The notes beneath the pieces were generated by a model that saw nothing but the letters and a program-made list of their open reading frames with translations, ran no database searches and had not been told where the DNA came from. The translations under genes and the position numbers were made by a program. Positions 1 through 64,000 of a stretch of DNA of 64,000 nt are shown in pieces. Origin of the DNA: an uncultured Pelagibacteraceae bacterium. GTDB taxonomy: Bacteria > Pseudomonadota > Alphaproteobacteria > Pelagibacterales > Pelagibacteraceae. The stretch lies in contig CABYDT010000003.1 of NCBI GenBank assembly GCA_902517865.1, forward strand, positions 62,001-126,000, read 5' to 3'. The stretch's first letter is position 1, and the number at the start of each line of letters is the position of its first letter.

Positions 1-584
1 ATACTGACCATGCCTACACCTCCTTGCATGCCGGGGATTTCAAACGAAGGCATTTGAGGATTATCTTGAACTGAAAGTTCGATAGTATTTTTATCTAAAT
101 CTCCAGCTCTTAATCTTTTTCTAAAACTTTCTCTAGTTGCTACGCTCGCATTTTTACCAACAAGAGCGTCCAAAACTCTTTCTTCTGCAGAAACTTGTGC
201 CTTTGCTTTTACTTCTTTTCTTTTTTTCTCTTTAACTAGTGATATGGCAATCTCAATAAGATCTCTAATTATTTGCTCTACATCTTTTCCAACATAGCCA
301 ACTTCTGTAAATTTTGTAGCTTCTACTTTTATAAATGGTGCCTGTGCTAATTTTGAAAGTCTTCTTGATATTTCAGTTTTACCAACACCTGTTGGACCAA
401 CCATTAATATATTTTTTGGAAGCACTTCTTCTCTCATATCATCAGGCAGCTCTTGTCTTCTCCACCTATTCCTCAAAGCTATAGCCACAGCTCTTTTAGC
501 CTCAGCTTGACCAATTACAAATCTATCGAGTTCCGAGACAATTTCTCTTGGAGAGAATGAAACTATCTTTTGCTCTACTTCCAT
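1..584 (-). CDS. hslU: ATP-dependent protease ATPase subunit HslU (partial, N-terminal part)
   Basis: HslU is the AAA+ unfoldase that feeds substrates into the HslV peptidase in the cytoplasm. The reading frame starts at ATG 584-582 and runs off the left edge, so about 194 residues are visible. They include the opening that targets the family ([16 protein letters not shown]), the Walker A motif GPTGVGKTE near residue 64, and the pore-loop region [12 protein letters not shown]. The start codon overlaps the hslV stop by one base (TAATG), so the two are probably translationally coupled. The C-terminal half is outside the window. Confidence 0.95.
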
Positions 585-1135
585 TATAATTTTTCTACTG
601 TTATATTATTGTTTGTGAATACACATATATCAGCTGCAATTTCTACAGATTTTTTTGCTACTTCTTCAGCACTCTTACTTTTGTCATCTATCATTGCTCT
701 AGCTGCTGCTAGTGCATAATTTCCACCGCTCCCAATTGCTATTATTCCATGTTCAGGTTCCAACACATCTCCATTACCACTAATTATGAAACTTTTTTCT
801 TTATCAGCAACTGCCATTAATGCCTCTAACCTTCGAAGATATTTATCCGATCTCCAATCTTTAGCTAACTCCACAGCAGCTCGAGTTAATTGACCTCCGT
901 GTTTTTCTAATTTTGCTTCTAATCTCTCAAATAATGTAAAGGCGTCGGCCGTTGATCCTGCGAAACCAGCGATGACTCCTCTTTTTTCAATTCTTCTGAC
1001 TTTTTTGGCTGTTTTCTTGATAACTGTATTTCCAATACTTACTTGTCCATCTCCTGCTACAACTACATCCTCACCTTTTCGTATAAGAACGATTGTTGTT
1101 CCATGCCAATTATTGTTGTCCATATTTTGCTTCAT
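584..1135 (-). CDS. hslV: ATP-dependent protease peptidase subunit HslV
   Basis: Proteolytic ring of the HslUV protease, an N-terminal threonine hydrolase. The protein is 183 residues as called. The catalytic Thr is the first Thr of HGTTIV, so the roughly 13 residues before it form a short propeptide, as in other alphaproteobacterial HslV proteins. [44 protein letters not shown] and [15 protein letters not shown] all match the family. A second Met four codons in (1123) is an equally good start. It is divergent from hisB with 85 bases between them, which must hold both promoters. Confidence 0.96.
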
Positions 1136-1220
1136 TTTACTTATAGATGGTATGTGGTTATTAATTACAAATCTTCAAGGTATTAATTTTAAACGGATTA
1201 TTGTAAAAACAACGTTATTT

Positions 1221-1808
1221 ATGAGGACTGCAAACATTGTTAGAAAAACAAAAGAAACCTCTATAACTGTAGACGTCAATTTAGACGGTACCGGAGAGTA
1301 TGATATTAAAACTGGTGTAGGTTTTTTAGACCATATGCTCGAGCAAGTATCAAAGCACTCCCTTATAGATCTTAAAATTAAAGCAACAGGTGACCTTCAT
1401 ATTGATTTGCATCACACAACTGAGGATACTGGCATTGCGATTGGTGAAGCTATTAAAAAAGCACTTGGAGAAAAAAAAGGTATTAAAAGATACGCAAGTG
1501 AAACAGTTCCGATGGATGAAACTTTAAGCAGGGTATCACTAGATATTTCAAACAGACCTTATTTAGTTTGGAATGTAAAATTAAAAATTGAAAAACTTGG
1601 TGAGATGGATACGGAATTATTTAAAGAGTGGTTCCATGCTTTTGCCCAAAGCTCTGGCATAACATTACACGTTGAAAATCTTTATGGTGATAATAGTCAC
1701 CATATTATTGAATCTTGCTTTAAAGGATTAGCAAAATCTTTAAAATCGGCTGTTGAAATAGATAGTAGAATGAAAGATAAAATACCATCAACAAAAGGTG
1801 CTTTGTAA
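1221..1808 (+). CDS. hisB: Imidazoleglycerol-phosphate dehydratase
   Basis: Catalyses dehydration of imidazole glycerol phosphate to imidazole acetol phosphate in histidine synthesis. The 195-residue protein has the metal-binding motifs GFLDHM (residues 34-39) and HHTTED (64-69), and a second DNSHHIIES motif near the C terminus. I use ATG 1221. The frame stays open upstream into hslV, but that part would be antisense to hslV and has no counterpart in IGPD. It is the monofunctional form, with no phosphatase domain. It is the first gene of a his cluster that continues with hisH 6 bases downstream. Confidence 0.95.
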
Positions 1809-1814
1809 ATTTAA

Positions 1815-2441
1815 ATGAATGTAACTATTGTCGATTATAAGTCTGGCAATATCAGTTCTGTAATAAATTCATTTCAAGCTGTGGCACAAAACAATATTAA
1901 TATTAATGTCACAGAAGATCTAAATCAAATTAAATCTAGTGATAAAATAGTTTTGCCAGGCCAAGGGTCATTTAAAAGTTGTGTTGATGCTTTAAATAAT
2001 ATTAGTGGTCTTGTAGATACTTTAAAAGATTTCGCGTTAGTTAATAAAAAACCTCTCCTAGGTATTTGTGTAGGATTACAAATGTTTGCAGACGTTGGTT
2101 ATGAAGAAGCTGAAACAAAAGGACTTGGTTGGATACCAGGTAAGGTTTGTAAAATTGATAACAAGAATGGGAAATATAAACTTCCACATATTGGCTGGAA
2201 TGAGATAGAGTTTATGAAAAATAGCAAAATTTATAATGGTATACAAAATAAGTCTCATATGTATTTTGTACATAGTTACGAGTTTATACCTGAAGATAAA
2301 TCGGTAATATCAGCAACGGTTCATTATTCTACCAGAGTTGTTTGTTCAATTGAGAAAGAAAATTTATTTGGTACACAATTTCACCCTGAAAAAAGTGATA
2401 AATTAGGATTACAAATTATTAAAAATTTTATAAATTTATAA
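1815..2441 (+). CDS. hisH: Imidazole glycerol phosphate synthase, glutamine amidotransferase subunit
   Basis: Class I glutamine amidotransferase that supplies ammonia to HisF. It is 208 residues long. The nucleophile is Cys85 in LLGICVGLQ, and the rest of the triad is His190 and Glu192 in FHPEKS. The oxyanion region PGQGSF is also present. Only one base separates its stop from the next gene, an exported protein of unknown role placed between hisH and hisA. Confidence 0.95.
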   Translation: MNVTIVDYKSGNISSVINSFQAVAQNNININVTEDLNQIKSSDKIVLPGQGSFKSCVDALNNISGLVDTLKDFALVNKKPLLGICVGLQMFADVGYEEAETKGLGWIPGKVCKIDNKNGKYKLPHIGWNEIEFMKNSKIYNGIQNKSHMYFVHSYEFIPEDKSVISATVHYSTRVVCSIEKENLFGTQFHPEKSDKLGLQIIKNFINL

Positions 2442-2442
2442 T

Positions 2443-2826
2443 ATGAAAAATAAATTATTGGTTGGATTCGTATTTATATCTTTATTGATTAGTAAACCCT
2501 CTTTTGCAAATTGGGTAAAAGTATCTCAAAATGAGTCTATTAAACTATTTGTAAATCTTAAAAGTTTATCAGGATCTAGAAATCAAAAATATGTTTGGGT
2601 GTTAATGGATGAGAGACAACCTAAAGAGTCTTATAAATCTCGCGTCGCACACATGTCAATAGATTGTAAAATAGGTAGGCACAAACTTTTAGCACTTTTT
2701 CTTTATGATGATCACATGGGCAAAGGAAAAGTTTTATTCGAACACCAAAATTTAAAGAAAGGCTGGCGATCAACTAAGCCAGGGTCTGTTGGATATTCCG
2801 TTTTAAAAGAAATTTGTGATAAGTGA
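2443..2826 (+). CDS. Exported protein of unknown function inside the his cluster
   Basis: A 127-residue protein with a clear Sec signal peptide (basic MKNK, hydrophobic core, cleavage probably after SFA near residue 22). The mature part is about 105 residues and mixed beta/basic: it starts NWVKVSQNES, has WVLMDERQP in the middle and two cysteines (SIDCKIG, KEICDK) that could form a disulfide. The overall look recalls the small surface-adhesin-E type periplasmic domain, but I cannot confirm that. It overlaps the hisA GTG start by 4 bases (GTGA), so it is co-translated with histidine genes although nothing suggests a role in histidine synthesis. Confidence 0.8.
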   Translation: MKNKLLVGFVFISLLISKPSFANWVKVSQNESIKLFVNLKSLSGSRNQKYVWVLMDERQPKESYKSRVAHMSIDCKIGRHKLLALFLYDDHMGKGKVLFEHQNLKKGWRSTKPGSVGYSVLKEICDK

Positions 2827-3548
2827 AAATATTTCCTGCGATAGACATAAAAGATAAAAAATGTGTGAGGCTTATTAAAGGTAAGTTTGATGATAAAACT
2901 GTATACAGTTCATCACCAATTGAACAAGCTAGGAAATATTATGATCATGGTTTTAAAAATTTACATATTGTTGATCTGGACGGTGCACTTACTGGCAAAA
3001 CAGTTAATATAGATCTTATTAAGGATATAGCCAATAACTTTGATTTTAATATAGAAGTTGGTGGTGGCATTAGAACAATTGATAGCATCAAAGAATATAT
3101 AGATTCAGGAATTGAAAAAGTAATACTAAGTAGTGCTGCAATTAAAAACAAAAAGTTCTTAAAGGAGGCTTGTAGTCAATTTAAAAACCAAATTGCTTTA
3201 GGATTAGATGCAAAAAATGGAAATTTATCAGTTTCTGGATGGACTGAAAATTTAAATATTAAAACTTTAGATTATCTTAAAGAAGTAAATGATTTTGGTA
3301 TTAGCCGTATAATCTGCACAGACATAAATAAAGATGGAATGAAAACTAGTCCTAACTTTGATGAAATTTTAAAGATTACAGAAGTTTCTAATTCTCCTAT
3401 TGTAATTTCAGGTGGTGTTTCTTCAATCGATGATATTAAAAAAACAAAGGCTTTTAAAAATAAGAAAATTGAAGGAATAATTGTTGGAAAGGCTATTTAT
3501 GATGGCGATATCAAACTTGATGAATTAGCGAGGGAGCTAAATGCTTAA
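2823..3548 (+). CDS. hisA: Phosphoribosylformimino-5-aminoimidazole carboxamide ribotide isomerase
   Basis: A (beta/alpha)8 isomerase of histidine synthesis, 241 residues. The first catalytic Asp is Asp8 in [22 protein letters not shown] and the second Asp region [16 protein letters not shown] follow, then VISGGVSS and [11 protein letters not shown] at the phosphate-binding end. It starts with GTG at 2823, which overlaps the preceding stop. Its own 3' end overlaps hisF by 8 bases. Confidence 0.95.
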
Positions 3549-4299
3549 AAATAGAATTATACCCTGTCTTGACGTAAAAAATGGAAGAGTCGTTAAAGGT
3601 ATAAATTTTGTTGAGCTTAAAGATGCAGGAGATCCAGTTGAGCAGGCTAAAATTTACAGTGATAGTGGAGCTGATGAAATTTGTTTTTTAGATATTACTG
3701 CTTCAAATGAAAACAGGGAAACGATTTACGAAGTTGTAAAAAAAACATCTAAGAATTGCTTCGTACCTTTAACCGTGGGTGGTGGTGTGAGAAGTATCGA
3801 AGATATAAATAAACTTCTAAATTGTGGAGCAGATAAAGTATCAATAAATACAGCAGCTGTTCAAAATCAAAATTTAATAAAAGAAGCCACAAGGAGATTT
3901 GGATCCCAATGTATTGTTGTAGCTATAGATGCTAAGAAAACTAATGAAAATAAGTGGAATGTATTTACGCATGGCGGAAGAGAAAAAACTGATGTTGATG
4001 CAATAGAATATGCTAAAACTTCGGAGATTAATGGAGCTGGAGAAATTCTTTTAACGTCTATGGATAAAGATGGTACACAGTCAGGGTATGATATTGAACT
4101 TACAAGTAAAATTTCAAATGCTATAAACATTCCTGTTATCGCATCCGGTGGTGTCGGAACTTTAGATCATCTGAAAGATGGTATTGTCAAAGGAGGAGCA
4201 AGCGCTGTGTTAGCGGCTTCTATTTTTCATTTTGGTAAATTTTCAATTAAAGAGGCAAAAGAATATTTGAAGTCTAAAAATGTTTCTGTAAGAGTATAG
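3541..4299 (+). CDS. hisF: Imidazole glycerol phosphate synthase, cyclase subunit
   Basis: Barrel subunit that uses ammonia from HisH to make imidazole glycerol phosphate and AICAR. It is 252 residues long. [16 protein letters not shown] carries the catalytic Asp11. [33 protein letters not shown] (second catalytic Asp) and IASGGVG are all in place. It starts inside the end of hisA (8-base overlap), and the hisE start follows after a single base. Confidence 0.96.
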
Positions 4300-4300
4300 A

Positions 4301-4573
4301 ATGCTTAAAACTTTAGAGGAATTAATTAAAACAATACGTGAAAGAGGTGAAAAACCTGAACTAGCGTCATATACAAAAAAACTTTTTGACGATAAAAAAC
4401 TTTGTATTAGCAAAGTGAAAGAGGAAATTGGAGAATTAATTGAAGCTGTTGAAGAGGATAGTAATAAAATACATGAAGCTGCAGATGTTATATATCACTT
4501 AATGGTTTTATTGGAGTCAAATGGTATTAAAATTGAAGATGTGATGGAGGAATTAAAAAAAAGACAAAAATGA
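4301..4573 (+). CDS. hisE: Phosphoribosyl-ATP pyrophosphatase
   Basis: All-alpha MazG-like hydrolase that converts phosphoribosyl-ATP to phosphoribosyl-AMP. The 90-residue protein has the metal-binding acidic helices KVKEEIGELIEAVEED and HEAADVIYHLMVLLE typical of HisE. It is a stand-alone domain, not fused to HisI. Its stop overlaps the hinT start by 4 bases. Confidence 0.93.
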   Translation: MLKTLEELIKTIRERGEKPELASYTKKLFDDKKLCISKVKEEIGELIEAVEEDSNKIHEAADVIYHLMVLLESNGIKIEDVMEELKKRQK

Positions 4574-4947
4574 GTTACGACAAAGATAATATTTTTGCAA
4601 AGATACTTAGAGGTGAAATACCATGTGATAAAGTATTTGAGAATGAACACAGTTTAGCGTTTAAAGATATTAGTCCTCAAGCTAAAGTGCATGTATTAGT
4701 AATCCCGAAAGGAGCTTACACAGACATTGACGATTTTTATTCTAATGCATCAGAGAAGGAAATATTGAGTTTTACAAAAGCAGTAAGTGAAGTTTTAAAA
4801 ATAACCGGTGTTTCTGAAAGCAAAGGCGGGAAAGGCTTTAGGGCTTTAGCTAACACAGGATTCGATGGTTCTCAAGAGGTTCCTCACTTTCATCTTCATG
4901 TAATGGGAGGAGAAGCTTTGGGACTACGAGGTTTGAGAAAAAATTAA
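4570..4947 (+). CDS. hinT: HIT-family nucleotide hydrolase (HinT-like)
   Basis: Small histidine-triad hydrolase acting on adenosine phosphoramidates and similar AMP conjugates. It is 125 residues long. The signature HFHLHVMGG sits at about residues 106-114. The N-terminal NIFAKILRGEIPCDKVFENE and PQAKVHVLVIPK are typical of the HinT branch. Its position directly after hisE (ATGA overlap) is common in alphaproteobacteria. The stop overlaps the next start by one base. Confidence 0.93.
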   Translation: MSYDKDNIFAKILRGEIPCDKVFENEHSLAFKDISPQAKVHVLVIPKGAYTDIDDFYSNASEKEILSFTKAVSEVLKITGVSESKGGKGFRALANTGFDGSQEVPHFHLHVMGGEALGLRGLRKN

Positions 4948-5453
4948 TGCCAGAGAACGTTCAAAGATATTTTCTTGAAATGCAATCTAAAAACGATCTA
5001 ATACCTGTGGAGTGTGGAATTTTTAATTTAAAGGTTGAAGAAATTGGCAAAGAAGATCCTGCATTTTGTAAATTTTTATATCAAAAGATTGGCGAAGATT
5101 TTCATTGGAAAGATCGATTATTTTGGTCTGTAGATCAATGGAAAACATATTTAAGTAGTGAAAAACTAAAATTTTTTACTGCCTACGTTGGAGATGAACC
5201 CGCAGGTTATTATGAGTATCTAAATCACTCTGATAAACAAGAGGTCGAATTGACGTATTTTGGTATTTTCAAAAAATTTTTTGGAAAAAAACTCGGGGGA
5301 TATTTGTTATCTCATGCGCTTAAAAATGCCTGGAGTCATAATCCTAAAAGAGTTTGGGTTCATACTTGTACACTAGATCATCCTAACGCGCTTAGAAATT
5401 ATATTGCCAGAGGTATGAATATTTTTAAAAAAGAAAATATAAAAGTAGTTTAA
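4947..5453 (+). CDS. GNAT-family N-acetyltransferase
   Basis: A 168-residue protein with the GNAT fold. An acceptor-side N-terminal half is followed by a beta-bulge region (VELTYFGIFKKFFGKKLGGYLLSHAL, about residues 95-120) that carries the acetyl-CoA pyrophosphate loop in the form KFFGKKLGG, then VWVHTCTLDHPNALRNYIARGM. The substrate cannot be read from the sequence. Translation is coupled to hinT (TAATG). The last 4 bases overlap the end of the convergent lolA gene. Confidence 0.85.
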   Translation: MPENVQRYFLEMQSKNDLIPVECGIFNLKVEEIGKEDPAFCKFLYQKIGEDFHWKDRLFWSVDQWKTYLSSEKLKFFTAYVGDEPAGYYEYLNHSDKQEVELTYFGIFKKFFGKKLGGYLLSHALKNAWSHNPKRVWVHTCTLDHPNALRNYIARGMNIFKKENIKVV

Positions 5454-6007
5454 TTATAATCTGGAATATTAAAAGACTCGTTAATTATTAAATTTCTTTT
5501 AACTTCATTTATTCTAAAAACAACTTTTTTTTGGTCCATACTAGTTGTTTCCCAACCTTTTAAGTTTTTAGAGTTTTGATCAAATATAACTTTTAAGTCA
5601 TTGCCGTTAGATAGTAAAATTTGCGCAATAATATCATTACCATTAACTGTTACATTATTTACTTGGTAAATCTTATCAAGTAAAAGATTTTTATCCAAAA
5701 TTACATTGAACGGTGTATTAGTTATTCGGTAATTGTATTTAATTTTGTATTTATGCTTGATGATTGCGGCATCATTATTTTTCACGTAAAACTCTTTTCC
5801 ATCATTACTAATATAGGTGCATTTCATTTTTTTTGGAAAAACAATAATACAAGTACCCTCCTCAACTATTTCACCAGTTTTTTGAGAAAATATAAAACTA
5901 ATATTTTCAGTCTCCATTAGATTTTTTGCAATGTCGTCTATAATTTTACTGTGTGATTTTGCTGTAAAAAATAAAATGAAAAAAAAAATACTTAAATATT
6001 TTTTCAT
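5450..6007 (-). CDS. lolA: LolA-like outer-membrane lipoprotein carrier protein
   Basis: Periplasmic chaperone that takes lipoproteins from the LolCDE exporter to the outer membrane. It has 185 residues with a signal peptide ending near TAKSHS (about residue 20). The mature domain has the LolA pattern of alternating strands: FIFSQKTGEIVEEGTC, KMKCTYISNDGKEFYVKND and a C-terminal half-barrel. It lies directly downstream of ftsK with a 1-base overlap, a pairing conserved in many proteobacteria. No LolB is visible in the window. Confidence 0.82.
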   Translation of the reverse strand: MKKYLSIFFFILFFTAKSHSKIIDDIAKNLMETENISFIFSQKTGEIVEEGTCIIVFPKKMKCTYISNDGKEFYVKNNDAAIIKHKYKIKYNYRITNTPFNVILDKNLLLDKIYQVNNVTVNGNDIIAQILLSNGNDLKVIFDQNSKNLKGWETTSMDQKKVVFRINEVKRNLIINESFNIPDYN

Positions 6008-8136
6008 TAAGTATATATTTCACGTTTGCCTGTATGGTTAGCTGGGCTTATTATCTTTGCTTCTTCCATTTGATCTATAATTCTAGCAGCTCTATTATAA
6101 CCTATTTGCAATTTTCTTTGTAAAAAACTTGTTGAAGCTTTGCCTTCTGATTTAATCAAACTAACTGCTTGGCTGAATAACTCATCTTTTTCTTCTGAAC
6201 CTGCATTGCTATCTTCGTTTTCGTCAGTTTGCATTTTAGTAATATCATCAATGTATTCTGGTGACCCTTGAGATCTCAAAAATGTCGAAATTTTCTCAAT
6301 TTCTCTATCTGAAACGAAAGGACCGTGAATTCTTATAGTTCTACTTGCGGAGGACATAAATAGCATGTCTCCTTTTCCGAGTAAAAGCTCAGCTCCTTGT
6401 TCGCCTAAAATAGTTCTACTGTCTATTTTTGAAGTAACTTGAAAAGAAATTCTTGTGGGGAAATTTGCTTTTATTGTTCCAGTAATGACATCTACACTTG
6501 GTCTTTGCGTTGCCATGATTATATGAACACCTGCTGCTCTTGCCATTTGAGCTAATCTTTGAATATAACTCTCGATTTCTTTACCAGACGAAAGCATTAA
6601 GTCTGCCATTTCATCAACGACTACAACAATATAAGGCATTACTTTCTTTCCTTCTTTTCTGGCTTTATCATTATAACTAGATATATTTCTCACACCTTCT
6701 TCTGTCATTTGTCGGTATCTATTTTCCATCTCATTTACTGTCCATTTTAAAGCTGACTTAGCTTTTTTTGGTTCCGTAATTACTGGTGACAACAAGTGAG
6801 GTATTCCCTGGTAAACTGATAGCTCAAGCATTTTTGGATCTATTAAAATTAACTTACAATCTTCTGGTTTATGCTTATATAAAATTGATAATATTAAGGT
6901 GTTAATACAAACTGATTTTCCCGATCCAGTCGTACCCGCGATTAATAAATGTGGCATCGAAGCTAAGTCCCCAATAATTGGGTAACCAGATATACTTTTG
7001 CCCAAGGTTATTGGAAGTCTGATTTCTTTATTATTAAACTCTTTGCTATTGATTATTTCTTTATAATTAACTGGCTCAATAAATTTATTGGGTATTTCAA
7101 TACCAATTGTATTTTTTCCCGGAACAGTCGCTATTCTAGTAGATATAGAACTTGTACTTCTTGCAATGTCATCTGATAAATTAATAATTTTTGACGTTTT
7201 TATACCTGCGGCAGGTTCAAGTTCATAAAGTGTTACTACAGGTCCAGGGCTTACTCTTTTTATTTTCCCCATAATACCGAAATCTAGTAATGTTTCTTCT
7301 AAAAATTTTGATTGCTTCTCATATGTTTCTGTAAGTTCTTTTTGAATTTTATTTTCCTCTGGGTCATTTAAGAAAGATTTTAAAGGTAGTTTGTACTCAA
7401 ATTTTGTAAAGTCTGTTTGTTCATCAAAACTATCATTAAGATTCAAGCTAGCTTGAGCCTCTGATGTGTTTGGTTTAAAACTTTTGTTTATAGAAGGAAC
7501 CTCCTCAGAAAGACCAAGGTCTTCAACAATATCAGGAGCCTCATTTTTCCTTTTCTTAAAAATTCTAGAAACAATACTAATAACCATACTAGAAAAAGTT
7601 TTAATTAAGTTCATCCAGTTCATAAATGTTAACCCGAGGCTGAGAAAGAAAAATGAAATTCCTATTGCTAAACAGGTATACGAAATTTCGGTTTTGAATT
7701 GATAAAGTTCTATTGGTATTAGACTCATTAAATATTTTCCTAAAAAGCCACCATATCCATTATCTGGCAACCAAAAACTACTGTCGCCAAATAATTTAAA
7801 AAATAATGATCCAAATATTAGATACAATGTAACAAAGAAAATTTTAAAACTAAAATTTGTAATCCTTTTTTTAAAAATCAATAATAATCCCCAAAAAAAT
7901 AAGTTTCCAAATATTAAAAATGAAGTTATTCCAAATGCTTGAAGTAAGAAATCCGAAATTGAATAAAGGTAGTTTGAGAACAGTATATTTATGTTCTGGT
8001 TCGTAAATACTAACAGCGAATTGTCGGCAGAATAATTTGCCAAGGTAAAAATATATATAAACGAACATAGAATTGTTATTATTCCTATGGTTTCAATCAG
8101 TCGCAGTTTCAAAAAACTAAGCAATTTGTTTATCAT
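6007..8136 (-). CDS. ftsK: DNA translocase FtsK
   Basis: Septal DNA pump that clears chromosome dimers and terminus DNA during division. The 709-residue protein begins with four hydrophobic membrane segments (within residues 1-180). A short acidic linker (about 195-250) follows, then the motor: Walker A GTTGSGKSV (401-409), Walker B YIVVVVDEMADLM (502-514), RPSVDVITGTIKANFP. The C-terminal gamma winged helix (about 645-709) binds KOPS DNA. The linker is very short compared with E. coli, consistent with genome streamlining. It is divergent from the UbiH-like gene across 62 bases. Confidence 0.96.
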   Translation of the reverse strand: MINKLLSFLKLRLIETIGIITILCSFIYIFTLANYSADNSLLVFTNQNINILFSNYLYSISDFLLQAFGITSFLIFGNLFFWGLLLIFKKRITNFSFKIFFVTLYLIFGSLFFKLFGDSSFWLPDNGYGGFLGKYLMSLIPIELYQFKTEISYTCLAIGISFFFLSLGLTFMNWMNLIKTFSSMVISIVSRIFKKRKNEAPDIVEDLGLSEEVPSINKSFKPNTSEAQASLNLNDSFDEQTDFTKFEYKLPLKSFLNDPEENKIQKELTETYEKQSKFLEETLLDFGIMGKIKRVSPGPVVTLYELEPAAGIKTSKIINLSDDIARSTSSISTRIATVPGKNTIGIEIPNKFIEPVNYKEIINSKEFNNKEIRLPITLGKSISGYPIIGDLASMPHLLIAGTTGSGKSVCINTLILSILYKHKPEDCKLILIDPKMLELSVYQGIPHLLSPVITEPKKAKSALKWTVNEMENRYRQMTEEGVRNISSYNDKARKEGKKVMPYIVVVVDEMADLMLSSGKEIESYIQRLAQMARAAGVHIIMATQRPSVDVITGTIKANFPTRISFQVTSKIDSRTILGEQGAELLLGKGDMLFMSSASRTIRIHGPFVSDREIEKISTFLRSQGSPEYIDDITKMQTDENEDSNAGSEEKDELFSQAVSLIKSEGKASTSFLQRKLQIGYNRAARIIDQMEEAKIISPANHTGKREIYT

Positions 8137-8198
8137 ATTTAAATTTTAACGAATCATTATCTATTACTTTTTAACATTTTTTGTACAATTGATAAAAA

Positions 8199-9278
8199 AT
8201 GAAAAACAACTTTTTTGGTAAGATTGCGATTATAGGAGACGGAATTACTGCAAAATTGGCTGCTATTATGTTTAAAAATCTAAAAATAGAGCCAGTTTTA
8301 ATTGCAAACAAAAGAAAAAATAAATCAGTGAGCAATGCAACTATATCTATAAGCAACAACACGGCAAATATCTTGGAACAAAATGGTATTAAGGTAATAA
8401 AAAAGGCTAATCCTGTTCACGCGATTAAGTTATACGAATATAAGTATAGTGGTAGAGAAGATGTTATTTTTTATAATAAGACAGAAAAGCAACCTTTATC
8501 CTATATAATTCTGAAGAGTGATTTGGATAAAATTTTAGATTTATCACTTAATAAAGAAATAAAAATTTTAAAAACAAAACCACATGACAGTTCACTAACA
8601 CTTAATACCATTTCATCTCCCAATAAAAAATTAAAATGGAATTATCACGAAAAAGCTTTCACTTTCTTAATCAGTCATTCTAAAATTTTAAATTTTTGTG
8701 CAAGACAAATATTTTTGGAGGAAGGCCCAATAGCTTTTCTTCCATTAAATTCAAATACAACATCTGTTGTCTTTTCAATTAATGAAAAGTCAGAATTAAT
8801 CAAAACGTTAGGTGATAAAAAAGTTTTAGAAAAGTATTTAAGTAAAAATTTCGAATTTATTAAAAATATAAAAGTATTTTCAGACGTTGAAAGTTATGAT
8901 TTAAAATTCCAATTTTTAAACTCTACATTTAAAAATAATGAAATTTATGTTGGAGATATTGCTCACCGAATACATCCAATCGCTGGACAAGGCTGGAATA
9001 TGACCGTTAGAGATTTAAATAATTTAACAAAAATTTATAAAAGTAAAATTAAATATGGTTATAAATTGAATGATTATTCCATATTAAAAGAATTTGATAA
9101 AAAGAGCAAACTTAATAATTTTGTTTTTGCATCATCAATAGATTTAATAAGACGGTCTTTTAAATTTAAAAATAAAAATCTTTCAAAAGGAAGAAAAAAA
9201 ATTTTTAATGAACTAGATACTTTGCCTGAATTAAAAAGAGAATTAATCAAAGTAGCAGATAAGGGACTAAACTTTTAA
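8199..9278 (+). CDS. UbiH-type FAD-dependent aromatic-ring monooxygenase
   Basis: Probable ubiquinone ring hydroxylase (UbiH/UbiF/UbiL family), 359 residues. The N-terminal FAD-binding segment IAIIGDGITAKLAAIMFK is a divergent GxGxxG motif. The second FAD motif, VGDIAHRIHPIAGQGWNMTVRDLNNL (about residues 250-275), is diagnostic for the Ubi hydroxylase group. Which ring carbon it acts on cannot be told from sequence. The last 12 bases overlap the convergent methyltransferase gene. Confidence 0.85.
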   Translation: MKNNFFGKIAIIGDGITAKLAAIMFKNLKIEPVLIANKRKNKSVSNATISISNNTANILEQNGIKVIKKANPVHAIKLYEYKYSGREDVIFYNKTEKQPLSYIILKSDLDKILDLSLNKEIKILKTKPHDSSLTLNTISSPNKKLKWNYHEKAFTFLISHSKILNFCARQIFLEEGPIAFLPLNSNTTSVVFSINEKSELIKTLGDKKVLEKYLSKNFEFIKNIKVFSDVESYDLKFQFLNSTFKNNEIYVGDIAHRIHPIAGQGWNMTVRDLNNLTKIYKSKIKYGYKLNDYSILKEFDKKSKLNNFVFASSIDLIRRSFKFKNKNLSKGRKKIFNELDTLPELKRELIKVADKGLNF

Positions 9279-9539
9279 TTCTTTATTAAGTAATTTCTTT
9301 TTTAGTTTTAATCCTCCAGGTCCTGAGTAGCCACCTAATTTTCCATCTGATCGTATTACTCTATGGCAGGGTATTACAATAGGATATGGATTTTTACCAA
9401 CTGCATTTGCCACAGCTCTAATTGCTTTTGGTTTTTTTATAGCAATTGCAACTTGTTTATAGGTTCTTGTTTGACCTTTAGGTATAGTTTTTAAGTATTT
9501 CCAAACTTTTATTTGTAGAGTTGTTCCTTTTAATTTCAT
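9267..9539 (-). CDS. Methylated-DNA--protein-cysteine methyltransferase, DNA-binding domain only
   Basis: A 90-residue protein made of only the C-terminal domain of Ogt/Ada-type alkyl-DNA repair proteins. The winged-helix part is present (KGTTLQIKVWKYLKTIPKGQTRTYKQVA) with the Arg-finger region AIRAVANAVGKNP. The active motif VIPCHRVI keeps the acceptor cysteine, so it is not an Atl protein, in which that Cys is replaced. The usual N-terminal domain is missing. This fits a minimal suicidal repair protein for O6-alkylguanine. The gene is convergent with the monooxygenase and divergent from mnmE across 18 bases. Confidence 0.88.
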   Translation of the reverse strand: MKLKGTTLQIKVWKYLKTIPKGQTRTYKQVAIAIKKPKAIRAVANAVGKNPYPIVIPCHRVIRSDGKLGGYSGPGGLKLKKKLLNKELKV

Positions 9540-9557
9540 TTTTGTTATAACCTTATC

Positions 9558-10895
9558 ATGAATTTTTATGCATTATCAACACCGCCTGGAATTTCCGGTA
9601 TAGCAGTAGTACGGCTATCAGGTAAAAATGCTCTGCAAATTGCTAATCAAATTTCAAGAGATGTGATAGACGAACCCAGAACAGCTCTCTTAAAAAAATT
9701 TTATGATCAAAATGGAGATTTAATAGATGAAGGTATAATGATTTGGTATCCAGAAGGGCAAAGTTACACGGGAGACCATGTTGTTGAAATGCATACACAT
9801 GGCAGTAAAGCAGTTGTTGAAAAACTTATGAATGAATTAAATCTAAAAAGTGATTGTAGATTAGCAGAACCGGGAGAGTTCACTAAAACCGCATTAGAAA
9901 ATAATAAAATAAATTTATATGAAGCTGAGTGTATAGCTGATTTATTACATGCAGAAACTGAAGCGCAAAGAGTTCAAGCTTTAAGACTAAAAAATAGTTC
10001 ACCAAAATTTATGGAATGGAGAGAGACAATTTTAGATGTATTAAGCAAGGTCGAAGCTTCTATAGATTTTGCCGATGAGGATTTGCCAATTGACATACTG
10101 AAAAATAATAATTCAAAAATTAAAAATATATTAAAAGAGATAGACGTGATGCTGGATGATAGTATGGGAGAAGTAATAAGGGATGGGTATAAAATTGCAA
10201 TTATCGGTCCACCAAACGTGGGAAAATCTAGTTTTTTAAATATGTTAACCAAACGTCAAGCTGCAATCGTTTCCAGCATGAAGGGAACCACCAGAGACAT
10301 TATAGAAATCAAATATCAAATAAACAATTATCCAGTTATATTAACGGACACTGCTGGAATCCGAAAAGCAAAAAATAAGGTGGAAAAAACAGGTGTCGAG
10401 TTAGCATTGTCTGCAAGTAAAGAGTCTAATTTGGATGTTGTAATGTTAGATGGCTCTCAAAATAAAATACCAGAAAATATTAAATCACTTATAAGCTCAA
10501 AAACGCTAGTTGTAATAAATAAAAAAGATAAGAAGAACTACAATTCCAAACCAATTATGAAAGCCTTAAAATCATTTAGAATAAAAGATTGTATTGAAAT
10601 TTCTATAAAAAATAATGACGGGATTGATAAGCTTAATAAAGTGTTAAAAAAAGTTGTAGCTGGATTAAATACAGTTCAGTCAACAACTTTAATATCAAGA
10701 GCAAGACATCGTGATTTATTAAAAAACTGTTCACAAAGCCTTCATGGTTTTTTAAAAGTTGATACAATAAAGGATCCAGAAAAGTCAGCTGAAGATTTAA
10801 GATTAGCTTCAAACAATCTAGGTCACATTGTTGGATTTATAGGAGTTGAAGAGATCTTGGGTAAGATTTTTCAAGATTTTTGTATAGGAAAATAG
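9558..10895 (+). CDS. mnmE: tRNA uridine-5-carboxymethylaminomethyl modification GTPase MnmE
   Basis: GTPase that works with MnmG to modify U34 of several tRNAs. It is 445 residues long. The N-terminal formyl-THF domain starts YALSTPPGISGIAVVRLSG. The G domain has G1 GPPNVGKSS (217-225), the KGTTRD switch (G2), DTAG (264-267) and NKKD (G4). The C terminus keeps the essential FCIGK with its Cys. In many alphaproteobacteria mnmE stands next to mnmG. Here an oppositely oriented autotransporter gene separates them. Confidence 0.97.
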   Translation: MNFYALSTPPGISGIAVVRLSGKNALQIANQISRDVIDEPRTALLKKFYDQNGDLIDEGIMIWYPEGQSYTGDHVVEMHTHGSKAVVEKLMNELNLKSDCRLAEPGEFTKTALENNKINLYEAECIADLLHAETEAQRVQALRLKNSSPKFMEWRETILDVLSKVEASIDFADEDLPIDILKNNNSKIKNILKEIDVMLDDSMGEVIRDGYKIAIIGPPNVGKSSFLNMLTKRQAAIVSSMKGTTRDIIEIKYQINNYPVILTDTAGIRKAKNKVEKTGVELALSASKESNLDVVMLDGSQNKIPENIKSLISSKTLVVINKKDKKNYNSKPIMKALKSFRIKDCIEISIKNNDGIDKLNKVLKKVVAGLNTVQSTTLISRARHRDLLKNCSQSLHGFLKVDTIKDPEKSAEDLRLASNNLGHIVGFIGVEEILGKIFQDFCIGK

Positions 10896-10911
10896 CTAAC
10901 TATTATTAAAA

Positions 10912-11016
10912 ATGGGAAGAAATTTAGATAAAATTAAAGAGATATATATTAAGAAAGTTTTACCTTGTTTAGTTCTGGTTATATTAATTGTTTTGATAGT
11001 GTTATCTATCCTTTAA
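10912..11016 (+). CDS. Possible 34-residue single-pass membrane peptide
   Basis: A short open frame 16 bases after mnmE. It codes a basic/polar head (MGRNLDKIKEIYIKK) and one strongly hydrophobic stretch of about 17 residues (CLVLVILIVLIVLSIL) reaching the C terminus. The pattern fits a small inner-membrane protein, but AT-rich DNA produces such frames by chance. There is no clear ribosome binding site. The stop lies in a perfect 16-base palindrome, TTTAAATTAATTTAAA (11012-11027), which could also act as a weak two-way end signal between mnmE and the autotransporter. Confidence 0.3.
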   Translation: MGRNLDKIKEIYIKKVLPCLVLVILIVLIVLSIL

Positions 11017-11033
11017 ATTAATTTAAATAATTA

Positions 11034-12782
11034 TTAAAACTTTAATTTAAAACTTAAATTACCGCTTAGGCTTTTTACGTCTTGACTTGTAGTTTTCGCA
11101 ACCAAACCAAATGCAAATTTACCATTGTCATTAATTTTTTTCTCATAATTGAGATTTGCAATAAGTGATATCTCCCTTGTTAATGCATTATCTTGTTTAT
11201 ATGTAGCGCTGGTGCCATTTACAGAGTAAATTTGAGACTTATCTCCTATTAAGCTTCTTAAGTCTAAAGTCCAACCTAAATTAAGGTAGTTAACACTGTT
11301 ATTTATGAACTTGTATTTATCAGAAAAAAAAATGGATACATTCCCTACTTTTCTATTCCTCCATGAATAATATTTACTTTCGTCATAACTTGGAGTAATC
11401 GAAAAACTTCCAGCCAAACCTACATCAGGGATGAGATTAGAATTGGTCTTAGTTATACCAGAATGTAATTCATAAGTCTGGTAATTACTGTCTATATCTA
11501 GTTTTCCTGAAGTTGTGGTGTTTGTTAAAATTGTTCTTTCACTATCTCTTAGGGTAATTCCACCTACAATAAATGTATCCAAATTAAATAAATTTTTATT
11601 ATTTGGTATGTAAACCCCTGATGAAATATTTTGGTATGTAATTTTGTGATCTTTTTCAAATTCTTGAATACCGGTTTCAAAAGCAATAATAAAATCTGAA
11701 TTTGTAAGTGGATAAATAAGATTAGCACCCAAATTATATAAATCATACTCCAATGCTAAATTTGCAGCATGTCCATTCCTGTTTAATAATGTAGTGTAGG
11801 TCTCTCCCCAAGCGTTGTTAGTATTTAATTTTTTCTTTTCTTTATGTTTAATTAAAAAATTTCTTATGTTTAAAGATTTGTAACTTAAAATTTCGTCTAA
11901 TGTTTCATTACCACCTTGACCGACCGATCCAGCAGATCCTTTCACGACTTGGTTACCATCAAGATCTTGCAATGTAAAACTTCCTTCAGTTTCGTAGTAA
12001 TAACCTTGACCTACACCGTGTTGAAATTTTAATGTGTTACCAGTCGTTGAGCCTGCATCAATTGTACCAATTAAAATACCTCCATCCTTTAATGTAACAG
12101 TATTATTGTTACCGACGATAGCTATTCCGATATTTGATGGGCTATCTCGGTTATCAATTGTTCCACTGTTAGATAAAGTCGAACTTGTATCGATTTGTAC
12201 CGTAGCATCGGAAGCCGTATTATAAATAATTCCACCTTTTTGATTTGTAAGTGTTGCATTTGTTGCACCGTCGTAAAAATAAATCGCTCTATCGTTAACA
12301 CTGTAAATAGTACCTGCGTTAGTGATTGTTGTGTTTTCTGCATCTTCTGTCCCAGCAGATTGCTGAACTATAGCGTTCGTGTTGGCAAATATAGTTCCTC
12401 CAGATTTATTCGTAATGGTTGCATTTTGAGCATCCATAAGTTGAATAGCTTTTGAGGACGTTGCTTCAATTGTTCCAGAATTAGTAACTGTTAAACTATC
12501 TGTTTCTCTACCCATGATAGCGTTGCTTAGACCTTGGATTATTCCTCCTGACTCCACGACAACCGTCGCATTGTCAATTTCATTGCCATCACCGCCTGGT
12601 GCAGTATAACCTCTAACAATATTGTTTAAATTACCGTCAAGTGTACCACTTATTGTTAACGTAGAACTATCTTGAAGGTCCTCTCTTGTCGCTTGCGTAC
12701 CTGATATCTCTACGTCAGCAGCATTGACCCGAATTGCAATAATAAGATAAAGCAAAAATATAAAATATCTCAAGATGTTCAT
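11034..12782 (-). CDS. Autotransporter-like outer-membrane protein (beta-helix passenger plus beta-barrel)
   Basis: A 582-residue secreted protein with a signal peptide (cleavage probably after RVNA, residue 21). Residues about 22-270 form a passenger rich in Asn, Thr, Gly and Ser, with repeated rungs of the kind NSGTI, NKSGGTIF, NAGTIYS and NSGTIDN, as in pectin-lyase-like beta-helices. A linker (GSAGSVGQGGNETLDEILSYKS) leads to a C-terminal domain of about 260 residues with alternating amphipathic strands that ends in LSFKLKF with a terminal Phe. This matches a type Va autotransporter. It is divergent from mnmG and sits between mnmE and mnmG. Confidence 0.85.
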   Translation of the reverse strand: MNILRYFIFLLYLIIAIRVNAADVEISGTQATREDLQDSSTLTISGTLDGNLNNIVRGYTAPGGDGNEIDNATVVVESGGIIQGLSNAIMGRETDSLTVTNSGTIEATSSKAIQLMDAQNATITNKSGGTIFANTNAIVQQSAGTEDAENTTITNAGTIYSVNDRAIYFYDGATNATLTNQKGGIIYNTASDATVQIDTSSTLSNSGTIDNRDSPSNIGIAIVGNNNTVTLKDGGILIGTIDAGSTTGNTLKFQHGVGQGYYYETEGSFTLQDLDGNQVVKGSAGSVGQGGNETLDEILSYKSLNIRNFLIKHKEKKKLNTNNAWGETYTTLLNRNGHAANLALEYDLYNLGANLIYPLTNSDFIIAFETGIQEFEKDHKITYQNISSGVYIPNNKNLFNLDTFIVGGITLRDSERTILTNTTTSGKLDIDSNYQTYELHSGITKTNSNLIPDVGLAGSFSITPSYDESKYYSWRNRKVGNVSIFFSDKYKFINNSVNYLNLGWTLDLRSLIGDKSQIYSVNGTSATYKQDNALTREISLIANLNYEKKINDNGKFAFGLVAKTTSQDVKSLSGNLSFKLKF

Positions 12783-12902
12783 TTTTTCGTTTTTTTATAG
12801 AATACCTTAAATTATGTAAATCTTAAGATATGATAATACCTCAAAAAGAGCTTATTATTTCAAGCTTATTGCTTTATTACAAAAGAGTATTACATTCCAT
12901 TT

Positions 12903-14762
12903 ATGTTAAATTTTGACGTTGTAGTTATTGGTGGAGGGCATGCAGGCTGTGAAGCCGCAGCCGCTTCTGCACGTTTGCAAGCACAAACAGCTTTAGTTAC
13001 TACAAACGAAAATTCTATCGGTGAAATGTCATGCAATCCTGCAATCGGGGGATTAGGCAAAGGACATCTAGTTAGAGAAATTGATGCATTTGATGGTGTC
13101 ATGCCAAAGGTTGCTGATGCTTCCGGTATTCAATTTAGACTTTTAAATCGCAGCAGAGGACCAGCAGTAAGAGGTCCAAGAACGCAATCTGACAGAAAGC
13201 TTTATAAGCAATACATGCTAAAAGCATTAAAAAACCAGTCTAATTTAAGCATTATTTATGACCCAGTAGAAAGATTTGTTTTTAGTAAAAACAATATTGA
13301 GGGAGTAATTTTAAGATCAGGTAAAGAGTTAAGAGCAAAAAAGATTGTCTTAACTACAGGCACATTCTTAAATGGAGTTATGCACATTGGTAAAGAGATG
13401 AAACCAGGCGGAAGGCACGGGGAGGAGCCAACCAAAGGTTTGAGTGAACAACTGAAAAATTATGATTTAAAAATTTCAAGACTTAAAACTGGCACTCCAC
13501 CTAGGCTTGATGCAAGGACAATTGATTTTTCAAATTTAGAGGAACAGAAAGCTGATGCTGAACCATATTTTTTCAGTACGGATACAGTCCATGCAAATGC
13601 TAAGCAAGTTTCTTGTTTTATTACTTATACAAACGATGACGTGCACAATATCATTACAAAGAATTTAAAAAAGTCAGCGATGTACTCCGGTAACATTAAA
13701 AGCGTAGGCCCGAGATATTGTCCGTCAATAGAAGATAAAATTGTTAAGTTTAAAGATAAATCAAGGCATCAAATTTTTTTAGAACCTGAAGGACTGGATG
13801 ATAACACGATATATCCTAATGGAATATCTACATCACTGCCGGAAGACGTTCAAGCTGAAATTCTTAATAAAATCAATGGTTTATCTGATGTTAAAATGCT
13901 TCGTCCCGGTTATGCTATTGAATATGACTATGTAGATCCACGTGAGTTAAAAAACACCCTAGAGTTAAAAAAAATAAACTCGCTATATCTTGCTGGGCAA
14001 ATAAACGGTACCACAGGTTATGAGGAAGCAGCTGCACAAGGTCTTATAGCTGGTATCAATGCTGGACTAACTTCTAAGGGAAAAAGTTCTTTTACTTTAG
14101 ACCGCTCTCAAGCTTACATTGGTGTACTAATTGATGATCTTATTACGAAAGGCGTATGTGAACCTTATCGCATGTTTACCTCTAGAGCTGAGTATAGATT
14201 GACGTTAAGATCGGACAATGCTGATTTAAGGCTTACACCGCTAGCGAAACAAATTGAAATATTAAGTGAGTCCAGAAGTAAGAAGTTTAAACAAAAATTA
14301 CGTGAAATAGACTCTTTAAAGAATAAATTGTCATCAAAAGCTTTTAGTCCTAACGAATTTGCTAAACATAATATTAAAATTTCTAAAGATGGTGTCAGAC
14401 GCAATGGCCTGGATATTTTAAAATATAAAAGCATAAATTTACACTCGTTAAGATCTATTTATGATCTTGAAAATTACTCAAAAGCGGCTGGGGAGGCGGT
14501 AGAGACTGAATACCATTATTCTGGATATTTCAAGAAACAGGAAGCAGATATCAAGTCTTTCAGAAGCGACGAAAATATTAAAATACCGGAAAATTTTGTT
14601 TATGACGATATTAGCGGACTCTCCAATGAGATAAAATCTAAGCTTAAATCAATTAAACCTACAACATTAGGTCAGGCTATAAGGATAGAAGGAATTACCC
14701 CAGCAGCTATAACCCTTTTGTTGGCTTATATAAAAAGATATAAATTTAAGCACACTGCTTAA
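12903..14762 (+). CDS. mnmG: tRNA uridine-5-carboxymethylaminomethyl modification enzyme MnmG (GidA)
   Basis: FAD-dependent partner of MnmE, 619 residues. The Rossmann motif [13 protein letters not shown] lies at residues 7-19. [22 protein letters not shown], the catalytic-Cys region and the family signatures YCPSIEDKI (about 278) and [17 protein letters not shown] (about 365) are present. The C-terminal alpha-helical domain binds MnmE and tRNA. It is followed at once by rsmG, with the next start at the base after the stop. The 120 bases upstream are AT-rich and hold the divergent promoters. I see no DnaA box there. Confidence 0.97.
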
Positions 14763-15386
14763 ATGATTCGATCAAAATACCTAGACAGCTTTGTTTCACG
14801 TGAAACATCACGAAAATTGGATCAATACCATCAATACCTGATGAATAATAATCAGAGAATGTCACTAATTTCTAAGAGTACTGAACAAGAGGCATATATT
14901 AGACATTATGAGGATTCAGCTCAAATTATTGAGCACATAAACAAGCAAGATAAAGATATACTAGATATTGGAACTGGCGCTGGTTTACCAGGTATTATTT
15001 TAGATCTAATAAAAGTGGATAAAAAACTCGATTTTCATGTGAATTTATTGGAAAAGAGCCCAAAAAAGTGCAAATTTTTAAAGCAAGCAATAAGATTGCT
15101 TGATCTTGATATCAAAATACATAATGCTGATGTTAATATGCTTCGCGATAAAAATTACAGCGTAGTTACAGCAAGAGCTTTTAAGCCATTAGGAACATTT
15201 TTGGATATTTTAGATAAAAGCAATATAAAATTTAGAAAATTGATTTTGCTGAAGGGTGAAAAATATGAAAATGAAATTTTGGATGCAGAGAAATATTGGG
15301 AAATAAATTGTGAGTTACATGATAGCATTACTAATAAAGCATCGAAAGTTTTCGTAATAAATAGTGTGAAAAGGATTAGTGCATGA
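14763..15386 (+). CDS. rsmG: 16S rRNA (guanine-527-N7)-methyltransferase RsmG (GidB)
   Basis: SAM-dependent methyltransferase that modifies G527 of 16S rRNA. It is 207 residues long. NNQRMSLISKST and the SAM-binding motif ILDIGTGAGLPGI (about residues 60-72) are typical, and VTARAFKPL follows at the usual distance. The residues FVSRET (10-15) are dictated by an embedded parS site. The stop overlaps the parA start by 4 bases, so rsmG is in one unit with parAB. Confidence 0.95.
   Translation: MIRSKYLDSFVSRETSRKLDQYHQYLMNNNQRMSLISKSTEQEAYIRHYEDSAQIIEHINKQDKDILDIGTGAGLPGIILDLIKVDKKLDFHVNLLEKSPKKCKFLKQAIRLLDLDIKIHNADVNMLRDKNYSVVTARAFKPLGTFLDILDKSNIKFRKLILLKGEKYENEILDAEKYWEINCELHDSITNKASKVFVINSVKRISA
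14792..14807. promoter_or_regulatory. parS centromere site
   Basis: The sequence is TGTTTCACGTGAAACA, a perfect 16-base palindrome and an exact copy of the consensus parS bound by chromosomal ParB. It lies within codons 10-15 of rsmG, about 580 bases before parA. I found no other full copy in the window by reading. ParB should load here as a CTP-dependent clamp and spread. The place suggests that the replication origin is not far away on the chromosome. Confidence 0.95.
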
Positions 15387-16177
15387 CAAAAATTATTTCT
15401 GTTATTAATCAAAAAGGCGGTGTCGGAAAAACTACTACCGCAATTAATTTAGGATGTGCATTAGCAAATGCAGAATTGAAAATATTAGTTGTTGATTTAG
15501 ATCCTCAAGGAAACGCATCAACAGGCTTAGGAGTCGAGGTAAAGCAAAGAAATAAAACTATTTATGAATTAATGATAACAAAAGACACAATTTTGAACCC
15601 TTATATTTACAAATCTTCAGTTAAAAACTTAGACGTAATACCTTCTAATGTTGATTTATCCGGCTTTGAAACGGAAGTAGCTGAAGATGGAAAACGAGCT
15701 TTTTTTCTTAATGATGTACTAAGACCTTTAGCTCAGTCAAATCAGTATGATTATATATTAGTAGATTGCCCACCATCATTAAGTCTTTTAACTATAATGG
15801 CTTTGGTAGGGTCTGATACAGTACTAGTACCTCTGCAATCTGAATTCTTTGCATTAGAAGGTTTGTCACAATTAGTTAAAACTATAAATCGAGTAAAACA
15901 AAACCTAAATACTGCATTATCTATACAAGGAATAGTTTTAACCATGTTTGATAAACGTAATAAACTTTGTTACGAGGTTGAAAAAGAGGCTAGAAAGTAT
16001 TTTCCAAACGAAGTTTACAAAACCGTTATACCTAGAAATATTAGAATATCTGAGGCGCCCTCACATGGATTACCAGTTATTACTTATGATAAGAATTGCA
16101 GTGGAACAAAAGCTTATGAGAGACTTGCTCTCGAAATTTTAGAACAAGAAAAACAGAATAATACATTCGCAGCATAA
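15383..16177 (+). CDS. parA: Chromosome partitioning ATPase ParA
   Basis: Deviant-Walker ATPase that moves ParB-parS complexes over the nucleoid. The 264-residue protein has KGGVGKTTT at 11-19 with the signature Lys, then VDLDPQGNAS (switch I) and LVDCPPSL (Walker B/switch II). It is the short chromosomal type with no N-terminal DNA-binding domain. It sits between rsmG (ATGA overlap) and parB (1 base apart). Confidence 0.97.
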   Translation: MTKIISVINQKGGVGKTTTAINLGCALANAELKILVVDLDPQGNASTGLGVEVKQRNKTIYELMITKDTILNPYIYKSSVKNLDVIPSNVDLSGFETEVAEDGKRAFFLNDVLRPLAQSNQYDYILVDCPPSLSLLTIMALVGSDTVLVPLQSEFFALEGLSQLVKTINRVKQNLNTALSIQGIVLTMFDKRNKLCYEVEKEARKYFPNEVYKTVIPRNIRISEAPSHGLPVITYDKNCSGTKAYERLALEILEQEKQNNTFAA

Positions 16178-16178
16178 C

Positions 16179-17033
16179 ATGAAAAATAAAGGATTAGGAA
16201 AAGGTCTGTCCGCATTATTAGGAGATAACAACGATGTCGTAGATATCAAAAAATTTGATAAGTTTAATACAAATTTAACACCCATTCATCTGTTAAAACC
16301 AAATCAGTTCCAACCTAGAAAAAAATTTGACCAGGAAAAACTTAATGATCTTGCATCATCCATAAGAGCAAGAGGAATAATTCAGCCCATTGCTGTGAGA
16401 AAGGATAAAGATGGTAAGTTTGAAATTATCGCTGGTGAAAGACGGTGGCGTGCAGCGCAGTTAGCTCGTGTCCATGAGGTACCCACTGTTATTTTGCAAG
16501 CAGATGATGGTTTGACAGCTGAATTTGCTCTTTTAGAAAACGTACAGCGTGAAGATTTAAATGCAATTGAAGAAGCTAATGGTTTTGATTTATTAATCGA
16601 AAAATTTGGGTACACTCAAGAAAAGCTATCAGAGATGATAGGCAAAAGTAGAGTTTATATTACTAATACACTTCGACTTAAAAAGCTGCCGCAAAAGATT
16701 AAAGATTTAGTTATATCAGGTTCATTAACAGCAGGGCACGCAAGAAGTTTAATAGATGCGGACAATAATGTTAAAATAGCTAACACTATTATTAAAAAAA
16801 ATCTTACGGTTCGTCAGACAGAAAATCTAGTTAAATCTAATAAAAGTAAAAAATTTTCTAAAAAAAAATCTAAAGATACAAATATTTTAGACCTTCAAGA
16901 CAAAATTACATTAAAAACAGGAATGTCAGTAAATATTAATAATTCTAAAAGTAATAGAGGTGTAATATCATTTAAATATAAAAGTTTGGATCAGCTTGAG
17001 AGATTAGTAAAAATTATAAAATCAAATTTTTAA
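16179..17033 (+). CDS. parB: Chromosome partitioning protein ParB
   Basis: CTP-dependent DNA clamp that loads at parS. It is 284 residues long. It opens with the ParA-stimulating peptide KNKGLGKGLSALLGD. The CTP-binding region has the C-motif PNQFQPRKKF and GERRWRAAQ (86-94). The helix-turn-helix (QEKLSEMIGKSRVYITNTLRL) follows. A basic linker and a C-terminal dimerisation domain complete it. Its stop touches the stop of convergent holA, so there is no room for a normal terminator. Confidence 0.97.
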   Translation: MKNKGLGKGLSALLGDNNDVVDIKKFDKFNTNLTPIHLLKPNQFQPRKKFDQEKLNDLASSIRARGIIQPIAVRKDKDGKFEIIAGERRWRAAQLARVHEVPTVILQADDGLTAEFALLENVQREDLNAIEEANGFDLLIEKFGYTQEKLSEMIGKSRVYITNTLRLKKLPQKIKDLVISGSLTAGHARSLIDADNNVKIANTIIKKNLTVRQTENLVKSNKSKKFSKKKSKDTNILDLQDKITLKTGMSVNINNSKSNRGVISFKYKSLDQLERLVKIIKSNF

Positions 17034-18023
17034 TTATATATTTTTAGAACAAGTATCTAAAAGAAATTTATTAAAAATTATGTTTGATATGTTATAGTGT
17101 TCTTTGCATTTAAGCTCTACGTCGTAGATTTCTTTTAATAGATTCATTAATTCTAATTTTTTCCACTTTTTTAATTGTATTGTTATTTCGTTCTTTTCTT
17201 TCCAAAATATCGGTGGTTTAAAATTGTTTATTTTTTTACTAATATCTGTCTCATCTCCGCTATAGTCCAGAATTTCGATTAGCTTTTTAACTTTAAATCT
17301 AATTGCTGGAATAATTTCGTTGTAGTAACCAGATGCATTATATATATCGCTTAAAGCTTTATTAAGTTTTTTAGAATTTCCTGAGATTACGATATTTGCA
17401 ATTTCAAAATTATCATATGTATTTGTTGCATTAAATATATCAAATAAAATATCATCCCCAATTATATTTGTTTCGGTTTTTATTATAGACAACTTTTTAA
17501 TTGCTTCATTTATGTCATTCCTATTTAGATTTTTATCCATCATAAGTTTTTGTATCGTATCGTAATTAATTTTTATTCCATTTTCGTTTAGTTTTGTTTT
17601 TAGTAAACTTTGTATTTGAGCATCATCATCTTCATAGCAAGCTGCAGCGGCACAAAGTTTTGAGTTTTCAAAAAAACTCCTAATTTTAGATCCTTTCTTT
17701 AGATATTTTGATGTCAAAATTAAATTTTTATTCAAACTCTTTAGGTTATCTTCGTTTATAAAATTTGTGATTTTATCGCTTATATCTTTAATTACAAAAA
17801 CTTCTTTTTCATTAAACAGATTTTCACTAAAAATAAAATTTATAATATCTGGATTTTTTTTTAATTCTTCCTCGCGGTATATTTTCGTTGAATAACCTTT
17901 TTTTTTATAGTCAATCAATAATTCGTCTTCTATCTCTTTTTTGAGTGATAAATTTTCACCATGTAGAATAATACATTTATATTTCAAGATATTTTTCTTA
18001 ATTTCGGAATTTTTAATAATCAC
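17034..18023 (-). CDS. holA: DNA polymerase III delta subunit
   Basis: Clamp-loader subunit that opens the beta clamp. The 329-residue protein has the N-terminal HolA fold (KYKCIILHGENLSLKKEIEDELL, then FSENLFNEKEVFVIKD, which contacts the clamp), a helical lid (residues about 140-210) and a C-terminal collar domain. Sequence conservation is low, as usual for delta, and the assignment is strengthened by the leuS-lptE-holA order. It overlaps lptE by 4 bases. Confidence 0.9.
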   Translation of the reverse strand: MIIKNSEIKKNILKYKCIILHGENLSLKKEIEDELLIDYKKKGYSTKIYREEELKKNPDIINFIFSENLFNEKEVFVIKDISDKITNFINEDNLKSLNKNLILTSKYLKKGSKIRSFFENSKLCAAAACYEDDDAQIQSLLKTKLNENGIKINYDTIQKLMMDKNLNRNDINEAIKKLSIIKTETNIIGDDILFDIFNATNTYDNFEIANIVISGNSKKLNKALSDIYNASGYYNEIIPAIRFKVKKLIEILDYSGDETDISKKINNFKPPIFWKEKNEITIQLKKWKKLELMNLLKEIYDVELKCKEHYNISNIIFNKFLLDTCSKNI

Positions 18024-18481
18024 TTGTTTCTTATACCAAAAAATTGAATGTCCGATTTTATTTTATTAGCAATCTCGCTTACAAGATTATTTTTCGCGCT
18101 TTCTATAGTATCCAGGTTATCTGATAGACTATCTCCGATCTTTACAACCTTTTTTGCTGTAAAACCTTTTGTATAGATTGATTTTTTTGCTTTAAATATT
18201 TCAATAGTAGAGTCTAGATAAATATCCTTTGATTCTATCTCTCCCGATGATTTTTTGCTTAAAGCTGCGATGTTGCTAGATGTTCTTATTGAGATTTTAT
18301 AATCAGAGGATAATTTTTCTTTGAGATTAATTTTTGATTTTATAATAAAATTTAAATTATTATCTCCCAAATATGAAACTTCTTTAAAAAATATTTCGTT
18401 GCTGCTCTTTTTTACAAGTGACTGATAACCACATGAATTAAGAACTAAGAATAAGAATAAAAGAGCAGTTTTTTTTATCAT
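18020..18481 (-). CDS. lptE: LPS-assembly lipoprotein LptE-like
   Basis: Predicted outer-membrane lipoprotein that plugs LptD in LPS export. It is 153 residues long with a lipoprotein signal peptide and lipobox LNSCGYQ (acylated Cys17). CGYQ is the usual start of mature LptE. The rest (strands such as [20 protein letters not shown] and [12 protein letters not shown]) fits the small alpha/beta LptE fold. The position between leuS and holA is the canonical one and carries much of the evidence. Confidence 0.85.
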
Positions 18482-21039
18482 TTTACAACAAAATTAACTA
18501 ATTTGTTTTTGATATAAATTTTTTTTAATATCACCTTATCATCTATAAATTTTTTAACATTAGTTATTTGTAGGCATTCTTTAATTATTTTTTCCTCTTT
18601 TTCGTTAGTTTTAACTTCTATCATGGCTCTTTTTTTACCATTTATTTGTATAACTATATTAATTTTACTTTCTTTAATGAGTTTCTCATCATGTTCAGGC
18701 CATTTTTGATCATGTGCAATTGAGCCAGTATTAATTTTTTCAAGACATTCAGAAGCAATATGAGGAATAAAAGGGCAAATTAAGGTTAAAAATTTTGCAA
18801 ATAATTTCTGCAAGTAAATTTTATCTTCGTTTTTGTCATGGAGTATTTTGCTTAAAATATTTATAAATTCGTAAAATTTAGCAACCGCTACATTAAAGTG
18901 AAAACTCTCAATTGCTAAAGTAACATCTTTAATTAGCTTATTTATAGATTTGTCCAAAATATTTTTTGTTTCATCACTCATTTTTTTTTTAGGATCTAAA
19001 TTATTTATTGTTTCTGAAATACTCCATATTTTTTGTACAAATTTATATGATCCACTGATACCTTCATCACTCCATTGAATATCTCTTTCAGGTGGACTAT
19101 CCGATAGCATAAACCATCTTACTGAATCTGCTCCGTAAAGTTTTATTACAGTCTCTGGATCAATTACATTTTTCTTAGATTTTGACATTGACTCTGATGG
19201 CCCTTCAAATACTTCCTCACCACTATTCTTATCTAAAACTTTCCCATTTTCTAAAACGATATCTTCCGGAAAAATCCAATCACCTTTTTTATTTTTATAC
19301 GTTTTATGACAAACCATACCTTGGGTAAATAAACCTTGGAATGGTTCCTTAATTTCGTAATCTGATCCAAGACTAATAGCTCTTGAAAAAAATCGGGAAT
19401 ATAACAAATGAAGTATTGCATGCTCTACACCACCGATATATTGATCGACTGGCATCCAGTATTTTACATCATCTAAATCATAACCAGCATTTTTGTTATC
19501 GTGTGAACAAAATCTAAGAAAATACCAAGATGAATCTACAAAAGTATCCAAAGTATCAGTTTCTCTGATCGCTTTCATCCCTGTTTCAGGACATTTTGTA
19601 AATTTCCAAGTAGGATGATTTTCTAGAGGATTTCCCGGCTTATTTAAATCTATATCCTCTGGAAGTTTAATTGGTAGCTCGCTATCAGGAACCGTTAGAA
19701 TTTTACCGTCTTCTCTATATAAAATTGGGATAGGGCAACCCCAATATCTTTGCCTTGATATTCCCCAATCTCTAAGCCGAAATATTGTCTGACCACGTCC
19801 TTGTTCCATTTTCTCAAGTCTTCTAATTACTTCAATTTTACCTTCTTCAATTTTTGAACCATTTAAGAAATCTGAATTAATAATTTGACCATCACCGACA
19901 AACGCCTCGTCAGTTACTTTGAATTCTTTTTGGGTCTTATCTTTAGGTAAAATTACTGGAATGACTGCCAAATTATATTTATTAGCAAAGTCTAAGTCTC
20001 TTTGATCATGCCCAGGACAACCAAAAATTGCTCCAGTTCCATATTCCATAAGTACAAAATTAGCTACATAAACAGGTATTTTTTTATCTTTAATAAACGG
20101 ATGCTCTGCTTCAAAATTTGTTTTATAACCAATTTTTTCCGTTTTAGCTAAACTCTCTTCGGTATTTCCAGTTTTATAACAATCGTCTTTAAATTTTTGA
20201 AACGCCTCATCTTTAACAATTTCTTTACATAAAGGATGATCGACAGCAATAGCTATAAACGTTGCGCCGAATATTGTATCCGGCCTAGTAGTAAAAACTT
20301 TTAATTGATTTTCTGATTTACTATTTTTTATCTTAAATATAATTTCACAACCTGTTGATTTACCAATCCAGTTCTTCTGCATTAATTTGACTTTTTCAGG
20401 CCAGCTTTTTAATTCACTTAATGAAGCATCAAGATCTTCAGAAAAATTGGTAATTTTGAAAAACCATTGAGAAAGCTCTTTCTGGACAACATCTGCTCCA
20501 GACCTCCAACCTTTACCATCTATTACCTGCTCATTAGCTAAAACAGTATTATCAATTGGATCCCAATTTACTAAACTCTTTTTTTTGTAAACTAAGCCTT
20601 TATTAAATAAATCAATAAAATATCTTTGTTGATGTTTGTAATATTTTTCATCGCAAGTCGATATTTCTCTTTCCCAATCTATAGAAAAACCTAATGATTT
20701 AAGTTGATTTTTCATAGTTCTAATATTCTGATTTGTCCAACTACTTGGATGCAAATTATTTTGAATAGCTGCATTTTCAGCAGGCATTCCAAATGAATCC
20801 CAGCCCATGGGGTGCAATACATTGAAACCCTTAAGCCTTTTATAATTAGCGATAACATCTCCAAGAGTGTAGTTTCTCACGTGGCCCATATGTATTTTGC
20901 CGGATGGATATGGGAACATTTCAAGACAATAATATTTCTTTTTGTTTTTATCTTTAGTGGCTTTAAATGTCTTTTTTTGATCCCAAATTTTATGCCATTT
21001 CTTATCAATCACTAAATGGTTAAATTTTTCAATATTCAT
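18478..21039 (-). CDS. leuS: Leucyl-tRNA synthetase
   Basis: Class I synthetase of 853 residues. The HIGH box appears as [12 protein letters not shown] (45-56), and the KMSKS loop as [13 protein letters not shown] in the second half. The CP1 editing domain is present ([15 protein letters not shown], then [19 protein letters not shown]). [19 protein letters not shown] is characteristic of LeuRS. The C-terminal anticodon-binding and tRNA-elbow domains are complete. Its stop overlaps the lptE start. Confidence 0.98.
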
Positions 21040-21059
21040 AAGAATTTAATTTACTTACT

Positions 21060-21644
21060 TTAAGGTTTACGTGCAATTAAATTTAGTACATTTAAGAAAC
21101 GACTATTTATTTTTTTCTCAAGTATACCAATAGACCCTATGCCCTTAATATTATGAGATATTATATATTTAAATTTTTTTTCATTTATCCCACCTAAAGC
21201 GAAAATTTCAGCTTTATTTTCATAAAGTCTTCTTAAGTTATTGAATTTATGAACACCCAATATTTTTGATTTTTTATAATCTTTTGTTTGGAATATAGGG
21301 GATAAAAATATTTTTTTACATCCTTGCGTAATCTTTTGATTTATCTCAATGGAACTATGAGCTGAGCCAATGATATCAATTTTTGGATTTGAGATTGTGT
21401 ACATCTTTTTGTTAAAACTCGGAATATAAATTCCATTTGCTCCTATTTGAATGGCAAACTTGTAATTATTTGCAATAAAGAATTTAAAACCTTTCATTTT
21501 ACAGATTTTGTGTATTTCAAAAGCATTCTTTTCGTAAGATTTTCTTTCATAATTTCTATATATTATTGAAATATTTTTGAGTTTTTGGAGATTTAATTTT
21601 TGAATTTCATTTAAATCCCTAATATAAAAAAATATATTAATCAT
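21060..21644 (-). CDS. Thiamine phosphate synthase / TenI-like protein
   Basis: A 194-residue TIM-barrel protein of the ThiE/TenI family. ANGIYIPSF, the phosphate-loop motif IGSAHS and the SPIFQTKDYKKSKILG segment match it, as does FALGGINEKKF. The diphosphate-binding N-terminal motif of true ThiE is weak, so either thiazole-phosphate coupling or a TenI-like aromatase role is possible. I start at ATG 21644. An in-frame ATG at 21662 would overlap yggS. Only 3 bases (21645-21647) separate the two divergent start codons. Its link to the ThiV-type transporter 5 kb away is suggestive. Confidence 0.75.
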   Translation of the reverse strand: MINIFFYIRDLNEIQKLNLQKLKNISIIYRNYERKSYEKNAFEIHKICKMKGFKFFIANNYKFAIQIGANGIYIPSFNKKMYTISNPKIDIIGSAHSSIEINQKITQGCKKIFLSPIFQTKDYKKSKILGVHKFNNLRRLYENKAEIFALGGINEKKFKYIISHNIKGIGSIGILEKKINSRFLNVLNLIARKP

Positions 21645-21647
21645 AGT

Positions 21648-22283
21648 ATGAACATAATACAAAATTTTAAAAATATAAGAGACGAATTATCATCGTTAGG
21701 TTATAATCCTAAAATTGTAGCTGTATCTAAGACTTTTTCAATAGATCATATTAGACCTTTAATAGAATTTGGACATAGAATATTTGGTGAAAATAAAGTT
21801 CAGGAAGCACAAAAAAAATGGACAAAAATAAAACGAGATATCTCGGATATTGAGTTACATCTAATTGGTTCTCTTCAAAGGAACAAAGCTGATGATGCGG
21901 TTAAATTATTTGATTATATTCATTCTTTAGACTCTGAAAAACTTGTTACAGCACTCATTAAATCTGAAAAAAAATTAAATATTAAAAGAAAATACTTTAT
22001 TCAAATCAATGTAGGAGGCGAAATTCAAAAATCTGGTATTGATAGTAATAATTTATTAGATCTTTTAAAATTTATTGACGGTCAATTAGATGTAGTTGGT
22101 TTAATGTGTATCCCTCCTTTCGATCAGGATCCAGAAAATCATTTTAAAAACTTAAAATCTTTGGCTGATGAAAATAACTTATCAAAGCTAAGCATGGGCA
22201 TGACAGCTGATTATGTAAAAGCATGCAAGTATAATGCAGACTATATAAGAGTTGGTAGTAAGATATTTGGAGCTAGAACGTAA
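21648..22283 (+). CDS. yggS: YggS-family pyridoxal phosphate homeostasis protein
   Basis: PLP-binding barrel protein (211 residues) that buffers PLP and keeps B6 and amino-acid pools stable. KIVAVSKTF carries the PLP Lys (about residue 28). FGENKVQEAQKKW, HLIGSLQRNKADDAVKLFD, LSMGMTADYVKA and RVGSKIFGAR are all hallmarks. It diverges from the ThiE-like gene with start codons 3 bases apart, so its promoter must lie inside that gene. The 3' end overlaps the convergent transpeptidase by 11 bases. Confidence 0.94.
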   Translation: MNIIQNFKNIRDELSSLGYNPKIVAVSKTFSIDHIRPLIEFGHRIFGENKVQEAQKKWTKIKRDISDIELHLIGSLQRNKADDAVKLFDYIHSLDSEKLVTALIKSEKKLNIKRKYFIQINVGGEIQKSGIDSNNLLDLLKFIDGQLDVVGLMCIPPFDQDPENHFKNLKSLADENNLSKLSMGMTADYVKACKYNADYIRVGSKIFGART

Positions 22284-22758
22284 TCTTTATCTTTGTTTTT
22301 AGATTAATTTTGTTCAATAAATTTTTCAAATTTTTAACATTAAGAGCTACACAACCCTTTGTAGGGCTATAGTTTTTTCTTGCGACGTGAATAAATATTG
22401 CACTGCCTTTATTTTTTTTTACTCGAGTAGAATTGTATTTGACAAACACGACAATGTCGTAAAGATGGTCTTTTCTCATTAACGTCTCTTTAGACCTTTT
22501 AGTAAAAATAAGCTTATTATAATATTTGCTTTTCGGATTATCACACCAGGCCATACCTTTTTTAATTTCTATTTTTCTTAATTTTGTTTTTATTTTAACT
22601 CTATCGCTTCTGTAAAATACTGGACCTAGGCCAAAAGTACCATGAGGAGTACACATATCACCCTCACGTTTATTTTTAGTAATACCTTTTTTGCCTAAAG
22701 CACATTTGTAGTGTTTTTTATTGTGAATAAGCCAACCTTTACTATTTACTAAAATCAT
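22273..22758 (-). CDS. L,D-transpeptidase (YkuD) domain protein
   Basis: A 161-residue protein consisting of a YkuD-type catalytic domain (COG3786-like). TPHGTFGLGPVFYRSD, IFIHVARKNYSPTKGCVALN (about residues 124-143) and a terminal hydrophobic strand are seen. The catalytic Cys lies in KGCVAL, with the upstream His in IFIHVAR. No signal peptide is obvious, so either export is atypical or the start lies elsewhere. Such enzymes make 3-3 peptidoglycan cross-links or attach lipoproteins, but the exact role is unknown here. Confidence 0.85.
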   Translation of the reverse strand: MILVNSKGWLIHNKKHYKCALGKKGITKNKREGDMCTPHGTFGLGPVFYRSDRVKIKTKLRKIEIKKGMAWCDNPKSKYYNKLIFTKRSKETLMRKDHLYDIVVFVKYNSTRVKKNKGSAIFIHVARKNYSPTKGCVALNVKNLKNLLNKINLKTKIKITF

Positions 22759-22778
22759 TTAATTAATATTTTCATGAT

Positions 22779-23420
22779 ATGCATAATTACTCAATAGTTA
22801 CTGTGGGATCACCAGTTTTTTTTCAATGCTTAAAAGAGCAAAAAATCGAATATAATTTGCAAAATTTAAGTTCTTTTAAACAAGTAAAGGAAATACTCAA
22901 GTCACCTTTAATTGATATTTATATTTTTTTATTTTTTGTTGATAATATTGAGAGACTAAACGTCAAAGAATTAAAAAAAATTAGGTATCCTAAAATTTTT
23001 TTTTCAAAAAGTAACGAGCAATTAAAGCTATTAAAAAAAAACAATGTAATGAGTAATTTTTTTCAGCTTCCGATTAATTATCCTGATATGGAAAAAATAA
23101 TAAAGTTATCCATTATGAAATATAAATTTCTTTTTCAGTCGCAGATTAAAATTGGAAGTTACATCATTGATAAGAATTCAAAATTGCTAATCAAAAGTTA
23201 TAAAAATATCAAATTGACCGAAAAGGAAATGGAAATTTTACTTTTCTTGTCAGGTAGAGAAGAGGGCTGCTCTAAAAAAGAAATATCCCAAGGTGTAAAT
23301 ATAGATGCGCATACGTATGAGACACATTTGTATAGATTGAGACAAAAAATCCATAAAAAATTCAACGATAAGCATTTAATTTATTTGGAAAATAGTAAAT
23401 ATTACCTAAAGAATGAATAA
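22779..23420 (+). CDS. Winged-helix regulator with a degenerate receiver-like domain
   Basis: A 213-residue protein. The C-terminal part (about 130-213) is an OmpR/PhoB-type winged helix: the LTEKEMEILLFLS helix, KKEISQGVNIDAHTYETHLYRLRQKI as recognition region, and a beta wing (LIYLENSKYYLK). The N-terminal 110 residues look like a CheY-type fold but lack the phospho-acceptor Asp at the expected end of strand 3 (IYIFLFF), so control by phosphorylation is unlikely. It overlaps the photolyase-like gene by 8 bases and could regulate it. Confidence 0.8.
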   Translation: MHNYSIVTVGSPVFFQCLKEQKIEYNLQNLSSFKQVKEILKSPLIDIYIFLFFVDNIERLNVKELKKIRYPKIFFSKSNEQLKLLKKNNVMSNFFQLPINYPDMEKIIKLSIMKYKFLFQSQIKIGSYIIDKNSKLLIKSYKNIKLTEKEMEILLFLSGREEGCSKKEISQGVNIDAHTYETHLYRLRQKIHKKFNDKHLIYLENSKYYLKNE

Positions 23421-24903
23421 ACTTTTTGTAATTCTTGGTAATCAATTATTTGATCCAAAATTTTTAAAAAAATATCAAGATCATACCTTTTTCATGGCCG
23501 AAGATTATGGCTTATGTACATTTCAAAAACATCATAAGCAGAAGATTGTTTTTTTTCTGTCTGCTATGAGATCTTATTTAGATGAATTAAAAAAAAATAA
23601 ACTGAAAGTGATTTATGTAAAAATTGAAGATAAAAATTTTAAAATTCCATACGAAAAAAAATTAATAAAAGAAATTAATAAAAAAAAAATTGACCAGATT
23701 TCTATATTTGAGATTGAGGATAAAGATTTTGAAAAAAAAATCTTATCTACTTTAAAAAAAGCTAATGTAACTGTAAATATTTTAAAAACACCAATGTTTT
23801 TAACATCTAGAGAAGATTTTTCAAAACATCTAAAAAAAGTAAAAAAACCATTTATGGCCACCTTTTACAAAGAGCAGAGAGTAAAACTAGGAATATTGGT
23901 CGATAAAAACGGAAATCCAAAAGGTGGAAAATGGAGTTTTGATGAAGATAATCGAAAAAAATTACCAAAAAATATTAAGTTACCTAAGCAGATTAAATAT
24001 TCACAATCACCCCATACAGAAAAAATTAAAAAAATTATAGATAAAGAATTTAAAACACATCCTGGAGACGTTAAAGATTTTTGGATAGGAACAGATAGAA
24101 AAGACGCTAGATCAGCATTAAGAAATTTTATAAACTTTAAACTTAATTTATTTGGTGATTACGAGGATTCAGTTGATGAGAGAGATAATATACTTTTTCA
24201 CAGTGCATTAAGCCCTTTTATAAATATCGGTCTTTTGACGCCTCAAGAAATATTAGATGAAGTTTCAAAATCAGAGAAAAATAAAAGACTGAATTCTTTA
24301 GAAGGTTATATCCGTCAACTAATTGGTTGGAGAGAATTTATGAGAGGGATATATCAGAATTATGATGATCATTTTCAGAAAACTAATTTTTTTAATCATA
24401 AAAGAAAAATGAAAAAAAGTTGGTACACTGGAGAAACAGGTCTGCCGCCTCTTGACTATGCAATTAATAATGCAAATAAATATGCTTGGTCACATCATAT
24501 TGAACGTTTGATGATTTTATCAAATATTATGAACTTATGCGAAATACACCCAAAAAAAGTTTTTAATTGGTTCATGGAAATGTTTATGGACTCATCAGAT
24601 TGGGTCATGTCTCCGAACATTTATGGTATGGGGCTTTTTAGTGATGGAGGCACTTTCGCTACTAAACCATATATATGTGGATCTGCATATTTTTTAAAAA
24701 TGATGCATTTTAAAAAAGGCGACTGGTGCAATATAATGGATGGATTATATTGGAGGTTCATAGATAGAAATAAAAGATTTTTCCTAAAAAATCCAAGGTT
24801 ATCGATGATGGCTAGAATTTTGGAAAAGATGAAACCAGAGAGAAAAAAATTGATATTTGCAGCCGCTAATAAATTTATTACAGAGAATACAGATGCAAAC
24901 TAA
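23413..24903 (+). CDS. Photolyase/cryptochrome-related protein (PhrB/FeS-BCP clade, cluster ligands missing)
   Basis: A 496-residue flavoprotein of the prokaryotic photolyase-related clade (COG3046), whose studied members repair (6-4) photoproducts or sense light. The N-terminal Rossmann domain (1-150) and the FAD-binding helical domain are complete: EGYIRQLIGWREFMRG (297-312), WSHHIERLMIL (359-369), GMGLFSDGG (405-413) and ATKPY (416-420). The clade normally binds a [4Fe-4S] cluster. Here the first ligand position reads TGLPPLDYA (342-350), the CxxC segment appears deleted (KMMHFKKGDWCN, 429-440), and only Cys439 is left. The start overlaps the regulator gene. Confidence 0.88.
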   Translation: MNKLFVILGNQLFDPKFLKKYQDHTFFMAEDYGLCTFQKHHKQKIVFFLSAMRSYLDELKKNKLKVIYVKIEDKNFKIPYEKKLIKEINKKKIDQISIFEIEDKDFEKKILSTLKKANVTVNILKTPMFLTSREDFSKHLKKVKKPFMATFYKEQRVKLGILVDKNGNPKGGKWSFDEDNRKKLPKNIKLPKQIKYSQSPHTEKIKKIIDKEFKTHPGDVKDFWIGTDRKDARSALRNFINFKLNLFGDYEDSVDERDNILFHSALSPFINIGLLTPQEILDEVSKSEKNKRLNSLEGYIRQLIGWREFMRGIYQNYDDHFQKTNFFNHKRKMKKSWYTGETGLPPLDYAINNANKYAWSHHIERLMILSNIMNLCEIHPKKVFNWFMEMFMDSSDWVMSPNIYGMGLFSDGGTFATKPYICGSAYFLKMMHFKKGDWCNIMDGLYWRFIDRNKRFFLKNPRLSMMARILEKMKPERKKLIFAAANKFITENTDAN

Positions 24904-25243
24904 AGTCTTTTTTAATAATTCATGTAATATTTGCAGGACCGAGATTAATCATTACAAAAAACATGCTGACAAAACAATTGATTGGGTCGATATATCAAAT
25001 AATCAAGATGCAGAGGTCATAACGTCAAAATCAAAAAGAGAATTATTGAGAAGGCTTCATGTAATTCATGAGGGAGAGGTAGTAGGTGGAGCTAAAGCAT
25101 TTATTATTGTTTGGTCCAAAATTCCTAAATATCACTTTCTATCAAAAATATTTAAATTTAAACCTTTATATGTAATGTTCCATTATTTGTATGAGATAAT
25201 TGCATTCTTTCTATATTTAAAAAACAAAAAACAATTAAAATAA
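24893..25243 (+). CDS. DCC-family (DUF393) thiol-disulfide oxidoreductase-like protein
   Basis: A 116-residue protein with the DUF393/COG3011 pattern. The CxxC motif is at the N terminus (FFNNSCNICRTEI, Cys11 and Cys14), followed by IDWVDISNN and a helix-rich middle (RELLRRLHVIHEGEVVGGAKAFIIVWSKIP). A hydrophobic tail includes a possible membrane-facing helix. I start at ATG 24893. An in-frame ATG 36 bases earlier lies deep in the photolyase frame and would place extra residues before the conserved start. It overlaps the photolyase stop by 11 bases. DCC genes often occur near photolyases, which fits an oxidative/light theme. Confidence 0.85.
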   Translation: MQTKVFFNNSCNICRTEINHYKKHADKTIDWVDISNNQDAEVITSKSKRELLRRLHVIHEGEVVGGAKAFIIVWSKIPKYHFLSKIFKFKPLYVMFHYLYEIIAFFLYLKNKKQLK

Positions 25244-25249
25244 ATTTTA

Positions 25250-25789
25250 ATGAGTTTAGATAAGTATAAATGGAAATGTCGTTTATTAGTCGTTTATACT
25301 CCAAATTATAAAAACAAAATCTATTTGAAGACTAAAGAAGTCTATCAAAAGGAAATTAAAGATTTTCATAAAAGATCAATTAAATTTATAACAAAATTTG
25401 ATAGGAATGGTCCCTTTTTAAATTTGATTGGTTTTGATGGCAAATTAAAAAAAAAGTTTTTAAATATTAATCACAAAACAATCTTTAACCTAGTTGACAA
25501 AATGCCAATGGGAGGTGAAGTAAATAAAAAAAAGCTTAAGCCTTTAAATTTGTCTTTATTTTCCGACTACAAGCCATCAACGACTACGCCAGGTTTAGGT
25601 TTTAAAGATAAGGAAAAAGCAATCAGTACAATTAAAACTATTAAAAAACGTCCGATTAAGTATCAAATTAATGTTATTTCTACTATGTTAGGCAGGGCTA
25701 AAAACCATCCTAATAAAACTAAAAATATGAATGAAGCGATAAAAGTTTTTAACAAATGGATGAAAGAATATAAATCAAATAACTTATGA
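25250..25789 (+). CDS. Hybrid protein: DUF4174-like N-terminal domain plus unknown C-terminal module
   Basis: A 179-residue protein. Residues 1-105 resemble DUF4174: YKWKCRLLVVYTPN, then FLNLIGFDGKLKKKF and LVDKMPMGGEV, where the family has an LIGKDG step and a D-MPMR box. Residues 110-179 form a second, helical module (PGLGFKDKEKAISTIKTIKK, then VISTMLGRAKNHPNKTKNMNEA and VFNKWM) that I do not recognise. There is no signal peptide. It starts 6 bases after the DCC gene, and its stop overlaps the next start (ATGA). The function is unknown. Confidence 0.75.
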   Translation: MSLDKYKWKCRLLVVYTPNYKNKIYLKTKEVYQKEIKDFHKRSIKFITKFDRNGPFLNLIGFDGKLKKKFLNINHKTIFNLVDKMPMGGEVNKKKLKPLNLSLFSDYKPSTTTPGLGFKDKEKAISTIKTIKKRPIKYQINVISTMLGRAKNHPNKTKNMNEAIKVFNKWMKEYKSNNL

Positions 25790-25905
25790 AAAAAAAACAA
25801 AAGAAAAGAAATCCAATAGCTGTTGATTTAATGACATCAAAATACCAAAAAAGAATTATTAAACCAAAAAAGGGCAAAGGTAGTTTTAAAAGACAAAAAA
25901 AATAA
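25786..25905 (+). CDS. arfA: ArfA-like alternative ribosome-rescue factor, 39 residues
   Basis: A very short, highly basic protein. The stretch RNPIAVDLMTSKYQKRI followed by IKPKKGKGSFKR lines up with E. coli ArfA (NAIEALLHDPLFRQRV, then EKNKKGKGSYMR). The KKGKGS(Y/F)xR core is the part that enters the empty mRNA channel of stalled ribosomes and, with RF2, frees the peptide. The hydrophobic tail by which E. coli ArfA is made unstable is absent, so this would be a constitutively active short form. The start forms ATGA with the preceding stop, so it is translated with the photolyase group. Its stop abuts the convergent DUF805 gene. Confidence 0.75.
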   Translation: MKKKQKKRNPIAVDLMTSKYQKRIIKPKKGKGSFKRQKK

Positions 25906-26847
25906 TTAATACTTATTTTTTTCTTTTACGGGCTTTGATGCTAGCCATATAATTAAAGGTATTATACCAATTACAGTAATTGAAATTAGTTGCCACCATC
26001 CTGATTTATTAACATCATGTAATCGCCTACAACCAGCTGCTAGAGTAGGTAGAAACGTTATCATTGCAAAAAAAGTGTTTATAAAAAGTATTCCATCTGG
26101 ATCTTTTCTAAAAATACTGACATCGATTAAATAGGTTAAAACTGAAACAATGACGGTAAATAAATAAAAATACCAATATTCTTTTCTAGAGGCTTTACCT
26201 TGGAAGGTACTATATTTTTTAAAACAAGCGATTGTATTATCCGCAAAATCAAAAATGACAGGAAAATTTTTTACGTATCTTTTATATTCATTTTTTTTTG
26301 TTGCAGCTACAAAAACTGCAATTAGAAGGCCAGAAATTAATAATAAAAATAAATTAAATAAAGTGAAATTATCATCGTATTTTTTTGGTTTCTTAGAAGT
26401 GTATTTTTTCTGAGTAGAAGGTTTTTTATATTGAGGTTGAGAGGATTTTTTTGGAGGTTGGCCATATTTGCAGTATGAAACAGTATTGCCGCTTACATCT
26501 AGATTTAGATCACCAACATACATAGTTGTGGAAGTTACCCCAAATGGTTTTATATATAAATTAATTTTTCTCTCTTTCATTGATGTCTTATTATCTGATG
26601 CTAACAATCCAACTCTTGTAAATGTGATTTGATTTTTAGTTTTATTCTTAAATGTCCACAATATATATTTGGCATCCCTTTTTTTACTATATTGCCATTT
26701 CCAAGTTCCAGAATAAGAGTCGTACTTCTGCTGTGAAGATTTCGCCCAGTGTATAGTTTTATCAACATCACTTTGGCACCCAGCCATAGCCTGAGATGAG
26801 AAGTAGAAAAAGAAGTTGATAATACTTAAACAAATAATTTTTTTCAC
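25906..26847 (-). CDS. Exported protein with a C-terminal DUF805 membrane domain
   Basis: A 313-residue protein with an unusual layout. A signal peptide (cleavage near AMAG, about residue 22) precedes a periplasmic domain with several Trp and two Cys (CQSD, SYCKYG). A Lys/Pro/Gln-rich linker (about 130-158) and one membrane segment (FNLFLLLISGLLIAVFVAA) follow. The last part is a DUF805 domain, YSTFQGKASRKEYWYFYLF through RRLHDVNKSGWW and further membrane segments. DUF805 is normally a stand-alone small inner-membrane protein. The function is unknown, and the gene is divergent from the thiamine-regulated transporter. Confidence 0.8.
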   Translation of the reverse strand: MKKIICLSIINFFFYFSSQAMAGCQSDVDKTIHWAKSSQQKYDSYSGTWKWQYSKKRDAKYILWTFKNKTKNQITFTRVGLLASDNKTSMKERKINLYIKPFGVTSTTMYVGDLNLDVSGNTVSYCKYGQPPKKSSQPQYKKPSTQKKYTSKKPKKYDDNFTLFNLFLLLISGLLIAVFVAATKKNEYKRYVKNFPVIFDFADNTIACFKKYSTFQGKASRKEYWYFYLFTVIVSVLTYLIDVSIFRKDPDGILFINTFFAMITFLPTLAAGCRRLHDVNKSGWWQLISITVIGIIPLIIWLASKPVKEKNKY

Positions 26848-26904
26848 AAACTGAAATTAACACTTATGGACATTTTTGTAAAAAAATATTATCTATATTA
26901 TGAA

Positions 26905-26977
26905 GTTTTCAGGGGCGGCTTTGCCTGAGATGCACCCTTTAAACCTGAACCAGATAATGCTGGCGTAGGAAGAAAAC
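26905..26977 (+). promoter_or_regulatory. TPP riboswitch (THI element)
   Basis: The conserved THI-box pieces are all present. GGGGCGGC begins at 26912. The pyrimidine-sensing CTGAGAT is at 26925-26931, followed by GCACCCTTT, AACCTGA and CCAGATAATGCTGGCG, then TAGGA. The P1 stem is exact: GTTTTC at 26905-26910 pairs with GAAAAC at 26972-26977, which ends two bases before the ATG at 26980. The only Shine-Dalgarno-like stretch, AGGAAG (26967-26972), is inside the aptamer. Ligand binding should therefore hide the ribosome site directly, with no separate expression platform. Confidence 0.95.
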
Positions 26978-26979
26978 AA

Positions 26980-28383
26980 ATGACAGAAAAAATATTTTTA
27001 ACATTTTCATTATTTGCAGTCTGTTTAGGTTTTATGTCTTATGGATACTATGTATCGAAAGGACATATCTCACAAACTTCATTTCTATTGAGTGATAGGA
27101 ACGTAAATTCTTTAAGTTTAACTTTTAGTTTGACTGCTTCGTGCTTTGGCATTTGGATATTGATTGGGCCCGCAGAAGCTTCAACTTGGGGAGGTCTAGG
27201 AGCAGTAATTGGATATGCATGTGGTCAAAGTTTTGTTTTTTTATATTTTACAAAGGTTGGTGTTAAAATTCGAAGACTATTTCCAAATGCAAGAAGTCTA
27301 ACCGAAGTTATATCAAAACGTTATAGTGTTAAAGTCTGTAAACTGGTTTTAGGACTTACGTTACTTTATCTGTTTGTATATTTTTGCGCAGAGGTTACGG
27401 CTATAGCCAAGGTAACAAATTTAATATTAGGAACACCACTTTGGCTTACAGCTGGATTGATAATTCTCTCAACTTTAATTTACTCACTAAAGGGCGGCTT
27501 AAAAATATCAATTATTACGGATAAATTTCAGTTTTGGATAATTATTATATTTTTAATAATGATATTTTATATTTTCATAAATGAAATTAACTTTTTATCA
27601 TTTGAATTATTAAATAAATTTCCGTCCAAGATGAATATTGAATACAGTGGTTTTACTGCTGGTTTAACTTTCTTTATAGCGGTGTTTGCAACAAATTTAT
27701 TTGACCAAGGAATTTGGCAAAGAGTGTATGCTGCAAAAAATATTGATAACTTAAAAAAAGGTTTCATTGGTAGTTTCTTCATTGTTTTCTGTGTAATCTT
27801 TCTTCTTGGTCTAGTTGGTATTTATGCCTCAATAACAGGTGCTGTTAAAGATCCAAGCACGATAATATTTTCCATCTTAGTAAACAAAGAATATATTTTC
27901 TTAAACCTTTTAATTCTTATACTATCTTTAACTTTGGTGCTGAGTAGTCTCGATACTTTAACTGCAAGTATCTCGAGTTTATTTATTATACACTCACAAA
28001 GTTTTATAAAAATTAAAAATATTAATTATCTTTATATAACATCTGGAGTTATTTTAGCAGGCTCTGCATTTTACTTTTCGTCGAAAGGTTTAAGTATATT
28101 ATATTTGTTCTTATTGGCAGATCTCCTATGCTGCTCCGCTGCGATTCCTATATTTTACGGATTTTATAATAACAAAATTAAGTCAGAGAAGGTTTATTTT
28201 TCAATCTTGTTAGGGGTCATCTCCGGTTTATTATTTTTTCCAAGTTTAGATTTTTCAAAAAGTATTTTAGTTGGAGGATTGTTAAATAAAGAAATATTTC
28301 CCATTTTCATTTCTAATTATTTATTATTTTGGTCTTTTGTTATTGGATCTTTAAGTCCAATAATTTTTCTTCGAAAAAATTAA
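26980..28383 (+). CDS. thiV: Sodium:solute symporter, ThiV-type thiamine-precursor transporter
   Basis: Inner-membrane symporter of the SSS family, 467 residues with about 13 hydrophobic segments. LTASCFGIWILIGPAEAS, NARSLTEVISKRY, YSLKGGLKISIITDKFQF and DQGIWQRVYAAKN are SSS landmarks. It is directly controlled by the TPP riboswitch. In Ca. Pelagibacter an SSS protein with the same control is called ThiV and is proposed to import the thiamine pyrimidine precursor (HMP). The substrate here is inferred from that and not from residues. The 3' end overlaps the convergent glycosyltransferase-like gene by 4 bases. Confidence 0.85.
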   Translation: MTEKIFLTFSLFAVCLGFMSYGYYVSKGHISQTSFLLSDRNVNSLSLTFSLTASCFGIWILIGPAEASTWGGLGAVIGYACGQSFVFLYFTKVGVKIRRLFPNARSLTEVISKRYSVKVCKLVLGLTLLYLFVYFCAEVTAIAKVTNLILGTPLWLTAGLIILSTLIYSLKGGLKISIITDKFQFWIIIIFLIMIFYIFINEINFLSFELLNKFPSKMNIEYSGFTAGLTFFIAVFATNLFDQGIWQRVYAAKNIDNLKKGFIGSFFIVFCVIFLLGLVGIYASITGAVKDPSTIIFSILVNKEYIFLNLLILILSLTLVLSSLDTLTASISSLFIIHSQSFIKIKNINYLYITSGVILAGSAFYFSSKGLSILYLFLLADLLCCSAAIPIFYGFYNNKIKSEKVYFSILLGVISGLLFFPSLDFSKSILVGGLLNKEIFPIFISNYLLFWSFVIGSLSPIIFLRKN

Positions 28384-29339
28384 ATTTTATTAAATCTTGG
28401 ATTCCACATAGATCTTTTTTCTTCTATATGTACAGTTTCAACTTTCTTATTTAAATGCCTTTTACTCATCTCAAATGACAACGTTGAAGGTAATTTATCT
28501 TTATAAATTTTTTTAATAAAATCTTTAACTTGTGGATACGATGGATAAAAAACCTCATTATTTTGAATTTTTAAATATTTTTTAAGTTTAGAGGAAAATA
28601 ATCCCGTTCCATCATCAAAGAATCTTTCATGAGACTCTCCATAATCTTTATACTCAAAATACTTTAAATCATCCTTGGCTTTCTCATTTACCCATGATGT
28701 ATAAGCCCAATATTCACTAAAAGTTTCATAATCATTAAATGATCTAATCAATGATTTAAGCCAGTTTTCATCCGATTTATAGTGCTTTTGTATTTGTTTT
28801 TTAAAACTTTCTAAATGAACTTGATTTAAGATCATATGATGACAAGTAAAAGTAGATTTGGAATTTACTACTGGATCTACGTTTAAAACTTCTTTTATCC
28901 ATATTTCCCATTTCTTAACTATTTCAGGATTACCTCCCGAACGGTCCTGTAATAATGCAAATTTGTTATCAGAAACTGGCCAAGGGTTTACTGGCAACAT
29001 ATCTGCATCCCATATCATAAAGTTATCAGGAAGTTTAATAATATCGTTGGCTCCAATCTTTAAGCACTGCTGGTAGAACCAGCCTTTTGTATATAAATCG
29101 TTTTTTATAATTAGATTTTGTAATAGATTTTCTTTGGTAACATTATATTTTTTTAAAAAAAAATTATCTTCATTGTGACATTCAATCGGTAAATCTAAGT
29201 CTAATTTTTCGATGGTTTCAATCTCTTTTTTGACAGAAATAATATGAATTTTTCTCGGCTTATAATGAAGGTTTAAACTTTCTAAAACTGCTTTGGTTAT
29301 CCAATTAACTTTGAATAACGGGATGACAATTTCTAACAT
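28380..29339 (-). CDS. DUF6492-type glycosyltransferase-like protein
   Basis: A 319-residue cytoplasmic protein. It opens LEIVIPLFKVNWITKAVLESL like a GT-A nucleotide-sugar enzyme. GWFYQQCLKIGAND and the acidic motif MIWDADMLPVNPW (DxD form, about residues 108-120) are characteristic of DUF6492, which I take to be related to glycosyltransferases. SFNDYETFSEYWAYTSW lies where such proteins carry acceptor-side residues. Its start codon overlaps the cyclase stop by one base (TAATG), so the two are made together. Donor and acceptor are unknown. One possibility is sugar transfer to a cyclitol made by the neighbour. Confidence 0.65.
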   Translation of the reverse strand: MLEIVIPLFKVNWITKAVLESLNLHYKPRKIHIISVKKEIETIEKLDLDLPIECHNEDNFFLKKYNVTKENLLQNLIIKNDLYTKGWFYQQCLKIGANDIIKLPDNFMIWDADMLPVNPWPVSDNKFALLQDRSGGNPEIVKKWEIWIKEVLNVDPVVNSKSTFTCHHMILNQVHLESFKKQIQKHYKSDENWLKSLIRSFNDYETFSEYWAYTSWVNEKAKDDLKYFEYKDYGESHERFFDDGTGLFSSKLKKYLKIQNNEVFYPSYPQVKDFIKKIYKDKLPSTLSFEMSKRHLNKKVETVHIEEKRSMWNPRFNKI

Positions 29340-31090
29340 TAATTAAGGTTGGTTTTTTCTATAACTTTCTCTTCGTTATTTCTATAAACTGTTCCTGGGT
29401 CCTCTAATCCAACATCGGAACATAAAGGCTCAATCCCTTTACCTTGTCTGGGATATTTGGCAACGATGGCTTGATATTCTCTTATATATTTGAATAAATT
29501 TTGTTTTGACATTTCATTTAAATATCCGCATTTTCCAATCTCACCTTTGGGTAATGGAGCAGACAAGTTACCACCTCTTTTTTGAACCATCTTAACTTGA
29601 GAACCCCATACACATTCATCATCAAGCAATATATCGTGCCACAAGCTTAGTTCAAATTTACTAATTAATTTAAAAATTCTATGCATTTGGTCAGACGATA
29701 TCCACTTATTTATGTAACTAAAATATGCTCCCAATCCCATTCCAACAGATACAGCATGACCATGTAATAGTCCTGCTTTAATTTCAAATCCGGGTGACCA
29801 AGTATGACCATAAGCATGCGGTCTGCATTGATGTGTTTCATATAAATTATCATATTCTGATGCTACGTAGCTTTTCAATGCGAGCCCTAAAATTTTATCA
29901 GATCCTTTATCTATTTCATCTCCCTTAATACAATTTGAGGTGCCAAATTTTGATGTTAAAAGATCTGTTCCAATTTCTTCAAGCGCCTCAAATAATTCAA
30001 TATCTTTTACAACAGCCATTTTAATAATCTCAGCCACACCGTGCCTTAGCCAACCTGGTTCTAAAGTTTTGAAAAAAGATTTGTCAGTAATGCAAAGAAT
30101 AGGAGTATGATAAGCACCAAAAAGATTTTTATATCCATGCCCATCACAACATGTTCTCGGAGAAGGACCCGCATCAATTCCAGATACAATTGATGTTGCA
30201 AGCATAACATAAGGAGTATTTCTGTGGTACAATGCACATGCAAAGCCTCCAATATCTGCTAACACGCCTCCACCCATAATCAAAACTGGCTCATTTCTAG
30301 AAACACCTAGTTGTTTGAAATCTCCTAAAATTTTTCCAACGTTTTCATAAGATTTGTCAATCTCCATAGCTCTATATACAAGTTTTTCTAATTTAATGTC
30401 ATGGTGAGAAAAATAGTCTGTTATTTTGTCACCAAAATTATCTTCAACATTTTGATCAACTAAACATACACATCTTTTTAAAGACTTATAAATATCTCTT
30501 AGCAAAGGAACATCGGGGTCTAAAGTATTATGCTGAACTTTTAATGTTGTAAATGTTTTAAGACCCATCACAGCTTCAATATGTTGGTAATTTTTTGTGC
30601 TTAGAGTGTATCCGTAGCTTTCACGGTAACTTGATGTTGGATAAAGAGCATGCGGGTTTTTCTTTTCATAAATATCTCTTAGGTCAGCATAATCTGATTT
30701 AGCTTTTGATTTTAATCCTAAATCTAAAACTTTTGTGTCAGCAAGATCAATTTCTTTAACATTTTCAGCAAAATCACTCCAAATAGCACCTTTATCTTCA
30801 TCAAAAGAAAAGATTAAATCTGAAAGATTTTGTAGAAAAAAATACGATTTGTGATTTAGAGCTGATTTTAAAATTTTAATACTTGATAATCCAGTGACAG
30901 CGTCTTCATTTTTAAATTCTTCAGCAATATCTTGCGAGTAAACATCAATCTCGGTTATAGTTTTCAGGAAATCTAAAAAATTCGAGTTTTCAATTACTTT
31001 GTAAAGACCCTTATCTTCTTGATTTGGATCCAATAAAGAATAGTCAAATTCTTTTACGAATTGCTTAATTTCATTAACTATTTTAATCAC
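29339..31090 (-). CDS. Sugar-phosphate cyclase, 2-epi-5-epi-valiolone-synthase-like, with an N-terminal extension
   Basis: A 583-residue member of the dehydroquinate-synthase superfamily. The core runs from about residue 175: LIMGGGVLADIGGFACALYHRNTPY (270-294), IDAGPSPRTCCDG (305-317), KNLFGAYHTP (321-330), HGVAEIIKMAVVKD (350-363, with metal ligand Glu354 and Lys357), RPHAYGHTWSPGFE (423-436, metal His429) and LLHGHAVSVGMG (441-452). True DHQS has GGKTGIN and GHTxGHAxE in place of these. The forms here are those of cyclases that use sedoheptulose 7-phosphate. The first 170 residues and the tail GIEPLCSDVGLEDPGTVYR are extra. The product is inferred to be a C7 cyclitol, and the exact stereochemistry is open. 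Confidence 0.8.
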   Translation of the reverse strand: MIKIVNEIKQFVKEFDYSLLDPNQEDKGLYKVIENSNFLDFLKTITEIDVYSQDIAEEFKNEDAVTGLSSIKILKSALNHKSYFFLQNLSDLIFSFDEDKGAIWSDFAENVKEIDLADTKVLDLGLKSKAKSDYADLRDIYEKKNPHALYPTSSYRESYGYTLSTKNYQHIEAVMGLKTFTTLKVQHNTLDPDVPLLRDIYKSLKRCVCLVDQNVEDNFGDKITDYFSHHDIKLEKLVYRAMEIDKSYENVGKILGDFKQLGVSRNEPVLIMGGGVLADIGGFACALYHRNTPYVMLATSIVSGIDAGPSPRTCCDGHGYKNLFGAYHTPILCITDKSFFKTLEPGWLRHGVAEIIKMAVVKDIELFEALEEIGTDLLTSKFGTSNCIKGDEIDKGSDKILGLALKSYVASEYDNLYETHQCRPHAYGHTWSPGFEIKAGLLHGHAVSVGMGLGAYFSYINKWISSDQMHRIFKLISKFELSLWHDILLDDECVWGSQVKMVQKRGGNLSAPLPKGEIGKCGYLNEMSKQNLFKYIREYQAIVAKYPRQGKGIEPLCSDVGLEDPGTVYRNNEEKVIEKTNLN

Positions 31091-31175
31091 GATGGCTTTC
31101 TATAAAGAAATTAAACTTATTTCAAAAGATAGATTGTCCTAGTTTCAACAAAATATGTGTAAATTATATAAAATA

Positions 31176-32189
31176 TTAAAATTTTCTTTTAGTTGTGCTT
31201 AGTGAATTGCAATTTCCACTATAAACCCATCTAAAATTGTTATTTATATACCATTTACCTGCATCATTATTTGAACCTGAGTAAATCATAATTATTTCAC
31301 CCGTAATTCTGTCAATCTTATAGAGTCTTGTTGATCTTTGTTTTTTGTTAACTCTTTCAACTTCTATAAAGTTTTGATCAAACCTAATGGTTTTACCTGC
31401 GTAAAGATCATTTTCATAAAATGTAAGTTTTTTTAATGTCTCATCTATATAAAATTTAATCTCTTTAACATCATCAAAAAACTTAGCTCCTTTACTTTTT
31501 TTTAAAAAGCTGTACTCTTTTTTAAATCTTCCCTCATCCACCATCCTAGTGTATTTGCATGTGATAAGTTTTTTTGGAGTAACACTCTTTGCCCACGAAA
31601 CATCTTTTTTGGATATATTAATAAATGAATAGCCAGGCTGCTCAGAAATATCCATTCTTCCTTTACTAGATATACACCTGCCAGTAACTCTTCTATTTTT
31701 AAAATCTTTTGAGAAGGTATAGAAAATCATTTTCATTACACTAAAATCAGGAGAGTCTCTTTTTATATTTTCAGATTTAAAAAAATTTGAAGGCATAGTT
31801 GCTAGAAACTCATCACATCTGAGATTTAGATTTTTTTTACCAATAACACCGACTGTAAGACGAATTACAATATCATCTGTATTTTTAACTTTGTACACTA
31901 AAATTTTAGCAGGTTTTTTTTTATAAAAGACATCAATTGATTTAACATCTGTCATATCTTTAGGTAGACTAGCTTTTCTATTATCCCAAGGCACTACATT
32001 TTGTCCGATAATTTTACTGTAATCACTAAATTTATATTTTGTACTATCTATTTTAAGAAATTTATTAATATTAACATTATCACCAGCTCTGAAATGAGAT
32101 TGATTTGTAGTTAGGAAAATTATTAATAGAGCAACTACAGATAAGCTTCCAACGCCTAAAAAAATTAGTTTATTTTTCTTTTTGGACAC
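31176..32189 (-). CDS. Membrane-anchored protein of unknown function
   Basis: A 337-residue protein with a basic start (MSKKKNK) and one hydrophobic segment at about residues 8-27. It is therefore probably an inner-membrane anchor with a periplasmic domain of about 310 residues. The domain is rich in beta-like strands and basic residues. It includes NLRCDEFLATMP, GRCISSKGRMDIS, LITCKYTRMVDEGRF and YINNNFRWVYSGNCNSLS. The four cysteines could make two disulfides. The C-terminal part (YKIDRITGEIIMIYSG) reads like a small sensor of bound state, but I do not recognise the family. It lies 85 bases upstream of the cyclase gene on the same strand. Confidence 0.75.
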   Translation of the reverse strand: MSKKKNKLIFLGVGSLSVVALLIIFLTTNQSHFRAGDNVNINKFLKIDSTKYKFSDYSKIIGQNVVPWDNRKASLPKDMTDVKSIDVFYKKKPAKILVYKVKNTDDIVIRLTVGVIGKKNLNLRCDEFLATMPSNFFKSENIKRDSPDFSVMKMIFYTFSKDFKNRRVTGRCISSKGRMDISEQPGYSFINISKKDVSWAKSVTPKKLITCKYTRMVDEGRFKKEYSFLKKSKGAKFFDDVKEIKFYIDETLKKLTFYENDLYAGKTIRFDQNFIEVERVNKKQRSTRLYKIDRITGEIIMIYSGSNNDAGKWYINNNFRWVYSGNCNSLSTTKRKF

Positions 32190-32211
32190 TCCTGGATTTT
32201 AATTCAAAATA

Positions 32212-33144
32212 TTAAATTAATCTAGCTCCAATTTTTTGTATAATTTTTGATGCTAATTCATTACCTTTTTCTAAACATGCTTTTTCCTCACTCTTATTTA
32301 TGAAACCATGAAGATAGCCTGCTGCAAATAAATCTCCTGCACCAGTAAGATCTTTAACTTCGATATTTTTTTTACTATCGCATTCATACAAATTTCCATT
32401 TTTGATTGAAAGACTTCCTTTTTCACCACGAGTAATAACCAAGATTTTGTTCAAACTTTTACCAAATTCTATGACATCGGCAAAAGACTTTGCATCGATT
32501 AATGACATAATTTCTTGTTCATTAGCAAATATTATATCTAGTTTATATTTAACCAGTTCTAAAAAATTAGCCTTATGTCTATCAACACAAAATTTATCTG
32601 ATAATGACATTACAGATTTATTTGAAAGTGAAATGGCTTTATCAAATGCTTTCTTTGGATCACCTTTATCCCAAAGATAACCCTCTAAAAATGTAATCTC
32701 AGAATTCTTAATTGCTTTTTCATTTATATCTTTTTCACTTATTTTACCCGCTACACCAAGATGTGTACACATTGTACGTTCTGCATCAGGAGTTATTAAT
32801 ACAATGCAAACCCCAGTTGGAAATTCCTCCTTTTTTCTTTGATAATAATAATTAACATCTTTTAAAATTAAACTTTCCTCATACATTTTACCAAACGTAT
32901 CGTCATTAACTTTGCCGATAAATGCAACATCATTTTTAAGATGAGAAAGACCAACTATTGAATTTGCAACTGAACCACCGGCTATAGATTGTTCAACTTT
33001 TAAATTTTTTAAAATATTTTCTAGCTCAATGTCTGAAATGAGTTTCATTGTGCTTTTTTCTAATTTATTTTGGGATATAAAATCGTCCGAGACTTTGCAA
33101 ATTAAATCTATTATTGCATTTCCTATTCCGACTACTTTGTGCAT
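32212..33144 (-). CDS. PfkB-family carbohydrate/nucleoside kinase (adenosine-kinase-like)
   Basis: A 310-residue ribokinase-fold kinase. VVGIGNAIIDLICKV opens the fold, AGGSVANSIVGLSHL is the substrate-side signature, and VKDLTGAGDLFAAGYLHGF carries the catalytic Asp and anion hole. The pattern of ITPDAERTMCTHLGVAG resembles adenosine kinases of alphaproteobacteria, but other sugars cannot be excluded. I start at ATG 33144, which overlaps the SRAP stop by one base (TGATG). A TTG one codon earlier is also in frame. Confidence 0.88.
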   Translation of the reverse strand: MHKVVGIGNAIIDLICKVSDDFISQNKLEKSTMKLISDIELENILKNLKVEQSIAGGSVANSIVGLSHLKNDVAFIGKVNDDTFGKMYEESLILKDVNYYYQRKKEEFPTGVCIVLITPDAERTMCTHLGVAGKISEKDINEKAIKNSEITFLEGYLWDKGDPKKAFDKAISLSNKSVMSLSDKFCVDRHKANFLELVKYKLDIIFANEQEIMSLIDAKSFADVIEFGKSLNKILVITRGEKGSLSIKNGNLYECDSKKNIEVKDLTGAGDLFAAGYLHGFINKSEEKACLEKGNELASKIIQKIGARLI

Positions 33145-33779
33145 CAAATTTGATTTATTAGGTTTTCTCTATTGTTATCAGGATTATTTACATCTTTTGA
33201 TACTGGATGAAAGCTAAGATTTGGCAGCTCAATGTTATTTATCATGGTCAAAAAATCAGTTTTTATATTCAAATATTTTAATATATCTTTTTCTTCAAGT
33301 ACAACAGGCATTCTTGAATGAATATTTTTCAACTCACTTGACGCTTCTCGGGTAATTATTGTGAACTCGAGATTTTCATTTTTTTGATATAGACCTGCAA
33401 AATAAAGATTTGTGTTATCTTTTTTGTAAATGTATTGAGGCGTTTTTTTTTTATTTTCATCTTTTTTCCATTCGTAATATCCACTGGCAGGTATTACACA
33501 TCTATTTTTATTTAATAAATTTTTAAAAGTTATTTTTTCTGTAACCGTTTCTAATCGAGCATTATTTAAAGGTTTAAAATCCGACATTTTTTTAGACCAG
33601 CTAGGTACCAAACCCCAAATAAAATTCGTTAATATTATTTCGTTTTCATTCGCTTTAATTATTGGAAGAAGTGAGGTTGGATAGGCATTAAAATTTTCAT
33701 TATCATCCACACTCTCATTTTTATGAACTATTTTGTTTGTACTAGTAACAGGTTTTCTAATAACGTATCTACCACACAT
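33144..33779 (-). CDS. SRAP domain protein (YedK/HMCES-like abasic-site protector)
   Basis: A 211-residue protein that cross-links to abasic sites in single-stranded DNA. The nucleophile is Cys2 of MCGRYVIR, exposed after Met removal. PSWSKKMSDFKPLNNARLETV, the CVIPASGYYEWK block and the HSRMPVVLEEKD block with the catalytic His are all present. It is the upstream partner of the PfkB gene (1-base overlap). Nth, an enzyme that acts on abasic DNA, is 51 bases further upstream on the same strand. Confidence 0.94.
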   Translation of the reverse strand: MCGRYVIRKPVTSTNKIVHKNESVDDNENFNAYPTSLLPIIKANENEIILTNFIWGLVPSWSKKMSDFKPLNNARLETVTEKITFKNLLNKNRCVIPASGYYEWKKDENKKKTPQYIYKKDNTNLYFAGLYQKNENLEFTIITREASSELKNIHSRMPVVLEEKDILKYLNIKTDFLTMINNIELPNLSFHPVSKDVNNPDNNRENLINQI

Positions 33780-33830
33780 AATATCTTATGTTATTTAATC
33801 AATTTTTGAATGAAAAAGCAAAAATTATAA

Positions 33831-34496
33831 TTAAGCTTTTTTAAATTTTATGGCTTTTTTTCTATCAGCGTTAACTAATTTACAAATTTTACATATTAGG
33901 CCATTACATCCTCTTGCAGTACAATACTCTCTCCCATAAAAAATAATTTGCAAATGTAATTTATTCCAGCTTCCTTTCGGGAATAACTCTTTTAGATCAC
34001 TCTCTGTTTGAACTACATTTTTTCCACTCGTTAATCTCCATCTTTGCGCTAATCGATGTATATGTGTATCTACTGGAAATGCTGGAAATCCAAAACCCTG
34101 AGACATGACCACACTAGCTGTTTTATGCCCAACACCTGGTAATTCTTCAAGCTTTTCAAAAGTGTTAGGAACTCGTCCATTATATTTCTCGACAAGTATT
34201 TTAGATAGTAAATAAACACTTTTAGATTTATTTCTAAATAATCCAATTTTTTTAATTAATTTTTCAATTTTTTTCCTTCCAAGTTTCACAAAATGTATTG
34301 GCCTGTTATATTTTGGATAAATATCTTTAGTTACATTATTTACATTTACATCTGTGCATTGAGCTGACAAGAGTACCGATATTAGTAGTGTAAAATTATC
34401 CTTGTGATCTAATGGTGATGGTGTTTGAGGATAAATTTTATTTAAAATTTTTTGTATTGCTTTTGCTCGTTTAAGTTTTTCAGACTTATTGATCAC
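33831..34496 (-). CDS. nth: Endonuclease III
   Basis: Base-excision glycosylase/AP lyase for oxidised pyrimidines, 221 residues. The helix-hairpin-helix with the catalytic Lys is LEELPGVGHKTASVV (Lys125), and the catalytic Asp is Asp143 in VDTHIHRLAQRW. The C terminus has four cysteines, Cys192, Cys197, Cys202 and Cys205. The spacing (4, 4, 2) differs from the usual 6, 2, 5 of the [4Fe-4S] loop. It starts with GTG at 34496 and overlaps dapB by 11 bases. Confidence 0.93.
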   Translation of the reverse strand: MINKSEKLKRAKAIQKILNKIYPQTPSPLDHKDNFTLLISVLLSAQCTDVNVNNVTKDIYPKYNRPIHFVKLGRKKIEKLIKKIGLFRNKSKSVYLLSKILVEKYNGRVPNTFEKLEELPGVGHKTASVVMSQGFGFPAFPVDTHIHRLAQRWRLTSGKNVVQTESDLKELFPKGSWNKLHLQIIFYGREYCTARGCNGLICKICKLVNADRKKAIKFKKA

Positions 34497-35262
34497 GAAT
34501 TTTTAATACATCGTACATGTTATACAAACCACTTCTTTTTTTTGATATCCATTTAACAGCATCTATAGCTCCGTCGACAAATATATCTCGAGTTTTAGCA
34601 GTATGTTTAATTTCAATAATTTCTTGGGACGTTCTAAATATTACCGAATGTATTCCCCGAGCATTCCCTATTCTTCTAATAAAAAAGTTTATCTTGTTTC
34701 TAGTTACTTTTCCTTTTTTATTAAGGAATATTTTACCTTTTAATTTTCTCAAATTTGTATTTCTTCCTTCAGCAATCGACTCTCCTAACATTAAAGCAGT
34801 TCCAGAGGGATAATCAACTTTATGTCTGTGATGTTCATCGTGGATTTCAATTTGAAATTTTTTGATGATTTTATTTGATAATATTTTACTCAAAAATTTC
34901 ATTATATTTATTCCCAAGCTCATATTACCAGATTTTAAAATTGCTGTTTTTTTAGCAGCTCTTGCAATCATTTTATTTTGAGCAGCAGAAAATCCTGTTG
35001 TGCCAATTATAATTTTTTTTTTAAGCTTTACAGCAATTTTTAGAATTTCCATAGTACACTTAGGTCTAGTGAAATCTATAATGACATCTGAATTTCCAAG
35101 GGACTCTATTGAATTTCTCTCATAAACTAAATTTCCCCTTTTTATTTTTCTTTGTTCTGTGACACTTACTAATTTAATTGAATTTTCTCTTTTTACTCTC
35201 TTTACTAATAAGGAGCCCATTCGACCTAGACCGCCACTGATACTAACTTTAATTTTTTTCAT
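34486..35262 (-). CDS. dapB: 4-hydroxy-tetrahydrodipicolinate reductase
   Basis: NAD(P)H-dependent enzyme of the lysine/diaminopimelate pathway, 258 residues. The cofactor loop is VSISGGLGRMGSLL. VIIDFTRP and IIGTTGF follow. The active-site motif is EIHDEHHRHKVDYPSGTALMLGE, with the catalytic His/Lys pair. I start at ATG 35262, which overlaps the dnaJ stop (TGATG). A TTG one codon earlier is also possible. Confidence 0.95.
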   Translation of the reverse strand: MKKIKVSISGGLGRMGSLLVKRVKRENSIKLVSVTEQRKIKRGNLVYERNSIESLGNSDVIIDFTRPKCTMEILKIAVKLKKKIIIGTTGFSAAQNKMIARAAKKTAILKSGNMSLGINIMKFLSKILSNKIIKKFQIEIHDEHHRHKVDYPSGTALMLGESIAEGRNTNLRKLKGKIFLNKKGKVTRNKINFFIRRIGNARGIHSVIFRTSQEIIEIKHTAKTRDIFVDGAIDAVKWISKKRSGLYNMYDVLKIRDQ

Positions 35263-36401
35263 CAATTAATATTTTCCCAAAATTTTTTAGCTTTTTTGAA
35301 AAAACTTTGATTTTCAGGATTATTTTTAGAATCTTCCAATTTTCTAAATTTTTCAAGTAATTCTTTTTGCTCTTTATTTAATGATATGGGAGTTTCAACT
35401 TTGATTTGTAGATATAGATCTCCAAAGCCTGAGCTTCTTAGCATTGGCATACCTTTGCTTTTTAATCTTAGCTGTTTTCCTGATTGTGTACCAGCTGGTA
35501 TTTTTACATTTGCTTTTGTTCCGTCAATACTTGGCACTTCGATTGAAGTTCCCAAACTTGCATCAGCTAGTGATATAGGTAGTTCAAAATATAAATTTTC
35601 CTCTTCTCTCTGAAAAATATCATGTTTTACGACACTAATGTAAACATACAAATCTCCATTAGTTCCGCCTCTGTAACCAGCATCACCTTTACCAGCTAAT
35701 CTAATCCTCGTTCCATCATCGACACCTTTAGGTATAGTGATAGATAAAGTCTTCTTTGTTTTCACGATTCCTGCACCTCTGCAATCTTTGCAGGGCTTAC
35801 TAATCACTTCACCTTCACCCCTACAATCTGGACAGGTCTGTTGAACAGTAAAAAAACCTTGTCTTGATCTGACCTTACCGTAACCATCGCAAGTACCACA
35901 TGACATGGCTTTTGATCCTGTAGCTGCTCCAGATCCTGAACATTCACCACACTTCTCGGCAGAATTTATATTAAAACTTGATTTTTTTCCGCTGTAAGCT
36001 TCCTCCAAGGTCACACGAACATTTATTTTTAAATCTGATCCTCTGTTTGCCCGTGATCCTTTTCTTCCACGACCTCTACTAGATCCCATAAAGTCGCCAA
36101 AGAAGTCATCAAAGATGTCGGAAAATGCATCGGAGTCAAATCCACCAAAATCGCTAAATCCACCCCCTCCTGCATTTTGAAAAGCAGAATGCCCAAATTG
36201 ATCATAACTACTTTTTTTTTGTGGATCAGATAGTATTTGATAAGCCTCAGAAGCTTCTTTGAACTTCATTTCAGCACTCTTATCACCAGGATTTCTATCA
36301 GGGTGATATTTCATAGCTAATTTTCTGTATGCTGATTTGATTTCGTCTTTTGAAGCACTTTTGCTAACGCCTAAAGTTTCGTAATAATCGGCTTTAGCCA
36401 T
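35262..36401 (-). CDS. dnaJ: Chaperone protein DnaJ
   Basis: Type I J-protein co-chaperone of DnaK, 379 residues. The J domain (1-70) has the HPD motif in [10 protein letters not shown] Gly/Phe-rich region ([16 protein letters not shown]) follows. Four zinc motifs, [24 protein letters not shown] and CKDCRGAG, come next, then the two substrate domains. It lies 24 bases downstream of dnaK and is coupled to dapB. Confidence 0.97.
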
Positions 36402-36425
36402 TTTTGATCCTCAACGTTAAGTAAT

Positions 36426-38351
36426 TTACGCGCTATCTTTTTTATCGTCTTTTACTTCTTCATATTCAGCGTCTACAACATCATCTTTTTTATCGTTTCC
36501 AGATGTCGTTTGACCTTCGGGTTTAGCTCCAGCCTTACCAGTTTTTGCTTGTTGTTCCTTATAAATTGCCTCACCAAGCTTCATTGAAGACTGAACTAAA
36601 GTTTGAGTTTTAGATTTAATATCCTCGACTTTGTCTGATTTAATAGCATCTTTTAATGCCTGAATGTCTTTCTCAATAGTTGCCTTCTCTTCTTTGCTAA
36701 TTTTAGTTCCATGCTCTTTTAAACTTTGCTCAGTAGATGCTACTAATGAATCTGCTTGATTTTTTGCATCGACTTCTTCTCTTTTCTTTTTGTCAGCTTC
36801 TTTATTTGCTTCAGCATCTTTGACCATTTTTTCGATTTCTTCGTCAGATAGTCCACCTGAAGCCTGAATTTGAATTTTTTGTTCCTTTCCAGTTCCTTTG
36901 TCTTTTGCTGAAACACTTACAATGCCGTTTGCGTCTATATCAAAAGTTACTTCAATCTGCGGGACTCCTCTTGGTGCTGGCGGTATTCCAGTTAATTCAA
37001 AATTACCAAGCAGCTTGTTATCAGCTGCCATTTCCCTTTCACCTTGAAATACCCTGATAGACACGGCTGGTTGATTATTTTCAGCTGTAGAAAATACTTG
37101 GCTTTTTTTTGTTGGTATAGTCGTATTTTTTTCAATTAGTTTTGTAACCACTCCGCCTAATGTTTCTATTCCAAGTGATAGAGGAGTTACATCTAGCAAT
37201 AAAACATCTTTAACATCGCCTTGTAATACACCTGCTTGAATTGCTGCACCCATGGCCACAACTTCATCTGGGTTAACGCTTTTGCTAGGTTCTTTTCCAA
37301 AGAAGTTTTTGACGGTTTCCACGATCTTTGGCATTCTTGTCATACCACCAACAAGAATCACCTCGCCAATTTCCCCAGCTGACATACCAGCATCTTTCAA
37401 AGCTGTTTTGCAAGGACCTATTGTTTTTTCAATTAACTCGGAGACAATTGACTCTAATTTAGCTCTAGTTAGTTTTAGAGTTAAATGTTTTGGTCCCGAC
37501 TTGTCTGCAGTAATAAAAGGTAGATTAATCTCTGTTTGTGCAGAAGATGATAATTCAATTTTTGCTTTTTCAGCAGCTTCCTTCAATCTTTGTAAAGCTA
37601 ATTTATCTTGTTTTAAATCAATCGCATTATCTTTTTTAAATTCATCAGCAAGATAATTTACTATCTTAGTATCAAAATCCTCGCCACCTAGGGCTGTATC
37701 ACCATTAGTGGATTTAACTTCAAACACACCATCTCCAAGTTCAAGTATAGATATATCAAATGTTCCACCACCTAAATCGTAAACAGCAACAGTTTTAGCT
37801 TTCTTTTTGTCTAAACCATATGCTAATGCAGCCGCAGTTGGCTCATTAATAATTCTTTCAACTTCTAGTCCTGCAATTTTTCCGGCATCTCTCGTTGCTT
37901 GTCTTTGAGAGTCATTAAAGTAAGCAGGAACTGTTATAACTGCTTTTTTTACTTCAGAACCTAAATATTTTTCCGCAGTTTCTTTCATTTTTTGAAGTAC
38001 AAATGCTGAAATCTGACTTGGTGAATATTTGTTATTTTTAGCCTCAACCCAAGCATCTCCATTTTCTGATTTTATAATTTTATAAGGAAGGCTATCAATA
38101 TCTTTCTTAACTGCTGCCCCATCAAATTTTCTACCAATTAATCTTTTTACGGCATACAAAGTATTTTCTGGATTAGTTACTGCTTGTCTTTTAGCCGACA
38201 TTCCAACAAGCTTTTCATTATCAGTAAATGCAACAACTGAAGGGGTAGTTCTTGCTCCTTCAACGTTTTCAATAACTTTAGCTTCTTTGCCATCCATGAC
38301 GGCAACACATGAATTAGTTGTGCCTAAGTCAATTCCTATAATTCTAGTCAT
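36426..38351 (-). CDS. dnaK: Chaperone protein DnaK (Hsp70)
   Basis: ATP-driven chaperone of 641 residues. [49 protein letters not shown] and [11 protein letters not shown] mark the ATPase domain. [14 protein letters not shown] begins the substrate domain, and the acidic tail ends near KKDSA. A strong ribosome site (AAGGAG) lies 5-10 bases before the ATG, rare for this window and fitting high expression. It follows grpE on the same strand after 83 bases. Confidence 0.98.
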
Positions 38352-38434
38352 AATATTCTCCTTAATAATGTATGATGTGGTAATTATCTTGAGTTTTACA
38401 AGGCAATAAATAAATTTTTTTTATTAGAAAATAC

Positions 38435-38980
38435 TTATTTTTTGGGGTTTTTAGCTACATATACCATAGAAGGTCTCAATAATCTTTCGTATAGTGTATA
38501 ACCTTTTTGGACTTCTTCAATTATAGTACCCTCTTCTTTATCGCTCTCCTTCTGCCCAACTGCCTGATGGAAATTAGGATCGAATTTTAGTCCTAAGCAT
38601 TTAATGTAGTTTATATTGTTTTGTTTTAGAGTGCTTTCTAAATCTTTTTCAATAATTTCCACACCCTCTAAAATTTCTTTAAATTCAGCGGTTTTGAATT
38701 TATCGTTTTGTTTAAAAATATTGAACGCTCGATGTAAATTGTCAGTAAGTGCTAAAATTTGTAAAGCAAACGTCGATGCTCCAAACTTAATAATATCTTC
38801 TTTCTCTTTTTCATGATTTTTTCTTAGATTCTCGCTTTCGGCTAAAGCACGTAAAAGTTTATCATTAAGTTCTTTTATTTTTTTTTCACTATGATTATCA
38901 TCGTTTCCAGCTAAGTTTTTTGGGCTAATTTCATTATCCTTTGGTGAAGGGGACTTTTTTTCATCATTTTTGTCAGTCAT
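38435..38980 (-). CDS. grpE: Nucleotide exchange factor GrpE
   Basis: Releases ADP from DnaK. It is 181 residues long, with a charged disordered start and a long coiled-coil helix (about 32-90, with KIKELNDKLLRALAESENLRK). The beta-wing domain ends the protein (KFDPNFHQAVGQKESD, then GYTLYERLLRPSMVYVAKN). The order grpE-dnaK-dnaJ forms one heat-shock unit. It is divergent from rph with 60 bases between them. Confidence 0.95.
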   Translation of the reverse strand: MTDKNDEKKSPSPKDNEISPKNLAGNDDNHSEKKIKELNDKLLRALAESENLRKNHEKEKEDIIKFGASTFALQILALTDNLHRAFNIFKQNDKFKTAEFKEILEGVEIIEKDLESTLKQNNINYIKCLGLKFDPNFHQAVGQKESDKEEGTIIEEVQKGYTLYERLLRPSMVYVAKNPKK

Positions 38981-39040
38981 AATGTATATTTAATCTGTTA
39001 AAAGGATATATAATGATGGTTTAAAAAAATCCAAGTTCAA

Positions 39041-39757
39041 ATGACAAGAAAAAATAGAAAAAATTTTGAGATAAGACCCCTCGAAATAGTTAAAAATAAC
39101 ATTAAAAATGCAGATGGCTCGTGTTTAATCAAATTAGGAAATACCCAAATCATTTGCACAGCTTCTTTTGAAGGCAAACTACCAAAATGGCTTAAGGGTA
39201 GTGGTAAAGGATGGATAACGGCTGAGTATGGCATGTTACCAAGATCAACAAACGAGAGAATGAGACGAGAGGCGTCCGTTGGAAAAATTTCAGGTCGAAC
39301 TTCTGAAATTCAAAGATTAATAGGAAGGGCATTAAGATCTTCAGTTGATTTAAGCATATTAGGAGAAAATTTGATAACAATTGATTGCGATGTGATCCAA
39401 GCAGATGGAGGAACAAGGACTGCATCTATAACCGGCGGATACGTAGCATTAGTAGAATGTATTAAAATCATGCAAAGTAAAAAAATAATAAATACTAATC
39501 CAATTAAAAATCAAATTGCAGCGATAAGTAGCGGTTACGTGAATGGTGATCACCTTATAGATTTAGATTATGAAGAAGATAGTACAGCTGATGTGGATGC
39601 AAATTTTGTAATTAATAGTTCACAAGATTTAATAGAAATACAATTAACATCAGAAAAAGAGGCATGTAGCGAAAAACAATTTAATGAAATGTTGATTAAA
39701 GCAAAAGACACAATATCTGAAATAATAAAATATCAAAAAAAAATATTAAGTGAATAA
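39041..39757 (+). CDS. rph: Ribonuclease PH
   Basis: Phosphorolytic 3'-to-5' exoribonuclease that trims tRNA precursors. It is 238 residues long. FEIRPLEIVKN, GNTQIICTASFE, GWITAEYGMLPRSTNERMRRE, GRTSEIQRLIGRALRSSVDL and IDCDVIQADGGTRTASITGG are all close to consensus. The order next to grpE and rdgB is common in alphaproteobacteria, where hrcA often lies between rph and grpE. No hrcA is present here. Its end overlaps rdgB by 8 bases. Confidence 0.97.
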   Translation: MTRKNRKNFEIRPLEIVKNNIKNADGSCLIKLGNTQIICTASFEGKLPKWLKGSGKGWITAEYGMLPRSTNERMRREASVGKISGRTSEIQRLIGRALRSSVDLSILGENLITIDCDVIQADGGTRTASITGGYVALVECIKIMQSKKIINTNPIKNQIAAISSGYVNGDHLIDLDYEEDSTADVDANFVINSSQDLIEIQLTSEKEACSEKQFNEMLIKAKDTISEIIKYQKKILSE

Positions 39758-40361
39758 GTTTAAAATTTTAAAATCCGCAAAGAAAATTTTAATAGCTACA
39801 AATAATCCTGGTAAATTTAAGGAGATCAAAGAGTTGTTACCACGAAAAATTCGTTATTTTAAACCCAAAGATTTTAACATGAAAGAACCTATTGAAAATG
39901 GAAAAACCTTTCAGGCTAATGCAAAAATCAAATCTCTTTATGGCGCTAAATCAAGTAACATTGTATGTATCTCTGACGACTCAGGTATTGAGATATCAGA
40001 ATTAAATAATCAACCAGGTATTTATTCAGCTAGATGGGCAGGAAGAACAAAAAATTTTAATTTGGCAATTCAAAAAGTTTATAAAAAGTTAAAAAAAAAA
40101 AATAAGTTAAATTCAAAAGCAAATTTTGTATGTTGCTTATCGATAGCACTTCCAGATGGAACGTCGAGAGAGTTTATAGGAAGAATTAAGGGAAGGATTG
40201 TATTTCCAGCAAAAGGAAAAAATGGCTTTGGATACGATCCAATATTTATTCCTTATGGTCAAAAAAAAACTTTTGGTGAATTAAAAAAAAGAGAAAAGCA
40301 AAAAATCTCACATAGATATGAGGCTTTTAAAAAAATTAAGAAATATTTTAAGTTTTCTTAA
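39750..40361 (+). CDS. rdgB: Non-canonical purine NTP pyrophosphatase (RdgB/HAM1)
   Basis: House-cleaning enzyme that hydrolyses ITP, dITP and XTP. It is 203 residues long. ILIATNNPGKFKEIKELL binds the triphosphate. CISDDSGIEI has the catalytic Asp, and GFGYDPIFIP and ISHRYEAFKKI complete the base pocket. It starts with GTG inside the end of rph. The last 14 bases overlap the end of the convergent LpoA-like gene. Confidence 0.95.
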   Translation: MNKFKILKSAKKILIATNNPGKFKEIKELLPRKIRYFKPKDFNMKEPIENGKTFQANAKIKSLYGAKSSNIVCISDDSGIEISELNNQPGIYSARWAGRTKNFNLAIQKVYKKLKKKNKLNSKANFVCCLSIALPDGTSREFIGRIKGRIVFPAKGKNGFGYDPIFIPYGQKKTFGELKKREKQKISHRYEAFKKIKKYFKFS

Positions 40362-41502
40362 CTTTTATGAATTTACCTTTTTTTATTTTATAGAGTTGTA
40401 ATTCGTGATTTACTTTATTTTTTTCAATTTTAAATTTTCCAATCTCACCTTTAAAAGTAGATTTTTGAAAATCCTCAATTCTTAAATAATTTTCTTTTTT
40501 ATTAAACCACGTCGATGCAATTAAAGGGACAATATCAAATGCTAAAATTTCAATATTTTCAATATTACTCCCGTAAACTTTTTTATATTTTTTATTTAAT
40601 TTTTCAAAAGCATTGAGATTAATAGATGGAAAAATAATATTTTCTAATGATGGTTCTAATAATAAATTTTTGTTAAACCATTGGTTTAATGTAATGAATT
40701 GAACAGTTTTATAATTCACGTCGTAAAAATCAAAAAAAGAAATTGATGCAATAAGCTCGTTGTTATAATTTGGTATAAATACACGTCTATAATTAACACC
40801 CTCTCTAGTATCGTGTTTCTCTAATTCTTTTGCATAATTTGCGTCACCCTCATCTCCAGTTGCTTTCAATTTTTTGATTTGATCTAAATGCTTTTTATTT
40901 CGATAATTAAAATTAGTTGCTTGTAATGATCTTAATTTAATTTCGTTAAAATTTTTGTAAAAATATTTTTTCTTTATCTTCACCTTAGACTTTAACTGTT
41001 CCAATGTAAGTTTTGAAAAATTGTTCTCTTTAGCAAAATAAACAATTTTATCACTTCTTTTTTTTAGAAAGTTATCCAATGCTTTGATTTCTGAAGATAA
41101 ATTCACACCAAAATTTAATACATTTGATGGTATTTTTGTTTCTTTATTACTAAATGAAAAGAAAAATGAATTTTGAAAATCTTTCAGATTTTTAATTTCT
41201 TCTAATGACTCTGAGGTTATCGGTCCGATAAATATATTTAAATTTTTTTCTCTTGCTTTTAGGTAGGCGTTTTTAGCACCTTCTTTTGAACTTTTTGTAT
41301 CGTAAGGATATATTTCAATATCTAAATTATCTAATTCAAATATGGTCAATTGAATTGTATTCATTACTCTAACTCCAATATCACTGTATTTGCCTGAAAG
41401 AGGTAAGATTGCTCCAATTCTTAACTTGTCTTTTTTAGCGTGAGCAGTAACCGAGAAAAAAACTACAAGGTAAAAAAATAAGATATATTTAATCGCCTTC
41501 AT
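40348..41502 (-). CDS. LpoA-like penicillin-binding-protein activator / periplasmic binding-fold protein
   Basis: A 384-residue protein with a signal peptide (cleavage near TAHA, residue 22) and a type I periplasmic-binding fold: LRIGAILPLSGKYSDIGVRVMNTIQL, IEIYPYDTKSSKEGAKNA and NIFIGPITSES. The family includes the C-terminal domain of LpoA (YraM), an activator of PBP1A. It is divergent from rsmI (YraL), and a BON lipoprotein (YraP/DolP) follows rsmI, which matches the E. coli yraL-yraM-yraP block. This context supports LpoA rather than an amino-acid transporter subunit. There is no lipobox, which is unlike E. coli LpoA. Confidence 0.75.
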   Translation of the reverse strand: MKAIKYILFFYLVVFFSVTAHAKKDKLRIGAILPLSGKYSDIGVRVMNTIQLTIFELDNLDIEIYPYDTKSSKEGAKNAYLKAREKNLNIFIGPITSESLEEIKNLKDFQNSFFFSFSNKETKIPSNVLNFGVNLSSEIKALDNFLKKRSDKIVYFAKENNFSKLTLEQLKSKVKIKKKYFYKNFNEIKLRSLQATNFNYRNKKHLDQIKKLKATGDEGDANYAKELEKHDTREGVNYRRVFIPNYNNELIASISFFDFYDVNYKTVQFITLNQWFNKNLLLEPSLENIIFPSINLNAFEKLNKKYKKVYGSNIENIEILAFDIVPLIASTWFNKKENYLRIEDFQKSTFKGEIGKFKIEKNKVNHELQLYKIKKGKFIKVKKT

Positions 41503-41534
41503 GTTATGATCGTATTTGAGCTATTAATAAATTT

Positions 41535-42374
41535 ATGCAAAAAAACATTTTAAAGGGTGGATTATACATCGTTAGTCTACCAATTGGCAATCTCAACGAT
41601 ATAACATCTAGAGCCAAAGTTACAATTTCTAATTCAGACTATATACTGTGTGAAGATACTAGAAATACATTAAAAATTCTAAATTATTTTAAAATATCAA
41701 AAAAGTTAGTGAGTTATCATAAGTTTAATGAGACTAAAATAAAAGATAAAATTATTGAAGATTTAAAAAAGGGAAAAATAATATCTTTGGTGTCGGACTC
41801 TGGAACACCGTCAATTTCCGATCCAGGAAAAAGTTTAATTACAGCGGTGCATAAAAATAACATTAATATTTTTCCAGTACCTGGTGTTTCAGCGCCTATT
41901 GCGGCTTATAGCGTATCAGGTTTTCAAGAAAATTTTCATTTTGCCGGATTCCTTCCAAAGAAACTTACTGAGGCTGAAAGATATTTAATTAAATTAAAAA
42001 AAATCAATGCAGTTTTAATTTTTTTTATACCTTCAAGAGATTTAAAAAAATATCACAAAATAATTGTTAAACATTTTTATGATATGGAATTTTTTATAGC
42101 AAGAGAAATAACAAAGCTTCATGAAACTTATATTAGGGATAAAGTAGACAGACTTCAAAGGTATATTGAAAAAAATAATAAAGGGGAATTAACCCTTTTA
42201 GTAGATAATAATTTTTCTGAACAAAAACAATATAATCCTGTTGATATCGTAGCAGAAATTAAATTATTGATTGGTAAAATGAAGTCAAAAGATATATCTG
42301 AATATTTAGGTAATAAATATAATTTGCGCAAAAAAAGTATATATGAAAAAGTTATTAAATTACTAAATGAATAA
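41535..42374 (+). CDS. rsmI: 16S rRNA (cytidine-1402-2'-O)-methyltransferase RsmI
   Basis: SAM-dependent tetrapyrrole-methylase-fold enzyme, 279 residues. GGLYIVSLPIGNLNDITSRA, CEDTRNTLKILN, SDSGTPSISDPG, PVPGVSAPIAAYSVSGF and FAGFLPKK are family marks. The 3' end overlaps the BON lipoprotein gene by 8 bases. It is divergent from the LpoA-like gene across 32 bases. Confidence 0.95.
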   Translation: MQKNILKGGLYIVSLPIGNLNDITSRAKVTISNSDYILCEDTRNTLKILNYFKISKKLVSYHKFNETKIKDKIIEDLKKGKIISLVSDSGTPSISDPGKSLITAVHKNNINIFPVPGVSAPIAAYSVSGFQENFHFAGFLPKKLTEAERYLIKLKKINAVLIFFIPSRDLKKYHKIIVKHFYDMEFFIAREITKLHETYIRDKVDRLQRYIEKNNKGELTLLVDNNFSEQKQYNPVDIVAEIKLLIGKMKSKDISEYLGNKYNLRKKSIYEKVIKLLNE

Positions 42375-42975
42375 ATTATTAAAAATAATTCCAATACTTT
42401 TTGTTTTTTACAGTTGTGTACCTGTCATAGGTACAGCGACTGTCGGAGTTATTAAAACAGGAGTACAAATTTCGGAAGACCCAAGGACTTTTGGAACAAT
42501 TGTAGACGATAATATAATAGAGAAGTCATTCAAATTTAAAGTCACTGAGACAGATAAAAAATATTTTTTAGTTGTGAAAGGTAAATCATTAGATGGAAGA
42601 TTTTTTATTAAAGGAGAAGTTAATTCTATAGATGAAAAGATTTTAATGACCAAATTAGCATGGGAGACAGATGGCGTAAGGTCTGTTCAAAATAATATAA
42701 CGGTCAAAGATGAAACGACCTGGAAAGATAAGGCAAAAGATATACTCATTACATCACAATTAAAAGTTGCGTTAGTAAGCGATAAAAATATAAAATCAGC
42801 GAATTTTCAGGTTACGACAGTAAATCAAAATATTTATATTTTTGGAATCGCAAGGAATGAGGAAGAAAGAAAACTTGTTATCAATGAAGCAAATCAGATC
42901 AATGATGTTGAAGAAGTTGTTTCAAGTATTTTTTTAATTTCTGATCTAACAAACAATCAAAGATTAAAAAATTAA
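42367..42975 (+). CDS. BON-domain outer-membrane lipoprotein (DolP/YraP-like)
   Basis: A 202-residue lipoprotein. The signal peptide ends in a lipobox FYSCVPVIG with Cys17. Two BON domains follow at about 60-120 (RFFIKGEVNSIDEKILMTKLAWETDGVRSVQNNI) and 130-195 (DKNIKSANFQVTTVNQNIYIFGIARNEEERK). In gammaproteobacteria DolP keeps the outer membrane intact and binds anionic phospholipids. The neighbouring rsmI and LpoA-like genes support this call. The stop overlaps the end of convergent maeB. Confidence 0.88.
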   Translation: MNKLLKIIPILFVFYSCVPVIGTATVGVIKTGVQISEDPRTFGTIVDDNIIEKSFKFKVTETDKKYFLVVKGKSLDGRFFIKGEVNSIDEKILMTKLAWETDGVRSVQNNITVKDETTWKDKAKDILITSQLKVALVSDKNIKSANFQVTTVNQNIYIFGIARNEEERKLVINEANQINDVEEVVSSIFLISDLTNNQRLKN

Positions 42976-45251
42976 TATTTAATAATTTCAGAGGAATAAG
43001 CTGCTATGGAAGCTAAATTTAAGATTTCAGAACTTGAAGATCTTAGCGGGGCAACCTCAATTGGTTGAGCTAGACCAATTAGCAATGGTCCAAATACCTT
43101 ACCACGAGAAAGTTCTTTCAACATTTTTATAGAAATTGCAGCCGCATGTATTGAGGGCATTACTAAAACATTTGCACTACCTACAATCTCAGAAAAAGAA
43201 TAAGTACCTTTATATTTATTGTTTAGTGCTACATCTGGTTGCATCTCGCCATCAAATAAAAAATCTACTTTCTCATCTTTTAACATTTCGACTGCTTTAG
43301 ATATTCGTTTAGTTCTATCTGTTTCTGGTTGCCCAAAAGTTGAATGTGATAAAAAAGCAATTTTCGGATCTAATCCAAGAAGTTTTGCTACTCTCGCGGA
43401 CGATTTTGCTATTGATGCAAGTTCTTCAGATGTTGGGTATTCAATAACATTTGTGTCAGCGATTACGATTGTTCTCCCTCTATTAACAAAAACACATAAC
43501 CCAAAAACAATTTCGTCATCACGTGAACCTATAGATTGCATTAATTTATCTACAGTTGCAGCATAATGCCTTGTATTACCAGCTACCATCCCATCGGCAT
43601 CGCCACAAGCAACCATACACGAACCCCATGTTACGCGGTCCGTTTTAACAAGCTTATTACACTCAGCTTCTAATACACCTTTTCTTTGTAATTTTTTGTA
43701 AAGATAATTAATATATTTTTTAGATTTATCTTTATCAGTAGAATTTGTAACTTGAATTTTATAGTTTTCGTTTAAACCAATTTTTTTAAATGTATTTTTA
43801 AGCTTCTCCTCATTTGCTATTAAAATTGGTTCACCTAATCCGCTATTTTTGAAAGCTACAGCTGCTTTTAAACTTTCCGGATCTTCACCCTCAGCAAACA
43901 CTATTTTTTTTGTCTTACTTTTAATCAGTGAGTTAATCGTTTTCATAAAATTCATTGAAGGATCAAGTCTCTCAGCCAATTGCTGCTCATAAATTGAAAA
44001 ATCCTTAATTGGTTTTTGTGCAACACCACTTTTTATTGCAGCTTTTGCAACAGCAATGGGTATTGAAGTTATAAGCCTTGGATCGAAAGTCGATGGGATT
44101 ATATAATCTTTACCGTATTGTGGTCTTTCTCCGCCATAAGCAACTACTACTTCATCTGGCACATCTTCACGAGCTAATTTTGCAATTGCGTTTGCTGCAG
44201 CTACTTTCATGTCTTCATTAATTGTTTTTGCTCTCACATCAAGAGCGCCTCTAAATATATATGGAAATCCAATCAAGTTATTAACTTGATTTGGGTAATC
44301 TGAACGGCCTGTGGCTACAATGGCGTCACTTCTGATTTGATGAACTAGCTCTGGTTTTATTTCAGGATCAGGATTTGCACATGCAAATATAATTGGATTT
44401 TTTGCCATCGATTTTACCATTTCAGGTTTCAGCACGTCTTTTGCGGATAATCCAAGAAAAACATCAGCATTTTTAATTGCATCTTCTAATGTACGGTGTT
44501 TAGTATTTATTGCGTGTTTAGATTTCCATTGATCAATTTTGCCAGGTCTATCTCTGTAGATAACACCCTTCCTGTCAAGCATGATTACATTCTCGTTCGG
44601 CACCCCACTATTTTTAAATAACTCAGTGCAAGCTATTGCTGATGCTCCAGCTCCATTAACGACTATCTTAACTTTCTTAATGTCTTTTTTCGCTATATCT
44701 AATGCATTTATTAATCCAGCGGTAGTAATAATAGCAGTTCCATGTTGGTCATCATGAAAAATTGGAATGTCCACCAGTTGTTTTAGCTTTTCTTCTATTA
44801 TGAAACAGTCTGGCGCAGCAATATCTTCCAAATTAATACCACCAAAAGTTTTTGAAATTTTACTTATACAATTTATAATTTCATTAGAGTCTTTTGAATC
44901 TATTTCAATATCTATTGAGTCGATATCTGCAAATCTTTTAAATAAAACTGACTTCCCTTCCATTACTGGTTTCGAGGCTAGTGCACCCAAGTCTCCTAAT
45001 CCTAATATTGCACTTCCATTACTTATAACAGCAACTAAATTACCTTTACTTGTATAGTCATATGCACTTTGCTCATTTTTAGAAATTTCTATACATGGCA
45101 CAGCTACTCCTGGAGAGTATGCTAAAGCCAAATCCCTTTGCGTTGCTAAGTCTTTTGAGGATATAATTTCTATCTTTCCTGGTTTTCCCCCAGTATGAAA
45201 ATCCAGAGCTTCTTTATCGCTATATTTTTCTATATTATCTTTCTTATTCAT
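42972..45251 (-). CDS. maeB: NADP-dependent malic enzyme with phosphotransacetylase-like domain
   Basis: MaeB-type two-part enzyme of 759 residues, decarboxylating malate to pyruvate. The malic part (1-430) has DLALAYSPGVAVPC, FHDDQHGTAI and VVNGAGASAIAC (NADP loop), then PNQVNNLIGFPYIFRGALDVRA. The C-terminal part (about 430-759) is like phosphotransacetylase (KIVFAEGEDPES, GSCMVACGDADGMVAGN, FLSHSTFGQP). This part usually acts as an acetyl-CoA-sensing regulator and not as a catalyst. It is divergent from murJ. Confidence 0.95.
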   Translation of the reverse strand: MNKKDNIEKYSDKEALDFHTGGKPGKIEIISSKDLATQRDLALAYSPGVAVPCIEISKNEQSAYDYTSKGNLVAVISNGSAILGLGDLGALASKPVMEGKSVLFKRFADIDSIDIEIDSKDSNEIINCISKISKTFGGINLEDIAAPDCFIIEEKLKQLVDIPIFHDDQHGTAIITTAGLINALDIAKKDIKKVKIVVNGAGASAIACTELFKNSGVPNENVIMLDRKGVIYRDRPGKIDQWKSKHAINTKHRTLEDAIKNADVFLGLSAKDVLKPEMVKSMAKNPIIFACANPDPEIKPELVHQIRSDAIVATGRSDYPNQVNNLIGFPYIFRGALDVRAKTINEDMKVAAANAIAKLAREDVPDEVVVAYGGERPQYGKDYIIPSTFDPRLITSIPIAVAKAAIKSGVAQKPIKDFSIYEQQLAERLDPSMNFMKTINSLIKSKTKKIVFAEGEDPESLKAAVAFKNSGLGEPILIANEEKLKNTFKKIGLNENYKIQVTNSTDKDKSKKYINYLYKKLQRKGVLEAECNKLVKTDRVTWGSCMVACGDADGMVAGNTRHYAATVDKLMQSIGSRDDEIVFGLCVFVNRGRTIVIADTNVIEYPTSEELASIAKSSARVAKLLGLDPKIAFLSHSTFGQPETDRTKRISKAVEMLKDEKVDFLFDGEMQPDVALNNKYKGTYSFSEIVGSANVLVMPSIHAAAISIKMLKELSRGKVFGPLLIGLAQPIEVAPLRSSSSEILNLASIAAYSSEIIKY

Positions 45252-45323
45252 TTCAAAGAATTGCCTAAATCTTTAGAGATAAGCTTTTAATTTAGATGAA
45301 TTTTTCTGTAAAACAATAATTAA

Positions 45324-46850
45324 ATGAATATTTTGAAATCTGTAGGGTCATTTGGCGGTCTAACCATAATAAGTAGAATTCTTGGTTATTTAAGAGACAT
45401 TTTGATAGCTATTTTTATTGGCACATCCTATTTAGCAGATGCTTTTTTTGTAGCATTCAGACTTCCAAACACTTTTAGGCGTCTTTTTGCAGAGGGCTCT
45501 TTTAATTCAGCTTTTATTCCAATGTATACAAAATTTAAAAATAAAAAACAGTCATATTTATTTGCAAACTCAATTTTCAATTTTTTATTAATAATACTTT
45601 TAGGACTTGTATTCTTATGTGAAATTTTTATGGGTGGAGTAATGTTTATTATTTCTCCTGGTTTTGTAGAGGATCCTAATAAATTCGAAGTGGCAAAGAC
45701 ATTAAGTAGAATTACATTCCCCTTTTTATTATTTGTTTCACTTTCATCTTTTTTATCAGCTATACTAAATTCAAATAATAAATTTGCTGCCTCAGCTGCA
45801 GCTCCTATTATATTAAATATTTTTTTTATAATCTCTATTTTTATATCAAGTGCTTATGACAAATCATTTGTACATTATATGTCATTAGCTGTCTTTTTTG
45901 CTGGTATTGTTCAGTTCTTGATTTTAGTATTTTGCACGAGAAAATATTTTATACCTAAATTAGGCTTTAATTTTATATATTTAAAAAATATAAAAGATTT
46001 TTTTAAAAGGATATTGCCTAGTATATTTTCTTCCGGAATTATGCAGATAAATATTTTAGTAGGCACTATTATCGCATCATTTCAATCTAGTGCAGTTTCT
46101 TATTTGTATTATGCTGATAGAGTTTACCAACTTCCACTAGCGCTTACGGGTATTGCTGTAGGTACGGTGATTTTACCAGTTTTGTCAAAAAGCCTAAAAA
46201 GCAAATCAGAAAAGATTGTAAAATTTTTACAAAATAGATCAGTAGAACTTTCACTTTTTCTTTCAGCACCCGCTGCCGCTGGACTAATAATTGGTTCAGA
46301 ACAAATTATTTCTTGTTTATTTGGATATGGATCCTTTGATGATGAAAGTATTAAACAAACATCAAGAGCGCTAAAAGTTTTTGGATATGGTCTACCAGCT
46401 TTCTCATTATTAAAATTATATTCCAATTTTTATTTTGCAAGAGGAAATACAAAATTTCCTTTCCATGTTTCAATAATAACAGTTATTTTGAATATTTTTA
46501 TAAGTATCTTATTTTTTAATAAAATAGGATTTATATCAATTGCTTTCGGAACTACTATTTCTTGTTGGATTTCAATATTTATCTATAAATTTTTTTTAAA
46601 AAAAGACAATTTTTACGAGTTTGACAAAATATTTATTGAGAGATTTTCAAAAATTTTTGTATGTACTTTAATTATGGCGTCAATACTCTATTTCCAATTT
46701 TTTTATTTCTCTTATAAATTTCAAACTGCTGATATTTATAAACTTTTTTATTTAATTTTTATTATTTCATCATCTATTATAGTTTATTTTGCTCTTTCAC
46801 TATTGTTTAGGTCTTTCAGCATACGTGATTTTAGAATAAAAAGTATTTAG
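45324..46850 (+). CDS. murJ: Lipid II flippase MurJ
   Basis: MOP-family flippase (MviN) that moves lipid II across the inner membrane. It is 508 residues with about 14 hydrophobic segments. The N-terminal SVGSFGGLTIISRILGYLRDILIA and the FRLPNTFRRLFAEGSFNSAFIP segment carry the Arg residues that recognise the pyrophosphate. YYADRVYQLPLALTGIAVGTVILP is also conserved. It is followed by trpS after 5 bases. Confidence 0.95.
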   Translation: MNILKSVGSFGGLTIISRILGYLRDILIAIFIGTSYLADAFFVAFRLPNTFRRLFAEGSFNSAFIPMYTKFKNKKQSYLFANSIFNFLLIILLGLVFLCEIFMGGVMFIISPGFVEDPNKFEVAKTLSRITFPFLLFVSLSSFLSAILNSNNKFAASAAAPIILNIFFIISIFISSAYDKSFVHYMSLAVFFAGIVQFLILVFCTRKYFIPKLGFNFIYLKNIKDFFKRILPSIFSSGIMQINILVGTIIASFQSSAVSYLYYADRVYQLPLALTGIAVGTVILPVLSKSLKSKSEKIVKFLQNRSVELSLFLSAPAAAGLIIGSEQIISCLFGYGSFDDESIKQTSRALKVFGYGLPAFSLLKLYSNFYFARGNTKFPFHVSIITVILNIFISILFFNKIGFISIAFGTTISCWISIFIYKFFLKKDNFYEFDKIFIERFSKIFVCTLIMASILYFQFFYFSYKFQTADIYKLFYLIFIISSSIIVYFALSLLFRSFSIRDFRIKSI

Positions 46851-46855
46851 ATATT

Positions 46856-47860
46856 ATGGAAAAAAATAGAATTTTATCCGGGATACAACCAACTGGAAAT
46901 TTGCATTTAGGTAACTATCTGGGGGCAATAAAAAATTTTGTTAGCTTACAAAATAAATTTGACTGTTTATATATGTTGGCTGACTATCACGCTATAACAA
47001 CAGATTATAATCAGGCAGAAATTAAAAATCATATATTTGAGACAACTGCTGCATTTTTAGCGTCCGGCTTAGATAATGAAAAAAATATAATTTTTAGACA
47101 ATCAAGAGTTTCAGCTCATTTAGAATTAGCATGGATTCTAAATTGTGTGGCAAGGTTAGGTTGGTTAAATAGGATGACACAGTTCAAAGAAAAAGCTGGA
47201 GAGAATAAAGAAAAAGCAAGCATTGGATTGTATACTTATCCTGTTCTAATGACTGCTGATATACTAATCTATGGCGCAACTCATGTGCCGGTAGGAGAAG
47301 ATCAAAAACAGCATTTAGAACTTTGTAGAGATATTGCACAAAAATTTAACAACGATTTTAAAGTTAAAGATTTTTTTAAACTTCCAGAGCCAATTATACC
47401 TACAAATGTCTCTAGGATAATGAGTCTAAGAGATGGTACAAAAAAAATGAGCAAATCAGATCCTTCAGACTCATCTAGAATTAATCTCAAAGATAGTAAT
47501 GATCAAATTACACAAAAAATTAGAAAAGCCAAAACTGACAACGAACCAATTAAATTAAACATATTAGATGAAAATTCAAAGCGCTTTGAAGCAAAAAATT
47601 TAATTTCCATTTATGCAAGTTTGCAGGATAAAAATGTAAAGGAAATTATAAAAGAGTATGATGGTAAAACTTTCTCCATTTTTAAAAATAAATTAATTGA
47701 TGTAATGATTGATAAAATAAGTCCAATTAGCAATAAGATAAAAGAAATTCAAAAAGATAAGGCTTTCATAGAAAAAATTTTAGATACAAGTGAAAGAAAA
47801 GCTAATAAAATTGCTAACGATAATTTAGTGAAAATTAAAAATACAATTGGATTAATTTGA
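46856..47860 (+). CDS. trpS: Tryptophanyl-tRNA synthetase
   Basis: Class I synthetase, 334 residues. The HIGH-type motif is ILSGIQPTGNLHLGNYLGA (6-24), and the KMSKS loop is TKKMSKSDPSD near residue 200. VARLGWLNRMTQFKEKAG and TYPVLMTADILIYGATHVPVGEDQKQHLELCRDIA bind tryptophan and ATP. The TGA stop overlaps the usp start by one base. Confidence 0.97.
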   Translation: MEKNRILSGIQPTGNLHLGNYLGAIKNFVSLQNKFDCLYMLADYHAITTDYNQAEIKNHIFETTAAFLASGLDNEKNIIFRQSRVSAHLELAWILNCVARLGWLNRMTQFKEKAGENKEKASIGLYTYPVLMTADILIYGATHVPVGEDQKQHLELCRDIAQKFNNDFKVKDFFKLPEPIIPTNVSRIMSLRDGTKKMSKSDPSDSSRINLKDSNDQITQKIRKAKTDNEPIKLNILDENSKRFEAKNLISIYASLQDKNVKEIIKEYDGKTFSIFKNKLIDVMIDKISPISNKIKEIQKDKAFIEKILDTSERKANKIANDNLVKIKNTIGLI

Positions 47861-48321
47861 TGAAAAAAAAATTTTTAGTTATTATTGATGAGAGTAAAGA
47901 ATTAAGTAATGCAATATATTTTGCAGCTAACAGAGCATTGCATACCGATGGTAAACTTTCTCTTTTATATGTAGTTGATCCGGCAATTAATGCTCAATGG
48001 GCGAAAATAGAAAATTTAATAGAACAAGAAGCTACTAGCGAGGCTAAAAAAATTTGTAGAAATTGGTCACAAAAAATTAAAGAGAGGTTCAAAATTGAAT
48101 CAGAAATTATTATTAAAATTGGAAATAGACCAGAGGAAGTAGTTAAGCTATTAAATCAGGATCAAGATATAAGATTTTTAGTATTAGCTTCTGCCCCCAA
48201 CAGTGATGATCCAGGACCAATCATAAAAGCCTTAACTGGTAAAAAAATTAAGGAGTTATCCATACCAATTGTAATTGTACCTGGAAGTTTGCAAGAAAAA
48301 GATATCGATTTAATAGCATAA
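47860..48321 (+). CDS. Universal stress protein (UspA family)
   Basis: A 153-residue single-domain Usp protein. It opens KKFLVIIDESKELSNAIYFAANRA. The middle shows the acid-to-basic helix EAKKICRNWSQKI, and the nucleotide-binding signature is about GNRPEEVVKLLNQ ... LVLASAPNSDDPGPIIKALTG. I start at ATG 47860, sharing a base with the trpS TGA, and not at the TTG one codon earlier. The function is unknown beyond stress adaptation. The order trpS-usp-nfuA is typical of alphaproteobacteria. Confidence 0.9.
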   Translation: MKKKFLVIIDESKELSNAIYFAANRALHTDGKLSLLYVVDPAINAQWAKIENLIEQEATSEAKKICRNWSQKIKERFKIESEIIIKIGNRPEEVVKLLNQDQDIRFLVLASAPNSDDPGPIIKALTGKKIKELSIPIVIVPGSLQEKDIDLIA

Positions 48322-48360
48322 GGGTTGCAATCTTATAAAGAATTGTTAAAAAAAGTAATT

Positions 48361-48903
48361 ATGATAAACGTAGTAGATACTCCTAATCCAGAAACTAAAA
48401 AGTTTGTATTTGAGTTTGAAATTTCAGACGGATCTCGAGAATTTCTTAGAAAAGATAAGAATTCAAAAATAAAACTTGTTGATGATTTATTTAAAATCGA
48501 TTTTATAGAATTAATTTTTATTGATAAAAATTTTATATCAATAAAAAAAAAAAAATCTTCAGAGTGGACAAATATTTTACCACAAATTTTGAGTATTATG
48601 GGAAGCAACGTTCAAAAAGGTGGGGAAAAATTTGTTTTTAAAAATGAAAATAATTTTCAAGACGAGATATCGATCAGAATTGAGCAAGTCTTAAATGAAA
48701 AAATCAGACCAGCAGTTGCTATGGATGGAGGGGATATTCAATTAAAAAATTATAAAAATGGTGTTGCCGAAGTCTTATTAAAAGGAGCATGCGCTGGTTG
48801 TCCAAGTTCTACGATAACTTTGAAACACGGTGTCGAAAGAATGATTAAACATTATGTTCCAGAGGTTAATTCAGTAGAAGCATTAAATTTTGATGAAAGT
48901 TAA
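48361..48903 (+). CDS. nfuA: Fe-S cluster carrier NfuA-like protein
   Basis: Two-domain iron-sulfur carrier, 180 residues. The N-terminal Nfu_N domain starts INVVDTPNPETKKFVFEFE. The C-terminal NifU domain has AMDGGDIQLKNYKNGVAEVLLKGACAGCPSS with the cluster cysteines Cys144 and Cys147. I start at ATG 48361. The TTG frame 36 bases earlier extends beyond the family start. The stop overlaps the Bax-like gene start by 11 bases. Confidence 0.94.
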   Translation: MINVVDTPNPETKKFVFEFEISDGSREFLRKDKNSKIKLVDDLFKIDFIELIFIDKNFISIKKKKSSEWTNILPQILSIMGSNVQKGGEKFVFKNENNFQDEISIRIEQVLNEKIRPAVAMDGGDIQLKNYKNGVAEVLLKGACAGCPSSTITLKHGVERMIKHYVPEVNSVEALNFDES

Positions 48904-50059
48904 TTATAGTTATATCGAAAGCTTAATTGAAACCGCTGAAAAGCATGAAGTAGAAGAGTATCAATTTTATAGAGATAGAGGCCGTAAGTTAACAATAAAG
49001 CAATTAGAATTAATACTACTTAAAAGTGGAATAGAACTACCAAAAGATCTAACACCAAAACTATCAAAAAGCGAACTTAAAAAAATTTATGCTACGAATT
49101 TATTACAAGCAGGCGCATTAGTCTCTGTAGTTTTTGCTTTTGTATTACTACCAGGTTTTATTCAGACAAACACTTCATTAGTAAAATCTACTTATACAAT
49201 AACTAAAAGCATAGATAGCAACAATTCTAATGAAATTGAAGATATGAATAATAGATTCTTTTCTCAAAAAGACACAAGAGGGTATAACACTCCGCCTGCG
49301 AGAAGCTTATTGGCATTATTTGAAGAATTAAAATATGATTTAAAAGAAATTAGAAATGGAGAACCAGTTAAACCAGTATTCTTTACTCAATTACCTAGAG
49401 GTATAAATGAACTAGATAGCATCAGTCAGAGAAAGCAGGTATTTATACAAGTTGTTTTACCATTAGTTTTATCTGAAAATCAGAAGATACTTCTAATTAG
49501 AAAAAAAATAAAATTTTTAGCAAACGCAAATTCAATTTCTCAAAGAGAAAAAAAATGGTTAGAGGCAAAATTCAAGCAATACAGAGTTAAAAATAATAAT
49601 ATAAATGAATTACTTGAAAAAGTTGATATTATTCCTCCATCAATAGCAATAGCCCAAGCTGCATATGAGAGCGGCTGGGGAACTTCAAGATTTGCGTTAG
49701 AAGGAAACTCACTTTTTGGACAAAGAACTTGGAGATCTGGATCAGGATTTGTACCAAAAGAGAGATCTAGCGAAGCTACATTTGAAGTCACAAAATTTCA
49801 AATTATAAGAGCTTCAGTAAAAGCATATAAAAAAAATTTAAATACACACAAATCTTACAAAAAATTTAGAGAGTTAAGGGCAGAAATGAGAAGTTCAAAA
49901 AAAGAAATTAATGGTATCAAACTTTCGAACCACCTAACAACATATTCAGAAATTGGAGAAAAGTATGTTTTATACTTAAAACAAATAATTGATCACAATT
50001 CATTAACTGACTTCGATAAATCCATATTATTACCCACTAATAAGCACAACCAAGCTTAG
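48893..50059 (+). CDS. Bax-like glucosaminidase-domain protein
   Basis: A 388-residue protein related to COG2992 (Bax). Residues 1-70 are a charged N-terminal region (EVEEYQFYRDRGRKLTIKQLELILLKSG). A membrane segment (LLQAGALVSVVFAFVLLPGFI, about 64-86) anchors it. The periplasmic catalytic part has PPSIAIAQAAYESGWGTSRFALEGNSLFGQRTW (about 245-277), where the Glu of YESGWG fits the glucosaminidase general acid. It should cut peptidoglycan glycan chains or regulate that. It is preceded by nfuA. Confidence 0.87.
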   Translation: MKVNYSYIESLIETAEKHEVEEYQFYRDRGRKLTIKQLELILLKSGIELPKDLTPKLSKSELKKIYATNLLQAGALVSVVFAFVLLPGFIQTNTSLVKSTYTITKSIDSNNSNEIEDMNNRFFSQKDTRGYNTPPARSLLALFEELKYDLKEIRNGEPVKPVFFTQLPRGINELDSISQRKQVFIQVVLPLVLSENQKILLIRKKIKFLANANSISQREKKWLEAKFKQYRVKNNNINELLEKVDIIPPSIAIAQAAYESGWGTSRFALEGNSLFGQRTWRSGSGFVPKERSSEATFEVTKFQIIRASVKAYKKNLNTHKSYKKFRELRAEMRSSKKEINGIKLSNHLTTYSEIGEKYVLYLKQIIDHNSLTDFDKSILLPTNKHNQA

Positions 50060-50060
50060 G

Positions 50061-50624
50061 ATGAAAAAATCACAAGAACTTTTAATTATAGATGTAAAAG
50101 AAAGTTATTTGAAATTTTATTTCTTTTCTTCATTAAAGAAAATTATAAATTCAAATAAGATGAAAAAGTCAGAAAATCTACCGAATTTATTTTATAAATT
50201 TTTAATTAAAAATAAGATTCTTTTTTCTAAAAACCTTACAATTTTTTTTAATTGCGGAATAAAAAACACTATTTTATATCGAAATACTATTACATTTTTC
50301 AAGACTTTAAAATTAATAAGTAATATGAAAATACTTCAATTCAATTATTTTGATATCTTTCAATTATTAAGAAACCGAAGTATCGATTCTCATTGTCTAC
50401 TTAATATAGGTAAAGAATTTCTATACCAAAAAAATAACAATAAAATTAAATTAATAAAATATGAGATGATAGATACGTTAAGATTAAATGGATACGTTTA
50501 TTCAAACGTAAATTTAAAAAATAGAAAAATGAAGATAAAACCTTTGATTTTTCCATTTAATAAGATGCAAAATTTGCATAAAGATTTTTCAAAGAGTAAA
50601 AAACCTATTTTAATTTTTAATTAA
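50061..50624 (+). CDS. Divergent TsaB-like protein
   Basis: A 187-residue, very Lys/Phe/Asn-rich protein with no clear motif. The start LLIIDVKESYLKFYFFSS has the shape of the TsaB/ASKHA phosphate-1 strand, and the place (nfuA side, before fur and miaB) is where alphaproteobacteria carry tsaB. NLTIFFNCGIKNTILYRNTITFFKTLKLIS would then match the region that normally reads GPGSFTGLR, here lost. If real, this is a degraded partner of TsaD in t6A synthesis. The assignment rests on context, so I leave the symbol empty. Confidence 0.4.
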   Translation: MKKSQELLIIDVKESYLKFYFFSSLKKIINSNKMKKSENLPNLFYKFLIKNKILFSKNLTIFFNCGIKNTILYRNTITFFKTLKLISNMKILQFNYFDIFQLLRNRSIDSHCLLNIGKEFLYQKNNNKIKLIKYEMIDTLRLNGYVYSNVNLKNRKMKIKPLIFPFNKMQNLHKDFSKSKKPILIFN

Positions 50625-50642
50625 TGAATATACATTTTAAAA

Positions 50643-51092
50643 ATGATTAAAAAATCGCCATCGCCCTTTGCAGTTAATTTAGAAACTAAGTGTTTAAAAA
50701 ATGGTGTTCGATTAACTGATCAAAGAAGGATTATAGTTAAATTATTAGAAGAAACAGTTTCTGATACTAAATTTCACCCTGATGTTGATCAAATACATCA
50801 AATGGCTATAAAAATTGATAAGAAAATTAGCATTGCAACTGTTTATCGTACAGTAAAACTTCTGGAAGAATATAATATTATTGATAAACATGATTTTAAA
50901 GCTGGAAAATCTAGGTATGAAGCAGTTACTGAGACACATCATGATCATTTAATAGATGTAAACACAGGTGAAATAACTGAATTTGTAGATGATGAAATTG
51001 AGAAACTTAAAAAAAAGCTTGCTTCAAAATTGGGTTACGATTTAATAGATCACAGATTAGAACTTTACTGCAAAAAGAAAAAAGTTGATTAA
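50643..51092 (+). CDS. fur: Fur-family metalloregulator
   Basis: A 149-residue metal-dependent repressor. The N-terminal winged helix has NGVRLTDQRRIIVKLLEE and ISIATVYRTVKLLEEYNII (recognition helix). The dimer domain starts HHDHLIDVNTGEITEFVDDEIEKL, with the metal-binding His cluster. The C-terminal structural Cys pairs are absent (one Cys, LYCKKKK). It could be iron-sensing Fur or the manganese form Mur seen in alphaproteobacteria. It overlaps miaB by 8 bases. Confidence 0.93.
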   Translation: MIKKSPSPFAVNLETKCLKNGVRLTDQRRIIVKLLEETVSDTKFHPDVDQIHQMAIKIDKKISIATVYRTVKLLEEYNIIDKHDFKAGKSRYEAVTETHHDHLIDVNTGEITEFVDDEIEKLKKKLASKLGYDLIDHRLELYCKKKKVD

Positions 51093-52395
51093 AAATTTTT
51101 ATATAAAAACTTTTGGTTGTCAAATGAATGAGTATGACTCAAATAGAATTACTGATTTATTATCATTTGCTAATTACTCTAAAGTAAGCAAACCAGATGA
51201 TGCGCAATGCTTTATATTTAATACCTGCAATATAAGAGAAAAGGCAAATCAAAAGGTATATTCGGATGTTGGTAAAATAAGAAAAAAGTTTAGAGACAAA
51301 AAAGTGAAACCAATAATTGTGCTTGCAGGTTGTGTTGCTCAGGCAGAGTCTAATTTAGTTTTTGAAAAAAGTAATTATGTTGATATTGTTGTTGGACCCC
51401 AATCTTATCACAAATTACCAGATTTACTTAAAAACTTTCAAAGTCAAAATAGAAAGTTAATTAATAATGAATTCAATGTAATTGAAAAATTTGACAAACT
51501 AAATCAAATTAAACGAAATACTAATAAAGTGTCTAGTTATATAACTATACAAGAAGGGTGCGATAAGTTTTGTAAATTCTGTGTGGTTCCTTATACTCGT
51601 GGGCCTGAGTACTCAAGATCTGTTTACGAAATAGTAGAAGAGGCAAAAAGGCTTGAATCATTAGGTACTAAAGAAATTATTTTATTGGGTCAAAACGTTA
51701 GCGCTTATAAACATGAAAATAATAATTTAAGCGATCTTATTAAAGAGATATCAAAACTTAATCGAATTGAAAGAATAAGATTTACAACATCTCATCCAAA
51801 TGATTTTAATGATGATATAATTAATATATTTAAAGATGAACCAAAATTAATGCCTCAATTACATTTACCAGTGCAGTCTGGCTCCGACAAAATTTTAAAA
51901 TTAATGAATAGAAATTATACTAAAAAAAAATATATAAATTTAATTGATAAATTATTAAAAGCTAAACCAGATATTCAATTTTCAAGTGATTTTATAGTTG
52001 GTTTTCCAGAGGAGACAAATGAGGACTTTAAAGAAACATTAGACTTAGTTAAGAATGTGAATTTTACAAATTCATATTCTTTTATTTATAGTGAAAGACC
52101 TGGAACTCCTGCAGTGAATTTAGAGAAAATTCCTTTGTCTGTAGCTAAAGATAGATTAAAGTCTTTGCAAGATTTGTTAAATAATATTCAATCTAAAGCG
52201 AGCTCTAGAAGCATTAACAAAGATAATTTAGTTTTGTTTGAGAATAAAACTAAAGATAAAAAGCAGTTTTATGGGAAGAATATACATGCACAGCCAGTTT
52301 TTGTTAAAAATCATGGCATAAATGACGGTGACTTAAAATTTGTAAAAATAACAGATTATAATAAAAATACATTATTCGGTACAATAAAGGATTAA
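51085..52395 (+). CDS. miaB: tRNA-2-methylthio-N6-dimethylallyladenosine synthase MiaB
   Basis: Radical-SAM methylthiotransferase that adds CH3S to i6A37 of tRNA. It is 436 residues long. The N-terminal UPF0004 cluster has IKTFGCQMNEYDS, FNTCNIREKA and LAGCVAQAE. The radical-SAM motif is QEGCDKFCKFCVVPYTRG. QLHLPVQSGSDKILKLMNRNYTK and the C-terminal TRAM domain are present. It starts with TTG at 51085 inside the end of fur. The first family residues (MIKNFYIKTFGC) leave no room for an ATG. Confidence 0.96.
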   Translation: MIKNFYIKTFGCQMNEYDSNRITDLLSFANYSKVSKPDDAQCFIFNTCNIREKANQKVYSDVGKIRKKFRDKKVKPIIVLAGCVAQAESNLVFEKSNYVDIVVGPQSYHKLPDLLKNFQSQNRKLINNEFNVIEKFDKLNQIKRNTNKVSSYITIQEGCDKFCKFCVVPYTRGPEYSRSVYEIVEEAKRLESLGTKEIILLGQNVSAYKHENNNLSDLIKEISKLNRIERIRFTTSHPNDFNDDIINIFKDEPKLMPQLHLPVQSGSDKILKLMNRNYTKKKYINLIDKLLKAKPDIQFSSDFIVGFPEETNEDFKETLDLVKNVNFTNSYSFIYSERPGTPAVNLEKIPLSVAKDRLKSLQDLLNNIQSKASSRSINKDNLVLFENKTKDKKQFYGKNIHAQPVFVKNHGINDGDLKFVKITDYNKNTLFGTIKD

Positions 52396-52399
52396 ATAA

Positions 52400-53365
52400 T
52401 TGGTAACAAATTTTTTTCAAATACTAGAAAATGACAATGAAGGCACTAACCTTTATGTCAATGATAATACTACATTAAGAAAATTTGCAGGTTATCAAGA
52501 TGTTAATCTAAAAATTTTAGAAAAAATTTCGGATGTTAGAATAAATTTAAGAGGTAATTTAATTACTCTAAAAGGTAAATCTGAAAAAGTAAAAATTGTG
52601 GTAAAAACTATTGATATGTTACTTCGTAAAACGGAGGGAAAAAATAATCTAGAAGAAGAGGATATTAAATCCTTTTATAGTTTTGAACAAAAAGAAAGTG
52701 GTTTTAACAATGATATATCTATTAAAACACCGAAGAAGTCAGTATTTCCAAGAACAGAAAAACAAAAGAATTATGTAAATTATCTTAACCAAAATAGTAT
52801 AGTTTTTTCTTTAGGACCAGCTGGGACCGGTAAAACATATCTATCAGTTGCCGTAGCTGTGAGCAAATTTATTAGCGGAGCAACTAAAAAAATAATTCTT
52901 TCAAGACCAGCTGTGGAGGCGGGTGAAAATTTAGGATTTTTACCTGGTGATTTAAAAGAAAAAATAGATCCATATCTAATTCCACTATACGATTCTTTAT
53001 GTGAACTTATTGGGTTTGAAAAAATGCAAAAAAAAATTGATGATGGGTCAATCGAAATCGCACCCCTTGCTTTTATGAGAGGGCGAACTTTAAAAGATTC
53101 TTTTGTGATACTGGATGAGGCTCAAAATGCAACAGAAACTCAATTAAAAATGTTTTTAACAAGACTTGGTAAAAACACCACTATGGTTGTAAATGGAGAC
53201 CCAAGTCAGGTTGATTTACCCTCAAGCAAATCTTCAGGATTAATTAAATCAGTGAATATTTTGGATGATATAAAAGATATAAAAATAGTAAGATTTGAGG
53301 CTACCGACGTACAGAGACACCCACTAGTAACAAAGATTATTAATGCTTATAAAAAAAATCAATAA
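52400..53365 (+). CDS. PhoH-like ATPase (YbeZ)
   Basis: A 321-residue PhoH-family protein, thought to act with the rRNA-processing RNase YbeY. The first 110 residues are a KH-like domain (DVRINLRGNLITLKGKSEKV). The P-loop is SLGPAGTGKTYLS (137-149), followed by ILSRPAVEAGENLGFLPGDLKEKIDPY, FVILDEAQNATETQLKMFLTRLG and VVNGDPSQVDLP. The start is TTG at 52400. The one-base TAATG overlap couples it to ybeY. Confidence 0.94.
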   Translation: MVTNFFQILENDNEGTNLYVNDNTTLRKFAGYQDVNLKILEKISDVRINLRGNLITLKGKSEKVKIVVKTIDMLLRKTEGKNNLEEEDIKSFYSFEQKESGFNNDISIKTPKKSVFPRTEKQKNYVNYLNQNSIVFSLGPAGTGKTYLSVAVAVSKFISGATKKIILSRPAVEAGENLGFLPGDLKEKIDPYLIPLYDSLCELIGFEKMQKKIDDGSIEIAPLAFMRGRTLKDSFVILDEAQNATETQLKMFLTRLGKNTTMVVNGDPSQVDLPSSKSSGLIKSVNILDDIKDIKIVRFEATDVQRHPLVTKIINAYKKNQ

Positions 53366-53817
53366 TGCACAAAATAAATGTTTTAATTGATAATAAAAGA
53401 TGCTGGATAAAAGAATTTCCAAGTCTAGAAAACTTTACTAGAATACAAATGAAAAAATTTTTTTCAGATGTTAAATTCTTAAGTTCTATAAAACTTGAAT
53501 TAACAATATTATTTACCAGCGGTAAAAAAGTTAAAGAATTGAACAAAAAATTTAGAAACAAAAATACTGACACGGATGTTTTATCTTTTCCATCCATGAG
53601 TAAAGATTTCTATAAATCCAGAATAAAACTAAAAGAGCTGTATTTAGGAGATATAGCTTTGTCTTATGATTATATTAAGAAAAAATCTGTAAATTTTAAT
53701 CTTTATACAAGAGAAATGATGGCACATGGATTTTTACATTTAATTGGATATGATCATAATAGTAAAAAAAACCATTCAATAATGATAAAAAAACAATTAG
53801 ATCTTTTAACCTTATGA
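53365..53817 (+). CDS. ybeY: Endoribonuclease YbeY
   Basis: Zinc-dependent RNase for 16S rRNA 3'-end maturation and quality control, 150 residues. FRNKNTDTDVLSFPS is typical. YLGDIALSYD and the zinc site MMAHGFLHLIGYDH (H-x3-H-x5-H, about 120-134) follow. It lies between phoH and corC (4-base overlap) as in most proteobacteria. Confidence 0.95.
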   Translation: MHKINVLIDNKRCWIKEFPSLENFTRIQMKKFFSDVKFLSSIKLELTILFTSGKKVKELNKKFRNKNTDTDVLSFPSMSKDFYKSRIKLKELYLGDIALSYDYIKKKSVNFNLYTREMMAHGFLHLIGYDHNSKKNHSIMIKKQLDLLTL

Positions 53818-54644
53818 GTTCTAAAAATAATATAAAAAAATTTTTAAAAAAAATTATACCATTCAAGTATGATTTAGACGTCAGAGAAAGTATTCAAGAT
53901 GTAATTAAAAATAAATCTGAGTATTTAAGCAGTGATACGAATTTATCAAATAAAGAGAAGAATATTTTAGAGAATATATTGAGCATTAATAAACTCAAAG
54001 TCTCAGATGTAATGATTCCAAGAGCATCAATTGTTTCAATATCGCATAATTGTAAACTTGAAGAGATAGTTTCTGTTATAGAAAAAGAAACTCACTCCAG
54101 AATACCTGTTTATAGAAAAGATTTAGATGATGTCTTGGGTATGGTACATATTAAGGATGTTATAAAATTTTATTCAAATAAAAATTTAAAGTATGAAATT
54201 AAAAATATTTTAAGAGATGTTCTTTTTGTCCCCCCGTCAATGCCAGTTCTTAATTTGCTTTTAAAGATGCAAGCAACCAAATTGCACATGGCTTTAGTTA
54301 TAGACGAACATGGTGGAACTGATGGTTTAGTTACAATTGAAGATTTGGTTGAAGAAATAGTTGGTGAAATTCAGGATGAACACGATAACGATGAAATAGT
54401 TGAAATAAAAAAAATAGATGACTCTAAGTTTTTAGTAAATGCTAAAGTTTCTCTAGAGGATTTCTCTAAAGAAACAAATATAAATCTAGTTAAAAAGGAT
54501 ATTAATACCCTTGGAGGTTTTGTATTTTCGTTGATAAATCGTGTACCTTCTAACGGAGAAGTAATAGAATATAAAAATATTAAATTCCAAATATTAGACT
54601 CTGATCCGCGTAAAATAAAAAAGATTCAAATTACAAAAGTTTAA
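53814..54644 (+). CDS. CBS-domain transporter-associated protein (CorC/YbeX-like)
   Basis: A 276-residue protein. A short N-terminal helix leads to two CBS domains (about 65-185): KVSDVMIPRASIVSI, HSRIPVYRKDLDDVLGMVHIKDVIKF, and LHMALVIDEHGGTDGLVTIEDLVEEIVGEIQDEHD. The CorC_HlyC domain ends it (KFLVNAKVSLEDFSKETNI). Unlike the HlyC/CorC type with a membrane N terminus, this is soluble. Family members are linked to magnesium handling or ribosome maturation with YbeY. Confidence 0.93.
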   Translation: MSSKNNIKKFLKKIIPFKYDLDVRESIQDVIKNKSEYLSSDTNLSNKEKNILENILSINKLKVSDVMIPRASIVSISHNCKLEEIVSVIEKETHSRIPVYRKDLDDVLGMVHIKDVIKFYSNKNLKYEIKNILRDVLFVPPSMPVLNLLLKMQATKLHMALVIDEHGGTDGLVTIEDLVEEIVGEIQDEHDNDEIVEIKKIDDSKFLVNAKVSLEDFSKETNINLVKKDINTLGGFVFSLINRVPSNGEVIEYKNIKFQILDSDPRKIKKIQITKV

Positions 54645-54645
54645 T

Positions 54646-56163
54646 ATGAACAATACAATCAAGATTGTTTCGATAAAACTAAGATATATAATATTTATTA
54701 TAATCGGAATTTTATTATCCTTTTCATTACCACCTTATAATTTGACTATTATATGTTTCATAATTTTTCCAGTATTATTATTTTTTTTGGATTTGTTAAA
54801 AAAAGAAAAATATTCAAATTTTTTTTTATTTGGGCTATCTTTCGGTTTTGGATATTTTTTATCGTCTTTATATTGGATAACTTATTCTTTGAACTTTGAT
54901 AAAAATTTAGAAATATTAAAACCTTTCACTATAATATTTATACCTCTGTTTTTATCTTTTTTTTATGGAATAGCTTTTTTTATTTATAAAAAATTCGTAG
55001 GCAAGAGTATAAAATCAATATTATATTTCTCTATTATCTTTACCATTATTGAGTTTGTTAGAGGAAATATTTTTACCGGCTTTCCTTGGAATTTAGTTGT
55101 ATACTCTTTAAGCGATCATACTAAATATTTGCAGTTATTATCTTTATTTGGTACTTATGGCTTACATTTATTATTTGTCATATTTTGTTGCATACCTCTC
55201 TTAACGAGCTTTAATAGTGTCAAAAAAAATCTAATAATATTCACTAGTTCAATTTTCTTTTTAGTATCGGGCTACTTTTATGGTGATTACTTGTTAGAGA
55301 AAAAACTTTCCAAGTTAGATATTAAATTTGTCGTTTTACAACCCAACGAGAATATAAATAATATTTATAATAAACCCAGAACACATATTAAAAACCTAAT
55401 AAATTTAAGTAATCCAACAAAATATTCTGAAAATACTATTTTTGTTTGGCCAGAGGGCTCAATATATTTTGAAGATATAAAACTTGGTTTAAATAATATA
55501 AGCCAAGCATTTGATAAAAAATTTAAACCAGGCCAAAAAATTATATTTGGTGCAACAAATTTACAAAACAATAAAGTTTATAACTCGATATTTTTTATTA
55601 ATTCTGATGCCAGCTTAATTAGTAAATATGATAAAATAAAATTAGTTCCATTTGGTGAATTCATCCCATTTGAAAATTTAGTAAAAAAGCTCGGTTTTAA
55701 AAAAATTACACTTGGATACGACTCTTTTTCAAGAGGAAAAAAAAGACAAACAATTAATTACGGTAATATTAAAATGTTACCTATTATTTGTTACGAAATA
55801 ATCTATTCTGGAAACCTAAATATTGAAAACAAAGAGTTTGATTTAATTGTAAATTTATCGGAAGACGGGTGGTTTAACAAATCTATTGGTACTTATCAGC
55901 ACTTTTATCATTCTAAATTTCGAGCCATAGAGGAAGGTAAACAGGTAATACGTGCGACTAATCAAGGTATAACAGCGAGTATTCTCCCTAATGGAATTGT
56001 TGTAAATAGCAGACTATTTAACCAAAAAGGCAAGATAGTTTCCGAAGGCTATACTTTAAAAAAAAAAACTTTGTTCAGCAAATATGGAAATATAATATTT
56101 TCTTTACTAATCATCATACTTTTAGTACTTCAGAATATTTTTGAGAGAATAAAACGTGAATAA
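54646..56163 (+). CDS. lnt: Apolipoprotein N-acyltransferase
   Basis: Final enzyme of lipoprotein maturation in the inner membrane, 505 residues. Six or so N-terminal membrane segments (1-220) precede a nitrilase domain. The triad is Glu in [10 protein letters not shown], Lys in [16 protein letters not shown] and Cys in [43 protein letters not shown] is family-typical. One C-terminal membrane segment ends it. It provides the acyl chains for lipoproteins such as LptE and DolP in this window. Confidence 0.95.
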
Positions 56164-57313
56164 AAATTATATTTTTACTAGTGAGTCAGTTTCAGAGGGC
56201 CATCCAGATAAACTTTGTGATATCATTTCTGACACAGTTCTAGATTTGTATTTGAGCAAATTTAATGAAAGTAGAGTTGCATGTGAAACCTTAGCTACTA
56301 CCAACAGATTAATCTTATCAGGTGAAGTAAGGGGCCCAGATATTCCATCTCATGAAATAGAAGCTTTAGTTAGACAACAGATCAAAATTATTGGATATGA
56401 TCAAGAAGGTTTTCATTATGACAAGCTTCAATTTTTTAATTACCTACATAAACAATCCGATGACATTGCACTTGGTGTTGACTCTAAGGGTTCAGACAAA
56501 GAAGAAGGTGCCGGTGATCAAGGTATTATGTTTGGATATGCTTGTGATGAAACCCCAGAACTTATGCCAGCACCAATAATTTTTTCACACAAAATTTTAG
56601 CTAAATTATCAGAGTATAGAAAATCAAAAAAAAATAGTGGTCTTGGACCTGACTCAAAAAGTCAGGTATCAGTAAAATATGAAAATAATAAACCTGTAGG
56701 TATTAGCTCAATAGTTGTTTCCACCCAGCATGATAAAAATTTAGAACAAGACGATGTGAAAAATATTGTAGATCCAATTGTTAAAGACTCTTTACCAAAA
56801 GAATGGGAAATACCAAAAAATTTCTATGTAAATCCAACTGGAAGATTTGTAATAGGTGGTCCAGACGGTGATACCGGCCTAACTGGTAGAAAGATTATTG
56901 TTGATACATACGGTGGTGCAGCACCACATGGAGGTGGCGCATTTTCTGGGAAAGATCCTACAAAAGTTGATAGATCTGCAGCTTACGTATCAAGATATTT
57001 AGCTAAAAATATTGTAGCATCAGGTCTCACTAATAAATGTTTAATACAATTATCTTATGCAATCGGTGTATCTCAACCATTATCGATATATTTAAATCTA
57101 TTTAAAAAAGACGATAATTTGCAAGAAAAACTAATATCTGTAATTCGAAAAAATATAGACCTTAGCCCTCAAGGAATAAGAAAGCTTTTGAAACTTAATA
57201 ATCCAATTTTTAAACAAACAGCGAGTTACGGACATTTTGGTAGAACTCCAGATACAAAAGGGTCTTTCACATGGGAAAGTACAAACTTAATCGAATTCTT
57301 TAAAAAAATATGA
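56156..57313 (+). CDS. metK: S-adenosylmethionine synthetase
   Basis: Makes SAM from methionine and ATP. It is 385 residues long. [19 protein letters not shown] (8-26) carries the ATP-phosphate His/Asp. [33 protein letters not shown] and [19 protein letters not shown] are all present. It starts with GTG inside lnt, so there is no room for a 5' riboswitch in front. The stop overlaps the trmB start by 4 bases. Confidence 0.97.
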
Positions 57314-57923
57314 AAAAAAAATTTTTTTTTGGAAGATCGAAATTTAGAGGCTTGTCAATTAAAAAAAAAAAAATTTAGTACTTTTCAAAAAAAAATTTAA
57401 GATAAGCTCTGTAAGCACTGAGTCTAATATAATTTTAGAAATTGGTTTCGGTATGGGAGAAAACATGATTGAATTAGCTAAGAAAAATAATAATTTAAAT
57501 ATAATTGGCATAGAACCTTTATTAAACGGCCAATGTAATTTAGCTGATTATTGTATAAATAATTCTGTTAAAAATATTTATATATATACATATCCTGTTC
57601 AAATTTTTTTTAAAAAATATCCAAAATTAAATTTTAGCTGTTGTTACATTCTTTTTCCAGATCCATGGTATAAAAAAAAACATAACAAAAGAAGATTGAT
57701 TAATTTTGAGTTTTTAAAAACATTAGTTGCAAGAACACAAAAGATCTATTTTTTAAGTGATAATTATGATTATTATCTAAAAGTAAAATCTTTTGCATCG
57801 AAATTAAAAAATGTAAAAATTTTTTTATCGTCAAGAAAATTCAAAACAGCAAATACTAAGTACTTTCTAAGAGCAAAAAGGTTGAAAAATAAGCTTTATT
57901 ATTTAACCATTGATAAAGAATAG
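57310..57923 (+). CDS. trmB: tRNA (guanine-N7)-methyltransferase TrmB, frameshifted in an A13 run
   Basis: Adds m7G46 to tRNA. Joined across two frames it would be about 204 residues, the normal size. Frame 1 starts at ATG 57310 and gives [10 protein letters not shown], then K residues and a stop at 57376-57378. The run of 13 A at 57361-57373 is where the frame must move by one base. The second frame reads on as [20 protein letters not shown] (SAM motif) and contains [17 protein letters not shown] (tRNA/active-site motif) and a SDNYDYYLK segment. One more A would restore a full gene. Either the base is lost (sequencing or mutation) or slippage on the A run makes the protein. A start at 57453 would cut into the SAM motif. 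Confidence 0.85.
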
Positions 57924-57956
57924 TTTTTGTAGTATTTTTAATAAAATTTGAAATTT

Positions 57957-57984
57957 AAAAATGGGCTTATGCCCATTTTTTTTT
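57957..57984 (+). terminator. Rho-independent terminator before nusA
   Basis: A 10-base-pair stem (AAAAATGGGC with GCCCATTTTT) closes on a 4-base loop TTAT and is followed by more T. It lies 34 bases after the trmB stop and ends 12 bases before the nusA ATG. It probably ends the phoH-to-trmB transcript, and could also attenuate nusA, whose own start must lie downstream of it. An ATG inside the stem (57961) is in frame with nusA but is part of the hairpin. Confidence 0.85.
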
Positions 57985-57996
57985 ACAAAAGTTAAA

Positions 57997-59541
57997 ATGC
58001 TAAATAATAGAATAGATAGTACTGAAATAATTAAAATTGCTGATGCTGTTGCAGATGAGAAATCTATAGATAAAAATCTAGTCTTAAATTCTATGGAAAC
58101 TGCGATCGAAAAAGCGGCTAGGACGAGATATGGTTCTGACAATGATATTTACGTTAAAATAGATAGAGAGACTGGAAAAATTGAATTAGGTAGAAAACTT
58201 AAAGTGGTAGAGAAAGTAATTAGTTCGCACAGCGAAATTGGTCTTAGCGAAGCAAAAAAAATAAATCCAGAATACAAAATTGGGGATGTAATCGAGGAAG
58301 AATTACCACCAGTAGATTTTGGAAGGATTGCTGCGCAAACTGCAAAGCAAGTAATTTCTGTTCAAATTAGAGATGCAGAAAGAGAAAGACAGTTTAATGA
58401 ATTTAAGGATAAAGTAGGAGAAATATTAAGCGGTATAGTTAAAAGATCGGAGTATGGTAATATTATAGTAGATCTTCAGAAATCAGAAGCAGTTATAAGA
58501 AGAGAAGAGCTCATACCTCGAGAAAATATAAAAAATGGTGATAGAATTAAAGCTTACTGTTATGAAGTTAAAAGAGAAAATAAAGGTCCGCAAATATTTT
58601 TATCAAGAGCTCATCCTCAGTTTCTCGCTAGTTTGTTCCAACAAGAAGTTCCAGAAATATACGAGGGTACAATAGTTATAAAATCAGTAGCACGTGACCC
58701 AGGCAGTCGAGCAAAAATTTGCGTACAATCTAAAGATAGTTCAATAGATCCAGTTGGAGCATGCGTTGGTATGAGAGGAAGTAGAGTTCAAACTGTTGTT
58801 AATGAATTACAAGGTGAGAAAATAGATATTATAAATTGGACAGAGGACACATCAAAATTAATAGTAAGCGCATTATCACCTGCAGAGGTAATGAAAGTAT
58901 TAATTGACGATGATAATTCAAGAATTGAAGTCGTTATTGATGAAAATAATTTGAGCAAAGCAATTGGTAGAAGAGGTCAAAACGTTAGGTTAGCTTCAAA
59001 ACTATTAAATTATGAAATAGATATTTTAACTGATAAAGAGGAGTCTGAAAAAAGACAAACTGAATTTAAAGACAACACCTCGAAATTTGTCAAAAATTTA
59101 GAAATAGATACAACTATGGCACAATTATTAGTTTCTGAAGGCTTTAATTCAATACAGGATATTGAGAATTCAAATATTAATGATATTTTAAAAATCGAAG
59201 GTTTTGACGAAGAGACAGCTAAGGAATTAAAAAATAGAGCCAAAGAATATCTAGAGGAAGAAGCAAAAGAAATTACTAATAAGGTAAAAGAATTAGGCAT
59301 CCAAGAGGAACTTGCTAATCACAAAGGATTAACCTTAGGAATGTTATTAACTTTAGGAGAAGAGAATATCAAAACTTTGAAAGATTTTGCAGAATTATCA
59401 AGTGATGAAATCATTGGTGGCTATGATGAAATAAAAGGAAAAAGAGAAAAATTTGACGGAATTTTGGAAGAATTTAATTTATCTAGAAAAGATGCAGAAG
59501 ATTTAATTATGAGAGCAAGAAAAAAAGTTTTCAATATATGA
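57997..59541 (+). CDS. nusA: Transcription termination/antitermination factor NusA
   Basis: RNA polymerase-binding factor, 514 residues. The N-terminal domain binds polymerase. The S1 domain (about 130-200), KH1 and KH2 (CVGMRGSRVQTVVNELQGEKIDIINW, then GRRGQNVRLASKLL) follow. Two C-terminal helix-hairpin-helix repeats (about 360-510, DTTMAQLLVSEGFNSIQDIENS and GLTLGMLLTLGEENIKTLKDFAEL) end it. I use ATG 57997. The longer frame from 57961 begins in a terminator. rimP, usually just upstream, is absent, and infB follows after 18 bases without ylxR. Confidence 0.96.
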   Translation: MLNNRIDSTEIIKIADAVADEKSIDKNLVLNSMETAIEKAARTRYGSDNDIYVKIDRETGKIELGRKLKVVEKVISSHSEIGLSEAKKINPEYKIGDVIEEELPPVDFGRIAAQTAKQVISVQIRDAERERQFNEFKDKVGEILSGIVKRSEYGNIIVDLQKSEAVIRREELIPRENIKNGDRIKAYCYEVKRENKGPQIFLSRAHPQFLASLFQQEVPEIYEGTIVIKSVARDPGSRAKICVQSKDSSIDPVGACVGMRGSRVQTVVNELQGEKIDIINWTEDTSKLIVSALSPAEVMKVLIDDDNSRIEVVIDENNLSKAIGRRGQNVRLASKLLNYEIDILTDKEESEKRQTEFKDNTSKFVKNLEIDTTMAQLLVSEGFNSIQDIENSNINDILKIEGFDEETAKELKNRAKEYLEEEAKEITNKVKELGIQEELANHKGLTLGMLLTLGEENIKTLKDFAELSSDEIIGGYDEIKGKREKFDGILEEFNLSRKDAEDLIMRARKKVFNI

Positions 59542-59559
59542 GGCGTAAGGATTTAAAAT

Positions 59560-61728
59560 ATGAATTCAAAAGAAAAGAAAAAAAAACTTACTTTAAAAAA
59601 CTACAAAGGATCACCCGCATTTAAATCGAGCACTGGAAAAATGCCCACATCCAAAGGGGGATTTGAAAAAAAAACCAACCCAATTAAAAGCAATTTTAGA
59701 ACTAATCCACTCAGAGGAGGTGCAATAAAACAAGTCCCAACAATCCATGACGAAAAACAAAAAAAAGCAAAAGAGTGGGCAAAAAAGAAGATTCAAGAAG
59801 AACTATTTAAAGGTAAAAAAAAGACATCAGTAAAAAAGACATTTGACAATAAGAGAAAACTAACTATTGGGCGAGCATTGTCAGACTCGGATGGTGAAAT
59901 TAGGCAACGAAGTCATGCATCAGTTAAAAGAGCTAGAGATAAAATTTTTAAAAAAACAGTAGATAATATAAATCAAGTTACAAAAGTTAAAAGAGAAGTT
60001 TCTATTCCTGATGTGATAACTATACAGGAATTATCAAATAGAATGGCTGAAAGAGCATCATCAATTATTAAATATTTATTTGAAAAAAAAATCAAAGTAA
60101 CCATAAATCACAGTATAGATGCTGACACAGCCGAATTCATTGTAAATGAATTTGGTCACAAACCAGTGAGAGACAAGATTCCTGAAGATAGTTTAAAAGA
60201 CATATTAAGAGAAGACACAACAGACTATAATGAGCCAAGAGCTCCGGTTGTTACCGTTATGGGCCATGTAGATCACGGAAAAACCTCTTTACTAGATGCG
60301 TTACGCGAAACTGATGTTGTATCTACTGAAAGTGGTGGAATTACTCAACACATAGGTGCATATCAAGTAAACGTTAAAGACAAAGGTTTAATTACATTTA
60401 TTGACACACCAGGTCATGCTGCATTTACAGAAATGAGAGCTCGTGGTTCTAAGATAACTGATATTGTTGTTTTAGTAGTTGCAGCAAATGATGGCATAAA
60501 ACCACAAACTATAGAGGCTATAAAACATTCTAAAGCTGCAAAAGTTCCTATAATTGTCGCTATAAATAAATGTGATCTACAAGGTATCGATAAAGTCAAA
60601 GTTAAAAACCAACTCTTAGAACACGAATTAGTAGTAGAGGATATGGGAGGAGATATATTATGTGTAGAAATATCAGCACTTAAAAAACAAAATTTAGATA
60701 AACTTAAAGAGTCAATATTATTACAATCAGAATTATTAGATTTAAAAACAAATTCAAAAAAATCAGCAAAAGGTGTGGTAATTGAGTCTAGACTAGACAA
60801 AGGTAAAGGACCTGTATCAACAATACTAGTTACTTCAGGCACTTTGAAGAAGGGAGATCTGTTTGTAACAGGTACTTCCAATGGAAAAATAAGAGCTATG
60901 TATAATTATAAAGGTGAAAATATAAATGAAGCTAAACCATCAACTCCAGTTGAGGTTATTGGTTTAAATTCTATAAATAAAGCTGGAGATGACTTTGTAG
61001 TACTTAGTGATGAAAATCAAATTAAAGAGATAATAACCTATAGGGAAAATCAACAAAAAAATATTAAAAATAGCCAGAATGCTAATAAAGATAATATTTT
61101 TGATAATCAGGAAAAAGAGGAGAAAATCAATATAATTTTAAAAGCTGATGTTCATGGTTCTCTGGAAGCGCTATCAAGTGCAATTACAAAAATTGATATT
61201 AACGGTATCTCACCAAAAATTATTCTGTCAGCAGTAGGACCAGTAACAGAAACTGATGTAACTTTAGCAAAAGCGTCAAACGCAAAATTAATTGGTTTTA
61301 ATATTAGACCCAATAAAGAAGCGAAAGATCTTTCAAATAATTATAAAATTAAAATTAATTATTTTGACATTATTTATGAAGCTTTAGATTTTGTTAAGAG
61401 TGCTACACAAGGTTTATTCGCCCCAGAAACAAGAGAAGAAAGCCAAGGTACATGTGAAGTATTGGAAGTTTTTAAGATATCAAAAATAGGACAAATCGCT
61501 GGTGTTAAAGTTAAAGACGGCGAAGTAAAAAATAATTCAGACATTAGACTCATACGAGATGGCAAGGTAATTTATACTGGCAAAATAAAAAGTTTGTTCA
61601 GGGAAAAAAATGAAGCCAAGGAAGTAAAAGCAGGTTTAGAATGCGGTATAGGTTTAAGAGATTTTAATGATATCAAGAAAAATGATATTTTAGAAACTTT
61701 TAAAATAGTAAATATTGATAGAGTTTGA
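59560..61728 (+). CDS. infB: Translation initiation factor IF-2
   Basis: GTPase that places fMet-tRNA on the small subunit. The 722-residue protein has a short, Lys-rich N-terminal part (1-150), less than in E. coli. The G domain has GHVDHGKTS (235-243), DTPGHA and NKCD. Domains II, III and IV end in GIGLRDFNDIKKNDILE. Its stop is 2 bases from the rbfA ATG at 61731. Confidence 0.97.
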   Translation: MNSKEKKKKLTLKNYKGSPAFKSSTGKMPTSKGGFEKKTNPIKSNFRTNPLRGGAIKQVPTIHDEKQKKAKEWAKKKIQEELFKGKKKTSVKKTFDNKRKLTIGRALSDSDGEIRQRSHASVKRARDKIFKKTVDNINQVTKVKREVSIPDVITIQELSNRMAERASSIIKYLFEKKIKVTINHSIDADTAEFIVNEFGHKPVRDKIPEDSLKDILREDTTDYNEPRAPVVTVMGHVDHGKTSLLDALRETDVVSTESGGITQHIGAYQVNVKDKGLITFIDTPGHAAFTEMRARGSKITDIVVLVVAANDGIKPQTIEAIKHSKAAKVPIIVAINKCDLQGIDKVKVKNQLLEHELVVEDMGGDILCVEISALKKQNLDKLKESILLQSELLDLKTNSKKSAKGVVIESRLDKGKGPVSTILVTSGTLKKGDLFVTGTSNGKIRAMYNYKGENINEAKPSTPVEVIGLNSINKAGDDFVVLSDENQIKEIITYRENQQKNIKNSQNANKDNIFDNQEKEEKINIILKADVHGSLEALSSAITKIDINGISPKIILSAVGPVTETDVTLAKASNAKLIGFNIRPNKEAKDLSNNYKIKINYFDIIYEALDFVKSATQGLFAPETREESQGTCEVLEVFKISKIGQIAGVKVKDGEVKNNSDIRLIRDGKVIYTGKIKSLFREKNEAKEVKAGLECGIGLRDFNDIKKNDILETFKIVNIDRV

Positions 61729-61730
61729 AC

Positions 61731-62111
61731 ATGGTATCACTGCAAAATGATCAGCCTTTTACACAAAGACAATTAAAGGCTAGTGAGAATTTAAAAAAAA
61801 TATTAGCTAAAATTTTTATTAATGAAACAATCATTTTTCCAAATATTGACTCAAAGTTAATAACAGTAACAGAGGTAAGAATATCTCCAGACTTTAAGCA
61901 TGCTAAAGTTTTTTTTATACCTTTAATAGGTCAAAAAAAAGATATTTTTTTAGATGAATTAAATAAATTTTCTAATGAGATTAAATTTAAAGTGTCAAAA
62001 AATTGGACTGCAAAGTTTTTGCCAAACTTAAAATTTATTTTTGATGAGTCATTTGATTATGCTGAAAAAATCGAAAATTTAATTAAACAAAATAAAAAAA
62101 GTGATATATGA
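61731..62111 (+). CDS. rbfA: Ribosome-binding factor A
   Basis: Cold-shock-type factor that matures the 5' end region of 16S rRNA. It is 126 residues, with the KH-like fold from residue 13 (TQRQLKASENLKKILAKIF, VTEVRISPDFKHAKVFFIPL, LKFIFDESFDYAEKIENLIKQ). I start at ATG 61731, though a TTG at 61725 overlapping infB could also serve. It ends in an ATGA overlap with truB. Confidence 0.92.
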   Translation: MVSLQNDQPFTQRQLKASENLKKILAKIFINETIIFPNIDSKLITVTEVRISPDFKHAKVFFIPLIGQKKDIFLDELNKFSNEIKFKVSKNWTAKFLPNLKFIFDESFDYAEKIENLIKQNKKSDI

Positions 62112-62995
62112 TAAATGGTTGGTTAATGCTAAATAAACCAAAAGGTTTTACATCTAATTATTGCATAAATTTTATAAAAAAGAGATTTCAGATTAAAAAG
62201 ATAGGGTATGCAGGAACTTTAGACCCATTAGCCACAGGACTATTACCTTTAGCAATTGGAGAAAGTACTAAATCTATAAAATATTTTGAATCTCTTAAGA
62301 AAACTTATTTTTTTACAGCGGTATGGGGCAAAGAAACAACTACACTTGATGGTGAAGGCCAAATTATAAAGAATTCAAATATAATCCCATCTAAAATTGA
62401 TTTACAAAATGTAATTAAAAAATTTATCGGAGATATTGATCAAAAACCACCAAATTTTTCAGCTATTAAAATTAACGGCGTTAGAGCATATAATTTAGCA
62501 AGGAAGGGGATTGACTTTGAGGTTAAATCAAAAAGAGTTTCCATCTATAATATAAAAATCGTAAATCATAATTCAAATAATAATCAAACGTCATTTTTAA
62601 TTAAATGTAGCAAAGGATGTTATATAAGAAGTCTTGCTAGAGATATTGCAAGAGAATTAGGAACATTTGGATATTGCAAAGAAATTGATCGAAGAAGAAT
62701 TGGTATTTTCAGTAAAAATGCCTCTTTTAACCTAGATTATTGCATAAAAACGAAAAAAAAAGAGAATTTAAAAAAATTCTTACTTGATATTCCTGATGTT
62801 TTGTATCATATACCCCAAATTAAATTAGACGATAAAAGATTAGAGCTTATTAAAAATGGAATGAAAGTAAGCATGTACGAAGAGTTAGGCAGTTCAAACT
62901 ATACATCATATTTAATTTCATCATCAAAAAATATATTTGCGATAGGTTCAATCAAGTCTGGTTATTTTTATCCAAAGAGGGTAATTAAAATTTAA
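62108..62995 (+). CDS. truB: tRNA pseudouridine-55 synthase
   Basis: Modifies U55 in the T-loop of tRNA. It is 295 residues long. GWLMLNKPKGFTSNYCINFIKK opens the fold. The catalytic Asp is Asp39 in GYAGTLDPLATGLLPLAIGE. KPPNFSAIKINGVRAYNLARKG and IKCSKGCYIRSLARDIA are signature segments. It lies between rbfA and rpsO, with the rpsO start 2 bases after its stop. Confidence 0.96.
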   Translation: MINGWLMLNKPKGFTSNYCINFIKKRFQIKKIGYAGTLDPLATGLLPLAIGESTKSIKYFESLKKTYFFTAVWGKETTTLDGEGQIIKNSNIIPSKIDLQNVIKKFIGDIDQKPPNFSAIKINGVRAYNLARKGIDFEVKSKRVSIYNIKIVNHNSNNNQTSFLIKCSKGCYIRSLARDIARELGTFGYCKEIDRRRIGIFSKNASFNLDYCIKTKKKENLKKFLLDIPDVLYHIPQIKLDDKRLELIKNGMKVSMYEELGSSNYTSYLISSSKNIFAIGSIKSGYFYPKRVIKI

Positions 62996-62997
62996 CT

Positions 62998-63267
62998 ATG
63001 AAAAAAAAAATTTTAAATAAAATCGACTTAATTCAAAAGGTTCAAAAACATAAATCAGACGTTGGATCTTCCGAGGTTCAAATTAGTATTTTAACTGAAC
63101 GTATTAAATATTTAACAGAACATTTCTCTAAAAATAAAAAAGACAAGCATTCAAATACTGGTTTGAGCAAGCTTATAATAAAGAGAAAAAAATTATTAGA
63201 TTATTTAAACAGAAAAGAACCGGATATTTACCAAAAAATTATAAAACAACTAGATTTAAGAAAATAA
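62998..63267 (+). CDS. rpsO: 30S ribosomal protein S15
   Basis: Primary 16S rRNA-binding protein, 89 residues as usual. HKSDVGSSEVQISILTERIKYLTEHFSKNKKDKHS and LSKLIIKRKKLLDYLNRKEPDIYQKII are close to the consensus. In many bacteria S15 represses its own mRNA through a leader structure. Here only 2 bases lie between truB and rpsO, so there is no separate leader. It is followed by pnp after 3 bases. Confidence 0.97.
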   Translation: MKKKILNKIDLIQKVQKHKSDVGSSEVQISILTERIKYLTEHFSKNKKDKHSNTGLSKLIIKRKKLLDYLNRKEPDIYQKIIKQLDLRK

Positions 63268-63270
63268 TTA

Positions 63271-64000
63271 ATGTTCAAAGTTATAAAAAAAGAGATAGAA
63301 TGGAATAAAAAAAAACTATCAATTGAAACTGGCAAAATTGCAAGACAAGCAAATGGAGCAATAATACTAAAATGTGGAGATACTGTTATTCTCTCAACAG
63401 CAGTTGCAGCAAAAAAAGCTAATCCTGAAACTGATTTTTTTCCATTAACGGTAAATTATCAAGAAAAATATTATGCAGCAGGCAAAATACCTGGCGGTTA
63501 TTTTAAAAGAGAGGCTAGACCTACTGAAAGTGAAACATTAATTTCAAGGTTGATAGATAGACCAATTAGACCCCTATTTCCAAGTTCATTTAGAAATGAA
63601 ACACAAGTTTTAACAACGGTTTTGTCTTATGATAAAGAAAATGATCCTGAGGTTCTATCAGTAATAGCTAGTTCTGCAGCATTAAGTATCTCCGGTTTGC
63701 CTTTTATGGGACCAGTTGCGGCATCTAAAGTTGGATGTATAGAAAATCAACTCATCTTAAATCCAACTAAAGAACAATTAAAAGAGTCATCTCTCGAACT
63801 TGTAGTAGCGGGCACGTTAGATGCAGTTTTAATGGTTGAATCTGAAGCTTCAGGCTTATCAGAAATACAAATGCTAGAAGCTGTTAAATTTGGTCACGAA
63901 AGCTTCAAGCCAGTGATAAACATGATTTCGGAACTTAAAAAAGAAGTAAAAAAAGATGAAATTGAAATTGATGTTAAAGATTATACAAAATTAAAAAAAG
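63271..64000 (+). CDS. pnp: Polyribonucleotide nucleotidyltransferase (partial)
   Basis: Phosphorolytic exoribonuclease of mRNA decay. The frame starts at ATG 63271 and runs off the right edge (243 complete codons seen). The first RNase PH-like domain is visible: [68 protein letters not shown] and [13 protein letters not shown]. The gene order rpsO-pnp is general in bacteria. The second catalytic core, KH and S1 domains lie outside the window. Confidence 0.97.

Follow-up and report, generated by a model that had tools for sequence, protein, structure and literature searches.

A mycosporine-lineage cyclase coupled to a DUF6492 protein suggests a sugar-decorated cyclitol in some SAR11 bacteria

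SAR11 bacteria are among the most abundant cells on Earth and have kept very few secondary-metabolite genes. Which compound might be produced by two coupled genes of a SAR11 genome that encode a sugar-phosphate cyclase and a glycosyltransferase-like protein? We examined such a pair in a 64,000-nucleotide stretch of DNA (hereafter, the window) from an uncultured Pelagibacteraceae bacterium. All features described below are on the minus strand.

Results

The first gene of the pair (positions 29339..31090, GTG start) encodes an N-terminally extended sugar-phosphate cyclase of 583 aa, recognized by its PF01761/PF24621 matches, its relatives, and its position in a phylogenetic tree. The second gene (28380..29339) encodes a 319-aa DUF6492 protein. 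The stop of the cyclase gene and the start of the DUF6492 gene have a single base in common (29339, TAATG), in agreement with the preliminary description of the locus.

The cyclase belongs to the DHQS-like superfamily of sugar-phosphate cyclases, as evidenced by its PF01761 (69 bits) and DHQS_C (57 bits) domains in a profile search, its fold, and its E/H/H metal ligands. Two of these ligands, E354 and H429, had been noted before; together with H443, they are invariant in the family alignment. The catalytic core (residues 197-568; 29387..30502) has the DHQS/DDGS fold (5tpr_A, TMt 0.90), and the nearest solved structures are 5tpr (DDGS, E = 2.5e−63) and then 4p53 (EEVS, E = 5.8e−48). The core is preceded by a conserved linker (residues 146-196; 30503..30655) with an invariant P-T-S-x-Y-R motif (NPHAxYPTSSYRES...) and by a weakly conserved helical domain (residues 1-145; 30656..31090), which has no significant sequence match in the PDB. 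Because residue ~41 of classical MysA aligns with residue ~197 of our protein, the cyclase has ~150 extra N-terminal residues. The previously reported extension is therefore real, and it is found in nearly all complete relatives.

In a tree that included EEVS, DDGS, and DHQS enzymes, the N-terminally extended cyclases are monophyletic (support 100/99). Jointly with a short cyanobacterial type, they form the sister group of the classical MysA/DDGS clade (100/99), with EEVS, EboD, and DHQS outside. The cyclase is thus a sister to classical MysA rather than a member of that clade, and the stem branches of the extended clade are long (1.0 to 1.4). The tree upholds the original placement of the protein within the superfamily but apart from DHQS, in the part that uses sedoheptulose 7-phosphate (S7P). 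The valiolone/aminocyclitol route proposed at that time is not borne out. Instead, the evidence points to the mycosporine (DDGS) lineage rather than to that of valiolone.

The active site tells a similar story, with some departures. The cyclase has the DDGS-type residues E412, A426, HTWSP, and HGH. With respect to what we take to be the DDGS fingerprint (E254/A268/T347 plus an active-site Lys in Ava numbering, with positions located via alignment), the E and A are matched, while the T is replaced by K504 and the Lys by R312. Both altered strings had been initially interpreted as those of S7P cyclases. This interpretation holds for GHTWSP, since GHTWSPGFE (residues 428-436; 29783..29809; containing the ligand H429) is of the classical DDGS type. 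It fails for GPSPRTCCDG, which is peculiar to the cyclase's own subfamily and differs from the equivalent strings of EEVS (IDAGIGAKTGVN) and DDGS (IDASVAIKVAVN); the surrounding loop, IDAGPSPRTCCDGHGYKN (residues 305-322; 30125..30178), carries R312 in place of the usual Lys. R312 and K504 (K and T, respectively, in the compared DDGS) and the GPSPRxCCD loop are invariant across about 80 members of the extended clade. In SAR11 clade B, HTWSP is changed to HGLSA next to the metal ligand. Overall, the cyclase shares its fold, metal ligands, and E/A, HTWSP, and HGH residues with DDGS/MysA (Anabaena variabilis Ava_3858, PDB 5tpr) but is 30 to 37% identical to enzymes of this type, from which it also differs in the extra helical domain, the substitutions above, and the partner gene. 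EboD of the ebo operon is likewise an uncharacterised non-DHQS sugar-phosphate cyclase (PMC5133447), but it is distant in the tree and its neighbours are TatD-like, EboE, and UbiA genes. A figure in the same paper contains an uncharacterised "DDGS?" clade that may overlap the extended clade.

The DUF6492 protein matches PF20102 with 38 bits, above the gathering cut-off of 22.9, and its structure is predicted with a pLDDT of 90. The model resembles the GT-A retaining transferases XXYLT1 and LgtC and the stealth-type phosphotransferases GNPTAB and CpsY (E = 1e−7 to 1e−6), with which it shares the fold and a DxD; D111-x-D113 is invariant within a WD[AS]D motif (29001..29009). On the basis of the fold model and the conserved DxD, we predict that the protein is a GT-A glycosyltransferase (or glycosyl-phosphate transferase), consistent with its earlier description as glycosyltransferase-like. 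The matches are remote (TMq ≤ 0.47), lack detectable sequence homology, include sugar-1-phosphate transferases, and do not point to a particular donor or acceptor. A sequence search of the PDB gave no match, and our literature search found no paper on DUF6492.

Is the pairing of the two genes more than incidental? A DUF6492 gene lies directly downstream of an extended cyclase in 61 of 78 loci, which belong to SAR11, cyanobacteria, and a few other groups. Among SAR11-family genomes, the identical 10 of 297 carry both genes (hypergeometric test, P = 8e−19), and the two-gene block is present in all nine carriers other than ours. The adjacency is kept across several genomic contexts, and both genes are under purifying selection (dN/dS of about 0.01 to 0.1 for the cyclase). 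Family members that lack DUF6492, found in bacteria elsewhere, are situated beside mysB and mysC homologues in 16 of 17 cases, usually with mysD; representative neighbours are 49 to 52% identical to Nostoc MysB/MysC. No core position distinguishes these mys-type cyclases from the DUF6492-type ones. In contrast, the genomes of the 61 DUF6492-bearing loci mostly lack MysB/MysC. A MysC model had no match in any of the 10 SAR11 carriers or in most cyanobacterial carriers, and no MysB orthologue was found in the SAR11 carriers searched, which therefore do not have the mysB plus mysC combination of the mycosporine-like amino acid (MAA) pathway. Because several carrier genomes are 68 to 86% complete, these absences are not absolute. 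A 377-aa protein downstream of one pair (locus L069) matched the MysD set but was not counted, as its sequence resembles an ordinary D-Ala-D-Ala ligase.

Discussion

DDG (desmethyl-4-deoxygadusol) is the first intermediate in mycosporine synthesis. We favour, with somewhat better than even confidence, the hypothesis that the pair is a horizontally spread cassette: S7P would be converted to a DDG-type cyclitol, and glycosylation or glycosyl-phosphorylation would follow in place of methylation and amino-acylation. The substrate, product, donor sugar, and role that we infer are as follows. The extended cyclase, of the Zn2+/NAD+ type, would cyclise S7P derived from transketolase, a gene for which is present, to a C7 cyclitol of the DDG type. 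DUF6492 would then move a sugar or sugar phosphate from a nucleotide-sugar donor onto this cyclitol, an acceptor suggested by gene linkage. It would thereby occupy the place that MysB (O-methylation) and MysC (glycine ligation) hold elsewhere in the cyclase clade. The end product would be a cyclitol glycoside without methyl or amino acid, probably a UV screen, an antioxidant, or a compatible solute. That both cyclase types share one reaction is the simplest reading, given the MysB/MysC neighbours and the absence of separating core positions. The product might nevertheless differ from DDG because of R312, K504, and the rewritten 310-316 loop.

How do other explanations of the cyclase compare? 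Its membership in Pfam DHQ_synthase could suggest a DHQS paralogue of the ordinary kind, serving the shikimate pathway. However, all AroB/DHQS equivalog models score far under their cut-offs (aroB, 136 vs 305 bits), the GHTxGHAxE and HGE motifs are lost, the protein falls outside the DHQS clade, and the same genome encodes a separate AroB. The cyclase is not the housekeeping AroB, and a shikimate role is extremely improbable. An EEVS-type enzyme, leading to a valiolone- or gadusol-type glycoside, would fit the superfamily, the fold (ValA, 4p53), and the probable S7P substrate, but we regard it as unlikely: EEVS are apart in the tree, where ValA has L267/D281/H360 and HGE, our protein has E412/A426/K504 and HGH, and relatives of the cyclase adjoin mysBC rather than kinase/aminotransferase cyclitol genes. 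We give a somewhat better, though still low, chance to the extended clade making a C7 cyclitol that is new and distinct from both DDG and valiolone; MysB/MysC of the relatives would use this analogue, and DUF6492 would glycosylate it. The invariant substitutions, the long stem branches, and the altered HTWSP of clade B are compatible with such a product, while the ~50% identity of the neighbouring MysB/MysC to classical DDG/4-deoxygadusol enzymes favours the same core.

DUF6492 could also act on another acceptor, such as a surface glycan, a lipid, or a compatible solute (e.g., glucosylglycerate), its linkage to the cyclase reflecting shared regulation. Most pairs of SAR11 clade B have in their vicinity a sugar ABC transporter or genes of the glucosylglycerate type (GpgS-like, MPGP-like phosphatase, GH13 phosphorylase-like), and polysaccharide phosphotransferases are among the fold relatives. 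Yet no genes of these kinds were observed next to the pairs of SAR11 clade A or of cyanobacteria, the adjacency of cyclase and DUF6492 survives changes of context, and co-occurrence is perfect; we consider this explanation improbable.

Returning to a cassette that glycosylates a DDG-type cyclitol, the replacement of the usual sunscreen-finishing enzymes by DUF6492 suggests that some SAR11 make a so far undescribed ring compound decorated with sugar. We see an even chance that, beside the same class of cyclase, a new glycosyltransferase family took the place of a methyltransferase and an ATP-grasp ligase, and that SAR11 and marine cyanobacteria share the resulting two-enzyme cyclitol-glycoside pathway, a previously undescribed branch of mycosporine-type metabolism. 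If so, a selected, mobile two-gene pathway would be a new candidate source of a surface-ocean sunscreen, antioxidant, or osmolyte, DUF6492 would gain a function, and a sunscreen pathway would have been rerouted through a change of the second enzyme only. The glycosyltransferases MysG (GT4) and MysJ decorate finished MAAs in mysABCD clusters (PMC11378024). They resemble DUF6492 in their linkage with MAA-type gene clusters but, by their descriptions, belong to other families, whereas DUF6492 replaces mysBC. Our literature search found no description of the cyclase-DUF6492 pair, and titles and abstracts on SAR11 and mycosporines contained nothing relevant.

A viral origin of the pair was rejected: searches of IMG/VR with the cyclase and the family alignment revealed no relative, and phage and plasmid records yielded only AroB, EEVS, EboD, and classical MysA types. 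A photolyase-related gene is located 4 kb from the pair; a link to UV repair was set aside, as no such gene was seen near the pair in genome G053 or in clade B genomes. At 0.309, the pair has a GC content typical of the window (0.295 ± 0.026), and a foreign base composition was therefore also rejected.

Cyclase lineage and active site

The 583-aa cyclase gene (positions 29339-31090, minus strand; DHQ_synthase and DHQS_C matches) encodes a protein that scores well under the cut-off of every AroB equivalog model in profile searches, and AroB is encoded separately elsewhere in the same genome. Its closest solved relatives are the Anabaena desmethyl-4-deoxygadusol (DDG) synthase, DDGS (5tpr, E = 2.5e−63), and the valiolone-type cyclase ValA, an EEVS (4p53, E = 5.8e−48), with any DHQS ranking later. 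In a careful tree of 93 cyclase cores, the N-terminally extended cyclases form a single clade (support 100/99), adjoined by a short type from cyanobacteria whose mysABCD cluster is complete (loci L163 and L164); together they are sister to classical MysA/DDGS (100/99), and EEVS, EboD, and DHQS fall outside this grouping. The preliminary description had set the protein apart from DHQS and linked it to cyclases that start routes to valiolone-type aminocyclitols, gadusol, or sunscreen-like compounds; it is upheld on the first point, and the tree does not support the valiolone route. A quick tree flags long branches in EEVS and DHQS, and the branching order inside the extended clade is resolved only partly. 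The short type, a third MysA-like type of ~450-470 aa and sister of the extended clade, also has complete mysABCD clusters at cyanobacterial loci L149, L150, and L151.

At the aligned positions, classical MysA reads K-N-E-A-HTWSP-HGH-T, EEVS reads K-N-L-D-H(T/S)F(S/G)P-HGE-H (R in one), and every compared member of the extended clade reads R-D-E-A-HTWSP-HGH-K, apart from SAR11 clade B, which has HGLSA in place of HTWSP. Two of the three sites that distinguish DDGS from EEVS are therefore DDGS-like and one is new. The Lys retained in all compared cyclases other than the extended clade and its short sister type is Arg in the extended clade. Because no position in the core alignment separates DUF6492-type from mys-type cyclases, their sequences argue for one shared first reaction. 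In SAR11 clade B (L083 and others), on a long branch, the change of HTWSP to HGLSA next to the metal ligand hints at a further change of reaction.

Residues 1 to 145 are predicted to be helical and vary strongly within the family; searching the PDB with their sequence gave no relative. The stretch that follows, with P-T-S-x-Y-R, is almost invariant. Our guess is that the N-terminal domain is an oligomer or partner-binding module.

Distribution of the gene pair

The DUF6492 gene (319 aa; 28380-29339, minus strand) adjoins the cyclase gene through the one-base overlap described earlier (TAATG). Within Pelagibacteraceae, the family of this SAR11-type host (genome of 0.96 Mb) and of its nearest named relatives, the cyclase occurs in just 10 of 297 genomes (51 to 99% identity), including all three sampled members of the genus; the other matches listed are AroB-type proteins (22 to 31%). 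DUF6492 profile matches fall in the same 10 genomes and no others (P = 8e−19), and the gene lies directly downstream of the cyclase in all nine other carriers, so the two-gene block sought there does recur. Both genes resolve clades A (the query; cyclase GHTWSPGFE) and B (GHGLSANFE), and in both synonymous divergence greatly exceeds replacement divergence (dN/dS ~0.01 to 0.1 for the cyclase and ~0.09 to 0.13 for DUF6492). The flanks vary: the context stays the same in genomes G007 and G021 and differs in G053, in G112, and in the G134/G218 group. From this scattered distribution and the changing contexts, rather than from a reconciled species tree, we infer that the pair spread horizontally.

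A sodium:solute symporter gene (26980-28383, plus strand) is convergent with the DUF6492 gene, overlapping its end by 4 bases, an arrangement conserved only in the three genomes of the genus. A row encoding photolyase-related (DPRP/FAD_binding_7), DCC1-like, and DUF4174 proteins (23413-25789, plus strand) lies 2.5 kb beyond the pair; it has a UV-repair flavor but was not seen beside the pair in the other contexts.

A single-pass scan with the family alignment against 84,980 species genomes yielded 78 loci (49 to 99% identity); as it had to match a pair of short peptide patterns, this is an undercount. The N-terminal extension, noted earlier as unlike the single-domain family, is present in nearly all of them. 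Carriers include marine and other cyanobacteria, Bacteroidota, Halieaceae, Halomonas, Planctomycetes, and Puniceicoccaceae, among others. DUF6492 is downstream on the same strand at 61 of the 78 loci. Of the remaining 17, one is on a short contig; in the other 16 the cyclase is flanked by an ATP-grasp ligase gene, with or without one for an O-methyltransferase, and most of these loci also include a HAD phosphatase and a D-Ala-D-Ala-ligase-like gene. Compared with their counterparts in the Nostoc HK-01 mysABC cluster, representatives show 49% identity for the methyltransferase and 52% for the ligase, and the ligase passes or nears the cut-off of the MysC-type model NF005315. Further cyanobacteria show either state (DUF6492 in L165, L166, and L168; mysBC in L167 and L169). 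Since the earliest-diverging extended branches are mys-type and partner state requires at least three changes on the tree, DUF6492 is probably a derived partner, with switches since. One MAG has both kinds of neighbor: in the Flammeovirgaceae locus L060 (3790-11849), the pair adjoins mysB, mysC, mysD-like, HAD, and TauD-like genes, so that this locus may stand midway between the two types of pathway.

Profile searches found MysC in none of the 10 SAR11 carriers and not in most cyanobacterial carriers of the pair, absences weakened by the incompleteness of some genomes. Cyanobacterial genomes G297 and G300 have strong MysC matches on contigs other than the pair's, and G315 has only a fragment. 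True MysB (E < 1e−100) follows the same split, SAR11 carriers having a generic methyltransferase at most.

A putative two-step pathway

Among solved structures, those nearest to the AlphaFold model of the DUF6492 protein (pLDDT 90) are retaining glycosyltransferases of GT-A fold and sugar-phosphate transferases of the stealth type (E = 1e−7 to 1e−6, TMq ≤ 0.47), and all of 24 sequences keep D111 and D113. Given these fold matches and residues, the protein is likely a nucleotide-sugar-dependent transferase.

Alongside the computed cyclase lineage, pairing, mysBC absence, and DUF6492 fold, we propose a pathway that is conjectural as to its substrate, its product, the sugar, and what it does for the cell. 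DDGS uses sedoheptulose 7-phosphate (PMC4426668), and transketolase, a source of it, is present in the genome. The cyclase would form a DDG-type ring, which the DUF6492 protein would convert to a glycoside; glycosylation would thereby replace the methylation and glycine ligation performed by MysB and MysC (PMC11378024, which names MysA an EEVS).

Most loci of SAR11 clade B (L081-L116) have genes for a GpgS-like synthase, an MPGP-like phosphatase, and a GH13 phosphorylase-like protein close to the pair (e.g., L096:6755-7975, L098:2958-3764, and L110:5033-6757). These glucosylglycerate-type neighbors, a pattern not seen elsewhere, would fit a solute role.
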